NCBI GenBank assembly: GCA_947501445.1
Contig: CANMVS010000001.1
Span: forward strand, 186,001 to 250,000
Reading direction: 5' to 3'
DNA length: 64,000 nt
Origin: an uncultured Rhizobiaceae group bacterium
GTDB taxonomy: Bacteria > Pseudomonadota > Alphaproteobacteria > Rhizobiales > Rhizobiaceae
In this document: piece after piece, positions 1 to 64,000 of the stretch
Layout of the letters: the number at the start of each line of letters is the position of its first letter
Numbering within the stretch: position 1 is the stretch's first letter
Notes under the pieces: generated by a model
Databases searched by the model: none
What the model saw: only the letters and a program-made list of their open reading frames with translations
What the model was told of the DNA's origin: nothing
Program-made: the position numbers and the translations under genes

Positions 1-869
1 GCCAAAGTTTCCCGCAGCAGGAAAAAGATGATGGTGCCAACAATCGGCCCTTCAATTGTGCCGATCCCGCCGATGACGACAATGAAAATAACAAATGCAG
101 TCCAGTCATTGACGCTGAATGCGGCGTCCGGTGATATGCGTAGTTTTTGCAGGAATATCAACGCGCCGACGGCTGCCGTCAGGCCACCGGTTAACACATA
201 AACAAAAAACTTGGCCCGCCAGATATCAATACCCAGGCTCTGCGAAGCCAGCTCATTGTCCCGGATCGCCGTCAGTGCCAGACCGCGCCTGGAACGCAAC
301 AACAGGCATACGATTGCCAGCACAACAACCAGAATTGCCAGGGCCATCCAATAGGACGCTGCCTCTCGCAATGCCCGGCTGGAGGCAATGGATTTTACGA
401 TTGTCACGGGAAGGCTTGTGCCTGATCCACCGCCCAGGGCAGATATCTGCGCAGCAGAAAGCCGGAATACTTCGGCTATTACCCATGTACCTATCGCGAA
501 ATAGGCACCGCGCAGGCGGAAAATCAAAAAGGCAACCGGAATGGATATGAGGGCGCCTGCCACACCTGCCACCGGAATGGCCATAAGTGGCGGAATGCCG
601 AAAAACATGGTCATCGCAAACAGACAGTAGCCGCCAAATCCTACAAATGCCTGCTGTCCAACGGACACCAGTCCGGCATATCCGGCTAGCAGGTTCCACA
701 GGCTTGCCAGAGCCATATAAAGGAACAGCTCGCTCAGCAACCGCATATCGGCACGCCCTGCCCACCAGGGGCCACAGGCAAGGGCGATAATCAGCACAAG
801 CGCCGCGACAGCAGCGATGCGGCTGGCAGGTGAAAATCTGTCGATGGCATATTGCTGTGTATCACTCAT
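1..869 (-). CDS. livM: Branched-chain-type ABC transporter permease LivM (cut by the window edge)
   Basis: Second membrane permease of a HAAT-family (branched-chain amino acid type) uptake ABC transporter. Reading the minus strand from the ATG at 869 gives an uninterrupted hydrophobic protein of at least 289 residues that runs off the left end. It carries the LivM signature LTAIRDNELASQSLGI before the last membrane segments. The start ATG overlaps the livH stop by four bases (ATGA), so the two are translationally coupled. Last visible gene of the operon that begins at 7539. The substrate is probably whatever the upstream enzymes degrade rather than leucine itself; that part is inference. Confidence 0.9.
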   Translation of the reverse strand, partial: MSDTQQYAIDRFSPASRIAAVAALVLIIALACGPWWAGRADMRLLSELFLYMALASLWNLLAGYAGLVSVGQQAFVGFGGYCLFAMTMFFGIPPLMAIPVAGVAGALISIPVAFLIFRLRGAYFAIGTWVIAEVFRLSAAQISALGGGSGTSLPVTIVKSIASSRALREAASYWMALAILVVVLAIVCLLLRSRRGLALTAIRDNELASQSLGIDIWRAKFFVYVLTGGLTAAVGALIFLQKLRISPDAAFSVNDWTAFVIFIVVIGGIGTIEGPIVGTIIFFLLRETL

Positions 870-1732
870 CCATCAACCCTCGGAAACAGGCCGCGTGGGC
901 GCACAGCAAGAATAATAAGAAATGCGATATGGCCCGCCAGCAATTGCCAACCCGGGTTTATTTGTGCGCCGATATTCTGGCAGATGCCAAGGATAATTCC
1001 GCCGATGAGTGTCCCCCACAGATTTCCAAGACCACCGATGATAACAGCCTCAAATCCAAATATCAGTCTTGCCGGCCCTGCAGCGGGATCGAAGCTGGTG
1101 CGAATACCAAGAAAAATACCGGCGATAGCCACAACGACCAGAGACAAGGCCATCGCCAGCCCAAAGATATGGCTCTTGTTCAAGCCCATTAGCTGGGCGA
1201 TATCCTGATTATCGGAGGTTGCCCGAAAGGCTCTTCCAAGGGCTGAGCGATAGAATATCCATTGCAGCACGGCAATAACCGCCACAGCGGTAACAAACAT
1301 CAATAGCGGCAACACCCCGATGTTGATGCCACCAGGCACCGCAATGCTTGCCGTTTCAATGGAGCCTGCGTTCAGTTTTTGCGGATCAGCACTAAAGACC
1401 TCCAGCAGGCCGTTTTGTATGATGACTGAAAGACCAAAAGTCACCAGAAGTGGCGGCAGGATATCATCACCCAGTGTGCGATTGAGTACCCACCGCTGCA
1501 ACGCATAACCAAATAGCCCCATCTGGGGTGCAGCAACGAACAGCGCCAGAAGCGGATTGATACCCAGGGTTGTCGTTATCATCAGACCAAGAAACGCCGC
1601 CAGAACGATTAGGTCACCATGGGCAATATTTACCAGTCGCATAACGCCGAAAATGAGCGAGAGACCAGCTGCAAAAAGGGCATAAAGACCGCCCAGTAAA
1701 ATGCCCTGAATGATCGCATTGAGCCAATCCAT
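866..1732 (-). CDS. livH: Branched-chain-type ABC transporter permease LivH
   Basis: First permease subunit of the HAAT transporter, 288 residues, about the usual family length. The N-terminus (MDWLNAIIQGILLGGLYALF) and the MRLVNIAHGDLIVLAAF segment are typical of LivH, which has about eight membrane helices. It starts 2 bp after livF ends and overlaps livM by four bases. It should form the transmembrane heterodimer with LivM, driven by LivG and LivF. No oddities seen. Confidence 0.93.
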   Translation of the reverse strand: MDWLNAIIQGILLGGLYALFAAGLSLIFGVMRLVNIAHGDLIVLAAFLGLMITTTLGINPLLALFVAAPQMGLFGYALQRWVLNRTLGDDILPPLLVTFGLSVIIQNGLLEVFSADPQKLNAGSIETASIAVPGGINIGVLPLLMFVTAVAVIAVLQWIFYRSALGRAFRATSDNQDIAQLMGLNKSHIFGLAMALSLVVVAIAGIFLGIRTSFDPAAGPARLIFGFEAVIIGGLGNLWGTLIGGIILGICQNIGAQINPGWQLLAGHIAFLIILAVRPRGLFPRVDG

Positions 1733-1734
1733 AT

Positions 1735-2439
1735 TCAGACCCCGAAATAGGCGTTGCTGATGGCCTCTCGCGAGACCGTTTTTGAGCTGCCCTCAAGCGA
1801 CACACGCCCCTCCTGAAGGCAATAGACCCGGTGCGATACATTGATCGCGCGGGTTATGTCCTGCTCCACGATGATGGCACTCATGCCGCCGCCGATTATG
1901 CCGGGCAGCGCTTCGTAAATTGTCTTGATGATAATGGGCGCAAGACCCAGGCTGATTTCATCAAACAGCAGCAGATCAGGGTTGGCCATCAATGCCCGGC
2001 CTATGGCAACCATTTGCTGTTGCCCGCCTGAAAGGGAGGTGGATTGCTGCGAACGGCGTTCTTTGAGTACGGGAAACAGCCTATAGACCGCCTCAAGACC
2101 CCAGGGACCGCGCCGCCCGATCTGTCCACCAATAATCAGGTTCTCTTCGACTGACAGCGAGGGGAAAAGCTGTCTGCCTTCCGGCACCATCGACAATCCG
2201 AGCGTGGCGATTTGATCGGCCCTCAGCCCGCCGATTGCCTGACCGCGGTAGCGAACCATCGCGGCCTCATTCGACAACAGACCTGTAATTGAACGCATCA
2301 GCGTGGTCTTGCCGGCACCATTGGCCCCAATGACGGCCACGACTTCGCCCTCACCGACCTGCATCGAAACATCAAACAGCGCTTGAAAATCACCGTAGTA
2401 ACTGGACAAGGCATCGATTTCCAAAAATCCATCAGACAT
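1735..2439 (-). CDS. livF: ABC transporter ATP-binding protein LivF
   Basis: Cytoplasmic ATPase of the HAAT transporter. From the chosen start MSDGFLEID at 2439 it is 234 residues, normal for LivF. Walker A GANGAGKTT is at about residues 38-46, the LSGGQQQMVAIGRAL signature follows, then Walker B LLLFDE. The open frame extends 28 codons further upstream, but that part lies inside livG and lacks family resemblance. With the 2439 start the gene overlaps the livG stop by 8 bp. Confidence 0.92.
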   Translation of the reverse strand: MSDGFLEIDALSSYYGDFQALFDVSMQVGEGEVVAVIGANGAGKTTLMRSITGLLSNEAAMVRYRGQAIGGLRADQIATLGLSMVPEGRQLFPSLSVEENLIIGGQIGRRGPWGLEAVYRLFPVLKERRSQQSTSLSGGQQQMVAIGRALMANPDLLLFDEISLGLAPIIIKTIYEALPGIIGGGMSAIIVEQDITRAINVSHRVYCLQEGRVSLEGSSKTVSREAISNAYFGV

Positions 2440-3160
2440 CGGCTTCGATCCCCAGATAAATCTCCCGAACCGCATTGCTGGCCATGATGGCGTGAGGTTC
2501 GCCTTCGGCAATCTTCTTGCCAAAATCTATGACAATCAGCCGATCAACAACCGCCAGCAATGCGTGAACGACATGCTCAATCCAGATTATTGAAACACCC
2601 GTTTGACGGATGTCTTTGATTGTATCAATGAGGGATGTGCATTCGCTCTCGGTCAACCCACCGGCAATTTCATCCAGTAAAAGCAAAGATGGCTTTGCGC
2701 CAAGCGCGCGGGCCAGCTCCAGACGCTTGCGACCCAGAAGTGTCAGGCTGGAAGCTGGCGCATTGGCACGGTCGATGAGACCGGTACGCTCAAGGATATC
2801 AAGACATAATTGATTGGCGGCATTGCCGTATTCACCGGCACCCTGTGTCGCAGCGACCAGAACGTTTTCAAAGACACTCATCGCACCAAAGGGCTGGGGA
2901 ACCTGAAAGGATCGGGCGATACCAGCGCGGCATCGGTTAGCGGCTGACAAACCGGTAATATTTGTTTGATTGAATCGTATCTCGCCGGACTGTGCACCTA
3001 CGGTGCCGGTAATAAGATTAAACATAGTTGTCTTGCCCGCCCCATTGGGGCCGATAACACCCAATGCCTCGCCCTTTTCCAGCGCAAAGCTAAGCTGATC
3101 GGCGACCACCACCGCGCCATAGGCCTTGCACAGATTATTCAATTCAAGAATTGCGGGCAT
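2432..3160 (-). CDS. livG: ABC transporter ATP-binding protein LivG
   Basis: Second ATPase of the HAAT transporter, about 242 residues. Walker [10 protein letters not shown] is near residue 36 and Walker [12 protein letters not shown] is in the C-terminal half. The usual signature motif is degenerate ([15 protein letters not shown] instead of LSGGQ/LSYGQ), which is seen in some LivG proteins. An in-frame TTG four codons upstream (3172) could also start it; the ATG at 3160 is preferred. It sits between the solute-binding protein and livF. Confidence 0.9.
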
Positions 3161-3301
3161 GCTTGTCTTCAACGCTCCGTCAGTTGGTTTGATCCACTAG
3201 AATTGTCGCCAGTTACGTCCGGCAGCTCCCACGTCCACCTGTGCCAGCCGACCCAACAGAGCCGACCGGCACGAGCAGCGTTGACCGCGCCCTGAAAGAG
3301 G

Positions 3302-4579
3302 CTACAGCAGCAGCAGTTCACCGCCGATTGGTATCTCCGGCGCCGTGGCGTTGGCGGTAATCACCAGATCAAAATTACCGTCGCTTCCCTGCCATTGACC
3401 GGCAACCAGCGGTGTCTTGGTGACGTTTTTGACAGGCCCGACATTCCAGTTCACAGGTCCGACAATCGTATTGATGTGCGTTGTGCGGATCGCTTCAACG
3501 ATCGCCATATTGTCATCAAGGTCCGCAGCGCGTTTGATGACACTGGCGGTCACTTCAAACAGCGCGTGTTTGAAACCGATCGGCTGTGTCCACGGGCGAC
3601 TGGTTGCTGTGCTGTAGCCTTCCGCAAGGCTTTTTGCTGACTGGTCCGTCAGACTGGACGAAAACGGATGGTTGGGCGACCACCAGATTTCCGATGACAA
3701 CCCATCACCGCGTGGTCCGAGCGCGTCAATCACCGATGGAAACAGCAACGCCTTGCCAATGGTAACGATTTTTGGACTGAAGCCCTGTTGCGCGGCCTGT
3801 GACCAGAAATTGGCAAAATCGGGCGGAATCATATTGCCGGTAACGATTTCGCAACCAGCTTCCTTGAAAGCCGAAATCTGGGCCGAGAAATCATCCGTCA
3901 ACGGCTGGTAACGGCCCGGATCAACCAACGTATATCCAGCTTCTTTCAGAGGCTTTGGAAATCCGAGTTCCGGATCTCCCCAGGCATTACCGTCCGCATC
4001 ATTGGGGAAAAGTCCACCAACAGTCTTTTGAACACCGGCAGAACCCCACATGTCCAAAAACGCGGCGATGACATCTTCAAGGCCCCAGAAAAAATGATAG
4101 GTATAATCAAACCCGGTTGCCGGGTTGCCATTACGGCCAAAAAAGTATGGCTGCCACGGACAGTCCGTGGTTATACATGGCACTTCGTTGACTTCGGCCT
4201 GATCAGCAACCGGGTTAACCGTATCCGGCGTTGACGCAGCAACGATGATATCCACTTCATCGCGCAAGATCAGGTCAGCAGCCACTTCAGCTGCCCGGTT
4301 GGGATTGGATTGTGAATCCTTTGAGATGATTTCAACGGCATAGGATTTACCGTTGTTTTCCAGGCCATTTCCAAATGCAGCCTGAATACCGGCAATCACA
4401 TATTCATCAGCCTCGGCAAAACCCGCCAAAGGTCCGGTTCGCGGGCTGACGTGGCCCACTTTAATAACCGGGTTTTGCGCATAGGCACGGCTGTAATGCA
4501 ATATTGCCGGCGCGGCGAGCAGCACAGCGCCGCCCTTCACTATAGACCGGCGTGTCAGACCGTTGTTTTTGGTATGCAT
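3302..4579 (-). CDS. Branched-chain-type ABC transporter substrate-binding protein (LivK-like)
   Basis: Periplasmic receptor of the HAAT transporter, 425 residues, Peripla_BP_6 family. The first 35 residues (TRRSIVKGG, then a hydrophobic stretch and AYAQ) look like a twin-arginine signal peptide. The mature protein opens with IKVGHVSPRTGPLAGFAEAD, the usual fold start. A strong GGAGGAAG precedes the ATG. It lies between the catabolic enzymes and livGFHM, so its ligand is probably the substrate of those enzymes. The ligand cannot be read from the sequence. Confidence 0.92.
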   Translation of the reverse strand: MHTKNNGLTRRSIVKGGAVLLAAPAILHYSRAYAQNPVIKVGHVSPRTGPLAGFAEADEYVIAGIQAAFGNGLENNGKSYAVEIISKDSQSNPNRAAEVAADLILRDEVDIIVAASTPDTVNPVADQAEVNEVPCITTDCPWQPYFFGRNGNPATGFDYTYHFFWGLEDVIAAFLDMWGSAGVQKTVGGLFPNDADGNAWGDPELGFPKPLKEAGYTLVDPGRYQPLTDDFSAQISAFKEAGCEIVTGNMIPPDFANFWSQAAQQGFSPKIVTIGKALLFPSVIDALGPRGDGLSSEIWWSPNHPFSSSLTDQSAKSLAEGYSTATSRPWTQPIGFKHALFEVTASVIKRAADLDDNMAIVEAIRTTHINTIVGPVNWNVGPVKNVTKTPLVAGQWQGSDGNFDLVITANATAPEIPIGGELLLL

Positions 4580-4615
4580 GATCTTCCTCCCATAATACCA
4601 ACGCGCGTTTGTGCG

Positions 4616-5542
4616 CTATTCCAGAATTGTTTCAAGCTTCCTCAAATGACTGGAAACCGTCTGACGCACTGCGTCAGCCTCCTGTGGTGTCCAGTGATAA
4701 AAACCCTGCCCTGATTTCATGCCCAGTTGGCCGCCCTCAACCAGCGCCTCAAGAAAAGGCGAAGGTTTGGGGCTATTTTCAAGATCCCCCAGAACGGTTT
4801 CATGAATGGCCAATGTGAGATCAGTCCCCACAAGATCGGCATTCGCCAGCGGTCCAAGCACCGACAGTCGCCGACCAAAGCTTGCATTGATGACCGTATC
4901 AACTGCGCCGGCATCACAGACACCATTTTCAACGAGGCTGATCGCCTCGCGCCACAGGGCATGCTGCAGCCGGTTACCGATGAACCCCGGGATATCCTTT
5001 TCAACGCGTACCGCAGTCTTGCCGGCGGTTTCCAGCAGAGACATCATGGTTTCGATGACCTGTGGTGCTGTGTGTTGCGTGCGAATAACTTCCACCAGCG
5101 GAATAAGATGCGGCGGGTTCCACCAATGCGTCCCCAAAGCCCGCTCCTTGCGCTGAAGAGATGCCATAATGTCGGTGATCGGGATGACTGACGTATTGGA
5201 CGCCAGAATGCAATTTGCCGGTGCCAGGGCTTCAACATCTGCAAAAATCTGCTGCTTGAGTTGCAGGTTCTCCGGGGCGGCTTCCACAACGACGTCGGCA
5301 TTGACAACACATTCATCAAGCCTGTCTGCGACCGAGACCCGCGCCAGTGTTCTGCTGCATTCCTGTGGTGTCATCGCCAGCATATTCATGCTGTCAGCAA
5401 GCCGATCATTCAGGGTATGAAGTGTTTGCGAATTCGGATCATATACGCTTGTGGAGCACCCGGCCCGTGCGAATGTCAGCGCGATGCCGTGCCCCATCAA
5501 ACCGGCTCCAATGACAGCAATATTTGGATGATGTTCTGTCAT
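4616..5542 (-). CDS. 3-hydroxyacyl-CoA dehydrogenase family NAD-dependent dehydrogenase
   Basis: Two-domain 3HCDH-type oxidoreductase of about 308 residues from MTEHHPN. Rossmann motif IAVIGAGLMGHGIAL is at residues 7-21; NTSVIPITDI and GTHWWNPPHLIPLVEVI are hallmarks of the family branch that includes L-gulonate 3-dehydrogenase and carnitine dehydrogenase. The frame is open 43 codons upstream, but that overlaps the SDR gene and has no family match, so 5542 is used; the gap to the SDR stop is 1 bp. It probably oxidises a beta-hydroxy acid or CoA ester in the same pathway. Exact substrate unknown. Confidence 0.88.
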   Translation of the reverse strand: MTEHHPNIAVIGAGLMGHGIALTFARAGCSTSVYDPNSQTLHTLNDRLADSMNMLAMTPQECSRTLARVSVADRLDECVVNADVVVEAAPENLQLKQQIFADVEALAPANCILASNTSVIPITDIMASLQRKERALGTHWWNPPHLIPLVEVIRTQHTAPQVIETMMSLLETAGKTAVRVEKDIPGFIGNRLQHALWREAISLVENGVCDAGAVDTVINASFGRRLSVLGPLANADLVGTDLTLAIHETVLGDLENSPKPSPFLEALVEGGQLGMKSGQGFYHWTPQEADAVRQTVSSHLRKLETILE

Positions 5543-5543
5543 A

Positions 5544-6341
5544 TCAACCTGCTGTATAGCCCCCGTCGGTATAGAGCACGTGGCCGGTGTAAAAATCCGA
5601 AGCGTGCGACGCAAGAAACAGCAGTGGCCCGGCAAGGTCTTCCGGCTCACCCAGCCTGCCGCGCGGAACACGTGTTAAAAAACCCTGCCTGACAGCTTTG
5701 GCTTTTTCCGTGTCTTCAAACATCCAGGCAGTCAAAGGTGATCGAAAAACCGTTGGTGCGATGGCATTGACCGTGATGTCCAGACCACCCAACTCACAGC
5801 CAAGCGCTTTGGTGAGACCATCGATCGCGGCTTTGGATGCACAGTAGGCGGTATAGCCTGCGGGGTGTCCAAGCAGCCCGCGTGCAGAGGATACCAGAAT
5901 GATTTTTCCACCCCCTTCGCGCTGCTTCATATGGGCCGTAGCAACTTTGGAAAGCATCCAGCTATGGGTGACATTAACGTCCATCACGCGCGCAAAATCT
6001 TCCAAAGGCATGTCGTCGATGGGTGCAACAAAATTCACCCCGGAAGCGACCAGCAGGATATCCAACCGGCCGTAGGCGGCTACGGCTGCATCGATCATCG
6101 CCTGACAGTTTTCCTCGCTGTCGGGGCGCAGATTGACCCGGGCGACCTCAGCCCCGACGCTTTCGCATTGGGTGGCAATATCTTCAAGTGCCGCATCATT
6201 TCCGGCCGCCAGGACAAGCCGGCAGCCGGCACCGGCCAGCGTCTTGGCCGCAACCATGCCGAATGCACCAGATGCACCGGCAATCAGCGCTACCTTTCCC
6301 TTGATGTCGAAAAGAGCATAGGGGTTTTCCAGATAATTCAT
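5544..6341 (-). CDS. SDR family NAD(P)-dependent oxidoreductase
   Basis: Classical short-chain dehydrogenase, 265 residues. The cofactor loop is GASGAFGM near residue 23; the catalytic serine is in ILVSSARG and the Tyr-Lys pair in YTAYCASKAA. The C-terminus LASHASDFYTGHVLYTDGGYTAG is typical of the gluconate/ketoacyl reductase-like group. Overlaps the cupin gene by 4 bp (ATGA), so it is in the same operon. It likely interconverts an alcohol and ketone in the cassette's pathway; substrate not predictable. Confidence 0.9.
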   Translation of the reverse strand: MNYLENPYALFDIKGKVALIAGASGAFGMVAAKTLAGAGCRLVLAAGNDAALEDIATQCESVGAEVARVNLRPDSEENCQAMIDAAVAAYGRLDILLVASGVNFVAPIDDMPLEDFARVMDVNVTHSWMLSKVATAHMKQREGGGKIILVSSARGLLGHPAGYTAYCASKAAIDGLTKALGCELGGLDITVNAIAPTVFRSPLTAWMFEDTEKAKAVRQGFLTRVPRGRLGEPEDLAGPLLFLASHASDFYTGHVLYTDGGYTAG

Positions 6342-6700
6342 TTTTGGCCTCCAGCACCGGTGCCGGGTGGATAAGGCATGGCAACGACCATGGTGACAAT
6401 CTCGTTGCCATCGTTGCGGATTTCCCGCTCCTCACCTGCAGGTATGAAAACCGTATCCATTGGTCCGGCTGTTCTGGTCTCGCCTGCAGCAATGACCGTC
6501 AGTTGGCCGGACAAAACAAAATAGACTTTCTCCAAAGGCGTGGCATCCGGCCCTGCCCCGCCGCCGGGCAAAAAATGAGAACATCCGAGCCAGAAATTTT
6601 CCGGCCCCGCCTGCTCAAATCCAGCCAATCGCAGCGACGTACAGTTGCGATGGTTTGGCGCTTCGTAGGGTTTTGCGTCACTAAAATGCCTGATGTGCAT
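6338..6700 (-). CDS. Small cupin-domain protein
   Basis: Single-domain cupin, 120 residues. It has a GGGAGPDATPLEKVYFVLSG strand-turn and a second motif with IPAGEEREIRNDG. The first motif lacks the usual HxH pair (it reads AGPDATP), so metal binding is uncertain. It overlaps the SDR gene by 4 bp and the cyclase gene by 1 bp (TGATG). Possible roles are an isomerase or a small-molecule-binding accessory; I cannot choose. Confidence 0.8.
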   Translation of the reverse strand: MHIRHFSDAKPYEAPNHRNCTSLRLAGFEQAGPENFWLGCSHFLPGGGAGPDATPLEKVYFVLSGQLTVIAAGETRTAGPMDTVFIPAGEEREIRNDGNEIVTMVVAMPYPPGTGAGGQK

Positions 6701-7539
6701 CAGAATGCCTCACCAGCCTCGATACGATACTGCTGCTTGCTGTCAATCATCGCAACCAGGCGAATAATGCAGCCATCGCCACGGTCCCAATTCCAGGGGA
6801 AGAATGCAAAAGTACAGCGACGACCAGTTACCGCATCCAGATCGCCACCCACATTCTCAATGCCCAGAATGCCATTTTTGAACAGGATATTGTGAACCGG
6901 TTCCCAGACAGGGAAATCATCTTTCCAGTCATTACCACCGGACCACTGACGATATTCCTCTTCCAGATGTGGCAACAATGGACCATTACGCTGTGGCCCG
7001 ATTGCCGTTGCCAGGGGGTGATCATTGGCCTGTGTGTCATGGCCGACGACCTTTATCCCTTTTTCAACCATCCAGTCGGCTGCTGAAGCGACAAGACCGG
7101 GACAATAGGGGAAATAATCACCGTCTTCATATTGTTTGTGCCATCCGGTGTTGATGATCAAAACGTCGTTCTTGCGGATTGCGTGACCGCAAGCCTTCTC
7201 GAGATCATCTGCCGTTATTGATTCCCATTTCTTTTTCGGAATGGAGACAACCAGCCCAGAGCCGAAAAAATGCGGTAATGGCACCTCATCAATGAATGGT
7301 GTCCCCTGAACCACATGGGCCGGCGCATCAATATGTGTCGTTACATGCATCGTCGTGGTCAATGTCTGGGACAGAACACCTGACTTGGCCATGTAATGCA
7401 TGCGTTCAATGCGCACATCGCGGAAATAGGGCCAGTTCGGACATTGGTAACCGAACCGGTGGGACAGGTTATGAAATTCAAGCCCCATGTCATTGTTGAG
7501 GTTTTCCTGAAAATCGATACCGCGGACTGTAACCGTCAT
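6700..7539 (-). CDS. Cyclase family metal-dependent hydrolase
   Basis: Member of the kynurenine formamidase/isatin hydrolase-like cyclase family (PF04199), about 279 residues from MTVTVRGIDF. The metal-binding signature HVTTHIDAPAH matches the family's HxGTHxDxPxH except Thr for Gly. The C-terminal segment GILGIENVGGDLDAVTGRR is also typical. The 7539 start has a GGAGG about 7 bases upstream and excludes 27 unlike codons. First gene of the operon, divergent from an IclR regulator, so probably the committed hydrolytic step on the imported compound, opening an amide or lactone ring (inference). Confidence 0.88.
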   Translation of the reverse strand: MTVTVRGIDFQENLNNDMGLEFHNLSHRFGYQCPNWPYFRDVRIERMHYMAKSGVLSQTLTTTMHVTTHIDAPAHVVQGTPFIDEVPLPHFFGSGLVVSIPKKKWESITADDLEKACGHAIRKNDVLIINTGWHKQYEDGDYFPYCPGLVASAADWMVEKGIKVVGHDTQANDHPLATAIGPQRNGPLLPHLEEEYRQWSGGNDWKDDFPVWEPVHNILFKNGILGIENVGGDLDAVTGRRCTFAFFPWNWDRGDGCIIRLVAMIDSKQQYRIEAGEAF

Positions 7540-7570
7540 GAATTGCCTCCCACTGCAATTTTGTATGTAC

Positions 7571-7584
7571 TGTATCATGATACA
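7571..7584. promoter_or_regulatory. Perfect 14-bp palindrome in the IclR/cyclase divergent promoter
   Basis: TGTATCATGATACA is a perfect inverted repeat, with a further TGTAT half at 7562-7566. It lies 32 bp upstream of the cyclase ATG and before the iclR start. IclR-family regulators commonly bind such short palindromes in shared divergent promoters, so this is the likely operator. Binding itself is inferred. Confidence 0.6.
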
Positions 7585-7705
7585 TATGCACCATATTGCG
7601 GTCAATATGAATTCGTGCAATTATGAAAACCTGATGTTAAAACCGGGGGAAACGTCGAATCTCCCATCGAAATATGATCAACCCGCACCTGCTCGAAAGC
7701 CAACA

Positions 7706-8467
7706 ATGATAACAAATACCAAAGAAAAGCAGCAATCAAATCAAGGCGTTCAGGTAATATCACGTGCGGTCGACATTCTCCGCTCCATGAAAAATGAACA
7801 TAAGGGTTTGAGTCTTGGACAAATCGCAAACCGCGTTGGACTGGCCCGCTCTACGGTACAGAGAATTGTCAATGCACTGCAGGCTGAACGGATGATCATG
7901 GCCTCATCGGCTGAGGGCGGCTTTCGGTTGGGGCCTGAAATTCAATCACTGGCCGAAGCCGGGCGTATCAATATTGCCGAAATGATTCGACCTGACCTGA
8001 CACAATTGGCCAAGCAAACCGGCGAGACTGTCGATCTTGCCGTCTACCGGCAGGATCACATGGTTTTTGTCGATCAGGTCGTCGGCACCCATCGTCTGCG
8101 CACTGTCTCAGCTGTCGGTGAGACATTTCCACTATCAACAACAGCCAATGGCAAGGCCGCTCTGGCACTCCTGAGTGATGATATCGCTGCATCACTGATT
8201 GCCAGGGAATTAAATGCAATTGAAACACCAAAACGGGCCTTGTCGGATATAATTCGGGAGATTGAACAAATCCGAAAAGACGGCCTGGCGCTCGATATCA
8301 ATGAGCACACGGATGGCATATCTGCGGTAGGCGCTGCATTCAAGGATTCAAACGGCCTCATATATGCGCTCTCCATTCCAGTTCCCTCGCATCGCTTTGA
8401 TGCCAAAAAGGACGCTTTGTGTGCCGCCCTGCATGCATCAGCCTGCAAAATCGAAGCGAGCATTTAA
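7706..8467 (+). CDS. IclR family transcriptional regulator
   Basis: About 253 residues from MITNTKEKQQ. The N-terminal winged helix (GVQVISRAVDILRSMK, then LSLGQIANRVGLARSTVQRIVNAL) is standard IclR. The C-terminal effector domain includes DLAVYRQDHMVFVDQVVGTHRLR and TANGKAALALL. The frame is open from 7538; an alternative ATG is at 7634, but 7706 gives the normal family length. Divergently transcribed from the cyclase-to-livM operon, so presumably its local regulator responding to the substrate or an intermediate. Confidence 0.9.
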   Translation: MITNTKEKQQSNQGVQVISRAVDILRSMKNEHKGLSLGQIANRVGLARSTVQRIVNALQAERMIMASSAEGGFRLGPEIQSLAEAGRINIAEMIRPDLTQLAKQTGETVDLAVYRQDHMVFVDQVVGTHRLRTVSAVGETFPLSTTANGKAALALLSDDIAASLIARELNAIETPKRALSDIIREIEQIRKDGLALDINEHTDGISAVGAAFKDSNGLIYALSIPVPSHRFDAKKDALCAALHASACKIEASI

Positions 8468-8651
8468 GCCAGCTTTCAGCAGTCACAATCTGTAGCGAAG
8501 CAAAAACGAATGGCAACGTAACAAGTTACGTCAATTACTATCAGCTACAGCAATGAAAAATTAGTCTGGATGCACTCAATACGTGATATCAGTTCTACCT
8601 AAGCGCTTATTATGCTAATCATATGCTACGTTTAATTGCGGGACTACTGCC

Positions 8652-9491
8652 ATGCCGCCTTTATCATTCACACACCAAAGTTTAACCAAATTGTTCCTCA
8701 TCTGGTCCGTTATATTGATGACACTTGGTCTGCCACAGGCGACCACTGCATCCGACGTAAGCATCAATCAGCGGCCTATCTTTGTCGGCATGGATTGGCA
8801 TTGGCAATTGCAGGGTGAGATAAAGGTGCCCGCTTCGGCGCGGCTGGTCGAACTTGATCTTTTTGATGTTCCCGAACAGATGATCCAGTCATTCAAAGAA
8901 AAGCAGATATTCGTATTGTGTTATTTTTCGGCCGGCACCTTTGAGGACTGGCGTGAAGACAGCGCCGGTGTTCCCGCCGAACACCTTGGCAACCCGATGG
9001 GGGACTGGGTGGGGGAAATCTGGTGGGATATTCGCCTGAACACAGTGCAATCGGTAATTTCTGCCCGACTGGATCTGGCGCGGGTAAAAGGCTGTGATGG
9101 CGTGGAAGCTGACAATATTGACGGGTATGATAACGACACAGGCCTCGACATCAGTCGGGACGACGCGTCGAATTTTATGATTTGGCTGGCCCGTGAAGCA
9201 CATCAACGCGAGTTATACATCGCCTTGAAAAATGCCGGGGAATTGTCTCGCGATATGGCCTTACATTTTGACCTGGCCGTCTCCGAACGATGTTTTGAGC
9301 TTGATTCCTGCACGTTATTGACCGCGTTCATTGACGCCGGAAAACCGGTGCTCAATGCAGAATACGATGAACAATACATACGCGATCCTGAATCAATATG
9401 TGCGCAATCACGGGCCATGGGCATATCAACACTGATACTGCCAATCGATCTGGATCACAGTTTCAGAATAAGTTGCGTGCAACAGGAATAA
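8652..9491 (+). CDS. Secreted GH114-type endo-alpha-1,4-polygalactosaminidase
   Basis: Glycoside hydrolase family 114 protein of 279 residues with an N-terminal signal peptide (hydrophobic stretch LFLIWSVILMTLG, cleavage near TTAS). Family landmarks: opening W-W motif (MDWHWQLQG), LCYFSAGTFEDWR, WWDIR, GCDGVEADNIDGY with the catalytic acidic cluster, and LKNAGEL. Characterised members hydrolyse galactosamine-rich exopolysaccharides outside the cell. The 184 bp before it (8468-8651) shows no gene. It is followed by an HDAC-like deacetylase on the same strand after 92 bp. Confidence 0.85.
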   Translation: MPPLSFTHQSLTKLFLIWSVILMTLGLPQATTASDVSINQRPIFVGMDWHWQLQGEIKVPASARLVELDLFDVPEQMIQSFKEKQIFVLCYFSAGTFEDWREDSAGVPAEHLGNPMGDWVGEIWWDIRLNTVQSVISARLDLARVKGCDGVEADNIDGYDNDTGLDISRDDASNFMIWLAREAHQRELYIALKNAGELSRDMALHFDLAVSERCFELDSCTLLTAFIDAGKPVLNAEYDEQYIRDPESICAQSRAMGISTLILPIDLDHSFRISCVQQE

Positions 9492-9583
9492 TTCAAGGCA
9501 CCCGGGATCATCACAGGATTTTTCGTGTGATCCATGCGCTCCCTGGTGTTTTCCAGCGGCGGCATTTGCTCTATACAGCAAGC

Positions 9584-10486
9584 ATGTCACTTCCCATTGT
9601 GCACCATCCAAACTACAACGCCCGCTTCACCCACAATCGCAGGTTCCCTGTCGGAAAGTTCCAAAGGCTCGCCGATATATTGCTGGAGGAAGGCCTGCCC
9701 GGTGCTGGCGGATTTCATATTCCAGATCCCGTAGAACCGCATATGGTCGCCCTTGCCCATGACCGCACTTACGTTGATCAGGTGCTGTCCGGGCAATTAC
9801 CGGACAAGATCGAAAGAGAAATTGGTTTTGCCATCAATGACATGTTGGCAATACGTGCCCGATGTGCATCCGGTGGGACACTGCATGCAGCCCGTCTCGC
9901 CCGCCAATACGGAATAGCCTGCAATACCGCCGGCGGCGGACATCATGCCAGATGGCGACATGGAGCTGGATACTGCGTGTTCAACGATGTGGCCATTGCC
10001 ACCCGCCAATTGCAATCCACTGCGGAGATTGACCGGGCGCTGGTTATCGACTGCGACGTTCATCAGGGGGATGGGACCGCCGACATTTTTCAAAGTGACC
10101 CTACCGTCTTCACTTTTTCCATTCATGCGCAAAAGAATTATCCGGTCCGCAAGGTCAAATCCGATCTTGATATTGGTCTTGCTGACGGCACAGGTGACAC
10201 GGGATACCTCAGTGAACTGAAAAACCATCTCCCGCAGATTATTCAGGCCCACCGACCCGACATTGTATTTTACAACGCGGGCGTTGACCCTCACCAGGAT
10301 GATCGCCTGGGACGACTGTCCCTCAGTGATGATGGTTTAACCGCGCGTGACCGCTTTGTGATCGGTACTGTGCGCGAAGCAGGACTTCCCATCACCTGTG
10401 TCGTTGGCGGTGGCTACTCAGATGACATAGAAACGCTTGCCCAGCGCCATGCCGGTACCTACCGGGTAGCAGCTGAATTTGTATAA
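9584..10486 (+). CDS. Histone deacetylase/AcuC family deacetylase (class IV-like)
   Basis: Arginase/HDAC-fold zinc hydrolase, 300 residues from MSLPIVHHPN. Visible active-site elements: GGGHHARW (His pair), the Zn-binding DCDVHQGDGTA with Asp and His, FNAGVDPHQDD-type loop (YNAGVDPHQDDRLGRLSLS), and the CVVGGGY end motif. The layout resembles HDAC11-like class IV enzymes. The frame opens at 9398, but the upstream part overlaps the GH114 gene and is not family-like. In bacteria such enzymes act on acetylated lysines, polyamines or small amides; the substrate here is unknown. Confidence 0.87.
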   Translation: MSLPIVHHPNYNARFTHNRRFPVGKFQRLADILLEEGLPGAGGFHIPDPVEPHMVALAHDRTYVDQVLSGQLPDKIEREIGFAINDMLAIRARCASGGTLHAARLARQYGIACNTAGGGHHARWRHGAGYCVFNDVAIATRQLQSTAEIDRALVIDCDVHQGDGTADIFQSDPTVFTFSIHAQKNYPVRKVKSDLDIGLADGTGDTGYLSELKNHLPQIIQAHRPDIVFYNAGVDPHQDDRLGRLSLSDDGLTARDRFVIGTVREAGLPITCVVGGGYSDDIETLAQRHAGTYRVAAEFV

Positions 10487-10577
10487 AACAACATGAGGTA
10501 TTGAATCCGGATCTGCGTATACACAGTTGAAAACGCAGCCTTTTCATACGCACTACGACGGGATCGTTGAACCCGTC

Positions 10578-11492
10578 TCATTCAGACCTGTCAGCTCTGT
10601 TGCCCCAATACCCGGCAAGGATTGCGCCTGATACATTGTGCCAGACACTGAATATGGCTCCTGGCAAGGCGGCAAGAGCAGAGAAATAATTCAATGCCAA
10701 TGCAACACTCAATCCCGAGTTCTGCATCCCCGTTTCGATAGAAATCGTGCGGCAGGTTTTGTGATCGAAACCGAGCGCTCTCGGTATCCAGAAACCCAAC
10801 AACAGACCGCATAAATTATGCATCATCACAGCGAGCACAATAACAAGGCCCGCCTCAGCAAGGTTGGCCTGATTAAGTGCAACGACAATGGCAATCGCCG
10901 CCAGGATGGCTGCGGTCGCAAGAACAGGTAAAAACCTCTTTATCCGTTCAACCTGGCGGCCAAACAGAGCATTGATCGTCACACCAAGCGCGATGGGAAT
11001 AAGCACGATACGAACCATACTGAGCAACATGCCACCCACATCAACGGGGACAGACTGTCCAACCAAAAGCCACGTGAGACCGGGCGTCATGAATACGGCA
11101 AACAGTGTGGATAATATCGTCAGACTTACAGACAGCGCAACATCAGCCCTGGCAAGATAACTCATGACGTTGGATGCCGTCCCGCCGGGGCTGCAACCCA
11201 GCAATACAAGACCAGCGATCAGCTCTGGCTGCAGTCTCAATCCGTGACCAATGGACAATGCCGCCAATGGCATGACCGTATATTGAAGCACAACGCCCAT
11301 GCCGATCAGTTTAGGCCTTTTCGCCACCCGCCGAAAATCCGCAGGTGTGAGGGTAAGCCCCATCGAAAACATGATGATCGTGAGCAATGGGACGATTAAT
11401 CCGCGATAGGGAGCGAATAATGCGGGCATTACATAGGCAACCGCAGACACAATGATCGCCAGCAAGGGAAAAATGAGTGCGGCTGGATGCAT
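10578..11492 (-). CDS. Bile acid:sodium symporter (BASS) family transporter
   Basis: Inner-membrane protein of about 304 residues with roughly ten helices. Family motifs: MFSMGLTLTPADF, LLGCSPGGTASNVMSYLARAD and the crossover helix IETGMQNSGLSVALA. Bacterial BASS proteins import organic anions such as bile acids, pantoate, pyruvate or keto acids with sodium. The ATG at 11492 is preferred over 11498 because GGAG is then 9 bases upstream. It is convergent with the HDAC-like gene and faces no obvious partner. Confidence 0.9.
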   Translation of the reverse strand: MHPAALIFPLLAIIVSAVAYVMPALFAPYRGLIVPLLTIIMFSMGLTLTPADFRRVAKRPKLIGMGVVLQYTVMPLAALSIGHGLRLQPELIAGLVLLGCSPGGTASNVMSYLARADVALSVSLTILSTLFAVFMTPGLTWLLVGQSVPVDVGGMLLSMVRIVLIPIALGVTINALFGRQVERIKRFLPVLATAAILAAIAIVVALNQANLAEAGLVIVLAVMMHNLCGLLLGFWIPRALGFDHKTCRTISIETGMQNSGLSVALALNYFSALAALPGAIFSVWHNVSGAILAGYWGNRADRSE

Positions 11493-11555
11493 AGACATTC
11501 ACTCCGGGATTGAAACTGCTGATCTTGCTGATGGGGGCTGCAGGCAGTGCATCAT

Positions 11556-11981
11556 TTAATCAGTATCAACAAGCTTTACCCGTTCTGACAAAGGCACAGA
11601 CACAATTGCTTCTACAGCCTTTTTGTGAACAACCAGAACAAGTTCTGATGAAAGGTCTGCGAGCGCAGCAAGCCGCGTATCGACGGCTGCCTGATCAATT
11701 TCCGGCTGGGCAAGCAATCGTCTCAGGTCCGCGTAGTTTTGATGACGTTGCTGAACGATTTGTCTGTAGGTGGGATCAAGCGAATCCAGTTTTTCAATAA
11801 TCTGCTCGCGATATGGATCATCCAGATTGCGAGTCAGATGTTTGCCGACACCACGCAAAATTCCGCCGCGTTGCTTGTTTTGCGCGCCGTCGATCATTTT
11901 CGTGGCGCCATAACCGATGAAAAATGCGTTCGCAGCCAACGATGCGAACAGAATTACAAGCAATATGCGTTGTCTGCTCAT
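11556..11981 (-). CDS. Periplasmic heavy-metal sensor/Metal_resist-like protein
   Basis: 141-residue protein with one N-terminal membrane anchor (ILLVILFASLAANAFFIGYGA) and a helical periplasmic part (RNLDDPYREQIIEKLDSLDPTYRQIVQQR). This resembles the PF13801 Metal_resist/CnrX-Spy-like group of periplasmic helical hairpin sensors and chaperones. It is the last gene behind the ECF sigma factor and the 143-codon membrane protein, which fits a membrane sensor module. Metal ligands are not evident, so a general envelope-stress role is equally possible. Confidence 0.72.
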   Translation of the reverse strand: MSRQRILLVILFASLAANAFFIGYGATKMIDGAQNKQRGGILRGVGKHLTRNLDDPYREQIIEKLDSLDPTYRQIVQQRHQNYADLRRLLAQPEIDQAAVDTRLAALADLSSELVLVVHKKAVEAIVSVPLSERVKLVDTD

Positions 11982-11993
11982 GATCCGTTTTTC

Positions 11994-12416
11994 CTATCTT
12001 GCTGCAAGGCTGAACAACAGCTGATCCTGCGGATCTGCCTGTGTACCGGCAAAATCCGGTCCCAATTCACCGACACCAACACCCAGAAGACAGGCAAATA
12101 TCAAACTCGCCGCTATGCGGGACATCATCGGCGCTGAAAACAACCGGCGCCTTTGACCCTGCGGGGCTATCTGCTTCAAAATATTGGCCTGCATTCGTTC
12201 TGCGGATCGGGTCATTGTCTGATCCGCTTCCAGATTGCGCGCATATCCGTTGAGCGCCTGATCCAATTTCCGCGCGCGATCCAATGATTGCCTGAACACA
12301 GGGTCGCACATCGCCAGCGTACGCGCCTGTTGTGCAGCGTCCTTTTGCGGCCACTGTTCGAGATCCGCACCATTCACATCCAGGAGTTCTTCCAGAGACT
12401 CAGGTGTGTGTTGCAT
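11994..12416 (-). CDS. Putative anti-sigma-type single-pass membrane protein
   Basis: About 140 residues. The N-terminal cytoplasmic part is charged (ESLEELLDVNGADLEQWPQ), followed by one membrane segment (MSRIAASLIFACLLGVGVG) and a short periplasmic tail. No database family is recognised by eye. It overlaps the end of the ECF sigma gene by 17 bp and is followed by the Metal_resist-like gene. Position and topology suggest an anti-sigma factor. The ATG at 12416 has an AAGG at good spacing; a GTG at 12425 is possible. Confidence 0.65.
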   Translation of the reverse strand: MQHTPESLEELLDVNGADLEQWPQKDAAQQARTLAMCDPVFRQSLDRARKLDQALNGYARNLEADQTMTRSAERMQANILKQIAPQGQRRRLFSAPMMSRIAASLIFACLLGVGVGELGPDFAGTQADPQDQLLFSLAAR

Positions 12417-12999
12417 TGTTTTCACCTTTCCGTTTCCCCGTTTCCTCAGCTTCCATACGTTGCCTCAATGCTCGTCTTGCTCTGGCCAGCAGTGATGAAT
12501 AGGCTTCCGTTTCCATACCCATGATTTTGGCTGCCTGTTGATGCGTTGTGCTGTCAAAGTGGGCCAATACAAGCGCTGCGCGCTGACGCGGTGACATACG
12601 GGCAAGATGCCTGTGTACCCAATCGCGATCTTGCCGACTGGCCAGGACATCGTCAGCCCTTGCAGCGGTATCAACCAGGACATCCAGGTCCACATCACCA
12701 GCCTGAAATTTGTTGCGCCGCTGTGCATCAATCGCTTTTCGCGTCACGACAGTTTTCAGGAACGCATTAATCGTCGATTTGGGTTGCCAATCCGGCGCCA
12801 GTTGCCAAAGCTGCAGCAGACTATCCTGCACAATATCTTCTGCTTCATCACGCCTCCCGCAAATAGCCAAAGCCGCAGCGATCATCCTGTTGCTGTACTG
12901 TTTCATGATCTGATTGAATGCGTGGACATCGCCTGAACCCACCTGGCGCATGCGCTCGCCATCGACGCGAACCATATTTTCCAGATTTTCAGATGACAT
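12400..12999 (-). CDS. ECF-type RNA polymerase sigma factor
   Basis: Sigma-70 family ECF protein, 199 residues. Region 2 is seen in HAFNQIMKQYSNRMIAAALAI and GRRDEAEDIVQDSLLQLWQ; region 4 in LARMSPRQRAALVLAHFD and HQQAAKIMGMETEAYSSLLARARRAL. It lies about 90 bp downstream of the RND permease gene on the same strand, with its putative anti-sigma factor overlapping its 3' end. It probably directs an envelope or metal stress response. Confidence 0.9.
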   Translation of the reverse strand: MSSENLENMVRVDGERMRQVGSGDVHAFNQIMKQYSNRMIAAALAICGRRDEAEDIVQDSLLQLWQLAPDWQPKSTINAFLKTVVTRKAIDAQRRNKFQAGDVDLDVLVDTAARADDVLASRQDRDWVHRHLARMSPRQRAALVLAHFDSTTHQQAAKIMGMETEAYSSLLARARRALRQRMEAEETGKRKGENNATHT

Positions 13000-13089
13000 G
13001 GATGCTGTCCGATCGCCGCGTCCTTCGCCAGATCACGCTAGAGCATGTCATTTTGGAATGGAAGCGGTTGACCGGAGCGATTCACACTT

Positions 13090-16000
13090 TCAATGCACTG
13101 GAGACTCCTTTGCACCTTGTTCAAGTTCCTTGATCAGCAGATCTTCATCAGCTTTGCGCGAGTTGGACAGGCCAGCCAGCAGATTGTAGGCAACGGGTGT
13201 CAAGAACAGCGTCGACACGGTTGCAAACCCGAGACCACCGGCAATAGTCCACCCCAGCGCCGAGCGGGACTCGGCCCCCGCGCCAAAGGCAAGGATAAGC
13301 GGCAAGCTGCCAAAGATTGTTGACAGCATTGTCATCATCACGGGACGCAAACGGCGCATGCAGGCCGTTTCGATGGCATCACGAACCTCAAGTCCCTCTT
13401 CACGCAGCTGATTGGCAAATTCGACAATCAAAATGCCGTTTTTGGCCATGATTCCGACCAGCAGAATAATACCGATCTGACTGTAGACATTCAGTGTTCC
13501 ACCGGTGAGACCAATTGCGACCACGGCAGCGGCCACTCCAACCGGCACTGTTGCCAAAATGATGATGGAGCTGACAAAACTCTCAAACTGCGCCGCCAGC
13601 ACCAAAAACACCACGACAATGGCAAATATGAACACAAGCCCCATGCCTGATGATGTTTCTTCGAGCAGCGCCGCTTCCGCCAACAGCACGATTTCGGTGC
13701 CCGGCGGCAATACCTCCTGTCCGGTTTGCCGCAGGTCCTGCACGGCCTGCTCAATGCTGTATCCCTCGCTCAACGGCACACTGATAGGCACGGCCCGCAT
13801 TTGCGCTTCCCGGGTCAATTGCGGCGCAACAGCTGTTTCCTCAATTGTAATAACCGTTGAAAGAGGCATCATGTTTCCGTCCGCCGTTCTGACAAACAGA
13901 TTTTCCAGATCACCGGTATCATTGAGCGGCTGCCCACCCAAAGCCATCATGACCGGCACCGCGACATCACCCTCGTGAATCTCGGCTATTTCGGTACCAT
14001 CCAGTGCCATGCGAACAAAGGAGGCCGCATCATCAAGGCTTATGCCCAGTTCCCGTGCTCTGTCACGGTCCATCCTGACCGTCAGTTCGGCCTGCGTCGT
14101 GTCATAGCCGATATCGAAATTTCCCAGCCCCTCATAACGCTCCTCCATGGTGCGTGTTAGCGTTTGAGCCGCGTCTGACAAAACAGTATAATCAGACCCC
14201 GTCAGAGCGAAGCGCAAACCGGATCCACCGCCGCGAATACCCAGCGTATTGGGTTGCCGGGCGAAGGCCGTCACGCCAACAATTTCGGCAATTTGTGCAT
14301 TAACATCGCGGACGATCTGCGCCTGGCTTCGCTCGCGTTCTTCCCATGGAACCAAACGCAATATGATAAAACCGGTGTTGGAGGAACGGGTGCCAACAAC
14401 ACTGAAAATGGATTCAACCTCTCCCTTTTCCATCAGTTCCTGGCCAATCGCCTCAAGTTGCCGCATCTTGGCATTGGAATATTCCAGATCACTGCCCTGG
14501 GGCAATTTTACGCTGATGGGTATGCTGCCACGATCCTCTCGCGGAGTTATCTCCTGCGGCAACGATGTAAACAGGCTGTAGGAAAATCCGGAAAAGATGA
14601 TGCTCAACACGATGACCAGCATGGGCGTAGCAAGCGCCGCGCGCAGCAAAGTGCTGTAAAGCGACGAGAACGTATGTCCAATTTTGTCAATTAAGCCAAT
14701 CTGGTTTTTTGGTTTTGCGTTCTCGACAAAACGTGATGCCAGCATGGGCACCAGCGTCAACGCCACAAAGGACGATATCGCCACGGCGATTGCCAATACA
14801 AAGCCAAATTCCGAGAACAACTGCCCAACAGTACCTGGCAAAAATGATATGGGAATGAAGACTGCCGCCAGCGTTGCCGTCGTTGCTATAACGGCAAAAA
14901 AGACTTCTCGTGTTCCACGGATCGAAGCGGCGCGTGCGCCCTCTCCCCGGTTGCGCCGACTGACAATATTCTCCAACACGACAATTGCATCATCAACCAC
15001 CATCCCGGTTGCCAGCAGGAGCGCAAGCAACGTCAAAATATTCAGGGAAAATCCGACAAGCCAGATTGTGGCCACGGTCCCGATCAAAGCGACAGGAATT
15101 GTCACGGCAGGTATCAGCGTTGCAGCAAAAGAACGCAGGAACAGAAAAATGACAAGAATAACAATGAACGTCGAAATCAACAGAGATTCCAGCACTTCCT
15201 CAATGGCCGCGCCAATAAACACACCATCATCTGATGTCACATTTAACGACACATCATCGGGAAGTGTCGGTTGAATGTCTTCAACGGCCTGCGCCACACC
15301 CTTTGATATCTCAAGTGTATTGGATTGTGCCTGTCTGATGATGTTAAGGCCAACCCCGGTCTTGCCATCAGCGCGCAAATAGGATGTGCGGTCATCAGGC
15401 CCGTAACTGACATAGGCAATATCACCGACGCGGGTATCACCATCAATCCGCAGCTGTGCAATATCATCGACCGACTTGACGTTCATATCGGTTCTGACCA
15501 GAATCTCGCTGCTGCCGCTTGCCATTGATCCTGCCGGGTTCTGGCCCGTGACACGCACAATTGCATCTTCAACAGCCGCCGGTGATATGCCTCTGCTGGC
15601 CAGCGACATCATATTCAGGTCGATTTTGAATACCGGTTGACGGTCACCATAGATCGTTACGCTGGCGACACCAGGCACAGCCGATAATCGGTCAACAATC
15701 TGATTTTCAACGATTTGGGTCAGTGTTTCAATCGGCAGTCGATCCGTCGTAACCGCCAGTCGCATAATCGGATCATCGTCGTCATTGGCTTTTACCACAA
15801 CCGGTGTATCAGCGGTCTCAGGCAACTTGCGGGATTCGGTACTCACAGCATCGCGCAAATCGGTTGCTGCGGTATCGATATCCACCGATGCAGAAAACTC
15901 GACCGTGATACGGCTCATGCCGTAGCTCGAGGTCGAAGAGATTGACGACACACCGGGAGTGCGCGCTGCAGCCGCTTCCAGTACCGATGTTACACCCGTG

Positions 16001-16203
16001 TCCACCGTCTCCGGCGTAGCGCCGGAATAAACCGTGCGAATTGTAACCACCGGCCGGTCGGTGCTTGGAAGTTCACGAATTTCGACGGCAAAAATTGCTG
16101 CCAGACCCGCGATAATAACCAACAGGTTCATCACGATGGCAAAGACGGGCCTGCGCACGCAAAACGCCGGTAGTCCTTTCAGCTCTTCTGATATACGAGA
16201 CAT
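13090..16203 (-). CDS. RND efflux transporter inner-membrane permease (HAE1 type)
   Basis: 1037-residue resistance-nodulation-division pump. It opens with FCVRRPVFAIVMNLLVIIAG, has two large periplasmic loops, the helix-4 motif LALLLATGMVVDDAIVVLENI with proton-relay aspartates, and a second half with VGIMAKNGILIVEFANQLREEG. That is the normal AcrB/MexF-like layout of 12 helices. The ATG at 16203 is chosen; the frame also offers a GTG at 16209. It starts 12 bp after the adaptor gene. Exports lipophilic toxic compounds; the substrate range cannot be read. Confidence 0.95.
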   Translation of the reverse strand: MSRISEELKGLPAFCVRRPVFAIVMNLLVIIAGLAAIFAVEIRELPSTDRPVVTIRTVYSGATPETVDTGVTSVLEAAAARTPGVSSISSTSSYGMSRITVEFSASVDIDTAATDLRDAVSTESRKLPETADTPVVVKANDDDDPIMRLAVTTDRLPIETLTQIVENQIVDRLSAVPGVASVTIYGDRQPVFKIDLNMMSLASRGISPAAVEDAIVRVTGQNPAGSMASGSSEILVRTDMNVKSVDDIAQLRIDGDTRVGDIAYVSYGPDDRTSYLRADGKTGVGLNIIRQAQSNTLEISKGVAQAVEDIQPTLPDDVSLNVTSDDGVFIGAAIEEVLESLLISTFIVILVIFLFLRSFAATLIPAVTIPVALIGTVATIWLVGFSLNILTLLALLLATGMVVDDAIVVLENIVSRRNRGEGARAASIRGTREVFFAVIATTATLAAVFIPISFLPGTVGQLFSEFGFVLAIAVAISSFVALTLVPMLASRFVENAKPKNQIGLIDKIGHTFSSLYSTLLRAALATPMLVIVLSIIFSGFSYSLFTSLPQEITPREDRGSIPISVKLPQGSDLEYSNAKMRQLEAIGQELMEKGEVESIFSVVGTRSSNTGFIILRLVPWEERERSQAQIVRDVNAQIAEIVGVTAFARQPNTLGIRGGGSGLRFALTGSDYTVLSDAAQTLTRTMEERYEGLGNFDIGYDTTQAELTVRMDRDRARELGISLDDAASFVRMALDGTEIAEIHEGDVAVPVMMALGGQPLNDTGDLENLFVRTADGNMMPLSTVITIEETAVAPQLTREAQMRAVPISVPLSEGYSIEQAVQDLRQTGQEVLPPGTEIVLLAEAALLEETSSGMGLVFIFAIVVVFLVLAAQFESFVSSIIILATVPVGVAAAVVAIGLTGGTLNVYSQIGIILLVGIMAKNGILIVEFANQLREEGLEVRDAIETACMRRLRPVMMTMLSTIFGSLPLILAFGAGAESRSALGWTIAGGLGFATVSTLFLTPVAYNLLAGLSNSRKADEDLLIKELEQGAKESPVH

Positions 16204-16214
16204 ATGCACACGCC

Positions 16215-17369
16215 CTAATTGACTGATGGCACAGCACTGGCGGGTGCCTGCTGCTGGTCTGTCTGCAACGAATCTGCCGTGCGCAGGGCCTGCCCCTGTC
16301 GAACCGATTGCGTACCATCGCTCACAACCCTGTCGCCAACACCAATATCTCCAGAGATCAATACGCGATCCGCCTGTCTGGAAATGATGGTGATATCGGT
16401 GCGTGTGGCTTCGGATTCCTCAAACGTCCATACATAGGGTCCATTGCTGTCCCATTGAATGGCCAACGATGGTACGGCAGAATATTCACTTCCTGTAAAA
16501 TAAAGTGTCACTTCAAATGACATGCCGGGTCGAATGAGGTCATCCGCATTGTCGATACGGCCTTGAATTGTCAGCGTCCTTGAGGTCGCATCTATGCGGC
16601 TGTCCATTCCCTCAACTTCACCTTTGAGCACCTGCCCGGGTATCGCTGGAGAGACAAGTGACATTTCGTTTCCTGGGCTGATAAGATTGGCAAATCGCTC
16701 CGGCACACGAAATTCGATCAAAAGGCTCTTTCTGTCATCAAGGGTGGTTACCGCATCGGCTGTTGAGATCGTGTCGCCCACACCAATGTCAATCAATCCA
16801 ATTTCACCTGAAAAGGGCGCCACAATCAAACGGCGACGCAAGGCGTCCTGCGCTTCACTGAGATCCAGCCGTGCTTTGACCAGCTCGGATTGGGCGTCAT
16901 TGAGTTGTACACTTGAGACCGCATTGGACGTGGCCAGCGTTCGGTAGCGCTCAACCTGCGCCTCTGCATCCTCGACAGAAAGTTGAGCCCGTTCCACAGC
17001 AAAGACCTGTAGTTGATCGTCAAGCCGGGCGATCACATCACCTTCTTCAACGCGCTGTCCTGCCACCACAGGCAATTCAGTCACCCGTCCGCTTGTTTCA
17101 GGATAGAGAGTCGTTCTGGCTATGGCCTGCGCTGTTCCAACGGATTTGACACGATTGTCACTGGTTACCAGTTCGACTTCGCTCAAGGCCACCAGTGGCG
17201 CGGGGCGACCGCCACCATAGGATCGCGCTGTCGCCTCGTTCCCGGTCGATAGGCCCAACTGCGCGCCAAAAGGCATCATGGACGGCGCGAAAAACACCAG
17301 TCCGGCACCAACCCCCATCACTATGATCAGCGAATATAAAGCCTGCTTCCAGAACACCATCAATCCCAT
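16215..17369 (-). CDS. RND efflux periplasmic adaptor (membrane fusion protein)
   Basis: 384-residue HlyD/MexA-type adaptor. An N-terminal anchor (ALYSLIIVMGVGAGLVFF) is followed by a lipoyl half (VTELPVVAGQRVEEGDVIARLDD), an alpha-hairpin (residues about 120-170, VERAQLSVEDAEAQVERY), a second lipoyl half (RLIVAPFSGEIGLIDIGVGD) and beta-barrel domains. It forms an operon with the RND permease 12 bp downstream. No outer-membrane channel gene is in the window, so the pump probably borrows a TolC-type protein. Confidence 0.93.
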   Translation of the reverse strand: MGLMVFWKQALYSLIIVMGVGAGLVFFAPSMMPFGAQLGLSTGNEATARSYGGGRPAPLVALSEVELVTSDNRVKSVGTAQAIARTTLYPETSGRVTELPVVAGQRVEEGDVIARLDDQLQVFAVERAQLSVEDAEAQVERYRTLATSNAVSSVQLNDAQSELVKARLDLSEAQDALRRRLIVAPFSGEIGLIDIGVGDTISTADAVTTLDDRKSLLIEFRVPERFANLISPGNEMSLVSPAIPGQVLKGEVEGMDSRIDATSRTLTIQGRIDNADDLIRPGMSFEVTLYFTGSEYSAVPSLAIQWDSNGPYVWTFEESEATRTDITIISRQADRVLISGDIGVGDRVVSDGTQSVRQGQALRTADSLQTDQQQAPASAVPSVN

Positions 17370-17486
17370 CCAATATCGGTCATCGTGAATTGTAAACGAA
17401 TGGAAAGGTTAATCTGGTCGGTGCTGGCACATTAAAGTTTCGTAATGTTTGCACTCCATCCGTGGGAACAGGTATTTTGCTGCCCG

Positions 17487-18614
17487 CTATGAGATGCGAT
17501 CGAGCACATCTGCCAGTTTTGCAACGGTTTCATCCACGTTGTGCAATTTGTCCAATCCGAACAGACCGATGCGAAATGTGCTGAAATCATCCGGCTCGTC
17601 ACATTGCAGCGGTACACCGGCAGCGATCTGCATGCCTTCGGCAGCAAATTTACGGCCATTTTGCATGTCAGCATCCTGGGTATAACTCACAACAACACCG
17701 GGTGCTTCGAACCCCTTGGCTGCGACGCTGCGTATACCACGCGCTGCAAGCATGGATCTTACCTTCTGTCCCAGCTCCAATTGCTCGGCACGGACCTTGT
17801 CAAACCCATAATCCTTTGTTTCGACCATTGTGTCGCGGAACGCAGCCAATGCGTCCGTGGGCATTGTTGCATGATAGGCATGCCCGCCACCTTCATAGGC
17901 CTGCATGATCTGGTGCCATTTGAGCAAATCAACGGCAAAACTGGAGCTCTTTGTATTTGGCAGCCGCTCAAGCGCCTGGCCGCCGAGCATCACCAATCCT
18001 GCTGATGGGGAGGCGCTCCAGCCCTTTTGTGGTGCACTGATGAGAATATCGACACCCGTTGCCTCCATATCCACCCAGACAGTCCCTGACGCAATGCAGT
18101 CAAGAACAAACAATCCCCCGACCGAATGAACGGCGTCTGCGACGGCGCGAATATAGTCATCGGGTAGCATTATACCGGCTGATGTTTCCACATGGGGCGC
18201 AAATACGATGTCAGGCCTGTCTTCGACAATCCGTTTCACCACTTCGTCAATGGGGTGTGGTTCAAAAGGTGCCGGGTGTTCATTACCGCTCTGGCGAGCC
18301 TTAAGCACAATAGATTCCGATGGGATCGATGCCGCCTCAAAAATTTGTGTCCAGCGGTAGGAAAACCAGCCGTTACGAATGACCAGTGCCTTTTTGCCCG
18401 TCGCAAACTGCCGTGCCACAGCTTCCATTGCATACGTCCCGCCACCGGGAACAACAATTGCTGCCTGTGCATTATAGACATCCCGAAGCATCTGCGAGAT
18501 ATCCGTCATCACCGTCTGAAAACTCTTGGACATATGATTGAGCGAGCGGTCCGTAAAAACAACGGAGAACTCCATCAAGCCATCCGGGTCGACCTTGGAA
18601 GCAGAATTTGTCAT
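17487..18614 (-). CDS. Class V aminotransferase (alanine/serine-glyoxylate type)
   Basis: PLP-dependent enzyme of fold type I, 375 residues from MTNSASKVDP, with GAGG ahead of the ATG. The cofactor-binding Asp is in FVLDCIASGT and the Schiff-base lysine in SAPQKGWSASPSAG; VPGGGTYAMEAVARQF binds phosphate. It resembles alanine-glyoxylate or 2-aminoethylphosphonate-pyruvate-type aminotransferases. The frame extends 40 codons upstream without family match. No clear operon partner; the 117 bp to the adaptor gene are empty. The amino donor is unknown. Confidence 0.87.
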   Translation of the reverse strand: MTNSASKVDPDGLMEFSVVFTDRSLNHMSKSFQTVMTDISQMLRDVYNAQAAIVVPGGGTYAMEAVARQFATGKKALVIRNGWFSYRWTQIFEAASIPSESIVLKARQSGNEHPAPFEPHPIDEVVKRIVEDRPDIVFAPHVETSAGIMLPDDYIRAVADAVHSVGGLFVLDCIASGTVWVDMEATGVDILISAPQKGWSASPSAGLVMLGGQALERLPNTKSSSFAVDLLKWHQIMQAYEGGGHAYHATMPTDALAAFRDTMVETKDYGFDKVRAEQLELGQKVRSMLAARGIRSVAAKGFEAPGVVVSYTQDADMQNGRKFAAEGMQIAAGVPLQCDEPDDFSTFRIGLFGLDKLHNVDETVAKLADVLDRIS

Positions 18615-18793
18615 TTCGCGATCCTCACAAACGGGTTGCCGCCCCTGACGAACAACACACTGAAAATTGTCTGATAAACGCATAACGCAAATCAACAAAA
18701 CGTCCACCGAATTTTGTGCATGGCTTGCGTCCATGACACTGGCAACGCGGACAACTTGTTAATATGTGGCATCGTTTCAAAACAGCAATGCAT

Positions 18794-18827
18794 GGACAAA
18801 TGTCCTAATAATCCTTATATTAGGACA
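18794..18827. promoter_or_regulatory. Inverted-repeat operator upstream of the Xre/RES pair
   Basis: TGTCCTAATA (18801-18810) and TATTAGGACA (18818-18827) form a perfect 10-bp inverted repeat with a 7-bp spacer. A third GGACA half-site at 18794-18798 makes another inverted pair with TGTCC. It lies 14 bp before the antitoxin ATG, where an autoregulating antitoxin would bind. Confidence 0.65.
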
Positions 18828-18841
18828 AAAGGGCAAAACCA

Positions 18842-19249
18842 ATGCTGCAAGCAATTGAAAATCACCAGCCAGCTGACGGAGGCAATTACACCCCTTCTCA
18901 GATTCAGGCCATGCAACGCACCGTCATCAACATATTTGCACGATGGGGCGTGCGCGACAGTGATGCCGCGATCCTGCTGGGCGGTGTCTCGACAAAAACC
19001 TTCAAACGCTGGAAAGATGGTGATTATGGCCGCGTAAGCCGCGATCAGGCCGACCGGCTTTCCAATATATTGGGTATTCACAAGGCTTTGCGGCTTGTAT
19101 TTCGCGAGGCAGCACGCGGCTATCTATGGATTGGCACACCCAATGAAGCCTTCGGTGGTCATTCCGCACTCGACGTTATGCTGGGCGGTGGCATGGCTGA
19201 TCTCACGCGCATAAGGCGGTATCTCGATAGCCTGCGTGGCGGATGGTAA
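18842..19249 (+). CDS. Xre/MbcA/ParS-type antitoxin (DUF2384)
   Basis: 135-residue antitoxin. The N-terminal part is a helix-turn-helix (ARWGVRDSDAAILLGGVSTKTFKRWKDG); the C-terminal DUF2384 domain shows NEAFGGHSALDVMLGGGMADLTRIRRYLDSLRGGW, a nearly diagnostic sequence. Paired antitoxins of RES toxins form a complex that blocks the toxin and represses their own promoter. Its stop overlaps the toxin start by 7 bp. Confidence 0.92.
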   Translation: MLQAIENHQPADGGNYTPSQIQAMQRTVINIFARWGVRDSDAAILLGGVSTKTFKRWKDGDYGRVSRDQADRLSNILGIHKALRLVFREAARGYLWIGTPNEAFGGHSALDVMLGGGMADLTRIRRYLDSLRGGW

Positions 19250-19944
19250 CGCCGCCTCGCCGCCGAACCGTCTGTTCCGCCACCCATCGACTCATTCTGT
19301 CGCATTATCCGGCGATTGACCTGTTTGACGATGTCGCCGATCCGCATGATTGGGAAAATCTTGCGGCAGCGGAGGCAAAAACCAATCCGCGCATCTATGA
19401 GGCAATTGGTGACCTTTCGCTGGTGCCGGTTGCAAGACGGCTTACCGGTGATGGTGCCTCATGGGTCATGGCGGCCTTCACCCATATATCACCAGAGCGT
19501 CAATCACGTTTCAGCGACGGTTCCTATGGCGTCTATTATGCTGCGGATAGTATTGATTGCGCCCTGCACGAACACGCCTTCCATATGGGCCGTGAATACG
19601 CAAAGACAGATCAGGCGCCGGGTTGGATTAGTGAAGTGCGCCAACTGGTGGGCAAAATTGACGCAATGCTCCTTGATTTATGCGGCGGTGGATTTGAAGC
19701 GCTGCTGGACAGAAACGACTATGGCGCTGCACAGGTCTTTGGTGCACAAAAACGCGCGCTTGAAGAAAATGGCATTGTCTATCCCAGCCAGCGTTATGAA
19801 GAAGGCACCTGTTTTGCCGCCCTTTTCCCGGACGTTGTTACTGCCCCCATCCAGGGTGGGCATTATGTTTATCATTGGAATGGCAGTCGTATTGACTATG
19901 TACGCCGTCTTGGAGAAACACCCAAAACCTATGAATTGCGTTGA
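19243..19944 (+). CDS. RES domain toxin
   Basis: 233-residue RES family protein, an NAD-degrading/ADP-ribosyltransferase-like toxin in characterised members. The conserved Arg is in VARRLTGDGASW, followed by HISPERQSRFSDGSYGVYYAAD with Tyr residues and a Glu in CALHEHAFH; these give the R-Y-E-type active site. Overlap with the antitoxin gene and the conserved order antitoxin-then-toxin support a type II pair. Both genes look intact. Confidence 0.92.
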   Translation: MVTPPRRRTVCSATHRLILSHYPAIDLFDDVADPHDWENLAAAEAKTNPRIYEAIGDLSLVPVARRLTGDGASWVMAAFTHISPERQSRFSDGSYGVYYAADSIDCALHEHAFHMGREYAKTDQAPGWISEVRQLVGKIDAMLLDLCGGGFEALLDRNDYGAAQVFGAQKRALEENGIVYPSQRYEEGTCFAALFPDVVTAPIQGGHYVYHWNGSRIDYVRRLGETPKTYELR

Positions 19945-20064
19945 AGCGGAAATTTTACCCAAATGATACAATTGATACCGGACGCGACGCGACGCTGATA
20001 CAGCCGCCTAGCAAATTACTCTCCGAAGCGTAACCAATCGCTCATCACCCAAGGAGAGAGATCA

Positions 20065-20670
20065 ATGACCACGTACCCAATCAGCAAATTTGCCATTGCC
20101 AGCGTACTGGCAACCGCGACAGCCGCCGCAGTCTTCGTTTCAGCCTCCCATGCAGCTCAGAAAATCAAGGCCGCCGGCCCGTCGATCAAGTGCTCCGTAC
20201 CCAACAATGTCAAATGTACCGTGTCTTCATCCAAGGGTATCAAACGTGTAAAAATTCAATCCAATACGGCCCAAGGCGTGATCAATGTTGTCAACAAATC
20301 CTATTCCGGTTGCCCAAAACAGGTAACGGTCGGTTGGGATTCCGCTTACCCGGCGTCGAAGAAACAGGTTATCGAATGCAGTGCCTCGCGCGCTAAGGCC
20401 ACAAAGGCAACGCTGAAGGTCAAACCCGCACGTGCCTCCGGCCCGTCAATCAAATGTACAGTGCCGAATAACGTGTCATGCAAAATTGATTCAACAAAAG
20501 GCATCAAGCACGTGAAAATAAAGGCAAATACACCGCAAGGCACCATCAATGTTGTCAACAAGAGCTATGCAGGTTGCCCAAAACACGTCACCGTTGGCTG
20601 GGATTCCGCCTATCAGGCATCCAGCAAACAGATTGTAGAATGCACAAAGGCTGCATTCAAAGCCAACTAA
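20065..20670 (+). CDS. Secreted protein of two tandem four-cysteine repeats, function unknown
   Basis: 201 residues with a signal peptide (hydrophobic AIASVLATATAAAVFVSA, cleavage near SHAAQ). The mature part is two 68-residue repeats, about 38-105 and 126-193, joined by a basic linker. Each contains GPSIKC, VPNNV, KGIK, INVVNKSY, GCPK, VTVGWDSAY and a final EC, with cysteines at 43, 51, 83, 105 and 131, 139, 171, 193. Two disulfides per repeat are likely in the periplasm or outside. The protein is lysine-rich. A strong AAGGAGAG precedes the ATG. I do not recognise the family. Confidence 0.82.
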   Translation: MTTYPISKFAIASVLATATAAAVFVSASHAAQKIKAAGPSIKCSVPNNVKCTVSSSKGIKRVKIQSNTAQGVINVVNKSYSGCPKQVTVGWDSAYPASKKQVIECSASRAKATKATLKVKPARASGPSIKCTVPNNVSCKIDSTKGIKHVKIKANTPQGTINVVNKSYAGCPKHVTVGWDSAYQASSKQIVECTKAAFKAN

Positions 20671-20671
20671 G

Positions 20672-20769
20672 GCAATTCAGGTTTTGACGGAATCGGCAAA
20701 ACCTGAATGCACCAACACAATCAACGGCCGACACCGTTGTCCCGTTTCTGACAAAACGTGAAACGGTCT
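20672..20769 (+). repeat. Dispersed 98-bp intergenic repeat, copy A
   Basis: Starts 2 bp after the preceding stop codon. Left stem TTCAGGTTTT/AAAACCTGAA (10 bp), central invariant block GGCCGACACCGTTGTCCC, right stem CCGTTTC/GAAACGG (7 bp). Other copies are at 31009, 52881 and 60246 (minus). A partial second copy of the left hairpin (GGTTTTG...CAAAACC) follows at 20772-20808. Confidence 0.85.
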
Positions 20770-20831
20770 AAGGTAATTTCGGTTTTGGCAGAACCGGCAA
20801 AACCTGCCACCAAATCAATTGCGATCAAAGC

Positions 20832-20864
20832 TGCAAAACCCGGCGTCACACGTCGGGTTTTGCA
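20832..20864. terminator. Strong stem-loop between convergent genes
   Basis: TGCAAAACCCG (20832-20842) pairs perfectly with CGGGTTTTGCA (20854-20864), and the stem can extend inward by four pairs including one G-T to a CAC triloop. It lies between the secreted-repeat gene and the leftward glxA-type gene, so it may terminate both directions. No long T-run follows. Confidence 0.5.
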
Positions 20865-20890
20865 CATTGCCGCCAGGTTTTGTCGTATCC

Positions 20891-21850
20891 TCATACCCGC
20901 CCGGCACGACCTCTTGCATCACGCGGGGTAAGGCCGAATTCCTGTGAAAATGCCCGGGTCATCGCGCTGGGGTTGACGTAACCACAGCGCAGCGCAATCT
21001 CCATGACAGGCAAGCCTGTTTCATCAACCAGTTTTCTCGCTGTCAGCAGCCTTATTCTGCGATACACCGTGCGTGGCGGTGCGCCGAGTTCCTTTCGGAA
21101 AAGAATCTCGAGAGAACGTTGTGTACGCCCCACTTTGCGCGCGATCACGTCGATTGCCAGCGGGTTTTCGAGATTCTCCTGCATGAGCGTGATGGCCCGT
21201 TGAACGGCCGTGGTTCTTGGCGTCGGTAATGTGGCGGGAATATTGGCAACACTCCCCTCGTGCATGAACATCCAGCTGACTTCCAGCCGAAGCGCTTCGC
21301 CAAAATGTTGACCGATCAATGTACTGACCACATCAAAGGCAGCCATGGCACCACCGCAGGTAATCAAATCACGGTCAATGACAAAACGTTCGCGCAGGAC
21401 CTGCGTTTCGGGAAATTCCTCGGCAAAGCCATGCAACTCCTGCCAGTGAATAGTCGCCTTGCGACCGTTTAACAATCCGGCCTTTGCCAACAACCAACTA
21501 CCGGTATCCATTGCGACGACCTGCTCATATCCTGCAACAGCGTTGCGCAGCGCCGCCAGACATTGCGCAGTTGCCAGCGAGCGGAATCCGTAACTCGGCA
21601 CCAGGATCAAAAGCTCGCCTTTTGGGTGGTCCCGCAGCGCACCCTGCGGCTCAACCTGCATGCCGCTCGAGGAAAAAACGGCACCGCCGTCCAGCGTTAA
21701 AAACTGCCAGACATAGGCCTTGCGCCCTACCAGTGCATTTGCAGCCCGAAGCGGCTCAACGGTGTTGGCAAGGCAATTGTTGGAGAACCGCTCGAACAGC
21801 AGCACACTGACGCGGTAGGTTTTATCATTTCGTTTTGACCAATTCGGCAT
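20891..21850 (-). CDS. GlxA/CdhR-type AraC family transcriptional regulator
   Basis: 319 residues from MPNWSKRNDK. The N-terminal DJ-1/PfpI-like domain (VSVLLFERFSNNCLANTVEPLRAAN, VAMDTGSWLLAKAGLLNGRKATIHW) is followed by a C-terminal AraC double helix-turn-helix (PLAIDVIARKVGRTQRSLEILFRKE, MEIALRCGYVNPSAMTRAFSQEFG). The family includes CdhR, the carnitine-dehydrogenase regulator, and GbdR. Divergent by 73 bp from the DUF849 gene of the carnitine locus, so most likely a carnitine- or betaine-responsive activator. Confidence 0.88.
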   Translation of the reverse strand: MPNWSKRNDKTYRVSVLLFERFSNNCLANTVEPLRAANALVGRKAYVWQFLTLDGGAVFSSSGMQVEPQGALRDHPKGELLILVPSYGFRSLATAQCLAALRNAVAGYEQVVAMDTGSWLLAKAGLLNGRKATIHWQELHGFAEEFPETQVLRERFVIDRDLITCGGAMAAFDVVSTLIGQHFGEALRLEVSWMFMHEGSVANIPATLPTPRTTAVQRAITLMQENLENPLAIDVIARKVGRTQRSLEILFRKELGAPPRTVYRRIRLLTARKLVDETGLPVMEIALRCGYVNPSAMTRAFSQEFGLTPRDARGRAGRV

Positions 21851-21923
21851 GATTACAGCATAATTGTGCATGATAGCAGATTGCAAGAGGCGTAGCATTC
21901 TGACAGCAGTCATGGAGAATATT

Positions 21924-22832
21924 ATGCCACTAGCTATCAATCAGGATGTTTTCATCACCTGCGCCATCACCGGCTCGGGAAGCTCTCAGGATCGCAGCCC
22001 CCATGTCCCGCGCAGCCCACAGCAGATTGCCGAGAGTGCGCTGAAAGCTGCCAGAGCCGGTGCTGCTGTCGTTCATTGCCATGTCAGGGATCCGGAAACC
22101 GGGACACCGGCGCGCGACCCCGCATTGTACCGCGAGGTAACCGAGCGCATTCGGGATGCGGACACGGATGTTGTCCTGAACCTTACCGCCGGGATGGGTG
22201 GTGATCTTGTGTTTGGTGCACCGTCTGCACCTCTCCCATTGGCTGTCGGAACGGATATGGCCAGCGCAGAAGAACGTGTTGCACACATTGAAAACTGCCG
22301 GCCTGAAATCTGCACACTGGATTGTGGCACAATGAATTTCGCCGAAGCCGACTATGTGATGACCAATACGCCAGGCATGTTGCGAACCATGGGTGCGTTA
22401 ATGACGGGTTATGGTGTGAAGCCCGAGATCGAAGCATTTGACACCGGCCACCTGTGGTTTGCCAAGCAACTGGTCTCTGAAGGTATCCTTGAGGGACCGG
22501 CGCTGGTTCAGCTATGCATGGGCATTCCATGGGGCGCACCTGATGACCTCAATACTTTCATGGCGATGGTCAATAATGTGCCGTCAGACTGGAACTGGTC
22601 CGCCTTTTCCATTGGCCGTAATGAAATGCCCTATGTCGCAGCCGCTGTTCTGGCCGGCGGCAATGTTCGGGTGGGTCTTGAGGACAATCTTTGGCTTTCC
22701 AAGGGTGAACTTGCCACCAATGAGGCTTTGGTTGTGCGAGCCCGCACGATTGTCGAAGCGATGGGGGCCAACATCATTGGCCCGGCGGCAGTGCGTGAGC
22801 GCCTGGGATTGAAAAAGCAGGCACCAAGATGA
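21924..22832 (+). CDS. 3-dehydrocarnitine cleavage enzyme (BKACE, DUF849)
   Basis: About 302 residues, DUF849 family of beta-keto acid cleavage enzymes. Zn-binding and active-site segments are visible: VVHCHVRDP (two His), the glycine-rich TAGMGG loop and IEAFDTGHLWFAKQL. It is predicted to condense 3-dehydrocarnitine with acetyl-CoA to give betainyl-CoA and acetoacetate, as CdhC does. The assignment rests on its 4-bp overlap with the carnitine dehydrogenase gene. The ATG at 21924 has GGAG six bases upstream. Confidence 0.85.
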   Translation: MPLAINQDVFITCAITGSGSSQDRSPHVPRSPQQIAESALKAARAGAAVVHCHVRDPETGTPARDPALYREVTERIRDADTDVVLNLTAGMGGDLVFGAPSAPLPLAVGTDMASAEERVAHIENCRPEICTLDCGTMNFAEADYVMTNTPGMLRTMGALMTGYGVKPEIEAFDTGHLWFAKQLVSEGILEGPALVQLCMGIPWGAPDDLNTFMAMVNNVPSDWNWSAFSIGRNEMPYVAAAVLAGGNVRVGLEDNLWLSKGELATNEALVVRARTIVEAMGANIIGPAAVRERLGLKKQAPR

Positions 22833-24307
22833 ACAAACAGGCAGCGATAATTGGCGGTGGTGTCATTGGCGGAGGCTGGGCAGCGCGCTTTGTGCTCCAC
22901 GGTTGGGACGTTCGCATATTTGATCCCGATCCCGAGGCCAAACGCAAGGTTGGTGAAGTCCTCGACAATGCGCGCGCCTCTCTGCCGCAACTCATCAACG
23001 GATGCCTGCCAGCGGAAGGCTCCGTGTCCTTTCATGGCACAATTGCAGAAACAGTCGCTGACACGCAATGGATCCAGGAATCTGTGCCTGAACGTATAGA
23101 GATCAAGCATGAGACCTATGCGCAGATCATGGCCAATGCGCGGCAGGGCACACCAATCGGCTCTTCAACATCCGGTTACATGCCATCGCAATTGCAGGAA
23201 AACACGGCTCAACCACAACACCTGGTCGTCGCGCATCCCTTCAATCCCGTCTACCTGCTGCCATTGGTTGAACTGGTTCCGACAAAACAAAACACACCCG
23301 AATTCATTCAGCACTGCAAACAGATTTTGACCGATATCGGTATGGTTCCACTCCATGTGCGCAAGGAGATTGACGCCCATATAGCCGATCGTCTGCTTGA
23401 AACCATTTGGCGCGAAGCTCTGTGGATGGTGCGTGATGACATCGCCACCACTGAAGAAATCGACGATGCAATCCGTTATGGCTTTGGACTTCGCTGGGCA
23501 CAAATGGGTCTGTTCGAAACCTACCGGGTCGCCGGTGGTGAGGCTGGTATGGAACATTTCATCGCCCAGTTTGGTCCTTGCCTGCAGCGGCCGTGGAGCC
23601 GCCTTACCGATGTGCCGGAGCTAACGGATGGACTGACGCAAAAAATTGCCAGCCAGTCGGACGCACAATCGGGCCATCTGTCCATCCGCCAACTGGAACA
23701 ATTGCGCGATGATAATCTGGTTGGTCTGTTGCGGGCGTTGAAGGACAGAAATGCAGGCGCCGGGGCGCACCTCAATCAACACGAGCGCAACCTGAGCGCC
23801 AAGGCACCATGCATTGAACCATCAACCGACAACGACGGTTTGCTTTGCCTTTATGAAACACGCGTTCTGCCAGCCTGGATAGACTACAATGGTCATATGA
23901 CCGAACACCGATATCTTGAGGTCTTTGGTGAAACAACGGATGCACTACTGCGCCTCATCGGAGCAGACCGGCAATATGTCGCTGCGGGACACAGCTATTA
24001 CACTGTCGAAACGCACATCATGAACATTGATGAATCCAAATTGGGTGAGCACCTGACAACCACGACGCAGATTCTGAGTTCGGATGAGAAGCGAATTCAG
24101 GTTTTTCACACAATGCGCGTCAAAACGGACAACCGTGTTGTGGCAACGGCCGAACAGATGTTGCTGCATGTTGACAGTAACGCAGGTCGCGCCTGCCCGG
24201 CTCTGTCTCAAGTACGCTCAATTGTAGAAAAACTGACCAGACAACAGGCGTCACTGCCACCACCGCAAACTGCCGGTCGACACGTTGGCCAAAGGAGACA
24301 GACATGA
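22829..24307 (+). CDS. lcdH: L-carnitine 3-dehydrogenase fused to betainyl-CoA thioesterase
   Basis: 492-residue two-part enzyme. Residues about 1-320 are an NAD-dependent 3HCDH-type dehydrogenase (IIGGGVIGGGWAARFVLHGW, HPFNPVYLLPLVELVP, RLLETIWREALWMV) oxidising L-carnitine to 3-dehydrocarnitine. Residues about 345-470 are a hot-dog thioesterase of the 4HBT type (ETRVLPAWIDYNGHMTEHRYL). The same fusion is known in rhizobial carnitine dehydrogenases, where the thioesterase releases glycine betaine. Overlaps its neighbours by 4 bp on both sides. Confidence 0.9.
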   Translation: MNKQAAIIGGGVIGGGWAARFVLHGWDVRIFDPDPEAKRKVGEVLDNARASLPQLINGCLPAEGSVSFHGTIAETVADTQWIQESVPERIEIKHETYAQIMANARQGTPIGSSTSGYMPSQLQENTAQPQHLVVAHPFNPVYLLPLVELVPTKQNTPEFIQHCKQILTDIGMVPLHVRKEIDAHIADRLLETIWREALWMVRDDIATTEEIDDAIRYGFGLRWAQMGLFETYRVAGGEAGMEHFIAQFGPCLQRPWSRLTDVPELTDGLTQKIASQSDAQSGHLSIRQLEQLRDDNLVGLLRALKDRNAGAGAHLNQHERNLSAKAPCIEPSTDNDGLLCLYETRVLPAWIDYNGHMTEHRYLEVFGETTDALLRLIGADRQYVAAGHSYYTVETHIMNIDESKLGEHLTTTTQILSSDEKRIQVFHTMRVKTDNRVVATAEQMLLHVDSNAGRACPALSQVRSIVEKLTRQQASLPPPQTAGRHVGQRRQT

Positions 24308-25464
24308 ATTTCGGGCTGACTGATGAACAGGAAATGATCGTCACGACGGTCCGTTCTTTCGTGGAGAAGGAGATTTATCCACATGAGGATGCCGTTGATC
24401 GAACTGGAACGGTACCCGTCGAGATTGCCGATGCCATCAAACAAAAGACGATTGATCTGGGGTTCTACGCCTGCAACTTCCCCGAAAGTGTCGGCGCTGC
24501 AGGCCTCACCCATTTGGACTTTGCCCTGGTGGAACGCGAATTGGGCCGCAGCAGCATGGCGCTCAACCATTTTTTCGGGCGCCCTCAAAATATTCTGATG
24601 GCCTGCCAGGGGGAGCAGATCGAACGCTATCTTCTGCCCGCTGTGCGGGGTGAAAGAATGGATGCCCTGGCCATGACCGAACCGGATGCGGGATCAGATG
24701 TGCGTGGCATGAAATGCTCGGCTGTTCGTGACGGTTCCGATTGGGTTGTCAATGGTACAAAACACTTCATATCCGGGGCGGAACACGCTGATTTTGTTAT
24801 AGTATTTGTCGCAACAGGCGAAGATGAAACACCCCGCGGACCGAAAAAACGCATTACCTGTTTTCTCGTCGATCGGGGAACACCCGGCTTTACCATCCGT
24901 CCGGGGTATCAGTCGGTTTCGCACCGCGGCTATTCAAATATGATCCTGGATTTTGACAGTTGTCGCCTGCCTCAAGAACAGGTTCTTGGTGATGTCGATG
25001 GGGGTTTTGCGGTTATGAACGAGTGGCTTTATGCCACGCGCCTGACCGTTGCCGCCATGGCTGTGGGGCGGGCACGCCGCGTCTTTGATATGGCCCTAAA
25101 TTATGCCGCTGAAAGAAAGCAATTCGGCCAGGCGATCGGAAAATTCCAGGGCATCGCCTTTCCGCTGGCAGACATGATAACCGAGATTGATGCGTCGGAT
25201 CTTCTGACATTATCAGCTGCCTGGCGACTTGATCAGGGCTTGCCTGCCAATCGCGAGATCGCCAGTGCCAAAGTCCATGCGACTGAAATGCTTGCTCGGG
25301 TGACCGATACTGCCATTCAGATATTTGGTGGCATGGGTCTGATGAATGATCTGCCGCTCGAGCGTTTCTGGCGCGATGCCCGCGTTGAACGTATTTGGGA
25401 CGGAACCTCTGAAATCCAGCGCCATATCATCAGCCGCGATCTTCTGCGGCCATTGGGTGCGTGA
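24304..25464 (+). CDS. Acyl-CoA dehydrogenase, probably gamma-butyrobetainyl-CoA dehydrogenase
   Basis: 386-residue FAD-dependent acyl-CoA dehydrogenase. AMTEPDAGSDVRGM, the ERKQFGQAIGKFQGIAF helix and the FGGMGL region are standard. At the usual catalytic-base position the motif reads IWDGTSEIQ, with Asp where many family members have Glu. Placed between carnitine dehydrogenase and an acyl-CoA synthetase/CaiD pair, it most likely makes crotonobetainyl-CoA from gamma-butyrobetainyl-CoA (inference from context). Overlaps the upstream gene by 4 bp and the downstream ATG by 1 bp. Confidence 0.85.
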   Translation: MNFGLTDEQEMIVTTVRSFVEKEIYPHEDAVDRTGTVPVEIADAIKQKTIDLGFYACNFPESVGAAGLTHLDFALVERELGRSSMALNHFFGRPQNILMACQGEQIERYLLPAVRGERMDALAMTEPDAGSDVRGMKCSAVRDGSDWVVNGTKHFISGAEHADFVIVFVATGEDETPRGPKKRITCFLVDRGTPGFTIRPGYQSVSHRGYSNMILDFDSCRLPQEQVLGDVDGGFAVMNEWLYATRLTVAAMAVGRARRVFDMALNYAAERKQFGQAIGKFQGIAFPLADMITEIDASDLLTLSAAWRLDQGLPANREIASAKVHATEMLARVTDTAIQIFGGMGLMNDLPLERFWRDARVERIWDGTSEIQRHIISRDLLRPLGA

Positions 25465-27518
25465 TGCTGGTGGACAATGGGATTGGTCAAATGTCGGATC
25501 TCACTCGTTTGTTAAGCCCGAGATCAATCGCAGTTATCGGCGGTGGCGCCTGGTGTCGGGCCGTTGTCGAACAGAACAGAAAGGCCGGATACACCGGTCA
25601 TATCTGGCCGGTCCACCCTACCCGATCTGAGATTGCCGGTGTTGCCACTTACGCCTCCATCAGCGCGCTTCCGGCTGCGCCGGATGCAGCCTTTGTTGGT
25701 ATCAACAGACATGCCACCGTTGAAGCGGTCAGACAATTGCAACACATGGGTGCTGGCGGTGCTGTTTGCTTTGCCAGCGGCTTTGAAGAAACCGGAGATG
25801 GCAATGATCTGCAGGAACAATTGCTTGATGCCGCTGACGAAATGCCGGTGCTGGGCCCCAATTGCTACGGTTTTTTGAATTATCTCGACAACACGATGTT
25901 ATGGCCGGATCAACATGGCGGCTTGGGTGTCAAACAAGGCGTCGCAATCGTCACCCAGTCTTCCAATATTGCCATTAACATGACAATGCAAAACCGCGGA
26001 CTGCCGCTGGCCTATATGGTTACGGCCGGAAATCAGGCGCAGACCGGACTGTCGAAAATCGGAAAAGCGCTTTTGCAAGACCCACGGGTCACGGCCCTTG
26101 GTCTGCATATTGAAGGCCTTGATGACATCATCGACTTTGAAGCACTGGCCGTCGAAGCGCGCAGGCTCGGCAAACCAATTATTGTCCTGAAAGTCGGCAG
26201 GTCCGAAAGTGCACGCGTTGCAGCGCTAACCCATACGGCCTCCCTTGCCGGCGGTGATGCCGGTGCCGATGCACTGTTTCGCCGGCTTGGCGTTGGCAGG
26301 GTAGACACATTGCCCGCCTTTATCGAAACGCTGAAACTTCTTCATGTAACTGGTGCCCTCCCGTCCGCCAACATCGCATCTTTGAGTTGTTCCGGTGGCG
26401 AAGCCGGTCTGATGGCTGATCATGCAGAAAGGCACCAACTGCAGTTTCCCGTGCTGTCACAGCAAAGAAAGGACAAATTGTCAGCGCTGATCGGGCCTTT
26501 GGTCACCCCGTCAAACCCGCTCGATTACCATACGCAGATCTGGCACGATGATGAGGCACTTGTTGAGACATTTTGCCTGATGATGGATCTGCCTGTTGCG
26601 CTGACCCTCATCATTATCGACTTTCCACGCAACGATCGATGCAACCCCGACGACTGGCAGCGCGTCATTGGTGCCTGCGCCATTGCCAGGGCCCGAACTG
26701 GCGGCAACCTGGCCCTCGTCGCGACAATGCCCGAAAACATGCCAGAGGAGATAGCATTCCAACTTGTGGAAATGAGCATCGTGCCATTCTGCGGTCTGGA
26801 CGAGGCATGTGCTGCCGTCAGATGCGCGGCAGATGCCAGTGCGGGATCGCAGTTCAAAACCATTCTTCGTGGCCGAGCACCCATCTGTGCACAAACTTTG
26901 AGCGAAAAGGCTTCAAAGACAGAATTGGCACAATTTGGCCTGCACATTCCGCAATCTGAATTGGCCTATGGCAGCATATCCGCGGCAGAAACCGCAAAGG
27001 CCATCGGTTTTCCGGTAGTACTGAAGGGCGACGGCTTTGCACATAAGACAGAAAATGGTGCTGTCGTTGTCAATCTTTGCTCTACGGCACAGGTCGAGAT
27101 GGCTGCCAATGCAATGCAGGCTGATAAGTTTTTGATTGAACAGCAGGTCACCGACAATGTCGCGGAAATTCTTGTCGGGGTTGTCCATGATCCCGCCCAT
27201 GGATTTGTGCTCACCCTGGCTGCCGGTGGTGTATTGACTGAACTTGTTGCGGACAGGCAGTCTCTTTTGATGCCGGCCAGCGAGACAATGATTGAAGCGG
27301 CTTTGGACAAATTGAAAATTGCATCGCTCATAAAAGGCTACCGCGGCAACCCACCAGCCGACAGGCAGTCCATCATTACCGCTGTGCTCGCGGTGCAATC
27401 CTATGTCGAGGCCAATGCCGATGGTCTGCAGGAACTTGAAGTCAACCCACTGATATGCGGACAGCATCGCGCTGTTGCCGCCGACGCACTGATTATAAGA
27501 GAGATCACCCATGACTGA
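25464..27518 (+). CDS. NDP-forming acyl-CoA synthetase, candidate gamma-butyrobetainyl-CoA synthetase
   Basis: Single-chain acetate-CoA ligase-like enzyme, about 684 residues. The N-terminal CoA-binding domain starts LLSPRSIAVIGGG; a succinyl-CoA ligase-like middle domain contains the phospho-histidine motif AALTHTASLAG; the C-terminal ATP-grasp domain has IGFPVVLKGDGFAHKTENGAV and ELEVNPLI. It replaces the AMP-forming CaiC/BbsG-type ligase found in other carnitine loci. ATG at 25464 overlaps the previous stop (TGATG); an ATG at 25491 is also possible. Substrate is inferred from position. Confidence 0.85.
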   Translation: MLVDNGIGQMSDLTRLLSPRSIAVIGGGAWCRAVVEQNRKAGYTGHIWPVHPTRSEIAGVATYASISALPAAPDAAFVGINRHATVEAVRQLQHMGAGGAVCFASGFEETGDGNDLQEQLLDAADEMPVLGPNCYGFLNYLDNTMLWPDQHGGLGVKQGVAIVTQSSNIAINMTMQNRGLPLAYMVTAGNQAQTGLSKIGKALLQDPRVTALGLHIEGLDDIIDFEALAVEARRLGKPIIVLKVGRSESARVAALTHTASLAGGDAGADALFRRLGVGRVDTLPAFIETLKLLHVTGALPSANIASLSCSGGEAGLMADHAERHQLQFPVLSQQRKDKLSALIGPLVTPSNPLDYHTQIWHDDEALVETFCLMMDLPVALTLIIIDFPRNDRCNPDDWQRVIGACAIARARTGGNLALVATMPENMPEEIAFQLVEMSIVPFCGLDEACAAVRCAADASAGSQFKTILRGRAPICAQTLSEKASKTELAQFGLHIPQSELAYGSISAAETAKAIGFPVVLKGDGFAHKTENGAVVVNLCSTAQVEMAANAMQADKFLIEQQVTDNVAEILVGVVHDPAHGFVLTLAAGGVLTELVADRQSLLMPASETMIEAALDKLKIASLIKGYRGNPPADRQSIITAVLAVQSYVEANADGLQELEVNPLICGQHRAVAADALIIREITHD

Positions 27519-28296
27519 CTCGCCTATTAAAACGCGCCGTGAAGGCGGTATATTGGAAGTTACCCTGGATCGCCCCAAAGCCAATGCCATTGATCTGAAA
27601 ACCAGCCGTCAAATGGGAGATGTCTTTGGTGCATTTCGTGATGACCCGGAACTTCGGGTTGCCATATTGACTGGCAGTGGCGGCAAATTCTTCTGTCCCG
27701 GCTGGGATTTGAAAGCTGCGGCAGACGGCGATGAAGTCGATGGCGACTACGGCATTGGCGGTTTTGGCGGATTGCAGGAATTACCAAACCTCAACAAACC
27801 GGTTATCGCCGCGATCAACGGCATATGTTGCGGCGGTGGGCTGGAACTGGCGATTTCATGCGATATGATCCTTGCTGCAGACCACGCAAGTTTTGCATTG
27901 CCGGAAATACGTTCTGGCACCGTCGCTGACGCTGCATCAATCAAATTGCCAAAGCGCATTCCCTACCACATAGCCATGGATATGCTGTTGACCGGCCGCT
28001 GGCTGGATGTTGAAGAGGCCCACCGTTGGGGTCTGGTAAACCGCATCTGCTCGGCTGAAACGCTGATGGATAACGCGTGGGATCTGGCCAGATTGCTGGA
28101 ATCCGGGCCACCGTTGGTATTTGCTGCAATCAAAGAGGTTGTGCGCGAGGCCGAAAACATGAAATTCCAGGATGCACTCGATCGCATAACCAGCCGGCAG
28201 CTTGAAACTGTAGATCGCCTATATGGCTCGGAGGATCTTATGGAAGGGTTCAAGGCATTCGCTGAAAAGAGAGAACCTGTATGGAAGGGCAAATAG
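27511..28296 (+). CDS. caiD: Carnitinyl-CoA dehydratase/crotonobetainyl-CoA hydratase (CaiD-like)
   Basis: 261-residue enoyl-CoA hydratase/isomerase family protein. The N-terminus (GGILEVTLDRPKANAIDLKT), the FFCPGWDLKAAADG block and the C-terminus FAEKREPVWKGK closely follow E. coli CaiD as I know it. The two glutamates used for catalysis in CaiD are present (GGGLELAIS and FALPEIRSG). It would hydrate crotonobetainyl-CoA to carnitinyl-CoA. Overlaps the synthetase gene by 8 bp and ends the betaine operon. Confidence 0.88.
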   Translation: MTDSPIKTRREGGILEVTLDRPKANAIDLKTSRQMGDVFGAFRDDPELRVAILTGSGGKFFCPGWDLKAAADGDEVDGDYGIGGFGGLQELPNLNKPVIAAINGICCGGGLELAISCDMILAADHASFALPEIRSGTVADAASIKLPKRIPYHIAMDMLLTGRWLDVEEAHRWGLVNRICSAETLMDNAWDLARLLESGPPLVFAAIKEVVREAENMKFQDALDRITSRQLETVDRLYGSEDLMEGFKAFAEKREPVWKGK

Positions 28297-28387
28297 TCCC
28301 AACCGCACCTTTGGGATGGAATAGTCCGATATGTTTTTGACGCGGGCGCAATAAACAGGCAGGATCGTTGTGTATATTTAAGTGATG

Positions 28388-28403
28388 GACCACAGGTGTG
28401 GTC
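28388..28403. promoter_or_regulatory. Inverted repeat just before the transporter ribosome-binding site
   Basis: GACCAC (28388-28393) and GTGGTC (28398-28403) are a perfect 6-bp inverted repeat with an AGGT loop, ending one base before the GGAGGG of the EamA gene. It could be a repressor operator or a small hairpin affecting translation. Confidence 0.35.
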
Positions 28404-28418
28404 GGAGGGTTTTGTACA

Positions 28419-29303
28419 ATGGTCCGACTGTCGCCTGTGGATATTCTTCTGGGTATCTCGGTTGCGCTCATTTGGGGCATGGGCGTTGTCTTTGCCAAAG
28501 CAGCAATTTTTCATTTTCCGCCCATATTGCTGATGGCCTTCCGGTTCACGCTCACAGCATTGGTTCTGGTATGGTTCGTGCGCCCGCCGTTGGGGCAGTT
28601 GATGAAGATCTTCTGGATCGCCCTCATCTCGGCCGCGTTGCAATATAGTTTGACCTTTACCGGCCTTGCCGGTGTGGATGTATCTGTCGCCGCACTCGTT
28701 GTTCAAACGGAAGTTCCATTTCTGATCATTATCGGCGCTGTGGCATTGAAGGAAAAACCTGGCCTGCGCAAATGGATTGGTACCGCTATTGCCTTCATTG
28801 GTGTTGGCCTGATCGCCGGAGAACCAAGGCTTGGTGGTGCCTGGTTATCTTTATTGATGGTCATCGGTGGTGCGTTCACATGGGCAGTTGGCCAGGCAAT
28901 GGTTCGAACGCTCAAGGATATAGACGGCTTGACACTCACCGCATGGATTGCCGTGTTTGCCAGCCCACAACTCTTTGTCATGTCCTATATCTTTGAAGGC
29001 GATCACGTGAATGCGGTGATTTCAGCCAATTGGATCGTCTGGTCTGCAGTGGTATATCTTGGGCTCATCATGACAGCCGTTGGCTACGGAATCTGGTATT
29101 CGCTGGTGCGAAAACACCCCGTCAGTCTCGTCGCGCCCTTTTTGCTGCTGCTGCCGGTTTTCTCAATAATTGGTGGTGTCATGGTTTTGAATGAACGACT
29201 GACAACCCAAACCGTAATCGGCGGGGTTATTGTGATTGCGGGCGTGGCCTTCATTCTGCTTGAGCGAAAACCAAAGATAATCGCAGCGACCGACAACGCC
29301 TGA
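28419..29303 (+). CDS. EamA/DMT superfamily transporter
   Basis: 294-residue inner-membrane protein with two EamA repeats and about ten helices. The first repeat runs from LLGISVALIWGMGVVFAKAAI to about residue 130, and the second ends with LNERLTTQTVIGGVIVIAGV. Members move amino acids or metabolites, often outward. GGAGGG lies 9 bases before the ATG; a GTG at 28398 is less likely. It follows caiD after 122 bp, which contain the inverted repeat above, so it may be a separate transcription unit. Substrate unknown. Confidence 0.88.
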   Translation: MVRLSPVDILLGISVALIWGMGVVFAKAAIFHFPPILLMAFRFTLTALVLVWFVRPPLGQLMKIFWIALISAALQYSLTFTGLAGVDVSVAALVVQTEVPFLIIIGAVALKEKPGLRKWIGTAIAFIGVGLIAGEPRLGGAWLSLLMVIGGAFTWAVGQAMVRTLKDIDGLTLTAWIAVFASPQLFVMSYIFEGDHVNAVISANWIVWSAVVYLGLIMTAVGYGIWYSLVRKHPVSLVAPFLLLLPVFSIIGGVMVLNERLTTQTVIGGVIVIAGVAFILLERKPKIIAATDNA

Positions 29304-29321
29304 AACGACCAGCCAATCTTG

Positions 29322-29828
29322 CTATTTCACTGTTTGCCGTGTGGAAGCTGCAACCGCATCGCGAATGGCCAACGCCAGCAATACACGCAATACATGGCCC
29401 GAAGGACATCCGCACGCCAGTTTCTGCGCCTGCTGCCGCAGGTCAGCAAGACTAATCCGGTCAAATGCATCAAACAGCCCGGCACCAAGGTCAAGCAATT
29501 GTGGGTGGTGAATGAGTAAGGACGATATGGCCGATATTGTATCGGCAAAAAGCTCAGTTGAATTGTCATCGGTTTCACGAACCAGTCGCAGCACCCATGC
29601 CAAATGCACACTGCCATGGCTACGTCCGATACGTCGAAGCGTTGCCGGACAATAGCAGACACCGGCGCGACGCTTTTTGTGATATTGCTGCGCTCCATTG
29701 AGAATTCTAATTCCACACTGTCGGGCAATTTTGTGAATGTCGCACGCATGAGGGGCGTCTGGAATATTTTTGGCACCTATTGTTTTTCTGTCGCCCGGAT
29801 TCAATCCGGATTGGGCTGTGATCATCAT
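29322..29828 (-). CDS. Hypothetical protein with a conserved-looking helical C-terminus
   Basis: About 168 residues from the ATG at 29828, which has GGAGG just upstream; the frame opens at 29882. The N-terminal half is rich in basic residues and cysteines (ARQCGIRILNGAQQYHKKRRAG, CYCPATLRRIGRSHGS). The C-terminal half is helical (WVLRLVRETDDNSTELFADTISAISSLL). I do not recognise the family. It is the leftmost of three leftward genes beside the S24 repressor, so possibly part of a prophage remnant. The 299 bp to the next gene (29829-30127) hold nothing I can support. Confidence 0.55.
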   Translation of the reverse strand: MMITAQSGLNPGDRKTIGAKNIPDAPHACDIHKIARQCGIRILNGAQQYHKKRRAGVCYCPATLRRIGRSHGSVHLAWVLRLVRETDDNSTELFADTISAISSLLIHHPQLLDLGAGLFDAFDRISLADLRQQAQKLACGCPSGHVLRVLLALAIRDAVAASTRQTVK

Positions 29829-30127
29829 TCCTCCAGACAGGCGCGTCGCTGTGACAGCCGCCAATGGGACGAACGACGACACGACCGATCAACTAAATTG
29901 AATATTTAGATATATGCCGACACAAAAGTTGAGAACACGCAGCCCCACAGGCTGGCTATAGTCTGCCGGTGGGATGGTTGATATCTCTGTTCAGTGCGTT
30001 GTCGCCTGCGTCCATGCACACTCCCAAGGCCGGGAGGCTGGCGTACCACACATCTGGACTCCACACTTGCGGCGGCCATGATCAATGGCCGTCGTTTGGA
30101 CATCACAATGGAAAAGCCGGATGTCGC

Positions 30128-30541
30128 TTATTGGTTTATCAGGCCAAGTTTGCCAGCCGCCGCCTGACAGCTCATACCGCGCATCAATAGTTTGATATAT
30201 TGCGGCTCCTTGGACAGCGGCACATCAAAACCACGCCGTGCCCTTTTATAGGCCACGAGATGGTGACCACAGGACTTCACTGGTCTGCTGCCATCCGAAC
30301 GAGGTGCGGGTGGCATCGCAAGCTGTCCTTTTCGCACCCCATAGCGGCTCGCAAGTTTGCGAATATATGTCTCGTCAATGTCAAAGAGATCGGCCAATGC
30401 TGCGGTCGTTTCCCCGCCTGCATATTGTTGCAGAAGATTTTCCTTATCCTGCATATTAAGCTTTGAGCGTCGGCCCCTCGGTGCCACAGTTTTATCGGTA
30501 ATAAATGGGGTATGGGGTATCTCGTCAAATTGGTCCGACAT
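30128..30541 (-). CDS. Small helix-turn-helix protein, phage-like
   Basis: 137 residues. The middle carries a resolvase/Psq-like helix-turn-helix (LLQQYAGGETTAALADLFDIDETYIRKLASRYGVRKG), followed by a basic region and a second possible helix pair (LLMRGMSCQAAAGKLGLI). The fold suggests DNA binding. It is transcribed away from the S24 repressor and could be a Cro-like or replication-control gene. The family is not recognised. Confidence 0.55.
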   Translation of the reverse strand: MSDQFDEIPHTPFITDKTVAPRGRRSKLNMQDKENLLQQYAGGETTAALADLFDIDETYIRKLASRYGVRKGQLAMPPAPRSDGSRPVKSCGHHLVAYKRARRGFDVPLSKEPQYIKLLMRGMSCQAAAGKLGLINQ

Positions 30542-30590
30542 GGGTCATCCACTGTATCGTTTGAAAATGAAGTCCGGATACGCACTGCAA

Positions 30591-30869
30591 TCAGCGTTTC
30601 TCTTTTGCGCACCGCCGCTGTTCTGATACGCCATCCAACAAGCTGACACGCGGCACGGAGATCTGCTTTCGCCCCCAGTCAGGGTCACCGTTCCCGGACG
30701 TCGGCTCACCAAAATCAATAACCGCGCGCCATACCCGCTCGATCCCTAATTCACCAGCTGTTGGGCGACCTTTGGCCAGATCCTGCGGTTCACTTTCTGC
30801 ATCAATTGTTCTTGTTTTGTTCTCTTTTTTAGTTTGGGCAACCGGCGTGGTTGAAGCGCTGTCTGGCAT
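30591..30869 (-). CDS. Small hypothetical protein next to the repressor
   Basis: 92 residues from MPDSASTTPV; the frame is open to 30914. The first 45 residues are polar and probably disordered, followed by a compact region (GELGIERVWRAVIDFGEPTSGNG). No family recognised. It is the first leftward gene after the two candidate operators and so the best guess for the gene repressed by the S24 protein. Confidence 0.45.
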   Translation of the reverse strand: MPDSASTTPVAQTKKENKTRTIDAESEPQDLAKGRPTAGELGIERVWRAVIDFGEPTSGNGDPDWGRKQISVPRVSLLDGVSEQRRCAKEKR

Positions 30870-30916
30870 GGCTATCGCTTTCAATGATTGCAGTCTGAAG
30901 GAGTATTTGCACATTA

Positions 30917-30959
30917 TGCCATTTTGGTATATAGGTCAATGCAAAATACCACTTTGGTC
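30917..30959. promoter_or_regulatory. Two imperfect palindromic operator candidates of the S24 repressor
   Basis: TGCCATTTTGGTAT (30917-30930) and ATACCACTTTGGTC (30946-30959) share an ATACCA-n2-TTGGTAT-like dyad, 29 bp apart, close to three helical turns. They lie between the leftward small gene and the rightward repressor, the standard place for CI/Cro-type operators. Confidence 0.5.
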
Positions 30960-31008
30960 TCGTAAAAATTGCAATTCCGCAATCTACACTGACCCCAAGA
31001 GCACCAGA

Positions 31009-31106
31009 GCAATTCTGGTTTTGACGGAATCGGCAAAACCAGGATGCATCAACAAAATCAGAGGCCGACACCGTTGTCCCGTTTCTGACAAAACGTGAAA
31101 CGGTCT
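31009..31106 (+). repeat. Dispersed 98-bp intergenic repeat, copy B
   Basis: Same length and order as copy A. The left stem reads TTCTGGTTTT/AAAACCAG: relative to copies A and C both arms changed together (CAGG/CCTG to CTGG/CCAG), so pairing is kept. It ends 8 bp before the repressor ATG and must be in its leader or promoter. Confidence 0.85.
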
Positions 31107-31114
31107 GATACAAG

Positions 31115-31831
31115 ATGAGCATAATCAAGACGCTTCGAGAAGCCCAAGGCTTGACCCAGGTACAGCTTGCAGACCGTTTGTCCACGTCTCAGCCGCAGAT
31201 CAGACGCCTGGAAGCGGGCGAACGCCGGTTGACAAAGGAATGGGCAGAAAAGCTTGCCCCTCACCTTGGTACCACGGCCGCAGAACTGATGTTTGGCGAT
31301 CCAATACCCGCTGCAACAACGGCCCCTTCCGTTCCCCCGGCTGCAATCAGGGTTTCATCACCGGTTACATCCGACAACAGTGGCTATTTGACAGCTCCCG
31401 CGAACGCAAGGCTTGGTGACACACTGGTTGATTTGCAAAGCAAAATCCCGGTATATGGTCAGGCAGTCGGCGGCGTGGATGGTGAATTTGTAATGAATGG
31501 TGATCGCCTCGACGATGTGTTTTCCCCACCCAGCCTCTCTTCAGTTGTGGGTGCCTATGCCGTATTCGTTTCCGGTGAATCCATGGAACCGCGCTATTTT
31601 GACGGTGAGATCGTATATGTAAACCCGGCAAAACGCGTCAGGCGGGGTGACTTTGTTGTGGCGCAGATACAGTCAGACGAACATGCGCCGCGCCTTGCCT
31701 ATGTCAAACGATTTGTGCGCTGGAATTCATCCGAACTCGTTTTGGCACAATATAATCCGATCAGAGAACTGTGTTTTGAAGCCGATCAGGTTGTCTCGGT
31801 ACACCTCGCGGTGATGGGCGGAGCGGTGTAG
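31115..31831 (+). CDS. XRE/S24 family transcriptional repressor (CI/C2-like)
   Basis: 238-residue phage-type repressor. The N-terminal HTH_XRE is LREAQGLTQVQLADRLSTSQPQIRRLEAGER; an Ala/Pro-rich linker spans about residues 60-105. The C-terminal S24 peptidase-like domain has the catalytic Ser in VSGESMEPRYFDGEIVYV and Lys in AYVKRFVRW, so RecA-stimulated self-cleavage is possible. Beside leftward small genes and paired dyads it resembles an immunity region. No integrase or structural phage genes are in the window. Confidence 0.88.
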   Translation: MSIIKTLREAQGLTQVQLADRLSTSQPQIRRLEAGERRLTKEWAEKLAPHLGTTAAELMFGDPIPAATTAPSVPPAAIRVSSPVTSDNSGYLTAPANARLGDTLVDLQSKIPVYGQAVGGVDGEFVMNGDRLDDVFSPPSLSSVVGAYAVFVSGESMEPRYFDGEIVYVNPAKRVRRGDFVVAQIQSDEHAPRLAYVKRFVRWNSSELVLAQYNPIRELCFEADQVVSVHLAVMGGAV

Positions 31832-31842
31832 AATTTAATCCA

Positions 31843-33438
31843 TCAGCTGTACACGCGTGACACCAGCGAAAAGCGTTGTTCGATACCGATGGCAGATAAA
31901 AAATCCTGGTCATGGCTGACCACCAGAATTGCACCATCGTAAGAGGCCAATCCGGCTTCGACCTCAGCAAGCGCTTCCAGATCGAGATGATTGGTCGGTT
32001 CGTCCAGCATCAGCAATTGGGCCGGTTCCCGCGCCATGAGACAACAGGCCAGGCCAGCGCGCAACAATTCACCGCCACTGAGTGATCCAACGATGCGGTT
32101 TGCATCGTTGGCCCGAAAAAGGAAACGCGCCAGTTGCCCTCGGCCGTCACGATCACCGACTTGCGGATTAATGCGTTGGCAGTTTTCCAAAATGGTTTGT
32201 TGGCGATCCAGAAATGCAACATTCTGATCGAGAAATGCAAACGGCACATTGATATCAACGTCACCGCATTTGGGAGCCAGCGTTCCCGCCAGGGTCTTGA
32301 ATAAAGTAGACTTGCCGCATCCATTGGGTCCACATATCGCCAACCGCTGTGGGCCAACCAGTTGCAGACATAAATCTGAGAACAACGGCTCTGCGTCCGC
32401 ATAGCCACCGCTCAGATTATGCGTTGCAAGAACAACCCGATTGCCTGGTAACCCAACTGAATCCAGCTCCAACCGCGGTGGCACCGATTGTATCGCCTGC
32501 TCCCGTGCCTTTCTCAGATTATCTTCAGCAAGTTTCATACGTCGAACGTTCTCACGATTAGTCGTACTCAGCGCATTTTCGGATTGCTGTTTTTGCGCAT
32601 TGAGGATCAGTTTGCTTTGGCTACCATCCCACCTGGCGTGCCGACCCCTGGCATTGGTTTTGTCTTTTCGCTGACGTGCGATCTGCTGTTTTGACTTTGC
32701 GCGATGCATTTGGTCCTGCGCATGCGACAGGTCTTGCCTGTGCCGGACCTGTTCCGCCAACTTTGCCTGCGCGAAGAAATCCCAATTGCCCCCATAGGTT
32801 TTTACGCCGCCTGGCGTGAGTTCCAAAATGCAGGTTGCGTCTCTCAGCAGCGCCCTGTCGTGCGATACGACAACGGCACCACCTTTGTAGTCGGCCAGGG
32901 TCCTGGCGATCAGAGTTCTAGCGTCCTGATCGAGGTTATTGGTTGGTTCGTCCATCAAAACCACATCAGGGTGATCAAAAAATACGGATGCCAACGATAC
33001 ACGCATGCATTGACCACCACTAAGCTGGCTGATCAGCTGACCTGGCGACATTGTCCCAAGACCGAATTTGCGCAGTGAAGAGCGAATGCGCTCATCCAGC
33101 GACCAGTCAATCTCCCAGGCTGTATCTGAACCGGTGTGACCTGAAAGCACAAGCATCAGGTCGCGATAGGCGCACGAGACACCAAATACATCTGCGATCG
33201 TTTCCGTCTGTGGGGCATCGATACATTGCCCCATGAACCGCATCACGGAACGGCTGCGCACAATGCCAGTGCCCGGTTGCCTGATGCCGGCTATAACTTC
33301 AAGCAATGTCGATTTGCCGATGCCATTGGCACCAACAATAGCAGTCAGACCATGCTGAATTTCAATATTTACGTTTTCAAAGAGGCGCCGGCCATCAGGC
33401 GTGGCATAGGACACATTGTGAGCTGTCAGTAATGTCAT
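31843..33438 (-). CDS. ABC-F family ATPase (ribosome-associated, possible resistance protein)
   Basis: 531-residue soluble protein with two ABC domains and no membrane segment. First domain: GANGIGKST (36-44), LSGGQCMRVSLA. Second: GPNGCGKST, LSGGELLRAGLA, LLMLDEPTNHLDLEAL. The linker between them is long, basic and helical (roughly residues 220-320), as in ABC-F proteins acting at the ribosomal E site. Its leader has an overlapping leader ORF and a long hairpin, and an APH(6)-type kinase gene is divergent, so antibiotic resistance is likely but unproven. Its own ATG lacks a clear ribosome-binding site. Confidence 0.88.
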   Translation of the reverse strand: MTLLTAHNVSYATPDGRRLFENVNIEIQHGLTAIVGANGIGKSTLLEVIAGIRQPGTGIVRSRSVMRFMGQCIDAPQTETIADVFGVSCAYRDLMLVLSGHTGSDTAWEIDWSLDERIRSSLRKFGLGTMSPGQLISQLSGGQCMRVSLASVFFDHPDVVLMDEPTNNLDQDARTLIARTLADYKGGAVVVSHDRALLRDATCILELTPGGVKTYGGNWDFFAQAKLAEQVRHRQDLSHAQDQMHRAKSKQQIARQRKDKTNARGRHARWDGSQSKLILNAQKQQSENALSTTNRENVRRMKLAEDNLRKAREQAIQSVPPRLELDSVGLPGNRVVLATHNLSGGYADAEPLFSDLCLQLVGPQRLAICGPNGCGKSTLFKTLAGTLAPKCGDVDINVPFAFLDQNVAFLDRQQTILENCQRINPQVGDRDGRGQLARFLFRANDANRIVGSLSGGELLRAGLACCLMAREPAQLLMLDEPTNHLDLEALAEVEAGLASYDGAILVVSHDQDFLSAIGIEQRFSLVSRVYS

Positions 33439-33496
33439 GAAGTACCGATCGTGAGAACATCAGGCTGGTGGGATCACACATGTTCTCATTGTTCAT
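33395..33496 (-). CDS. Candidate leader peptide ORF overlapping the ABC-F start
   Basis: 33-codon frame beginning MNNENMCDPTSL. Its ATG (33496-33494) has AGGAG nine bases upstream, better than the ABC-F gene itself. It is read in another frame and ends 44 bases inside the ABC-F gene. The start codon lies in the left arm of the leader hairpin. Size and place fit a regulatory leader peptide; expression is inferred. Confidence 0.5.
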   Translation of the reverse strand: MNNENMCDPTSLMFSRSVLHDITDSSQCVLCHA

Positions 33497-33502
33497 CGGT
33501 AC
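33442..33502 (-). promoter_or_regulatory. Long leader hairpin of the ABC-F gene (attenuator candidate)
   Basis: Outer arms GTACCGA (33442-33448) and TCGGTAC (33496-33502) and inner arms TGAGAACAT (33452-33460) and ATGTTCTCA (33480-33488) pair perfectly, 16 bp in total, around a 19-base loop. On the minus-strand transcript the stem ends 3 bases before the ABC-F ATG. It could equally be a DNA operator in the divergent promoter. Confidence 0.6.
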
Positions 33503-33523
33503 ACACTCCTGTTCCTGTCGCGG

Positions 33524-34423
33524 ATGGATATAGTTACACAATTGACCGTGTTCAAGGACTTTCCTTATTCGCAGACAAGGCCCCTTTCCTCTCCGGTTGT
33601 TGAACACTATTTGTCAGCAATGATCGAACCATACCTGAAACGCTGGTCCCTGCATGCAGATGGCAAGGTGATTTTCACCGACAGCAGTCAATTGTTACCG
33701 GTCATTCGGGAAGATGGGACAGCGGCCATGCTGAAAATGGCCATCGCCTCGGATGAGAAAATCGGCGCGGGCCTGATGGCCTGGTGGGCAGGCGATGGCG
33801 CCGCCCGCGTCCTTGAATCTCATGAAAATGTGCAGCTGTTGGAAATGGCACAAATGCAACCGAACCTTGCCACCATGGCACGGTCCGGCGAGGACGATGA
33901 GGCCAGTCGGATAATCTGCAGGACGACAGCATTGCTCCATGCAAAAAACGCACCACAGAATTTGGGGCTGGTTCCCCTGGCCAAGCGCTTCGATGCCCTG
34001 TTTGAAGCTGCCTGCATACATGGAGGGTTCTTTTTGCAACCAGCAACAATTGCCCGATACCTTTTGCAGACCCGGCGGGAAACAGTCGTTCTCCATGGTG
34101 ACATTCATCATGGCAACATCTTGTGGTTTGGCGAGCGCGGGTGGCTGGCCATTGACCCAAAGGGACTCATTGGTGAGCGCGGTTTTGACTACGCGAACCT
34201 GTTTTGCAATCCCGATATGGAAATCGCAACTGCGCCCGGCAGATTGGAAACGCAGGCGTCCCTCGTGGCAAAAACGGCACATTTGGATCGTCAGAGATTG
34301 CTGCAGTGGATTATCGCCTATTGTGGCCTGTCCGCCGCATGGACGCTGGAGCAACGTCCTTCGATGCAGGAACCATTCAAAACCGCAGGGGTTGCCGCAG
34401 CCGCTCTTGCCCTGCTGGACTGA
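33524..34423 (+). CDS. APH(6)/hydroxyurea phosphotransferase family kinase
   Basis: 299-residue protein-kinase-fold enzyme of the streptomycin 6-kinase type (PF04655). The catalytic loop is VVLHGDIHHGNIL, the metal-binding DPKG is in LAIDPKGLIGERGFDYANLFCNP, and the LPVIREDGTAAMLKMAIAS region supplies the ATP-binding lysine. Characterised relatives phosphorylate streptomycin or hydroxyurea; chromosomal copies may have other substrates. Divergent from the ABC-F gene, sharing an 85-bp promoter region. Convergent with the desaturase; the 164 bp between (34424-34587) are empty. Confidence 0.87.
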   Translation: MDIVTQLTVFKDFPYSQTRPLSSPVVEHYLSAMIEPYLKRWSLHADGKVIFTDSSQLLPVIREDGTAAMLKMAIASDEKIGAGLMAWWAGDGAARVLESHENVQLLEMAQMQPNLATMARSGEDDEASRIICRTTALLHAKNAPQNLGLVPLAKRFDALFEAACIHGGFFLQPATIARYLLQTRRETVVLHGDIHHGNILWFGERGWLAIDPKGLIGERGFDYANLFCNPDMEIATAPGRLETQASLVAKTAHLDRQRLLQWIIAYCGLSAAWTLEQRPSMQEPFKTAGVAAAALALLD

Positions 34424-34587
34424 CCCCATCGCGCACCGCACAACGTCTGCCAACGAGGTTCTGATCAATATTGCAACGCTGACAATGATCTGGCCGCAAC
34501 CGCCGAAGACCAGTCATGCCCGCACAGTCAAGCACTGCTTCGGCTCTCAATGGGAATAGTTTGGTCATTGTCGCCAGATCGGACATC

Positions 34588-35532
34588 TCAAGTCTTGAGC
34601 GAGCGGACATATTTACCATGAAACCGGCCGTAGCCTTGTTCCGTTTCCTGCAAATGCTGTTTGGACAACGCATGCAGCTGTGGCAATTGATGAAAGGGCA
34701 CGGCGGGAAATGCATGATGCTCTGCGTGAAACGGCATATTCCAAGCAAGCCGGCGAACGATGGCATTGGTGTAGGTTGTTCGACTATTGGCAAACATGTT
34801 TGAAACCAGCGCGCAACGGCCATGTTCAGCAAGCAGATAGAAGCGTAAAAATGGCTGGCCGATGATAGCAGGCAAGACCCAGACATAGAGCAAATCAGGA
34901 TATTGAAACCAGATAGCCATCAGCAGGACCAGCCCGTACAGGCACAACATCATTCTCGCTTCCCGCCTTATCCTGGCCTGTGCAGATGACGGCACGAAGG
35001 CGCCCGGCTTTAAACCGGATGCGTTGCGAACCAATGTTTTCAGATGGCTGTACCAGACCGGTAAACCAGAGATATGAATTGCATATTGCAATGGTGTTTC
35101 AGGCTTGGGTTGAATGAGTTCCGGGTCGTTTTGCGGGTCTTGTGTGTGACGATGATGGGCGAAGTGGAAATAGCGGAACCAGTCAGGTGGAAGCAGGATC
35201 AAAAATCCGCAAACTCGCGCCACGGCGTCATTGAGCCATTGGCTCTCAAATGCCGTGCGATGAATTGATTCATGCAAGGTGGTGAAAAGAAAAACAATCA
35301 GCACGCCCTGTAGCGGCATCAGGATCGGCCAAAAGATCGGTTTTGCTGCAATCAGACCGCCAATCACCAGTATTGCACCCCAGTGCGCAGCGAGTTGCCC
35401 AAAACCTTTGAAATTCGAGCGTCGCGTTAATGCCTGTTTTTGCCTGCGCGACAGACCGGCCACGAATTGCCGATGGTCCTGATCCTGCACCGTCATTTCA
35501 GCATCCTCGCCAGCAGCTTGCTCCCCTGTCAT
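34588..35532 (-). CDS. Membrane fatty acid desaturase family protein
   Basis: 314-residue integral-membrane di-iron enzyme. The three histidine boxes are HESIH, HFAHHRH and HAEHH, with helices between them. Such enzymes desaturate or hydroxylate acyl chains or carotenoids; relatives include alkane/sterol-type hydroxylases. The ATG at 35532 is used; a second at 35496 is possible. It stands alone. The 329 bp to the TPP element (35533-35861) are AT-rich without a gene, including a TTGACA at 35829 that may be the thiC promoter -35. Confidence 0.85.
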   Translation of the reverse strand: MTGEQAAGEDAEMTVQDQDHRQFVAGLSRRQKQALTRRSNFKGFGQLAAHWGAILVIGGLIAAKPIFWPILMPLQGVLIVFLFTTLHESIHRTAFESQWLNDAVARVCGFLILLPPDWFRYFHFAHHRHTQDPQNDPELIQPKPETPLQYAIHISGLPVWYSHLKTLVRNASGLKPGAFVPSSAQARIRREARMMLCLYGLVLLMAIWFQYPDLLYVWVLPAIIGQPFLRFYLLAEHGRCALVSNMFANSRTTYTNAIVRRLAWNMPFHAEHHAFPAVPFHQLPQLHALSKQHLQETEQGYGRFHGKYVRSLKT

Positions 35533-35861
35533 TGATCACAAATTTAACGAAGACACACAATCACAAACCAGCCAAATGCATCTCGAACCAATGGGTTCTT
35601 GATCGTCCGGAAGCGGATTTGACGGCACACAATACAAGAATAATAACATATTTTCCTCAGACGCAACGCACCTGCAATATAGTTAATATATTAATTTAAA
35701 AAATCCTGTTTATATATTGTTATATATCAATAATATGGAATGTAATATTTCATGTTTCTAAGTCCGAAATCTGAACTTTGGCCCGGGTGTTTTTGACATT
35801 GCCAAAGGCGCATTGGCTGAAATCCCGCTTGACAGAATCGAATCCCTATACTCTAAAAGCC

Positions 35862-35968
35862 CCACTGCCAGGGGAGCTCCGACAAGGAGCTGAGAGGCTG
35901 ATCGGTGAATGTTCACCAGCGCAGCGACCCTTTGAACCTGATCCAGTTAACGCTGGCGTAGGGATGGT
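35862..35968 (+). ncRNA. TPP riboswitch (THI element) controlling thiC operon
   Basis: Conserved THI-box parts in order: GCCAGGGGAGC, CTGAGAGG (35890-35897), then ACCCTTTGAACCTGATC and AGTTAACGCTGGCGTAGGGA near the 3' end. The expression platform probably hides the ribosome-binding site: CTCTCC (36022-36027) is complementary to GGAGAG (36065-36070) just before the thiC ATG. Thiamine pyrophosphate binding should switch off translation of the operon. Confidence 0.95.
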
Positions 35969-36041
35969 TAATCGCCAAAATGGTCTGCTGCCTGAACAGG
36001 TTTCTGCACGACTGTGGCGAACTCTCCTTTTGCACACGTGA

Positions 36042-37883
<1,842 letters not shown>

Positions 37884-37888
37884 ACCTG

Positions 37889-38920
37889 ATGCATGTGACC
37901 ATCCTGGGGGCCGGCGTTGTCGGCCTCACAACGGCAACCGAACTGGTCGAACGCGGTTGCAAGGTCGACCTTGTCGATCTTGCTGCTCAACCCGGTCCAC
38001 ATGCCTGCTCCTGGCACGCAGGTGGCATGCTTGCACCCTGGTGCGAGGGTGAGATTGCAGAACAACCGGTCGTTCGATTGGGGTGCGAAGCGCTGGATTG
38101 GTGGGATCAGCGTGTTCATGGTGTTGTCAAACAGGGAACGCTTGTGGTTGCGGCCAATCGCGATACGGCTGAACTCAGACGATTTTCCCGCCGAACCGAG
38201 CACCATGAGTTGCTGGACGCACAGGCCATCGGCATGTTGGAACCGGCACTCGACGGGCGCTTCCATAAAGCCATGCACTTTCCACACGAGGGGCATCTGG
38301 ATCCGCGCCTGGCGCTGCATGTTCTGGTGCAAAAACTGGCTGAACGCGGCGTCAATATCCGCAGAGCCGCGCGTGACGCCGCCCCTGGTTTTAAAGGCAC
38401 CATCATAGATGCACGCGGGTTTTCCGCCCGCGATACGCTTGCAGATCTGCGCGGTGTCAAAGGCGAAATGATTGTGCTTCGCTCTGATGATATCAGCCTG
38501 TCGCGTCCGGTTCGCCTGCTGCATCCCCGGTTTCCCGCCTATGTCGTGCCACGCGGCGATGGTCTGTTCATGATGGGTGCAACACAGGTAGAATCCGAAG
38601 ACCGCAGCCGAATAACAGCGCGCGGCATGTGCGACCTGATCAACGCGGCCTATAGCATCAACCCGGCCTTTGCGGAGGCTGAAATCGTCGAAACCGGATG
38701 CGACATTCGTCCGGCCTTTCCAGACAATCTGCCACGTATCGTGCGGCTCGATGGCCGCTTTTTCATCAACGGACTTTACCGCCACGGTTTTTTACTGGCG
38801 CCCGGGCTCGCTCGACTGATGGCAGACTTCCTCCTTGCACCACATACCATAAATGATGCTGATCGTGTTTTTTTAACGGAGGCACAACATGAAAATACAC
38901 CTCAACGGGCAAACGCTTGA
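37889..38920 (+). CDS. thiO: Glycine oxidase ThiO
   Basis: 343-residue FAD-dependent amine oxidase (DAO fold). The nucleotide-binding motif ILGAGVVGLTTATELVERG is at the N-terminus, with ACSWHAGGMLAPWCE following. It oxidises glycine to dehydroglycine for the thiazole ring. Its last 32 bases overlap thiS, so the two are coupled. Position within thiCOSGED confirms the role. Confidence 0.95.
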   Translation: MHVTILGAGVVGLTTATELVERGCKVDLVDLAAQPGPHACSWHAGGMLAPWCEGEIAEQPVVRLGCEALDWWDQRVHGVVKQGTLVVAANRDTAELRRFSRRTEHHELLDAQAIGMLEPALDGRFHKAMHFPHEGHLDPRLALHVLVQKLAERGVNIRRAARDAAPGFKGTIIDARGFSARDTLADLRGVKGEMIVLRSDDISLSRPVRLLHPRFPAYVVPRGDGLFMMGATQVESEDRSRITARGMCDLINAAYSINPAFAEAEIVETGCDIRPAFPDNLPRIVRLDGRFFINGLYRHGFLLAPGLARLMADFLLAPHTINDADRVFLTEAQHENTPQRANA

Positions 38921-39086
38921 TGTGCAGGCGCGCACCTTATCTGACCTGCTGGCCGAACTTGAGTTTGAAAACACAGTTGTGGCAACGGCACTTAATGGAA
39001 ATTTTGTACCGGCAAATGAACGACGGGCGACGCACATCGCTGCTGAAGACAGGGTTGAAGTTCTTACACCCATGCAGGGAGGGTAG
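38889..39086 (+). CDS. thiS: Sulfur carrier protein ThiS
   Basis: 65-residue ubiquitin-like carrier. It ends in the diagnostic Gly-Gly (TPMQGG), which is adenylated and thiocarboxylated to deliver sulfur to ThiG. The start [12 protein letters not shown] has GGAGG nearby inside the thiO coding region. The 32-bp overlap with thiO is longer than usual but both frames look intact. thiF is not in this operon. Confidence 0.95.
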
Positions 39087-39091
39087 CGCTC

Positions 39092-39862
39092 ATGCGGGTC
39101 TATGATGTCCAATTGCAATCGCGTCTGTTTCTGGGTACCGCGCAATACCCATCCCCGGCTGTTTTGAGAGAGGCGGTCAAACAATCAGGCAGCGAAGTCG
39201 TTACCGTTTCCCTGCGCCGGGAATCGGCGGGCAAACAGCTGGGTCAGAGTTTTTGGTCGCTGATTCAAAAAATGAACGTGCGTGTTCTGCCCAACACTGC
39301 CGGATGTCACAGCGTCGGTGAAGCCGTCACGACTGCCCATATGGCCCGCGAAATATTTCAGACCGACTGGATCAAGCTTGAGGTCATCGGAGAAAGCGAC
39401 ACATTGTGCCCTGATATATTCGGCCTGGTGGAAGCCGCTAAAATACTGACCAATGATGGTTTCAAGGTCTTTCCCTATACAACAGAAGATCTGGTGGTCG
39501 CAGACCGGCTTCTCTCGGTTGGATGTGAAGTATTGATGCCATGGGGCGCGCCGATCGGCACTGGTCGCGGCCTCAACAATCCCTATGGATTAAGAACCCT
39601 GCGCGCGCATTTTCCAGACGTGCCGATGATTGTTGACGCCGGCATTGGCGCGCCGTCCCATGCCTGTCTGGCGCTTGAACTTGGATATGACGCGGTGTTG
39701 ATCAATACTGCTGTTGCCAGTGCCGGCGATCCGGTCGCCATGGCCAGGGCCTTTGCGATGGCGGTTGAGGCAGGTACAAAAGCCTATAAAGCAGATCCGA
39801 TGGAGCAGCGGGACATGGCTGTCCCCTCCACTCCCGTTTTGGGAAAGGGGGACCTCCTGTGA
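39092..39862 (+). CDS. thiG: Thiazole synthase ThiG
   Basis: 256-residue TIM-barrel enzyme that builds the thiazole phosphate from deoxyxylulose phosphate, dehydroglycine and ThiS thiocarboxylate. The lysine expected to form the imine is in [10 protein letters not shown]; phosphate-binding loops are [12 protein letters not shown] and [11 protein letters not shown]. Starts 5 bp after thiS and overlaps thiE by 4 bp. Confidence 0.96.
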
Positions 39863-40470
39863 CAATTCGATTGGATCCATTCTATCTCATAGTTGATGAT
39901 GCCGACGCGCTTTCTCAACTCGTTCCCCTTGGCGTCAAACTTGTACAATTACGCATCAAAGGCCAGTCTGACACGCGCATTGCGCAGGAGATACGCTCGG
40001 CAAAGGCGATCTGCACACAATACGGCACACAACTCATTATCAATGACTATTGGCAGGCCGCCATCGACGCCCGTTGCAATTTTGTTCATCTGGGTCAGGA
40101 AGACCTGAACAGTGCCGACATACCGGCCCTGCGCAATGCGGGCATTCGCATTGGTATCTCCACTCATGATGAGGCTGAACTGACCAGAGCGCTTTCTTTC
40201 AAACCCGATTATGTCGCACTTGGCCCCATTTATCCGACCCGTCTGAAAAAGATGCCATGGGCACCACAGGGGCTCGAACGCATCGCCCACTGGAAGCGAT
40301 TGATTGGTGATTGTCCACTTGTGGCTATTGGCGGACTGAATATTGAGCGTCTTGCCGGTGTATTCGGCGCCGGAGCGGATAGTGCTGCCGTCGTGACTGA
40401 CATTTCGCTTCATTCCAACCCCCAAAACCGCGTCTTGCAATGGCTTGACGCGACACGGGCCCAATGTTGA
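39859..40470 (+). CDS. thiE: Thiamine phosphate synthase ThiE
   Basis: 203-residue TIM barrel joining HMP-PP and thiazole phosphate into thiamine phosphate. Recognisable segments: [43 protein letters not shown] and the phosphate loop [11 protein letters not shown]. Starts with GTG inside the thiG end (4-bp overlap) and runs into thiD. Complete. Confidence 0.94.
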
Positions 40471-41225
40471 TGAGGCCCCGAATTTTGATAATCGCTGGCT
40501 CGGATTCAAGCGGTGGTGCCGGACTCTCCAAAGACGTGGAGACAATTGCCAATCACGGTGGATCGGCCCGACCGGTCATTACAGCCATAACGGTACAAAC
40601 CAATTCGGCAGTCGCGCAGATTTCCCACAGCGCGCCCGAACTTGTGGCGGCGCAAATAAGCACCGCCATGGACGATGGTAAAGTGGACGCCGTCAAAATT
40701 GGCATGCTTGGCAATGCAGCCATCGTCGATGCGGTGGCAAAGGCACTGCAAAATCATTCAGAAATCCCGATCATTTTGGACCCGGTTCTGGCGGCAACAT
40801 CCGGCGCGCAGCTCCTGGACATAGCTGGCCGAAAAGCCATGACAATGCGGCTGTTTCCACTGGTCAAAATATTGACCCCCAACCGGCCGGAAGCAGCATT
40901 GTTATGCAACAGTGTCGGCGATCACCAAACCGCCAGGCAGGCCAGGCATCTTGTCAGCCTTGGGCCACAATACATCCTGATGAAAGGCGGTCACAGTTCC
41001 GGCAATACCGCCTGCGATGAACTGCATGATATCAATGGATATTATCAAAAATACTGCACACCGCGCCTGGCTGTTGCGATGCGCGGCACGGGCTGTATGC
41101 AGGCTTCGGCACTGGCCTGCAATCTTGCTGCAGGACTAAGCGTGCCCGATGCATGTGCAACTGCAAAGAACTACGTCTATGAAAAATTGTTACGAAACCA
41201 AAATCAGGATGGAGTTATTTCCTGA
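40464..41225 (+). CDS. thiD: Hydroxymethylpyrimidine (phosphate) kinase ThiD
   Basis: 253-residue ribokinase-fold enzyme phosphorylating HMP and HMP-P. The N-terminal GSDSSGGAGL motif and the C-terminal anion-hole/catalytic-Cys segment RGTGCMQASALACNLAAG are present. The ATG at 40464 overlaps thiE by 7 bp; a second ATG at 40470 overlaps by one. Last gene of the thiamine operon, convergent by 3 bp with the DUF1284 gene. Confidence 0.95.
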   Translation: MLMRPRILIIAGSDSSGGAGLSKDVETIANHGGSARPVITAITVQTNSAVAQISHSAPELVAAQISTAMDDGKVDAVKIGMLGNAAIVDAVAKALQNHSEIPIILDPVLAATSGAQLLDIAGRKAMTMRLFPLVKILTPNRPEAALLCNSVGDHQTARQARHLVSLGPQYILMKGGHSSGNTACDELHDINGYYQKYCTPRLAVAMRGTGCMQASALACNLAAGLSVPDACATAKNYVYEKLLRNQNQDGVIS

Positions 41226-41228
41226 TTA

Positions 41229-41696
41229 CTATTGTTTCTGCAGGCGCACCTGGCGGTAACCGCCATCAGCCACACCCTTGCACAGGCCAATCCATTCGCA
41301 TCCCTTACAGGCACCGCTGAACTGACCGCCCATATAGGCCAACCGAAGCGCATCAAGAGACATAGTACTCAATTTGAGCCGTGCACCTTCGAAAATGGGT
41401 TCTTGCAGGAGCTTCGACGCAATGCGCGCGGCATTTTCGTCTCGTCTCACCACGCTTTCACGATGGCAATGGGGATTGTTTCCACTGAGCAAAGGGGCGC
41501 AGATATCATCCGGGCCGCTGACGATCAATATCGGTTCGCCGGATCGAAGACGCGCAATAATTTGATCATAATTGGCAATGAATTCATCATTATAACCCTC
41601 GCCAACATAGGTCAGTATGCACATTAGGTGATGGGCGCGAAGTTTCACCAAGATGCCGCAATCCTCAACGTCTTCCTTGATGGCGTAAAACTGCAT
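41229..41696 (-). CDS. DUF1284 domain protein
   Basis: 155 residues. VKLRAHHLMCILTYVGEGY, FIANYDQIIARL and SGPDDICAPL are the family's signature. Several conserved Cys and His residues (HH near residue 22, NPHCHRES, ACKGCEWIGLCKG) suggest a bound metal or Fe-S cluster. The function is not established. It lies 17 bp after panC in the panB-panC operon; a link to pantothenate synthesis is only positional. Confidence 0.88.
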   Translation of the reverse strand: MQFYAIKEDVEDCGILVKLRAHHLMCILTYVGEGYNDEFIANYDQIIARLRSGEPILIVSGPDDICAPLLSGNNPHCHRESVVRRDENAARIASKLLQEPIFEGARLKLSTMSLDALRLAYMGGQFSGACKGCEWIGLCKGVADGGYRQVRLQKQ

Positions 41697-41713
41697 CTGT
41701 TCATGCGGTGACC

Positions 41714-42568
41714 TCAGTAACCAGCAGCAACGGCTATATTATCAATCAATCGGGTTTTAGCCAGGTAAACGGCTGCCAGAAGCCTGCCGCAACCATTAAG
41801 ACGTGACATTGGGCGCAGCGTATCCTGAGCCCGCAGCTCAATATATTCAAGACTGGTAAATCCTGCCTGATCCACCGCAATTCTGGCTTTATCGAGCGCT
41901 GCATTGACTGGCATTCCAGCTTCAATTTCCTGCCCCGTTTTTCTTAATATCGCAATCAGGGACGGCGCGATTTTGCGCTGTTCAACCGACAGATGAATAT
42001 TGCGCGAAGACATAGCCAATTGGTCTGATTCACGTATTGTCTCACAGCCGATTATGCTGATGGGTATATTGAGATCCCGAACCATTTTGCGAATGACCTG
42101 CAATTGTTGATAATCCTTTTCACCAAAAAATGCATAGTCAGCGCCGGCCTGAAAAAACAATTTGGCTACAATGGTCGCAACGCCATCGAAATGACCAGGC
42201 CGGGATGCGCCACATAATCCATTGCTGATTTTCGAAACAGATACGCTCGTTGCAAAATCATCCGGATACATGACGTCCACATCCGGGGCGAATAGCAGGT
42301 CCACGCCAGCTTCTTTCAGCAATTTCACATCGGTTGTTTCGGATTTCGGATAGCTGGTAAAATCTGTGGGATCATTGAATTGCGCCGGATTGACGAATAT
42401 CGATACTATGACCCGATCCGTTCGTTTCTTCGCCGCATGCACAAGGCTCAAATGTCCCTTGTGCAAACTGCCCATCGTGGGAACCAAGGAAACCGAGTTG
42501 CCGGCGCGGCGCCAATCTCGAATGCGGGTCCGCAGATCACCAATTGTTCGGGCCACGGTGAATGTCAT
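41714..42568 (-). CDS. panC: Pantothenate synthetase PanC
   Basis: 284-residue ligase joining pantoate and beta-alanine with ATP. Nucleotide-binding motifs [14 protein letters not shown] and [13 protein letters not shown], and the KMSKS-like MSSRNIHLS, are intact. The start at 42568 gives [10 protein letters not shown] and a 4-bp ATGA overlap with panB; the frame runs 8 codons further up without support. Confidence 0.95.
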
Positions 42569-43410
42569 ATTGCATTCCCCGCATTCGGACATTCGCTGCT
42601 GTCGGAGTAAACATACTCTTTAGTTGGGAAAAGGCCCCCGCGCACTTCACCGGCGTATTCGGCAATAGCTGTTTCAATGTGTTTTGCCACGTCGCCGTAG
42701 CGCTTTACAAAACGGGGTTTGAAGTCAGATATACTGCCGATCAAATCATCAACGACGAGGATCTGTCCGCTACAGGCCGCGGATGCACCGATGCCAATCG
42801 TCGGAATGGAAATATCGCCAGATATGGTTCGGGCCAGTGCCTCAGGGATATTTTCCAATACCACCGAAAACGCACCTGCGGCCTCGACAGCACGGGCATC
42901 GTTGAGAATTCTGTCACCATCAGCGCCACGCCCCTGAACACCATAGCCGCCAAGCGTATTGACGGACTGTGGAGTCAACCCGATATGGGCCATAACCGGA
43001 ATGCCACGGGCCACAAGATAAGCGATCGTTGCCGCCATATGGGCACCACCTTCCAGCTTCACAGCGCCACAATTTGTTTCACGCATCAGCAAAGCCGCGT
43101 TTTCAAAAGCCTGTTCGGGGTTCTTTTCGTAAGAGCCAAATGGAAGATCCACAACGATCAGCGCTTGACGCGCGCCACGACATACCGCTTTTCCATGCAG
43201 GATCATCATATCCATTGTGACACCCAAAGTGTCGGGCAAACCGTGCATCACCATGCCGACACTATCACCGACAAGAATGATGTCGCAGTGGCGATCCGCA
43301 ATTTTCGCCACCGGCGTCGTATAGGCGGCAATGCAAACCAGTGGTTGAGCTGTATTTGCGTCTGCCAATCGGGACACAATCAATGCAGGTGTATTCTGGG
43401 TGAGACGCAT
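42565..43410 (-). CDS. panB: 3-methyl-2-oxobutanoate hydroxymethyltransferase PanB
   Basis: 281-residue TIM barrel that makes ketopantoate from ketoisovalerate using methylene-tetrahydrofolate. Motifs: [40 protein letters not shown] and [23 protein letters not shown] lies 6 bases before the ATG at 43410; an ATG at 43437 is possible. First gene of panB-panC-DUF1284. Confidence 0.95.
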
Positions 43411-43498
43411 GCATACCCCTCTCAAGCGATCGCTCATTCAACCCGATGGCTCATCTGGCCCTGTCCGAATTTTTGGCAGCGATCTGTGTGGTTGCGTT

Positions 43499-43525
43499 GA
43501 AAAAGCAGCCGGAGACCGGCTGCTT
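43499..43525 (-). terminator. Intrinsic terminator of bioY
   Basis: AAGCAGCCGG (43503-43512) and CCGGCTGCTT (43516-43525) form a perfect 10-bp stem with a three-base loop. On the minus strand the stem is followed by five T residues, directly after the bioY stop. Confidence 0.85.
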
Positions 43526-43532
43526 CGAGATT

Positions 43533-44126
43533 CTAACTTTGTTTCATTGAAGACTGGCGTCGTGCGAGAACCGCAAGCGTTGCAGCACCAAGAGCCGATT
43601 TCAACACACCACCCAGAATGAATGGCAGCACCCCATGAACCATGGCAGGCTCCCAACCGATCATAACTGCCAGCCAGGCAGCACCCAGCAATAGGCAGGC
43701 TGCATTGCCAGCCATCATGGCGGCAAAGGCATGGAATAGGCGGTTGCCGTTCCATCCGCGTTCAGCAAGCCACCCGACCAGCGCGGCCGTTACAGGAAAC
43801 GCAAACAGATAGCCTCCGGTCGGGCCAAAGAAATGCGCAATGCCACCGGCACCGCCGGCCAGAACAGGAAACCCTGCAGCGCCCTCAACAAGCCAGGCGG
43901 TGACAGTAACCGCCCCAAGACGCCACCCGTAGAGTGCACCTACAAGCGTGACAGCGAAAGTCTGCATGGTGATGGGTACCGGCACCATTGGCACGGTGAC
44001 ATAGGAGGAAAGCGTTAAAAACAATGTACCCGCAACAACAGCACACACCTGCCACGGTAACGACTTCTGGTTCAATTTTAGCGGGCTGAAGGATGGTTCG
44101 AGGACCGGTGAAACAAGGTTATTCAC
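43533..44126 (-). CDS. bioY: Biotin transporter substrate-specificity protein BioY
   Basis: 197-residue membrane S-component with about six helices. Typical segments: VTVPMVPVPITMQTFAVTLVGALYGWRLG, GAAGFPVLAGGAGG and FFGPTGGYLFAFPV. It takes up biotin alone or with an ECF module. The start is GTG with GGGAG upstream. A perfect BioR operator lies 15 bp before the start. No bioMN genes are adjacent. Confidence 0.95.
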   Translation of the reverse strand: MNNLVSPVLEPSFSPLKLNQKSLPWQVCAVVAGTLFLTLSSYVTVPMVPVPITMQTFAVTLVGALYGWRLGAVTVTAWLVEGAAGFPVLAGGAGGIAHFFGPTGGYLFAFPVTAALVGWLAERGWNGNRLFHAFAAMMAGNAACLLLGAAWLAVMIGWEPAMVHGVLPFILGGVLKSALGAATLAVLARRQSSMKQS

Positions 44127-44140
44127 GACGTACTCCCAAT

Positions 44141-44150
44141 TTATAGATAA
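44141..44150. promoter_or_regulatory. BioR operator in front of bioY
   Basis: TTATAGATAA matches the established alphaproteobacterial BioR consensus TTATMKATAA exactly. It sits 15 bp upstream of the bioY GTG. Two further inverted repeats lie in the same intergenic region, GTTGAATA/TATTCAAC (44227-44252) and AACCGG/CCGGTT (44250-44265), possibly the end of the bioR transcript. Confidence 0.85.
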
Positions 44151-44424
44151 TTATTTGAATCGATCTATAATTCTATTCACACGTCATGCGTGAATGCAAT
44201 ACCCCTTTTGAGAGACCATGTGGAAAGTTGAATATTGGTTTCGCTATTCAACCGGAGCACCGGTTATGCCGGCCATGCTCGGTAACAAGCCCCGGCTGAA
44301 TTTGGAACGTGGCGACAATCATGCAAGCAGCAAGCAACAGGCATAAAATGCGTCAATTTCGAATTCTGATAATATGAGCTATACGGCTGTCAATTTTTTG
44401 CAGCAGGGCTCTGTCAACACGCAG

Positions 44425-45054
44425 CTATTGTCGGGAGGGCTCCCGCCCTATCCACTGGACATGGCGCGCGAGTATTGAGGCAGCAATATCTATCTGCCCC
44501 TTGCGCAAGGCATCGATGATGCCCCGATGGTCATGCTCGGAGCGTAATTCCCATTCAGAACGCCAGCCGGCGAACAGAAACCGGGCGCTCACAGCGTGCA
44601 AATCATCAATGGTTGCCAAAAGACGCGGCATTCCGCAGGGTCTGAGCAGCAGGCAATGGAAATTACGGTTGGCTTCTTCCCAGGACCTGACGTCCCTTGA
44701 CCGTTCACCCGCATTGGATGCTTCCTGTGCGGCATCCAGAATGGCACTTGTCAGATGGGGCGCAGCATGCCGCAGTGCCAGCACCTCCAGCGCGGCACGC
44801 ATTTCCGCAACTTCCTTGACTTCACTCAACTCGAAAGCCGCCACACGCACGCCACGACGCGGCGCACTGATCGCCAGCCCCTGAGCCTCCAGCATTTTGA
44901 ATGCTTCACGAACAGGTACGTGGCTTGCACCGAACTCTTCGGCAATATGATCCTGTCGCAGTGGCGCACCGGGCGCAATTTCACCAGCGATAATGCGATC
45001 TGCAAGCACTTTGCTGATGCGCGCCGAAATCGTTACTTTCTTTTCAACCGTCAT
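44425..45054 (-). CDS. bioR: GntR family biotin regulator BioR
   Basis: 209-residue FadR-type GntR regulator. The winged helix is LADRIIAGEIAPGAPLRQDHIAEEFGASHVPVREAFKMLEAQGL; the C-terminal all-helical FCD domain has EMRAALEVLALRHAAPHL and EHDHRGIIDALRKG. BioR represses biotin synthesis and uptake genes in alphaproteobacteria. Identity is supported by BioR-type operators in front of bioY and in front of this gene. Confidence 0.88.
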   Translation of the reverse strand: MTVEKKVTISARISKVLADRIIAGEIAPGAPLRQDHIAEEFGASHVPVREAFKMLEAQGLAISAPRRGVRVAAFELSEVKEVAEMRAALEVLALRHAAPHLTSAILDAAQEASNAGERSRDVRSWEEANRNFHCLLLRPCGMPRLLATIDDLHAVSARFLFAGWRSEWELRSEHDHRGIIDALRKGQIDIAASILARHVQWIGREPSRQ

Positions 45055-45057
45055 AAA

Positions 45058-45067
45058 TCATAGATAA
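45058..45067. promoter_or_regulatory. BioR-like operator in front of bioR
   Basis: TCATAGATAA differs from the bioY operator by one base and lies 3 bp upstream of the bioR ATG. It fits autoregulation by BioR. Confidence 0.65.
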
Positions 45068-45097
45068 TTTCCGCAAGGCAACTTGTCGAGCCGATAT

Positions 45098-46666
45098 CTA
45101 GAAATCGGTCTGTACACCGCCTTCTTTCTTTCTGCGGTCTACAAATTCAGCCAGTTCCTCGGCAATCGCCACATCAAGCGCCGGTGCTTCATATTCGGCC
45201 AACCTCTGCTTCCAGATACGGTTTGCCTTCTGCATTGCTGTGGGTTCTCCAGCCTCGTGCCAGGATTCAAAATTGCGCCAGTCGCTCAATATCGGAGCGT
45301 AGAATGCATCCTTGTAGCGTTCCTGTGTGTGCGGTGTGCCGAAAAAATGCCCCCCGGGGCCAACATCAGCAATGGCATCAACGCCCAACTCTTCCTCATT
45401 GAACTTGAGTGGCTTCATGAATTCGGCAACCATTTGAAGCAGATCGATATCCAGAATGAGTTTTTCATAGGAACAACATAGGCCACCTTCCATCCAACCG
45501 GCACCGTGCATCAGCAAATGACCGCCACCATTGACCGCGCCCCAGAGCGAAAACACCGCCTCATAGGCGGCCTGAGCGTCGACCGTATTGGCCGCGCATA
45601 CGTTGGATGTGCGATAGGGCAGATTGTAGCGCCGTGCCAATTGTCCACCCAGATGCTGGGCTTTCATATATTCGGGTGTACCGAATGCCGGAGAACCGGA
45701 TTTCATGTCGACATTGGAGGTAAATCCGCCATACATGGCCGGTGCGCCAGGGTTGACCATCTGGGTAAAAGCAAGGGCCGCCAGCGCCTCGGCATTTTGC
45801 AGCACCAATGCACCGGGTATTGTCACCGGCGCCATGGCACCAGACAGCGTAAAGGGCGTTATGACAACCGGCTGCCCCATCGCTGACATATCCATGATCC
45901 CCTGCATCATCGGTATATCCAACTGCAGAGGAGAATTGGTGTTGATGATCGTGAACACGGAAGGCTGGCGGCGCAGATCATCCATGCTCAGCCCATGCGC
46001 AATGCGGGTCATTTCGATAGCATCGGCAATACGACCCTGGCCCAGTGAATAGACGCAATAGGCTTTGTCCGTCAGTGTGATGAAGTCGGAAATGCAATCC
46101 AGATGGCGGATCGAAGCATGGATATCCACCGGTTCTACCGGGTAACCGCCAATCGCCTGCAAGATCGGATGCATCTGCGCCAGTTTCAGAAAATTCTGAT
46201 AATCAGCCTGTGTTCCACTCCGCCTGCCGTGATCCAGACAGGAAGCATTGGGAGCGCTCGCCATAAGGCAAAAAATCATCTCATCGCCACCCACCTTCAG
46301 ATTATGGGCCGGATTACGCGCGTGCAGCGTGAAATTGGAAGGGATGGTGGCAATATATTCGAGGATCAGATCCGGATCGAATTTCACCCGGGTTTGTCCA
46401 GGCACCACATGTGCCCCGGCGCGCTGCATAATTGCACGCGCACCATCATGCAGAACATTCAGGCCCGTTTCCGACAACACCCGCATGGAGGCGTCATGTA
46501 TCTGCTGCACCGCCTCTTGAGAGGCAAGATCAACCGGCTGGTAAGAACGCACGGATTGCTGAAATTCACGCGTTGGTCCAACGGTTGTCCGTGTGCGGTC
46601 TCTGCCTCCACGTCGGCGCTGTGGCGCGGCGCCGGCACCGGCCGTTTCTGAAGACGAATTATTCAT
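45098..46666 (-). CDS. MttB/COG5598 superfamily methyltransferase, non-pyrrolysine
   Basis: 522-residue TIM-barrel protein of the trimethylamine methyltransferase superfamily. NLKVGGDEMIF, PLQLDIPMMQGIMDMSAMGQPVVITPFTLSGAMAPVT-type core (positions about 250-290), MYGGFTSNVDMKSGSPAFGTPEY and DVGPGGHFFGTPHT are typical. There is no in-frame amber, so it is not a pyrrolysine enzyme. Its substrate could be glycine betaine or another quaternary amine. GGGAGG precedes the ATG at 46666. Third gene of kbl-tdh-mttB; no corrinoid protein gene is nearby. Confidence 0.87.
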   Translation of the reverse strand: MNNSSSETAGAGAAPQRRRGGRDRTRTTVGPTREFQQSVRSYQPVDLASQEAVQQIHDASMRVLSETGLNVLHDGARAIMQRAGAHVVPGQTRVKFDPDLILEYIATIPSNFTLHARNPAHNLKVGGDEMIFCLMASAPNASCLDHGRRSGTQADYQNFLKLAQMHPILQAIGGYPVEPVDIHASIRHLDCISDFITLTDKAYCVYSLGQGRIADAIEMTRIAHGLSMDDLRRQPSVFTIINTNSPLQLDIPMMQGIMDMSAMGQPVVITPFTLSGAMAPVTIPGALVLQNAEALAALAFTQMVNPGAPAMYGGFTSNVDMKSGSPAFGTPEYMKAQHLGGQLARRYNLPYRTSNVCAANTVDAQAAYEAVFSLWGAVNGGGHLLMHGAGWMEGGLCCSYEKLILDIDLLQMVAEFMKPLKFNEEELGVDAIADVGPGGHFFGTPHTQERYKDAFYAPILSDWRNFESWHEAGEPTAMQKANRIWKQRLAEYEAPALDVAIAEELAEFVDRRKKEGGVQTDF

Positions 46667-46691
46667 GGTCAGCACCTCCCTGCAATGTGGT

Positions 46692-47714
46692 TTAAAGATC
46701 GAGGATTACCTTGCTTGCCCGACCTTCGTTAAGAACATCGAAACCCGATTGAAAATCCTCGAACTCAAAGCGGTGTGTCAGAATCGGAGATATGTCAAGG
46801 CCGCTCTCCAGCATGGCGAGCGCCTTATGCCAGGTATCAAACATCTCGCGCCCGTAAATTCCTTTTAGCTGAATTCCCTTGAATATCGCCTTGTTCAAAT
46901 CCAGGGATACGTCGCCGTGAAAAATCCCAAGAAGCCCGATCTGGCCGCCATGGTTCAAATTCTCAATCATGTCCTTTAGTGCGTGGGGCGATCCGGACAT
47001 TTCAAGCCCTACGTCAAAGCCCTCTTTCATGCCAAGACTTTCCATCACATCTGCGAGTGAATCCTGTCCTGCAACAACGGCGCTCGATGCCCCCATCTGT
47101 TTTGCCAACGCAAGACGGCCCGGATTGATGTCGGTGATGACAATATGACGCGCACCCACATGGCGACAGACCGCTGCCGCCATCAGACCGATGGGGCCTG
47201 CACCTGTTATGAGAATGTCCTCGCCAACAAGGTCAAAGCTCAAAGCCGTGTGCACTGCATTGCCCAGTGGATCCAGGACGCAGGCAAAAGTATCGGGAAT
47301 AGCGTCAGGTATTGGATAGACATTGTGCTGCGGAATCACAAGATAGTCCGCAAATGCGCCGGTTCTGTTCACACCGATGCCTTTTGTGTCGCGGCAAAGA
47401 TGTTCCCGTCCTGCGCGACAATTGCGACACTGTCCGCACACAATATGGCCTTCGCCCGAAACACGCTGGCCTGATTCCAACCCGCTGACACCCTCGCCCA
47501 AAGCATCGACACGACCGACGAATTCATGACCGATCGTAAGGGGCACCGGGACCGTTTTCGCAGCCCATTCATCCCAATTGTATATATGCAGATCCGTCCC
47601 GCAAATTGAAACACTATCGATCTTTATGCGCACCTGCCCGCTACCGGCCACAGGCTTTTCAACCTCCCGCATCTCCAGCCCGGGTGCAGCCCTGTCCTTG
47701 ACGAGCGCGCGCAT
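46692..47714 (-). CDS. tdh: L-threonine 3-dehydrogenase Tdh
   Basis: 340-residue zinc medium-chain dehydrogenase oxidising threonine to 2-amino-3-ketobutyrate. Catalytic zinc ligands are in [10 protein letters not shown] and [14 protein letters not shown]; the structural zinc cysteines are in [15 protein letters not shown]; the NAD fold has [19 protein letters not shown] lies 8 bases before the ATG at 47714; an ATG at 47729 overlaps the kbl stop by 4 bp and is also possible. Its product is unstable and is passed to Kbl. Confidence 0.95.
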
Positions 47715-47725
47715 CAACCTGTCCC

Positions 47726-49003
47726 TCATGATATCAGTCCATGGCTGCGCCCAACGGCACTGAACGTTGCAATGGCGCGTTCAATCTGACTGCTTGTATG
47801 GGCGGAAGACATCTGGGTACGGATGCGTGCCTTACCATGGGGCACAACCGGGTAGGAAAACGCCACCACATAAATTCCCTGTGCAAGCAGGTTATCAGCA
47901 AAGCGTGCGGCCACGGCGGCATCTCCGATCATCACCGGTATGATAGGATGTTCGCCTGGAACCAGGGTAAACCCTGCCGCAGCCATACCGGTTCTGAATT
48001 GTGCAGCATTGTCACGCAATTGCTTGCGCGCCTCATGCGCCTCTTCAGCAATATCAATTGCTGTAATGGCTGCTGCACAGATAGATGGCGCAACAGCATT
48101 GGAAAACAGATAGGGACGCGCTCTTTGTCGCAGCAGATCAACAATGGGTTTTGGTCCGGCGATATAGCCGCCTGAAGCACCGCCAAGCGCCTTGCCAAAT
48201 GTTCCACTCAGCAGTTGCACACGCCCTTCAACTCCAAGCAGTTGCGGCGTTCCACCACCGTGTGCACCCAAAAACCCGGTTGCATGACAGTCGTCAACCA
48301 TCACCATGGCATCATATTTTTCTGCCAGATCACAAATGGCCGGAAGATCTGCAATAATGCCATCCATCGAGAATACGCCATCTGTAACAATCAGCCGGTG
48401 GCCACAGTCTTTGGCCTTGATGAGCTGCTGCTCGAGATCGTTCATATCATTATTGGCATAGCGGAACCTTTGTGCCTTGCACAGACGAACCCCATCAATG
48501 ATGGACGCATGGTTGAGGCTGTCCGACAAAATGGCATCCTGTGCGCCCAACAAAGGCTCGAATACACCGCCATTGGCATCAAAACAGGATGGGAAGACGA
48601 TGGAATCTTCAGTGCCCAGAAACGCGGCCACCCGGGCTTCGAGATTGCGGTGCAGATCCTGCGTCCCGCATATGAACCGCACGGACGCCATGCCAAATCC
48701 ATGACTGTCCAGCGCCTCCTTTGCCGAGGCAATCAATCTGGGATCATCTGCAAGACCAAGATAATTATTGGCGCAAAAATTAAGAACCATATTGTCCTGA
48801 TGGTGATCGCCCTGACCTTCCATGCCCGACAGTTTCACGTGCCCCTGCACTTCTGCAGTCCAGTTGGGGTTGTGTTTTTTGGCAGACCGGGTGCGAATGA
48901 GTGCCGACTGTGCAGAATAGATTAACCGCTCGTGTTTACGCGTTCCGGCAGCATCTATTTCCTGCAGGGCGTCGCGTGCGCTATCAACCAATGAGTGGGA
49001 CAT
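47726..49003 (-). CDS. kbl: 2-amino-3-ketobutyrate CoA ligase Kbl
   Basis: 425-residue PLP enzyme of the alpha-oxoamine synthase family, cleaving 2-amino-3-ketobutyrate with CoA to glycine and acetyl-CoA. Motifs: [50 protein letters not shown] and the Schiff-base lysine in [15 protein letters not shown]. About 25 residues longer at the N-terminus than the E. coli enzyme. The frame opens at 49108, but 49003 fits the family. First structural gene after the XRE-cupin regulator. Confidence 0.95.
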
Positions 49004-49004
49004 G

Positions 49005-49045
49005 ATATTCCTATATACTGCATTTCTTCCTGCATATTGGAATAT
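49005..49045. promoter_or_regulatory. Operator-like repeats in front of kbl
   Basis: ATTCCTATATA (49007-49017) matches the first 11 bases of the 18-bp palindrome upstream of the XRE-cupin gene. ATATTCC (49005-49011) and GGAATAT (49039-49045) form a wide inverted pair, with TTCC/GGAA at 49027-49042 between them. Probable binding sites of the upstream regulator. Confidence 0.5.
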
Positions 49046-49125
49046 CGTAATTTCATGGCAATTGAAAGACCTGAAAATCAGGCTTTGAAAGAACCATGTC
49101 GGCAGCAAAAACTCAGGTCATATGC

Positions 49126-49716
49126 CTAGATGGGCGCTGCAGCGGTTCGATACTGAGCGGGCTGGGCAACGAGCAATAGCGCACGGCTTTCCCCATCAGC
49201 CATATTTTCTATTTTGTGTGGGTGGTCAGCGCGATATCGCAGCGTGTCACCCGCACTTGCCTGGACCGTTTTACCTTCGACTGTCACACAGAGCGCACCA
49301 TCAAGACAGGTTAAATGCTCGAAAGTGCCTGCTGCATGGGCCTTTGAATCCAGGCAGCCACCCGGTTGCATGACCAGTTGGTGCCATTCAACGGGCAATA
49401 ATGTTCGCACAGGACTAAGCATGAAAAGTTCACATTTCCCATCCGCGCTACGTCGCATTGGAATGGAATAGTGGTGGACGTGTTCAATCGGTTCATTTTG
49501 CCGTGGTGTACCCTCCAGCGCTGCCAGATCAAGCCCCAGCGATTGTGCCAATGCCCACACGATGGAGAATGTGGGATTGGCCGTATTTCGCTCAATGGCA
49601 GACAGCATCGAGCGCGACACGCCGCTGCGCTCGGCAAGTTGCTCGAGGGTCAGGCCAAGCGATTTGCGCGTCGATTTAACCAATTTGCCAATATCAGGTG
49701 TCGGCGAGACATTCAT
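49126..49716 (-). CDS. XRE-cupin family transcriptional regulator
   Basis: 196 residues. The N-terminal helix-turn-helix is VKSTRKSLGLTLEQLAERSGVSRSMLSAIERNTANPTF; the C-terminal cupin spans about 100-185 (FEHLTCLDGALCVTVEGKTVQASAGDTLRYRADHPH is its core). Such proteins sense a small metabolite in the cupin and repress neighbouring catabolic genes. It lies 123 bp upstream of kbl on the same strand, and both promoters carry the ATTCCTATATA element, so it likely controls itself and kbl-tdh-mttB. Confidence 0.9.
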   Translation of the reverse strand: MNVSPTPDIGKLVKSTRKSLGLTLEQLAERSGVSRSMLSAIERNTANPTFSIVWALAQSLGLDLAALEGTPRQNEPIEHVHHYSIPMRRSADGKCELFMLSPVRTLLPVEWHQLVMQPGGCLDSKAHAAGTFEHLTCLDGALCVTVEGKTVQASAGDTLRYRADHPHKIENMADGESRALLLVAQPAQYRTAAAPI

Positions 49717-49764
49717 TGCGATTTACCACTGCTGTTGCCTGCGGCTCTGCCGCATTTCAATGCA

Positions 49765-49782
49765 CATTCCTATATATAGGAA
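49765..49782. promoter_or_regulatory. Perfect 18-bp palindrome upstream of the XRE-cupin regulator
   Basis: ATTCCTATATATAGGAAT is a perfect inverted repeat 49 bp before the regulator ATG. Half of it recurs upstream of kbl, which supports it as this regulator's operator. Confidence 0.65.
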
Positions 49783-49851
49783 TCGGATAGGACAAGGTGA
49801 GGCCCGCAATTCCTGATGCACCAGCCATTGTCATCCGGTTCAAATCCAGCC

Positions 49852-50748
49852 CTACTCAGGCGTTCCTTCAAGCAATTTGGTTTGTTCACGCAATGCTTTG
49901 GCAATAAATTCGTTGAAGGCTTTGACGCGGGCGGCATTTCGAATATCCGCATGGGTCAACACCCAAAGCGAGGTATCCATTTCGCTGATTGGCGAGAGAA
50001 CGCGTTTGAGCGCTAGCGACTGGTCACCCAGGCAACAGGGCAAGACCGCCAGGCCGGCCCCTGCCGCAGCACAATCACGCATCGCCACAAATGTATCGGC
50101 GGTCAGGGCAACAGATTCACGCGCCACATATTTTTCCATCCAGCTACCGACCGGTGATGCTGCCAGCGTTTCACCGGGACCGACCCAGCTGCAGTGGCGC
50201 ATATTCTGGAACAGGGTTTTACCCTTTCCCGCCGGAACATTTGCCGTCGTTGCATAGGCGCCGAAACCGAGGCCCGAAACCCGCTGTCCGACGAGCGTGC
50301 CTGGTGGATTTTTTGATGGTCGAATGGCAATATCTGCATCCTGCCTGGTCAGGTTCAACCTTGTATTAGTGACTGAAACATCAAGCCTGATCTGCTCATA
50401 CAGCTCGCCAAACCGCCTGAAATGAGGTGCAAGAACAGCGCACAGCATTGTATCGGTCGTGGTAATGCGCAAACGACCCTCAAGACGCATGTCGCGGCCC
50501 AGAATATCACGGTTGATACCGGCTATGCCCAATTCTATGTGGCGTGCCGCCTCCACCACGGCAACACATTCAGCGGTCGGCCGGTATCCACTCTGTTTGC
50601 GCTCAAACAGTCGGATGGCGTTTTCTTCTTCAAAACGGTTTATCCTGCGAAGAACCGTCGTTGAGTTAACCCCAAGGATTTCAGCCGCTGCAACGGCAGA
50701 TCCGTTGTCAGCCACGGCCATGATGAACCTGTAGATGTCCCAATCCAT
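49852..50748 (-). CDS. LysR family transcriptional regulator
   Basis: 298 residues from MDWDIYRFIM. The winged helix is FIMAVADNGSAVAAAEILGVNSTTVLRRINRFEEENAIRLFERK-like (first 50 residues), followed by a LysR substrate-binding domain with GRLRITTTDTMLCAVLAPHFRRF. It belongs to the DWD-start group in which the HTH follows MDWD directly. Divergent from the cytochrome c' gene by about 205 bp; a target is not evident. Confidence 0.9.
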   Translation of the reverse strand: MDWDIYRFIMAVADNGSAVAAAEILGVNSTTVLRRINRFEEENAIRLFERKQSGYRPTAECVAVVEAARHIELGIAGINRDILGRDMRLEGRLRITTTDTMLCAVLAPHFRRFGELYEQIRLDVSVTNTRLNLTRQDADIAIRPSKNPPGTLVGQRVSGLGFGAYATTANVPAGKGKTLFQNMRHCSWVGPGETLAASPVGSWMEKYVARESVALTADTFVAMRDCAAAGAGLAVLPCCLGDQSLALKRVLSPISEMDTSLWVLTHADIRNAARVKAFNEFIAKALREQTKLLEGTPE

Positions 50749-50759
50749 ATTCTGCATAA

Positions 50760-50778
50760 TTGCAGATTGAATATGCAA
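50760..50778. promoter_or_regulatory. LysR-type box near the lysR start
   Basis: TTGCA, nine bases, TGCAA: an inverted repeat with the T-N11-A form bound by LysR-type regulators, 11 bp upstream of the lysR ATG. Likely an autoregulatory site. Confidence 0.45.
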
Positions 50779-50953
50779 AAGCGTCCATTGTCGACTGTTT
50801 TCACATTTTCTACACTCATTCTAAAGTGTAACCGCCAGCCTTTGTCAGCTTGCAAGCCGGTGGGACACGACAAAATGGGCAAGAAATCTGGCCCGCTGAT
50901 GTTTTAATACCCGCTTGACTGCAACGATTTACTGCATCCAACAGGAGAACATT

Positions 50954-51397
50954 ATGAAACGTGCAATTGCTTTGGGTCTGATCATATCGGCAGGTTTAAC
51001 CGGCGCCGCCATTGGCGGTGAAGATCCAACAATCGATCGCCAGGCCATCATGAAAAATGTTGGCGCCGCAACAGGTGCTGCAGCAGCGATGGTAAAGGGA
51101 GAGGCCGACTTCAATCTCGCGGCAGCGCAATTGTCCCTTCGCACAATGAACAATGCGGCCCTGGCACTCGGTTACCTGTTTCCTGCCGGGTCTGAAACCG
51201 GGAATGAAACCGAAGCATCACCCAAAATCTGGGAAGACAAAGCTGGTTTTCAGGCCGCCGCGGATAAATTCGCGACAGATACCGGTGCCACCGCCGTCGC
51301 TTCCGTTAAGGATCTTGACACATTCAAAGCTGCCTTTGGTGCAGCAACGGCCAATTGCGGCACCTGCCATAAAGCCTATCGCGTCAAAAAGGAATAG
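50954..51397 (+). CDS. Class II cytochrome c (cytochrome c' type)
   Basis: 147-residue periplasmic haem protein. A signal peptide (AIALGLIISAGLTGAAIGG) is followed by a four-helix bundle with the haem-binding CGTCHKAYR at the C-terminus, the normal place for cytochrome c'. AGGAG lies 6 bases before the ATG at 50954; the frame's earlier start is less likely. Members bind NO or serve in electron transfer. It stands alone. Confidence 0.93.
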   Translation: MKRAIALGLIISAGLTGAAIGGEDPTIDRQAIMKNVGAATGAAAAMVKGEADFNLAAAQLSLRTMNNAALALGYLFPAGSETGNETEASPKIWEDKAGFQAAADKFATDTGATAVASVKDLDTFKAAFGAATANCGTCHKAYRVKKE

Positions 51398-51422
51398 ACC
51401 CTGCCTAATACCCAACGGCAGA

Positions 51423-51454
51423 GACCCATGGCGAAACGCGCCTCGCCGTGGGTC
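51423..51454 (+). terminator. Stem-loop after the cytochrome c' gene
   Basis: GACCCATGGCGA (51423-51434) pairs with TCGCCGTGGGTC (51443-51454), 12 bp with one G-U. A T-rich stretch comes 15 bases later, not directly behind, so termination strength is uncertain. Confidence 0.55.
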
Positions 51455-51671
51455 ACCTATCTGAGAATCTGTTTTTGCCAGGCATGGTTTCTTTGACACA
51501 CGGGCACTAGTCCCATCGCAGAAAACTGCACAGCCGCTTTGACACGGCAACCGCCTTTCTACCACCCTCCTCACATTTTTCATCATCGATATGCCACCCC
51601 GTCAGCCTGGAGCCTGATTGGATAATGCAGGCATTATTGGTCGATCCCACTTGTATCAAAAATGAGGGTAC

Positions 51672-51703
51672 GTTATAGCATTACACTTATATGTTACAAC
51701 ATA
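51672..51703. promoter_or_regulatory. Zur-like boxes upstream of znuA
   Basis: TATGTT-AC-AACATA (51690-51703) is a 14-bp dyad and GTTATAGCATTAC (51672-51684) a weaker one. Both resemble the GTTATA-type Zur sites of alphaproteobacteria. They lie 22-54 bp before the znuA ATG. Confidence 0.55.
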
Positions 51704-51725
51704 ACGAATGATGGAAGTGTCGAAA

Positions 51726-52799
51726 ATGAAGATTACGCCAACCCTGCTAGCAACTTCACTCACGCTCTTGTTGCCCTGCTCACTGGTCTTTGCCACACCA
51801 AAAGTCATCACCTCGATAAAACCCGTTCATTCTCTTGTCGCGGGTGTCATGGGCGAAACGGGCAATCCGAAGCTTATCGTTGACGGCGCCGCCTCACCAC
51901 ACACCCACAATTTGCGCCCCTCTCAGGCGCGCGATCTTCAGGCGGCTGATCTGATTTTCTGGACGGGGCCACAACTGGAAACCTTTCTTGAAAAACCCAT
52001 GCAGACGCTTGGTCAAAACGCCGTTGTTGTAACGCTCGCGGATACCCCGGGGATCATAAAGCTTGACCAGCGTGAGGGTGGTGCCTTTGACGCCCATGCC
52101 GACCATGGCGGACACGAAAGTCACGACAACGATCACGGCAGCCATGACGACAAACACGAAAGCCATGACGCCAAACACGAGAACCACGACGACGATCACG
52201 ACAGCCATGATGTCAAACACGATAGCCATGACGACGAAAACGAAAGCCACGACCATGATGCGCACGATCATCATGACGAAACCGATCCGCACATCTGGCT
52301 GGATCCACAAAACGCGATCGTTCTCGTCAAACAGATTGAAAAATCCTTGAGTGCTGCTGATCCTGAGCACGCGGAGGAGTACAAGGCAAATGCCAGCGCT
52401 TTGACCAAACGGCTGCAGGACCTGATAAACGAAACAACAACCAGCCTGGAGCCGGTTAAGGACCGCCCATTTGTGGTATTTCACGACGCATATCACTACT
52501 TTGAAAACCGTTTCGGCCTGTCTGCCGCTGGAACCATAACTGTCAACCCGGAGATTATGCCCGGCGCTGGCCGCGTTGCCGAAATACAGGAAAAAATACG
52601 CGAACTGGATGTCGCCTGTGTTTTCGCAGAGCCGCAATTCGAGCCAAAAATCATCACAGTTGTCGCTGAAAGCTCCAACGCCAAATCCGGTGTGCTCGAC
52701 CCACTGGGCGCAGAGATCGACAATGGACCAGACCTCTATTTTGAACTGATCCATAACATGGCCACCAGTATGCAATCATGCCTGACGCCAACGAATTGA
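51726..52799 (+). CDS. znuA: Zinc ABC transporter substrate-binding protein ZnuA
   Basis: About 357 residues. A signal peptide (LLATSLTLLLPCSLVFA) is followed by a cluster A-I metal receptor. Expected ligand histidines are in SIKPVHSLV, ASPHTHNLRPSQ and VFHDAYHYF. Between the first two lobes (residues about 125-190) is a very long His/Asp loop of near-heptad units such as SHDDKHE. GGAAG lies 9 bases before the ATG at 51726; 51708 is another option. No znuB or znuC is adjacent; the permease must be elsewhere. Confidence 0.92.
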   Translation: MKITPTLLATSLTLLLPCSLVFATPKVITSIKPVHSLVAGVMGETGNPKLIVDGAASPHTHNLRPSQARDLQAADLIFWTGPQLETFLEKPMQTLGQNAVVVTLADTPGIIKLDQREGGAFDAHADHGGHESHDNDHGSHDDKHESHDAKHENHDDDHDSHDVKHDSHDDENESHDHDAHDHHDETDPHIWLDPQNAIVLVKQIEKSLSAADPEHAEEYKANASALTKRLQDLINETTTSLEPVKDRPFVVFHDAYHYFENRFGLSAAGTITVNPEIMPGAGRVAEIQEKIRELDVACVFAEPQFEPKIITVVAESSNAKSGVLDPLGAEIDNGPDLYFELIHNMATSMQSCLTPTN

Positions 52800-52818
52800 A
52801 GCTGATTGCCAACGCAAA

Positions 52819-52851
52819 TGAACCCCGCGGCTGGCGCGAGGTTCACATTTT
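52819..52851 (+). terminator. Stem-loop after znuA
   Basis: TGAACC/GGTTCA outer and CGCG/CGCG inner pairing around a five-base loop, one mismatch, followed by a TTTT stretch. Located 20 bp after the znuA stop. Confidence 0.55.
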
Positions 52852-52880
52852 GTAATGCCTTTACTGAGTATGGCATTAGC

Positions 52881-52978
52881 GCAATTCAGGTTTTGACGGG
52901 TTCGGCAAAACCTGAATGCATTAACAAAATCCGGGGCCGACACCGTTGTCCCGTTTCTGACAAAACGTAAAACGGTCC
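52881..52978 (+). repeat. Dispersed 98-bp intergenic repeat, copy C
   Basis: Full-length copy between convergent znuA and the purine permease. Left stem TTCAGGTTTT/AAAACCTGAA is intact; the loop differs (GACGGGTTCGGC); the right stem is one base weaker (CCGTTT/AAACGG). The central GGCCGACACCGTTGTCCC block is unchanged. Confidence 0.85.
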
Positions 52979-52997
52979 AGGTGCAACCAGACCGATA

Positions 52998-54422
52998 TTA
53001 ATCTTCCGGTTTATGACCGGCCATACCACCGGAAATTTCCTCTGTCTGCTCAGCGCCGATTTCTTCTGGCAGGATCAGATTGAGGACGATGGCAATAACC
53101 GCAGCAGGCAATAAGCCTGAAGTTACCAGAATACGCACGGTGTCCGGCAGATATTGCGCCGCAGCAGGCTGCAACTGCAATCCGAGACCGACCGAAAGCG
53201 CAAGCGCAAAGATAACCATATTGCGCCGGTTCCAGTTGACATCAGACAACATGGAAACACCCGCTGCGGCCACCATGCCGAACATGACGATAACGCCGCC
53301 GCCAAGCACCTCAATGGGCACTGTGCGTACGATGGCACCGACTTTCGGCACCAATCCGCAAATGATCAGAAAGATTGCACCAATCGTCACGACATGACGG
53401 CTCATAACACCTGTCATGGCAATCAGACCAACATTCTGGCTGAACGACGTATTTGGCAGGCCTCCGAAAATTCCTGCAATCGCGGAACCGAAACCATCTG
53501 CAAATGTCGCTCCGGATATCTCCTTGTCCGTTGCTTCACGCCCCGCACCACCTTTGGTGATTCCGGAAACATCGCCCACGGTTTCAACAGCAGATACAAA
53601 GGCCATCAGGCAGAAACCGATCACGGCAGCAGCACTGAACTCAAAACCGTATTTAAACGGTTGTGGCAAGGCAAAAACCGCCGCACGATCGAAGCTTGTG
53701 GTGATTGCATCAACGGAGAGAATTCCAACGAATATGGAATAGACGTATCCGATTAGAATGCCCAGAAGTACAGCGGATACAGAAAGCATGCCGCGGCCAA
53801 AGAACTTGAGTGCCACCGTTGCTACAATAACAACGATTGCTGCACTCCAGTTCAGCAGGCTGCCGTATTCTTCCAGTCCTTGAACCCGTGCAGGCACACC
53901 GCCAGCAGCATAGTCGATGCCAACATTGACCAGTGCCAATCCAATCATCGTCACCACAAGACCGGTGACCAAAGGTGGCAGTGCAAAGCGGATCTTGCCG
54001 ATAAACAAGCCCAGAACAGCGTGAAAAAGACCACCGATCAACACACCACCAAACAGGGCAGCCAGACCGTCAACGCCCTTACCCGCAACCAGCGGGATCA
54101 TAATTGGAATGAAAGCGAAACTTGTTCCCTGAACGATAGGCAGTTTCGCACCAATCGGTCCAAGTGTCATGGTTTGCAACAGTGTTGCAATGCCGGCAAA
54201 CAACATGGACATCTGAATCAGGTACAAAAGTTCCGGGAAATCCGGTGAGTTCGATCCGAATCCAAATCCGGCCGCACCGGCGATGATAATCGCTGGTGTG
54301 ACATTGGATACAAACATGGCCAGAACATGTTGTATTCCAAGCGGAATCGCCTTGATTAAAGGTGGTGTGTAATTGGGGTCACGGCGTTGTTCTGCCGTTC
54401 CCAATGTATTGTCAGCTGTCAT
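52998..54422 (-). CDS. NCS2 family purine (xanthine/urate) permease
   Basis: 474-residue membrane protein with about 14 helices, nucleobase:cation symporter 2 family. Marker motifs: QHVLAMFVSNVTPAIII, LPIVQGTSFAFIPI, the conserved ETVGDVSG in helix 8, and GLPNTSFSQNVGLI, the NxG-type signature near helix 10. It imports a purine such as xanthine or urate. The ATG at 54422 has GGAG six bases upstream; 54434 is possible. It follows the ureidoglycine aminohydrolase gene by 80 bp on the same strand, so the two are likely one purine-catabolic unit. Confidence 0.92.
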   Translation of the reverse strand: MTADNTLGTAEQRRDPNYTPPLIKAIPLGIQHVLAMFVSNVTPAIIIAGAAGFGFGSNSPDFPELLYLIQMSMLFAGIATLLQTMTLGPIGAKLPIVQGTSFAFIPIMIPLVAGKGVDGLAALFGGVLIGGLFHAVLGLFIGKIRFALPPLVTGLVVTMIGLALVNVGIDYAAGGVPARVQGLEEYGSLLNWSAAIVVIVATVALKFFGRGMLSVSAVLLGILIGYVYSIFVGILSVDAITTSFDRAAVFALPQPFKYGFEFSAAAVIGFCLMAFVSAVETVGDVSGITKGGAGREATDKEISGATFADGFGSAIAGIFGGLPNTSFSQNVGLIAMTGVMSRHVVTIGAIFLIICGLVPKVGAIVRTVPIEVLGGGVIVMFGMVAAAGVSMLSDVNWNRRNMVIFALALSVGLGLQLQPAAAQYLPDTVRILVTSGLLPAAVIAIVLNLILPEEIGAEQTEEISGGMAGHKPED

Positions 54423-54502
54423 CTTGCTCTCCATAAATGCAGCATTTTACAAGTCATCCGAACGTTTCGTGTTCCGGTAAAACGTCCCCGACTCCCATTG
54501 CG

Positions 54503-55324
54503 CTATCTCAATTTCATGTGTCTGTTGACATCTTTGTAAAGAAGATAACGAAACTTTCCCGGTCCCCCGGCGTAGCAGGCCTGTGGGCAAAAAGCCCGCA
54601 ACCACATATAGTCCCCTGCTTCCACCTCAACCCAGTCCTGGTTCAGCCGGTAGACGGCTTTGCCTTCCAGAACATACAGACCATGTTCCATAACGTGGGT
54701 TTCTGCAAATGGAATTACCGCCCCTGCCTCAAAAGTCACAATGGTCACATGCATATCGTGACGCATGTCGGCTGGATCGACAAAGCGGCTGGTCGCCCAT
54801 TTGCCATCGGTTTCAGGCATTGGCGTTGGGGTAATTTGGGATTCATTGGTCACAAATGCCTGCGGCACATCAATACCGTCGACAAATTCATAAGGTTTGC
54901 GAATCCAGTGAAACCGGGTCGCTGTCTGTGTTTCATTGATGATGGACCAGTTACATCCCGGCGGTAAAAACGCATAGCCACCCCTGTCCATTTGGTGCGT
55001 CTGGCTACCGATGCGCAGCGTCACCTGACCCTCGACAACGAATAATACCGCTTCAGCCCCCTTGTCGGTCTCAGGTTGTGTACTGCCACCTCCCGGTAAG
55101 ACTTCGACAATATATTGCGAAAAGGTTTCAGCAAATCCGCTGAGCGGACGCGACAGCACCCAGGCCCGCGTTTTGTCCCAGAACGGCAGATTACTGGTAA
55201 CAATGTCCGTCATCACCCCCTTGGGAATGACGGCGTAAGCCTCGGTAAAAGCTGCTCTGCCGGTCAAAAGCTGTGATTGCGGCGGCAGCCCGCCCGAAGG
55301 TGAATAGTAGTTTGGCTGGGTCAT
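54503..55324 (-). CDS. allE: (S)-ureidoglycine aminohydrolase (AllE/UGHY-like)
   Basis: 273-residue bicupin. It converts (S)-ureidoglycine to (S)-ureidoglycolate and ammonia in allantoin breakdown. Typical parts: YYSPSGGLPPQSQLLTGRAAFTEAYAVIPKG, VVEGQVTLRIG, MHVTIVTFEAGAVIPFAETHVMEHGLYVLEGKA and the C-terminal YLLYKDVNRH. Mn ligands are expected in the EThxxEHG cupin motif, which is present. Start 55324 (MTQPNYY) is used. The 450 bp upstream (55325-55774) hold no gene, only a short ACCGTT/AACGGT inverted repeat at 55576-55597. Confidence 0.9.
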   Translation of the reverse strand: MTQPNYYSPSGGLPPQSQLLTGRAAFTEAYAVIPKGVMTDIVTSNLPFWDKTRAWVLSRPLSGFAETFSQYIVEVLPGGGSTQPETDKGAEAVLFVVEGQVTLRIGSQTHQMDRGGYAFLPPGCNWSIINETQTATRFHWIRKPYEFVDGIDVPQAFVTNESQITPTPMPETDGKWATSRFVDPADMRHDMHVTIVTFEAGAVIPFAETHVMEHGLYVLEGKAVYRLNQDWVEVEAGDYMWLRAFCPQACYAGGPGKFRYLLYKDVNRHMKLR

Positions 55325-55774
55325 CGGTATGTCTTTCCCCAAAAGGCGCATTGATCATGTCCAGTCATTTCCCCTGCCTGTGTTGAGAACCAGGACAAGT
55401 GACTTTTCTTCGCAGGAGCAACAACGCCATGCAGCGCATTCAATAAAACCGCAGCACCCACGCCAAAACACATATTTCGCATCATCCGGATGACAGAAAT
55501 TTCAATCCTGCTGCCAAGGTCATCGTGATTTCACAAAGCATGCACGGATGAACATGGGTGTTATTGTTCAACTCCACCGTTTTCGTTGCAGAACGGTAGT
55601 ATGAATCCACACCTGGTATTTTCAAAATAATCGGTAAAGTCTTTCCACCAATCCCGTGCGTGAGCCTGGCGACTTGCAGGAAAACTGTGCATCCGAGCGA
55701 TACGACGCAACTACAGCTTGCTCCCAAACAGCCCCTCGCCTAGTTTTTCGCCAGATGTTTGTATTGGATTGATA

Positions 55775-56719
55775 ATGGATTGGTTGTTGGTATTTTTGAT
55801 TGTGGCTGCTGCCATTCTGGTGCCCTGGGTCTGGGCTGGCACGCGAGAAAAACCACTTACGCATGCCGAGCGCAGCAGTAAGGCGCCGGGGAAAACCTGT
55901 ACGCTGAGCGCGGGTACAATCTATTACACCGACAGTGGTGACAGGCATGCCCCTGTCATTGTCATGGTTCACGGGTTCAGCGTACCGCATTTTGTCTTTG
56001 CACAGAATGCGGCTGCATTGGTCGAAAACGGCTTTCGGGTTATCCAGTTTGATCACTTTGGTCGCGGGTGGTCCGATCGTCCGGCTGGGCGATACGATAC
56101 GGATTTCTACGACCGTGAATTGATCGAACTACTTGATGCTCTGGACCTCCATGAACCCGTCGGACTGGTTGGCTATTCGATGGGGGGCGTTATTGCCGCC
56201 GAATTTGCGGCGCGCCATCCCGAGCGGCTCACTGGCCTCCTTTTGCTGGCGCCCGCAGGATTTTCCCTCAACCTGTTTTCCAATCCACTGGTGCGCGCCA
56301 TCATGCGCACGCCGTTGTTGGGCGACTGGTATTGGCAAATTTTTGGCCGCGGCCTGTTGCTGGCCGACCCGCAGCTTGCACAACCCCATATCGACCCGAC
56401 CCGCTGCATACAGGGCGATGATACAATCCAGATGAATTACAAGGGTTATCTGCACGCAATTCTTGCAACATGGCGTAATCTGCAAATGGAAAACCGGGAC
56501 ACCACCTTTGCCAGTGCTGCTGCCAATGATGTTCCCATAATGACCATTTTTGGTGGTCAGGACCTGACAATCAGGCCGGAAAGCGTTACCCGTTTGAAAA
56601 AAGCGGCACCACAAAGTCGCATCGAAGTGCTGACACAGGGCAATCATGGCCTCGGGTTCGAACTCTATGACAGCGTCAATCCGTTGATGGTCGAATTCTT
56701 CAACACACATTCAAAATAG
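55775..56719 (+). CDS. Membrane-anchored alpha/beta hydrolase
   Basis: 314 residues from MDWLLVFLIV. One N-terminal membrane segment (LLVFLIVAAAILVPWVWA), then an alpha/beta hydrolase: oxyanion region MVHGFSVPH, nucleophile elbow GYSMGG, a late Asp in IFGGQDLTIRPE and the His in TQGNHGLGFE. Substrate unknown; relatives are esterases or C-C hydrolases. It is convergent with the transglycosylase gene. Confidence 0.87.
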   Translation: MDWLLVFLIVAAAILVPWVWAGTREKPLTHAERSSKAPGKTCTLSAGTIYYTDSGDRHAPVIVMVHGFSVPHFVFAQNAAALVENGFRVIQFDHFGRGWSDRPAGRYDTDFYDRELIELLDALDLHEPVGLVGYSMGGVIAAEFAARHPERLTGLLLLAPAGFSLNLFSNPLVRAIMRTPLLGDWYWQIFGRGLLLADPQLAQPHIDPTRCIQGDDTIQMNYKGYLHAILATWRNLQMENRDTTFASAAANDVPIMTIFGGQDLTIRPESVTRLKKAAPQSRIEVLTQGNHGLGFELYDSVNPLMVEFFNTHSK

Positions 56720-56752
56720 TGTGGGCTTTGGCAACTAAGTTTTTGGTTGTTC

Positions 56753-58777
56753 CTAGCCGATCCGGCCTTCTTTTTGACCAAGGATTAGCTTGTCAAAAAC
56801 CTTTGCTGCGGCCTCCTCCTTGCGGATAACCCCATCACGGTTTTTGTCCAATCCTCGGTTTTGTGTATAGGCCTTGGTTCCCTGTCTGAACAAGACAAAA
56901 TTCTCCGGTTTGCCCACTGCAGCAGGCCAAAGCACGGCCATATAGACATCGCTCAGGGTTTTGAGCGGTTTGCTGCCAACCGTCATTTTGAAATAACGCT
57001 CGACCACATCGAGCTGATCAATGGCGGACATCCTGGCCAGTTTGGCTGTTGTTGTGTCCAATGCCCGCGCAGTACTGGGCATGAATTGTATGAGGCCGGT
57101 TGCACCGCTGCCTGCCTGGTTCTTGACGTCGGGCGCAAAGGTGGCGCCGGTTTCAAAAGCCATCACGGCCATCAGGTGATTGGGATCACTGCGCAACCGT
57201 TTGGCCATTGCCTGCACTTTGGCCTTGAAGTGGGCACCATGCTTCTTGGTCGTGACCGCTCCCCAGGCGACGAGATCATCATCGGCCGGATCAATGTCCA
57301 CGACCACAGTATCTTCGCCATCACTGATGTAACCTGGACCGCCCGAAATTGCATTATCAAAATCAAATTGCGGCAGCGAAAACCCCAGCTCTTCAGCCGT
57401 ATCGGGGCCAACAATCCCGTCATCAGCATTGGCGCCGAAAGCCTCTGTCTGAAAATCGATGACAGCCTGAAAGGTTCCGGGGCCAAAATCGCCATCAATA
57501 GTAATGCTGCGCGACAGCCGCCTGGCCAACGCCTGCTGCAACCGGGTGACGAGCGGACCGGCAGAGCCCATGCGCAGAATAATTGACTTGCCAGCGCATC
57601 GGCTTTTAATCATCTGTTGCGCTTCATCGGCAAGAAACAATACATATTCAGTGCTGCTTTGTGTGCCGGTATCGCGCTGGAAGGGTGCAATGAATTTTTT
57701 CCACGGTCCGCGTTCACTGCCGCTGACACCTTTTTTCACCGTACCGGCAATGGTCTGGCATCCGGCACTGGAAAATCTGGAATCCGGTATTTGGCCATCA
57801 GCCCCCATGTGAAAGGCACAATGGATATTGTCACCGGCAATTCGGCCCACTTCCCAGCGATCATCAAGATCGAAATCCTCATCATCACCGGTTCGCTGAA
57901 TTGTAATGGCGCAGTCCTGACGCAAAGCCCAATGGCCGTTCGATCCTTCGGCACGCTTGTGCCAATTGGTGGCGTAGTTCTTGTAACGTCCGCGACCCAT
58001 CTGATTGACGCCAATGCCCCGATTGGCGACTTTGCTTGCAACGATACTGTGGTATGGCACGGTTGAACCGGGGAAAACCGCCAGTCCACGGGTTGGATGC
58101 CACTGGCCCATGGTGCAGTTCATCGTTTTATAGTTGACCTCGCGCAGGACAATTTCGTGCCCCGCTTCAAATCCGGTACCTGCATAGTCCACAGGCCGGC
58201 TGCCGCGCAGACCGAAAACAATGATGCCGCGCCCATCAACGGGAAACTGTGAGCGTTTCCACATGGCGAGCAGATGGGCCTCGGTCAGGATCAGTGCACC
58301 ACCTTCAGGCAAGCCCGGATCTTCGGTTACGACTTCAGGCTCCTCGATGACCGGCGGCGTTGCAGGCACGTTGTCACCGGGCCCCTCGCCCATAGGCGCA
58401 GTACCGTCATTGGGTGGTGTTTCCACTGCCGGTGGCGGCGGTTCAACCGGGGCGGGTTGTTCCGGTTCCTCTTCTGATGAGTCAGCCAGGATATCGCGAA
58501 TCTTCTCTTTCAAGGAGTCCAGCGATATGCCGGTTACCCGCCTTCTGCCGGTGGATGCATGCCCCTCTATTTTCAAACGAAGTGCGGTTATGTCGGCCGC
58601 AAGGTCCGCAAGGCCAATCAGTGCGATCTGATCCAGCAGATCATCGATCTCCCCGGCAATGGCCACCAATCGGTTGATTTCAGCCTCGTCGTTCTTCGCC
58701 TCCGCCTTTTCAAGCGGATCAAGCAATGAGTCACGAAGTTCGTTCAGTTTGTTCTGCAATTGAGCTTTCGTTGTCAT
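56753..58777 (-). CDS. Multidomain lytic transglycosylase with peptidoglycan-binding and EF-hand motifs, no signal peptide
   Basis: 674 residues. In order: helical/coiled-coil part (1-95), Glu/Pro-rich linker (100-160), an unrecognised domain (about 160-370) with NIHCAFH (317-323) and SSAGCQTI (336-343) resembling an H...SxGC catalytic pair, a PG_binding_1 domain (403-465), an SLT-type transglycosylase domain with Glu542 in AFETGATFAPD and SGATGLIQFMPSTA, and a perfect EF-hand loop at 644-655 (D-x-N-x-D-G-x-I-x-x-x-E). The N-terminus has no signal peptide or membrane segment, odd for a wall enzyme. It follows a lipoprotein gene by 12 bp. Confidence 0.85.
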   Translation of the reverse strand: MTTKAQLQNKLNELRDSLLDPLEKAEAKNDEAEINRLVAIAGEIDDLLDQIALIGLADLAADITALRLKIEGHASTGRRRVTGISLDSLKEKIRDILADSSEEEPEQPAPVEPPPPAVETPPNDGTAPMGEGPGDNVPATPPVIEEPEVVTEDPGLPEGGALILTEAHLLAMWKRSQFPVDGRGIIVFGLRGSRPVDYAGTGFEAGHEIVLREVNYKTMNCTMGQWHPTRGLAVFPGSTVPYHSIVASKVANRGIGVNQMGRGRYKNYATNWHKRAEGSNGHWALRQDCAITIQRTGDDEDFDLDDRWEVGRIAGDNIHCAFHMGADGQIPDSRFSSAGCQTIAGTVKKGVSGSERGPWKKFIAPFQRDTGTQSSTEYVLFLADEAQQMIKSRCAGKSIILRMGSAGPLVTRLQQALARRLSRSITIDGDFGPGTFQAVIDFQTEAFGANADDGIVGPDTAEELGFSLPQFDFDNAISGGPGYISDGEDTVVVDIDPADDDLVAWGAVTTKKHGAHFKAKVQAMAKRLRSDPNHLMAVMAFETGATFAPDVKNQAGSGATGLIQFMPSTARALDTTTAKLARMSAIDQLDVVERYFKMTVGSKPLKTLSDVYMAVLWPAAVGKPENFVLFRQGTKAYTQNRGLDKNRDGVIRKEEAAAKVFDKLILGQKEGRIG

Positions 58778-58789
58778 AGGTCACCCCAT

Positions 58790-59644
58790 TCATTGCGGAT
58801 TTGATGCGTCGCGCACACGTTCCGCCAACACACGCAGATCAACCGACGCATCCATCAATACGCTAACATCCGCAGAGGACGCACCCGCAAGAACCGCATT
58901 GGTCGCCGCGTCCATGGAGACCAATGTCTGATCCATCAGTATCACCCAGCCCGCAAGCAGTTTACGGTCCGCCTGGAGTTTGGGTACGTCGGCCGCCGGA
59001 ATACCGCGATTGCGGATAACACCGCGCTTCACGTATGAGCGGAAGATGACGGCATACATTTCCTTTGTGCCATCGCGAAGGCGTACCAGCAATGCACGCA
59101 TATCCGGATAGGCTTCAAGCAACTTGCGTCTGAACTCGGCACGATTACGCAGCTTTTCTGCCTGTTCGATCAGTGGCAGCAATCGCCCTGCCAAAGCCTG
59201 CGCACCCGGGACAAACGCCGTCGACACACCCGCAGCAACAGACAGTGCCTGTGCTGTCGCCAGCAGATTGGAATAAAGCGTTCCGGTGCGTGTTGTTAAA
59301 GCGGTGGCGCTTTCCCCATTTGCAAGGCCAGCCAAAAGTGCATTGTAGGTTGTCACCGATTTCAGCCCCGAGCGAATGGCGCCGGTCAGCGGAGGATCGC
59401 CAGCATCCACATAATAGGCGGCCTTATCCGGATCGAAATCATAGACCTTTGTCAAACTGGGGTCACTGCGCCGTGCAACGACGCGTTCAGCGCGTGCCAG
59501 CCGATCCAATACTTTGTTGGCTTCTGCAGCCTGGGCATTATAGGCCTGCTCATATAGCTGAAATTCTGCGATACCTGTTGTACAGGCTGACAGTATCGGC
59601 AGTATAAATACAACCAGAATCGCCGCTGTTCTCAAACCGGTCAT
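58790..59644 (-). CDS. Lipoprotein paired with the transglycosylase, function unknown
   Basis: 284 residues with a lipoprotein signal (ILVVFILPILSAC, lipobox LSAC, Cys21). The mature part is almost entirely helical, with heptad-like stretches (EFQLYEQAYNAQAAEANKVLDRLARAERVV; residues about 150-200 charged helices) and an Ala/Gly-rich middle. GGAGGGG precedes the ATG. No family recognised. First gene of a two-gene operon with the multidomain transglycosylase, so a partner, anchor or inhibitor of it is plausible. Confidence 0.8.
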   Translation of the reverse strand: MTGLRTAAILVVFILPILSACTTGIAEFQLYEQAYNAQAAEANKVLDRLARAERVVARRSDPSLTKVYDFDPDKAAYYVDAGDPPLTGAIRSGLKSVTTYNALLAGLANGESATALTTRTGTLYSNLLATAQALSVAAGVSTAFVPGAQALAGRLLPLIEQAEKLRNRAEFRRKLLEAYPDMRALLVRLRDGTKEMYAVIFRSYVKRGVIRNRGIPAADVPKLQADRKLLAGWVILMDQTLVSMDAATNAVLAGASSADVSVLMDASVDLRVLAERVRDASNPQ

Positions 59645-59857
59645 TTCCCCCTCCGACCATCATTCCGGTTCACAGTAACCGTTTGTTAAACAAAAGTTAA
59701 CAGCCTGCTTGCCGGAAACAATCGCCGATATAGATCTATCACTGTCTTCAGTGTCAGCCCCATCACCACCCGCATTGATGGAGCCTACAATAGCGCCTCA
59801 ACCCAAATACTCTGTGAGCTATGTCACATTCACAGAATTTATAAAACTGCCGTCAAC

Positions 59858-60238
59858 TTATTCATCGCATGGATGATTGACACCGTCGGAGATTTCGACG
59901 CTGTCAATGGTGAAAGGATCAACCCCCTCCAGGCAGCCAACATTGTAACCGACCAGGCCCGGATCAATGCGGGTATGGTGATGAGTGTAAATACCGCATG
60001 TTCCGCAGAAGTAGTGTTTTGCCGTGTTGGTATTGAACTGATAGAGGCGCAATGTGTCCTCACCTTTGACAATCCGCAGCTTGTCGCTGGGCAGATAGGC
60101 CATCACAGCGCCCTTGCGTCGACAAAGCGAACAATTGCAGTGGCGCTGCCCTTCAATGCCATTTGGCAGGTCAAGTTCGAGTTCTACGGCACCGCAATGG
60201 CATGCGGCCTTGCGAATTTGTGAAACCAATATGCTCAC
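59858..60238 (-). CDS. GFA/CENP-V family protein
   Basis: 126-residue zinc-binding beta protein of the glutathione-dependent formaldehyde-activating-like family. Zinc cysteines are visible in ACHCGAVE, CNCSLCRRKG and FCGTCGIYTHH. The biochemical role of most members is not established. The start is GTG at 60238; a TTG at 60229 is better spaced from AGGAG. The 213 bp between it and the lipoprotein gene (59645-59857) show no gene. Confidence 0.88.
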   Translation of the reverse strand: MSILVSQIRKAACHCGAVELELDLPNGIEGQRHCNCSLCRRKGAVMAYLPSDKLRIVKGEDTLRLYQFNTNTAKHYFCGTCGIYTHHHTRIDPGLVGYNVGCLEGVDPFTIDSVEISDGVNHPCDE

Positions 60239-60245
60239 TCCTGCT

Positions 60246-60314
60246 GGACCGTTTCACGTTTTGTCAAAAATGGGACAACGGTGTCGGCCTTTTATTGTGT
60301 CGATGCATTCAGGT
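60246..60314 (-). repeat. Dispersed intergenic repeat, truncated copy D
   Basis: Minus-strand copy of about 69 bp lacking the left hairpin. It keeps CCTGAATGCAT, the core GGCCGACACCGTTGTCCC and the right part TTGACAAAACGTGAAACGG. It begins directly at the stop codon of the TRAP permease gene. Confidence 0.8.
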
Positions 60315-62113
60315 CATATCAGTTTGACTAAAACACGCCCGAACACAATGCCCAAACCCAAAGCGACATAAACCGATTTGTGCAGGCCAGACCGGCTGGC
60401 GATCAATCCGTGCGATATGAACCCCAGACCAACGGCTATCTGCACAAGGGCAAACAATGCAGCCACCGGCTCCTGCCTAAGTCCCAAAATGGCCGGATTG
60501 GCAATCATGCCAAGCGGGATAATGTAAAGGCCCACCCCCAGAGCCATGGCTGTCAGTGCCACTTTCAGCCAATTTTCGCCAATCATGCCGGCAGCGATGA
60601 AAACAGCGCCGCACACAGGCGGCGTAATCGTCGATAGAAGTGCAAACCAGAAAACAAACAGATGAGCCTGAAGCGGCTGCAAACCCAGATTGATCAATGC
60701 GGGACCTGCAACTGAAACACAAATGACATAGGCAGCGGTCGTTGGCACCTCCATGCCAAGGATCAGGCAGGCAAATGCCGTCAACAGGAGCGATGGCCAT
60801 ATTAATCCACCTGAACCGGACAAAATGAGCGAGGTGATTTTCACGCCAAGTCCGGTAATTGACAAAACGCCGATGATGATCGAGGCACACAGAATAATTG
60901 CCGCAATCATTGAAACCTGGCGGGCTGCAGTGATCAGCGCCTGCTCCAGGCGCTGCCCCGTGCGGCGAAGATCGAAACTGAAGTCGCTGCTGGCTATCAA
61001 CAGCACCGCAGCGGCCAATATGGCCAGACAGGCGGAATATTGCGGCGTATAGCCGGCAACAAACATGCCCCACATCAAAATGGCAAAGGGAACAAAGAAG
61101 AATGCCGATGTTACCAGCACATCACGCGCTGAGGGCTGATCATCAGCCTCCATTGCGCTCAAATTGTATCGCCTGGCATAGGCATTGATGCCCATCCACA
61201 CTGCAAAGAAGTAAAGCAGAGCCGGCAGGATGGCAGCCGTCATGATCGACGTATAGGAAACGCCCGTCAGTTCGACCATGACAAAGGCACCAGCCCCCAT
61301 CAGGGGCGGCATGATCTGACCACCCGAAGATGCAACGGCCTCAACGGCAGCTGCAAGCCGTTTGGGATAACCAAGCCGGGTCATGGCAGGCAGGGTAATG
61401 GCACCTGTTGAGGCAACATTGGCCGATGCGGAACCTGAGATCGAACCAAAAAGCGCAGACGACAAGACCGATACTTTCGCGGCACCACCCGTGAGGCGCC
61501 CGGCGGCCGCAGCGGCAATATTCATGAAGCCCTGCCCGGCTTCCCCGGCATTGAGTACCGCGCCAAAAATCACAAATATGGAGACCACACCGACAGAAAC
61601 GCCAGTCAGGCTACCCCATAATCCGCCTTCTGCTATTGTTAAAGTGCCTAAAAAACTGCCGATGGGCGTGCCGGAATGGCCGAATTCGCCGGGAATATAT
61701 TGACCATACAAGCCATAGAGGAGTGCGGCGGCGGCCACACATGGCAGTGGCCAACCGATGGCCCGACGCGCCGCTTCCAACACGATCAAAAGCAGCGCAA
61801 TGGCCATCACAATCTGCAGGTTACCTTCAAGAAAACCATATTGATCTGACAAGGCGTTATGGTTGATTGCTATCCACAGGCAGCATCCGGCACCGATGGC
61901 CGTCAGCAGCAGGCCCACGTGTCGCGAGACACCGGAATTTGCGGCAAATATCAGGATCCATGGCAATGCCAGCGCCATGTGAAGCGGCCGACTGACAAGA
62001 TTGGATACCAGTCCGGAAAAAATCAGCCCAAGGTGAAAGGCGACCAGGATTGCCGCCAGTAAAAGCCAGGCGAATTTCTTTGCCGCGGCGTGCCACTGCT
62101 GCGTTTCGTTCAT
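60314..62113 (-). CDS. TAXI-type TRAP transporter fused permease (DctQM-like)
   Basis: 599-residue membrane protein of the 4TM/12TM fused TRAP permease family. The N-terminal helices (to about 110) replace the DctQ subunit; the DctM part has GSISGSASANVASTGAITLPAMTRLGY, VEAVASSGGQIMPPLMGAGAFVM and LGMEVPTTAAYVI. It works with the periplasmic TAXI receptor encoded 78 bp upstream. The substrate is a small organic acid or amino acid-type compound; not readable. Confidence 0.93.
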   Translation of the reverse strand: MNETQQWHAAAKKFAWLLLAAILVAFHLGLIFSGLVSNLVSRPLHMALALPWILIFAANSGVSRHVGLLLTAIGAGCCLWIAINHNALSDQYGFLEGNLQIVMAIALLLIVLEAARRAIGWPLPCVAAAALLYGLYGQYIPGEFGHSGTPIGSFLGTLTIAEGGLWGSLTGVSVGVVSIFVIFGAVLNAGEAGQGFMNIAAAAAGRLTGGAAKVSVLSSALFGSISGSASANVASTGAITLPAMTRLGYPKRLAAAVEAVASSGGQIMPPLMGAGAFVMVELTGVSYTSIMTAAILPALLYFFAVWMGINAYARRYNLSAMEADDQPSARDVLVTSAFFFVPFAILMWGMFVAGYTPQYSACLAILAAAVLLIASSDFSFDLRRTGQRLEQALITAARQVSMIAAIILCASIIIGVLSITGLGVKITSLILSGSGGLIWPSLLLTAFACLILGMEVPTTAAYVICVSVAGPALINLGLQPLQAHLFVFWFALLSTITPPVCGAVFIAAGMIGENWLKVALTAMALGVGLYIIPLGMIANPAILGLRQEPVAALFALVQIAVGLGFISHGLIASRSGLHKSVYVALGLGIVFGRVLVKLI

Positions 62114-62191
62114 TCAATGACCCGCCGCGATCTGGGGACAGGCTGCAGCGGCGCGCGGCAATAAGATGCGCACGCCAGCTGCAGCTGCTTA

Positions 62192-63151
62192 TTATTGCTG
62201 GTGTTTGTCGAGCGGAAATCCAACTTCCTTATAGAAGCGGATGGCACCGGGATGAATTTTTCCAAGGATGTTAGGCATAAGGCGATCATCAACACCCTTC
62301 CACCACGGTGCCGTTTTTTGCATGGACCGCAACTGGCTCCAATAGGTCTTGGTCAACAGATAGGCTGTGTCATCATCCATAGCCGTTGTCGTATAGGCAA
62401 CAACAGGCAGTGAGGTTGTGATCACCGGTTCGCTCTGTTCCGTATAGGTATCTGCCGGAATGACCATGCGTGTGCGTTTCGTTTCGGCAACCTGATGTCC
62501 GTCCATTGAAAGGATGGTAACATCTGTCGAAGCAGCAGCTTCAATCACGTTCGGCGCTGGCCAGGAACCAGCGGTAACAAAACCGTCGATCTGACCGTTT
62601 TTCAAAGCTGGTACCGCATTTGAGAGTTCCACATCAGCTATATCCACCTTGCCTTCAAGGCCGAATAATTTCAGGTATTTTGCGCCTTCGCGCGCGCCGA
62701 AGGATCCTTTTCCAAGCAGCAGCTTCTTACCGGCCAGTTCCTTGTATTCGCTCACGCCGCTTTTCTTGGACATGACAAAATGCATCGTCAGAGACGGGAT
62801 TGGAAACAGCGCGCGAATATCATCAAACTTGCTGCTACCCTTGTCCTTGAACATGGCCTTGCCATTCTGGGCAAGCCCGACAAGCGTAGGTGGTGTGGTA
62901 AAGACATAATCGGCACCACGCCCCTTGACCTCCATGACATTTTGAACCGACCCCTGACTTTCTTCTACGGTGACAATGATATCTCCATTGGACGCAGTCT
63001 TCATCGCCTCGGCAATCTGAACGCCCATCTGATAATAGGATGACGAACTTTTCGCCGACTTATAGGTTATGCGGGTCTCCGCCAGCGATGTTACGCTGCC
63101 GAGCAGCAAACCAGCTGCTGCCAATCCAATGATTTTCCCCGAAAAATTCAT
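62192..63151 (-). CDS. TAXI family TRAP transporter solute-binding protein
   Basis: 319 residues. Signal peptide IIGLAAAGLLLGSVTSLAE, then the TAXI receptor domain (SAKSSSSYYQMGVQIAEAMKTASNG, VEESQGSVQNVMEVKGRGADYVF). GGAGGG lies six bases before the ATG at 63151, preferred over the ATG at 63157 that directly abuts it. It precedes the fused permease in a two-gene operon. Confidence 0.92.
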   Translation of the reverse strand: MNFSGKIIGLAAAGLLLGSVTSLAETRITYKSAKSSSSYYQMGVQIAEAMKTASNGDIIVTVEESQGSVQNVMEVKGRGADYVFTTPPTLVGLAQNGKAMFKDKGSSKFDDIRALFPIPSLTMHFVMSKKSGVSEYKELAGKKLLLGKGSFGAREGAKYLKLFGLEGKVDIADVELSNAVPALKNGQIDGFVTAGSWPAPNVIEAAASTDVTILSMDGHQVAETKRTRMVIPADTYTEQSEPVITTSLPVVAYTTTAMDDDTAYLLTKTYWSQLRSMQKTAPWWKGVDDRLMPNILGKIHPGAIRFYKEVGFPLDKHQQ

Positions 63152-63327
63152 ATTCATCCCTCCAAATATCAACACGAGCAGACCCAAAAATCACTGCCGC
63201 GTTGCGAAACTGATTCACATCGTGGCGGCAATATACTGTTTTGGTTCAATTTTCACAGCCCGTTGCCAAATCGCAAATGCAATTCATCGGATCTGCTTTT
63301 CATATTCGGCCGGGCCGTCATGCCAAT

Positions 63328-64000
63328 TCAATAGCCCCTGCTCAAATTGACGCCTTCGGGAAGTTCTCCCGTTTCAATGTAACGGGCCACATTATCGGCG
63401 ACGATTGCCGATGCGGTCATTCTGTTTGTCGGACCTGATATATGCGGCAAGACCGTAATATTCTTGTGGCGCCACATCCGGCTGGTCCTGGGCAAAGGTT
63501 CGGTGCTGAACACATCCAGAACCGCATGATCAAGATGTGCACAGTCCAGACTGTCAAGCAGCGCATCCTCATCGAGGATCGGTCCGCGGGCAAAATTAAT
63601 CAGACTGGCACCTTTTTTCATCCTGCTGAACTGCGCCTGTCCGAGCAACCCGCGTGTCTGATCCGTCAACGGCGTCAATATCACAATAATGTCCGATTGC
63701 GTCAGCACCGCATCAAGACCCGGCGTTCCGGCATAGACACGTACGCCTTCAACCGGCGATCCCGACCGGCTCCAGCCGCAAACATCAAAATCCTGCTGCT
63801 GCAGACGGTGCGCTGCCATCTTCCCGAGATTGCCAAGCCCAAGGATGCCGATCGTGCGTTCACTGGCCAGCGGCAGATCGTGCGCCAGCCACTCGCTATT
63901 TGTTTGTTGCTCCCGGTAAAGCGGCATACCGCGGTGCAGGTATAGTGACCATGCAAGCACGGCCTCCGCCATTGATTTGGCCATTTGAGGGTCCTGCAGA
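63328..64000 (-). CDS. D-2-hydroxyacid dehydrogenase, GhrA-like (cut by the window edge)
   Basis: At least 224 residues of the C-terminal part of a glyoxylate/hydroxypyruvate reductase A-type enzyme; the frame continues past 64000 (codons before MAKSMAEAVL still read family-like DPQ). NAD motif GILGLGNLGKMAAHRLQ, catalytic Arg in INFARGPILDEDAL, Glu in VFSTEPLP and His in VLPHISGPT. It reduces small 2-keto acids. It lies 176 bp upstream of the TAXI receptor on the same strand. Confidence 0.9.
   Translation of the reverse strand, partial: LQDPQMAKSMAEAVLAWSLYLHRGMPLYREQQTNSEWLAHDLPLASERTIGILGLGNLGKMAAHRLQQQDFDVCGWSRSGSPVEGVRVYAGTPGLDAVLTQSDIIVILTPLTDQTRGLLGQAQFSRMKKGASLINFARGPILDEDALLDSLDCAHLDHAVLDVFSTEPLPRTSRMWRHKNITVLPHISGPTNRMTASAIVADNVARYIETGELPEGVNLSRGY

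Follow-up and report, generated by a model that had tools for sequence, protein, structure and literature searches.

A conserved overlapping leader frame and hairpin before an alphaproteobacterial ABC-F gene, a candidate translational attenuator

The window analysed here is a stretch of 64,000 nucleotides of DNA from an uncultured Rhizobiaceae group bacterium. On its minus strand it carries a gene for an ABC-F ATPase of 531 aa (31843..33438, ATG at 33438), the gene presumably regulated by the element described below. The protein contains two ABC_tran stretches (Pfam), and its sequence relatives of solved structure in PDB are PoxtA, EttA, Uup and others; two ABC domains, an interdomain linker and ABC-F relatives, as in ARE ABC-F proteins, were thus found with Pfam, NCBIfam and PDB. 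The best curated model was NF000355 (ribosomal protection-like ABC-F) with 329.7 bits, below its cut-off of 380, and scores with the Vga, Msr, OptrA, Sal, CplR and Lsa models were far under their cut-offs, such that no curated resistance-family cut-off was passed. Divergent from the ABC-F gene lies an APH(6)/hydroxyurea-type kinase (33524-34423, plus strand, 257 bits with Pfam), which scores under the NCBI APH(6) cut-offs. The first 39 residues of the kinase from its listed ATG precede the Pfam match, and its true start may be near 33620; the promoter-like site of the ABC-F gene given below would then be intergenic. A preliminary description of this DNA had proposed a small resistance locus on account of the kinase. 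A tblastn search with the kinase against the collected loci, many of which hold only about 450 nt of upstream DNA, returned only copies of the window's own locus, and the idea of a conserved resistance locus containing an APH gene gained no support. A protein with HTH and Peptidase_S24 domains, a LexA/CI-like architecture, is encoded at 31115-31831 (plus strand), convergent with the ABC-F gene, and a fatty acid desaturase (PF00487) at 34588-35532 (minus strand).

Upstream of the ABC-F gene and on the same strand, a Shine-Dalgarno sequence AGGAG (33506..33510; anti-SD energy -7.8 kcal/mol) precedes a leader ORF of 33 codons plus TGA (33395..33496). The leader ATG (33496-33494) lies at -58 to the ABC-F ATG and in frame +1, and the leader overlaps the ABC-F gene by 44 nt. 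The final T of a CCT proline codon and the GA of an aspartate codon, both within the ABC-F motif PDG, together supply its stop TGA (33395..33397, minus strand). The inner stem of a two-part hairpin is a 9-bp inverted repeat with a loop of 19 nt, its left arm being TGAGAACAT (33480..33488, minus strand) and its right arm ATGTTCTCA (33452..33460, minus strand). The outer stem is a perfect 8-bp inverted repeat on the same strand, of which the left arm GTACCGAT (33495..33502) overlaps the leader ATG and the right arm ATCGGTAC (33442..33449) ends 3 nt before the ABC-F ATG. Most of this layout had been given in the preliminary description, and the AGGAG, the 33-codon frame, its 44-base run into ABC-F, the overlap of leader start codon and left hairpin arm and the 3 bases between stem and ABC-F ATG were all confirmed. 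Of the 7 + 9 bp hairpin reported there, the inner 9 bp and the 19-base loop stand, while the outer arm is 8 bp rather than 7. The ABC-F start, which had been said to have no clear ribosome-binding site, has a weak one and not a wholly absent one, with an anti-SD energy of -3.0 kcal/mol versus -7.8 for the leader. Mean anti-SD energies across loci were -6.45 kcal/mol for leaders, -4.01 for ABC-F starts and -2.31 for shuffled sequences; a better ABC-F Shine-Dalgarno sequence in leaderless loci was looked for and not found (p 0.92).

A promoter-like TTGAAC-17-TATATC (33527..33555, hexamers at 33555-33550 and 33532-33527, minus strand) has 8 of 12 consensus matches under a lax in-house scoring. 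With the same lax scoring, best scores averaged 7.32 in the 98 nonredundant leader-bearing loci described below versus 6.50 in shuffles, and a stricter consensus promoter scanner listed none in 33300-33750. The transcript would start near 33520, about 25 nt before the leader ATG.

Loci for comparison were taken from genome samples of relatives, family, order and class, the window's genus being sampled with 8 genomes, its own included. The best match to the window ABC-F in these samples had 46% identity, and no near orthologue was found in any of them. Counting the window's genome in each case, matches were present in 115 of 394 family genomes (E <= 1e-90; a count of genes, not of leaders), in 86 of 397 order genomes (E <= 1e-85) and in 20 of 385 class genomes (E <= 1e-70). 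From a genome contig search 80 loci were kept, with a best identity of 41% among the matches listed; 76 of these (L038-L113, 27-32% identity, mostly other phyla) were left out of the analysis. Upstream DNA was collected for 200 loci, a part of the ABC-F matches listed, and removal of L187, which has no usable start, and of one duplicate left 198. A similarity filter (<80% over 75 nt) reduced the 198 to 128 nonredundant loci, 98 of them with a long leader.

An ORF open across the ABC-F start occurs in the +1 frame in 167 of the 198 loci, in the +2 frame in 48 and in frame in 21; when a Shine-Dalgarno sequence is required, the counts become 129, 3 and 0. Under a rule that takes the ATG nearest the Shine-Dalgarno sequence, 163 of 198 loci have an overlapping +1 leader, the remainder being 12 short leaders, 6 AUG-stop leaders, 14 startless loci and 3 others, where the long-leader class requires a stop before +80 and the short class includes some loci without a Shine-Dalgarno sequence. 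The non-conservation of the leader frame that would have spoken against the preliminary description was therefore not seen. Among the 163, the start is at -58 in 99, at -55 in 30, at -52 in 21, at -61 in 11 and at -70 in 2, and the stop falls at +44 or +47 in 133. A narrow layout (+1 frame, Shine-Dalgarno sequence, start at -61 to -49, stop before +80) was found at 128 of 198 ABC-F loci versus 0 of 158 control ORFs, these being other ORFs, 250 aa or longer, in the window and the fetched loci. A conserved upstream ORF with its own ribosome-binding site, a trait of uORF attenuators, is thus present. On a plasmid of Rhizobium sp. CC-CFT758 such a leader, of 34 codons and at -58, is unannotated.

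Pairing was analyzed across the same loci. In a scan of all arm positions over 61 nonredundant loci with the leader at -58, the best helix joined -47..-41 with -20..-14, and none of 300 permutations of the right halves among these sequences attained the observed helix maximum. When inner arms were swapped among the 98 loci, real partners averaged -9.83 kcal/mol versus -6.46 for swapped ones (p 1.5e-14). Two controls of the swap gave no signal (p 0.62 with the left arm taken further upstream and p 0.42 with the right arm taken at +40), and one, with the right arm from +3..+28, was not clean (p 0.043). The outer arm alone was not significant across loci (p 0.09), nor was the swap in loci without a leader (p 0.62, n = 11). 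Six or more bases of -25..-1 were paired with -72..-35 in the minimum free energy fold of each of the 98 loci, with a mean of 16.2 versus 5.6 in shuffles. A hairpin that sequesters the initiation region of the target and pairs with the uORF, again as in uORF attenuators, is borne out by the covariation and arm-swap results. Judged by this covariation of the inner arms, the stem changes in relatives are compensatory, a point that the preliminary description had put forward as a check, and the hairpin is conserved as pairing rather than sequence. As far as sequence comparison can tell, leader and hairpin are kept by evolution across many genera of the Rhizobium group.

In the window itself the inner stem is shifted one codon from the consensus register. 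It could be argued that the element has decayed there and that its ABC-F gene is expressed in another way, given that the protein is on a long branch (0.88) and that the hairpin of the window, when only its own sequence is folded, does not exceed what chance gives (z -1.51; a fold at least as good in 19 of 200 shuffles). Yet the window retains the start position, the Shine-Dalgarno sequence, the frame, the stop formed with CCT and a two-part stem of 17 bp without mismatch, and its own arms, at -22.9 kcal/mol versus a mean of -12.2 for swapped partners, beat most of those partners (rank fraction 0.041). We regard decay as highly improbable.

Other identities for the inverted repeats were considered and rejected. 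A DNA operator fits neither the spacing between the arms (19 and 45 nt) nor their covariation, which is that of RNA arms. There is no terminator-like site in 33300-33750 of the window that would make the hairpin an intrinsic terminator; a T-rich run was found at -12..+12 in 1 of 98 loci and anywhere in -60..+60 in 7 of 98, and an intrinsic terminator between uORF and gene, as in the vmlR/cplR type, was not found. The search for known Rfam elements in 31000-36500 gave only a TPP riboswitch at gathering threshold. That riboswitch (RF00059, 35860-35982, plus strand, 67.8 bits) lies upstream of an ORF at 36075-37883, which we take to be thiC.

The effect of a ribosome on the leader was modelled through the energy needed to open the ABC-F start. 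Placing a ribosome on leader codon 1 lowers the mean cost from 17.4 to 7.8 kcal/mol. This drop of 9.6 kcal/mol compares with 1.6 when a block of the same size sits upstream and with 0.36 for shuffled sequences. For the window the cost falls from 18.5 to 8.0 kcal/mol at codon 1 and is 6.6-8.1 for stalls at codons 1-6, in which positions a leader ribosome is predicted to expose the ABC-F start, in agreement with the opening of the hairpin first proposed for this locus. From codon 7 the gain in the window becomes smaller (11.4 kcal/mol at codon 7, 12.8 at codon 8), and a ribosome that had moved past codon 8 would, by its geometry, itself lie over the ABC-F start; an early stall is therefore what would open the gene. 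The leader start is itself the costlier to open (19.1 versus 17.4 kcal/mol, p 1.7e-4), and for this reason the leader must load during transcription or by means of its stronger Shine-Dalgarno sequence.

We consider it probable, at roughly 60%, that the element is a cis-acting translational attenuator in which a leader ribosome stalled early opens the hairpin and makes the ABC-F start accessible. The leader ORF, with its good ribosome-binding site, would lie on a transcript beginning about 25 nt ahead of the leader ATG. Codons 1-7 of the leader form the left hairpin arm, and the right arm lies in the ABC-F initiation region. In the normal state leader ribosomes would cross the ABC-F start out of frame and stop at the TGA inside the gene; behind them the hairpin would re-form and the weak ABC-F start would seldom be used. 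Ribosomes held on leader codons 1 to about 6, for instance by drugs that trap initiation, would cover the left arm, and the right arm thus freed would allow a second ribosome to start on ABC-F 58 nt downstream, a step for which geometry and energies were computed and induction is supposed. Leader and hairpin thus probably keep ABC-F expression low as long as no factor, perhaps an antibiotic, makes ribosomes stop at the leader start. Since only the position of the stalled ribosome would matter, the leader peptide would be free to drift.

The peptide was compared at codon level. Over 62 disjoint pairs, leader codon changes at positions 1, 2 and 3 number 155, 173 and 163; no third-position excess was found in them, synonymous shares resemble those of other frames, and codons 2-7, 8-12 and 13-19 behave alike in this respect. 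Conserved leader residues had been put forward as a check in the preliminary description, which also cited induction of erm genes by stalling on short leader ORFs; the relatives show no such conservation at codon level, and erm-like stalling on a specific peptide gained no support. The erm leaders are macrolide-sensing and stand before a ribosome-protection gene, and in both msrD and erm leaders stalling is peptide-dependent and the leader is not known to overlap its target out of frame. Stalling of the ErmCL type, in which one drug class would act through a conserved motif of the leader, could draw on enriched positions in the present leaders, namely Ala at codon 7 in 40 of 61 and Asp or Asn at codon 2 in 49 of 61; against it stand the equal changes over codon positions and the existence of leaders that consist of a start and a stop. 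We therefore found no conserved arrest peptide of that type, and judge such stalling very unlikely here. Stem constraint may explain frequent residues such as Ala at codon 7. The leader also has leucine-, proline- and alanine-rich positions, because of which some constraint on peptide or RNA may exist.

Leaders reduced to ATG followed by TGA or TAA, each with a Shine-Dalgarno sequence, are found at L018, L198, L213, L219, L227 and L232. On a FastTree of 116 ABC-F proteins, in which long branches including that of the window ABC-F (0.88) are placed unsurely, the AUG-stop state needs 3 changes, at least 2 of them forced by starred branches, and thus arose more than once. The lack of a third-position excess together with these six loci suggests that the leader peptide hardly matters.

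The AUG-stop leaders also bear on translational coupling, in which leader ribosomes would open the hairpin, slip back from their stop and reinitiate at the ABC-F ATG, making the leader a steady activator and not a drug switch. That the leader traverses the hairpin, that its stop point is maintained and that the ABC-F start has a weak Shine-Dalgarno sequence would all suit such coupling. However, leaders of the AUG-stop and short types terminate before reaching the ABC-F start and do not traverse the hairpin, and 44-47 nt is, from general knowledge, far for backward reinitiation; we consider coupling an unlikely account of the element. The idea that ribosomes shift at the TGA by +1 from the leader frame into that of ABC-F was considered and set aside, as the conserved N-terminal strand of ABC-F would then become non-conserved leader peptide.

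Maintenance of the leader stop is visible in the codons of the ABC-F gene. Among leader-bearing loci that possess the motif, the PDG proline is encoded by CCT in 136 of 141 (80 of 82 once redundancy is removed), but CCT stands there in only 5 of 22 nonredundant loci with an AUG-stop, short or no leader (Fisher 2.9e-13 for 80/82 versus 5/22, a count slightly favoured because the long class is defined by a stop before +80). As background, CCT is used at 150 of 564 other proline codons; the PDG-like motif is absent in 28 of 198 loci, which are hence uncounted in the test. Bases that would give an earlier leader stop occur in 1 of 65 leader-bearing cases, in 7 of 25 others and in 58 of 523 after PDG. 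From these codon counts we conclude that the leader stop is under selection via the synonymous CCT codon of the ABC-F gene. This would be a case of a regulatory uORF constraining synonymous codons of the gene that it overlaps, and CCT at PDG offers an operational mark for locating such leaders in genomes.

In the available parts of the literature, most documented cases of ABC-F genes under uORF attenuation come from Gram-positive bacteria, and drugs that trap ribosomes at start codons are reported in the accessible sections to induce the uORF-controlled vmlR, cplR and toiL (PMC9226507, PMC10201436, PMC12121999). The uORF of VmlR (MIN) and that of CplR (MR[I/M]) likewise precede the genes of Gram-positive ARE ABC-F proteins; according to the sections available, drugs holding ribosomes at the uORF start induce them and various short uORF sequences work (PMC9226507, PMC10201436). 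These uORFs encode tripeptides within leaders of 219 and 212 nt with intrinsic terminators and antiterminators (same sections), whereas the element here would span about 80 nt, with one hairpin, no terminator-like site and an overlapping uORF of 30-41 codons. Another related system is the toiL uORF before E. coli topAI, which likewise forms base pairs with the initiation region of the gene that follows; there, in the text available, tetracycline or retapamulin traps ribosomes at the uORF start and so relieves translational repression (PMC12121999). However, its target is a toxin-antitoxin operon, and several drugs act at different leader codons, partly by sequence (PMC12121999, available text), while the leader in the window overlaps its target out of frame, has an ABC-F target and is without codon-level peptide constraint. 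The msrD leader, as partly accessible in PMC10314930, is likewise a macrolide-sensing leader before a ribosome-protection gene.

A rhizobial parallel, the uORF of DUF1127 (duf11271) in Sinorhizobium meliloti, brings in transcription. There too start-held ribosomes relieve repression, and RNA sequence counts rather than peptide sequence; unlike the present element, it acts by transcription attenuation, proposed to be Rho-dependent, on another gene, and the sections available report no target overlap (PMC12218461). Rho-dependent attenuation before ABC-F would mean that leader translation exposes C-rich RNA to Rho and that start-held ribosomes mask it. Such a mechanism would agree with C exceeding G in 92 of 98 nonredundant leaders and, at all 98 loci, in the opening 60 nt of ABC-F, and with this peptide-independent, start-proximal sensing in a related bacterium (PMC12218461, as far as available). 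It would not, however, require a covarying hairpin beside the ABC-F ATG, nor the fixed spacing of 52-61 nt, the kept overlap and the stop inside ABC-F, and the window leader is barely C-rich, with 15 C versus 12 G. As the sole mechanism Rho seems to us improbable; because the leaders are C-rich, it may take part in addition to the translational attenuator. A paper on the small proteome of S. meliloti mentions 5'-UTR ORFs, and none was seen for an ABC-F gene in its available portion (PMC10117765). Within the CC-licensed PMC literature, no description of the element was found. If the attenuator reading is true, the element would be a compact and widespread Gram-negative form of ABC-F uORF attenuation. 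It would also allow one to ask cleanly if an arrest peptide is needed for attenuation at all, with the AUG-stop leaders as natural variants.

Read jointly, and tentatively, with somewhat less than an even chance of being right as a whole, the observations would describe a peptide-blind drug sensor in which the position where a ribosome parks is the only information. A synonymous codon of the target, maintained by selection, would preserve the uORF, whose out-of-frame overlap would silence that gene; at least twice the uORF would have been reduced to an AUG-stop, and on one branch the whole device would have given way to a divergent TetR gene and a palindromic operator.

For that branch, the uORF device seems from the sequences to have been exchanged for a TetR-type repressor in leaderless relatives. 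A palindrome of the form CAGCAC/AAGCAC...GTGC stands before the ABC-F gene in 8 of 14 loci without a leader start (L019, L190, L194, L196, L201, L204, L206 and L225) versus 0 of 184 others. When nearby ORFs in palindrome loci were scanned with Pfam, 7 of 8 were TetR-type (L300, L303-L307, L019), and plasmid records of Sinorhizobium meliloti, S. medicae and Azospirillum oryzae have a divergent TetR gene annotated at the same place. The label 'TetR' is carried by nine loci in the tree, L301 among them, which has neither the palindrome motif nor a TetR gene.
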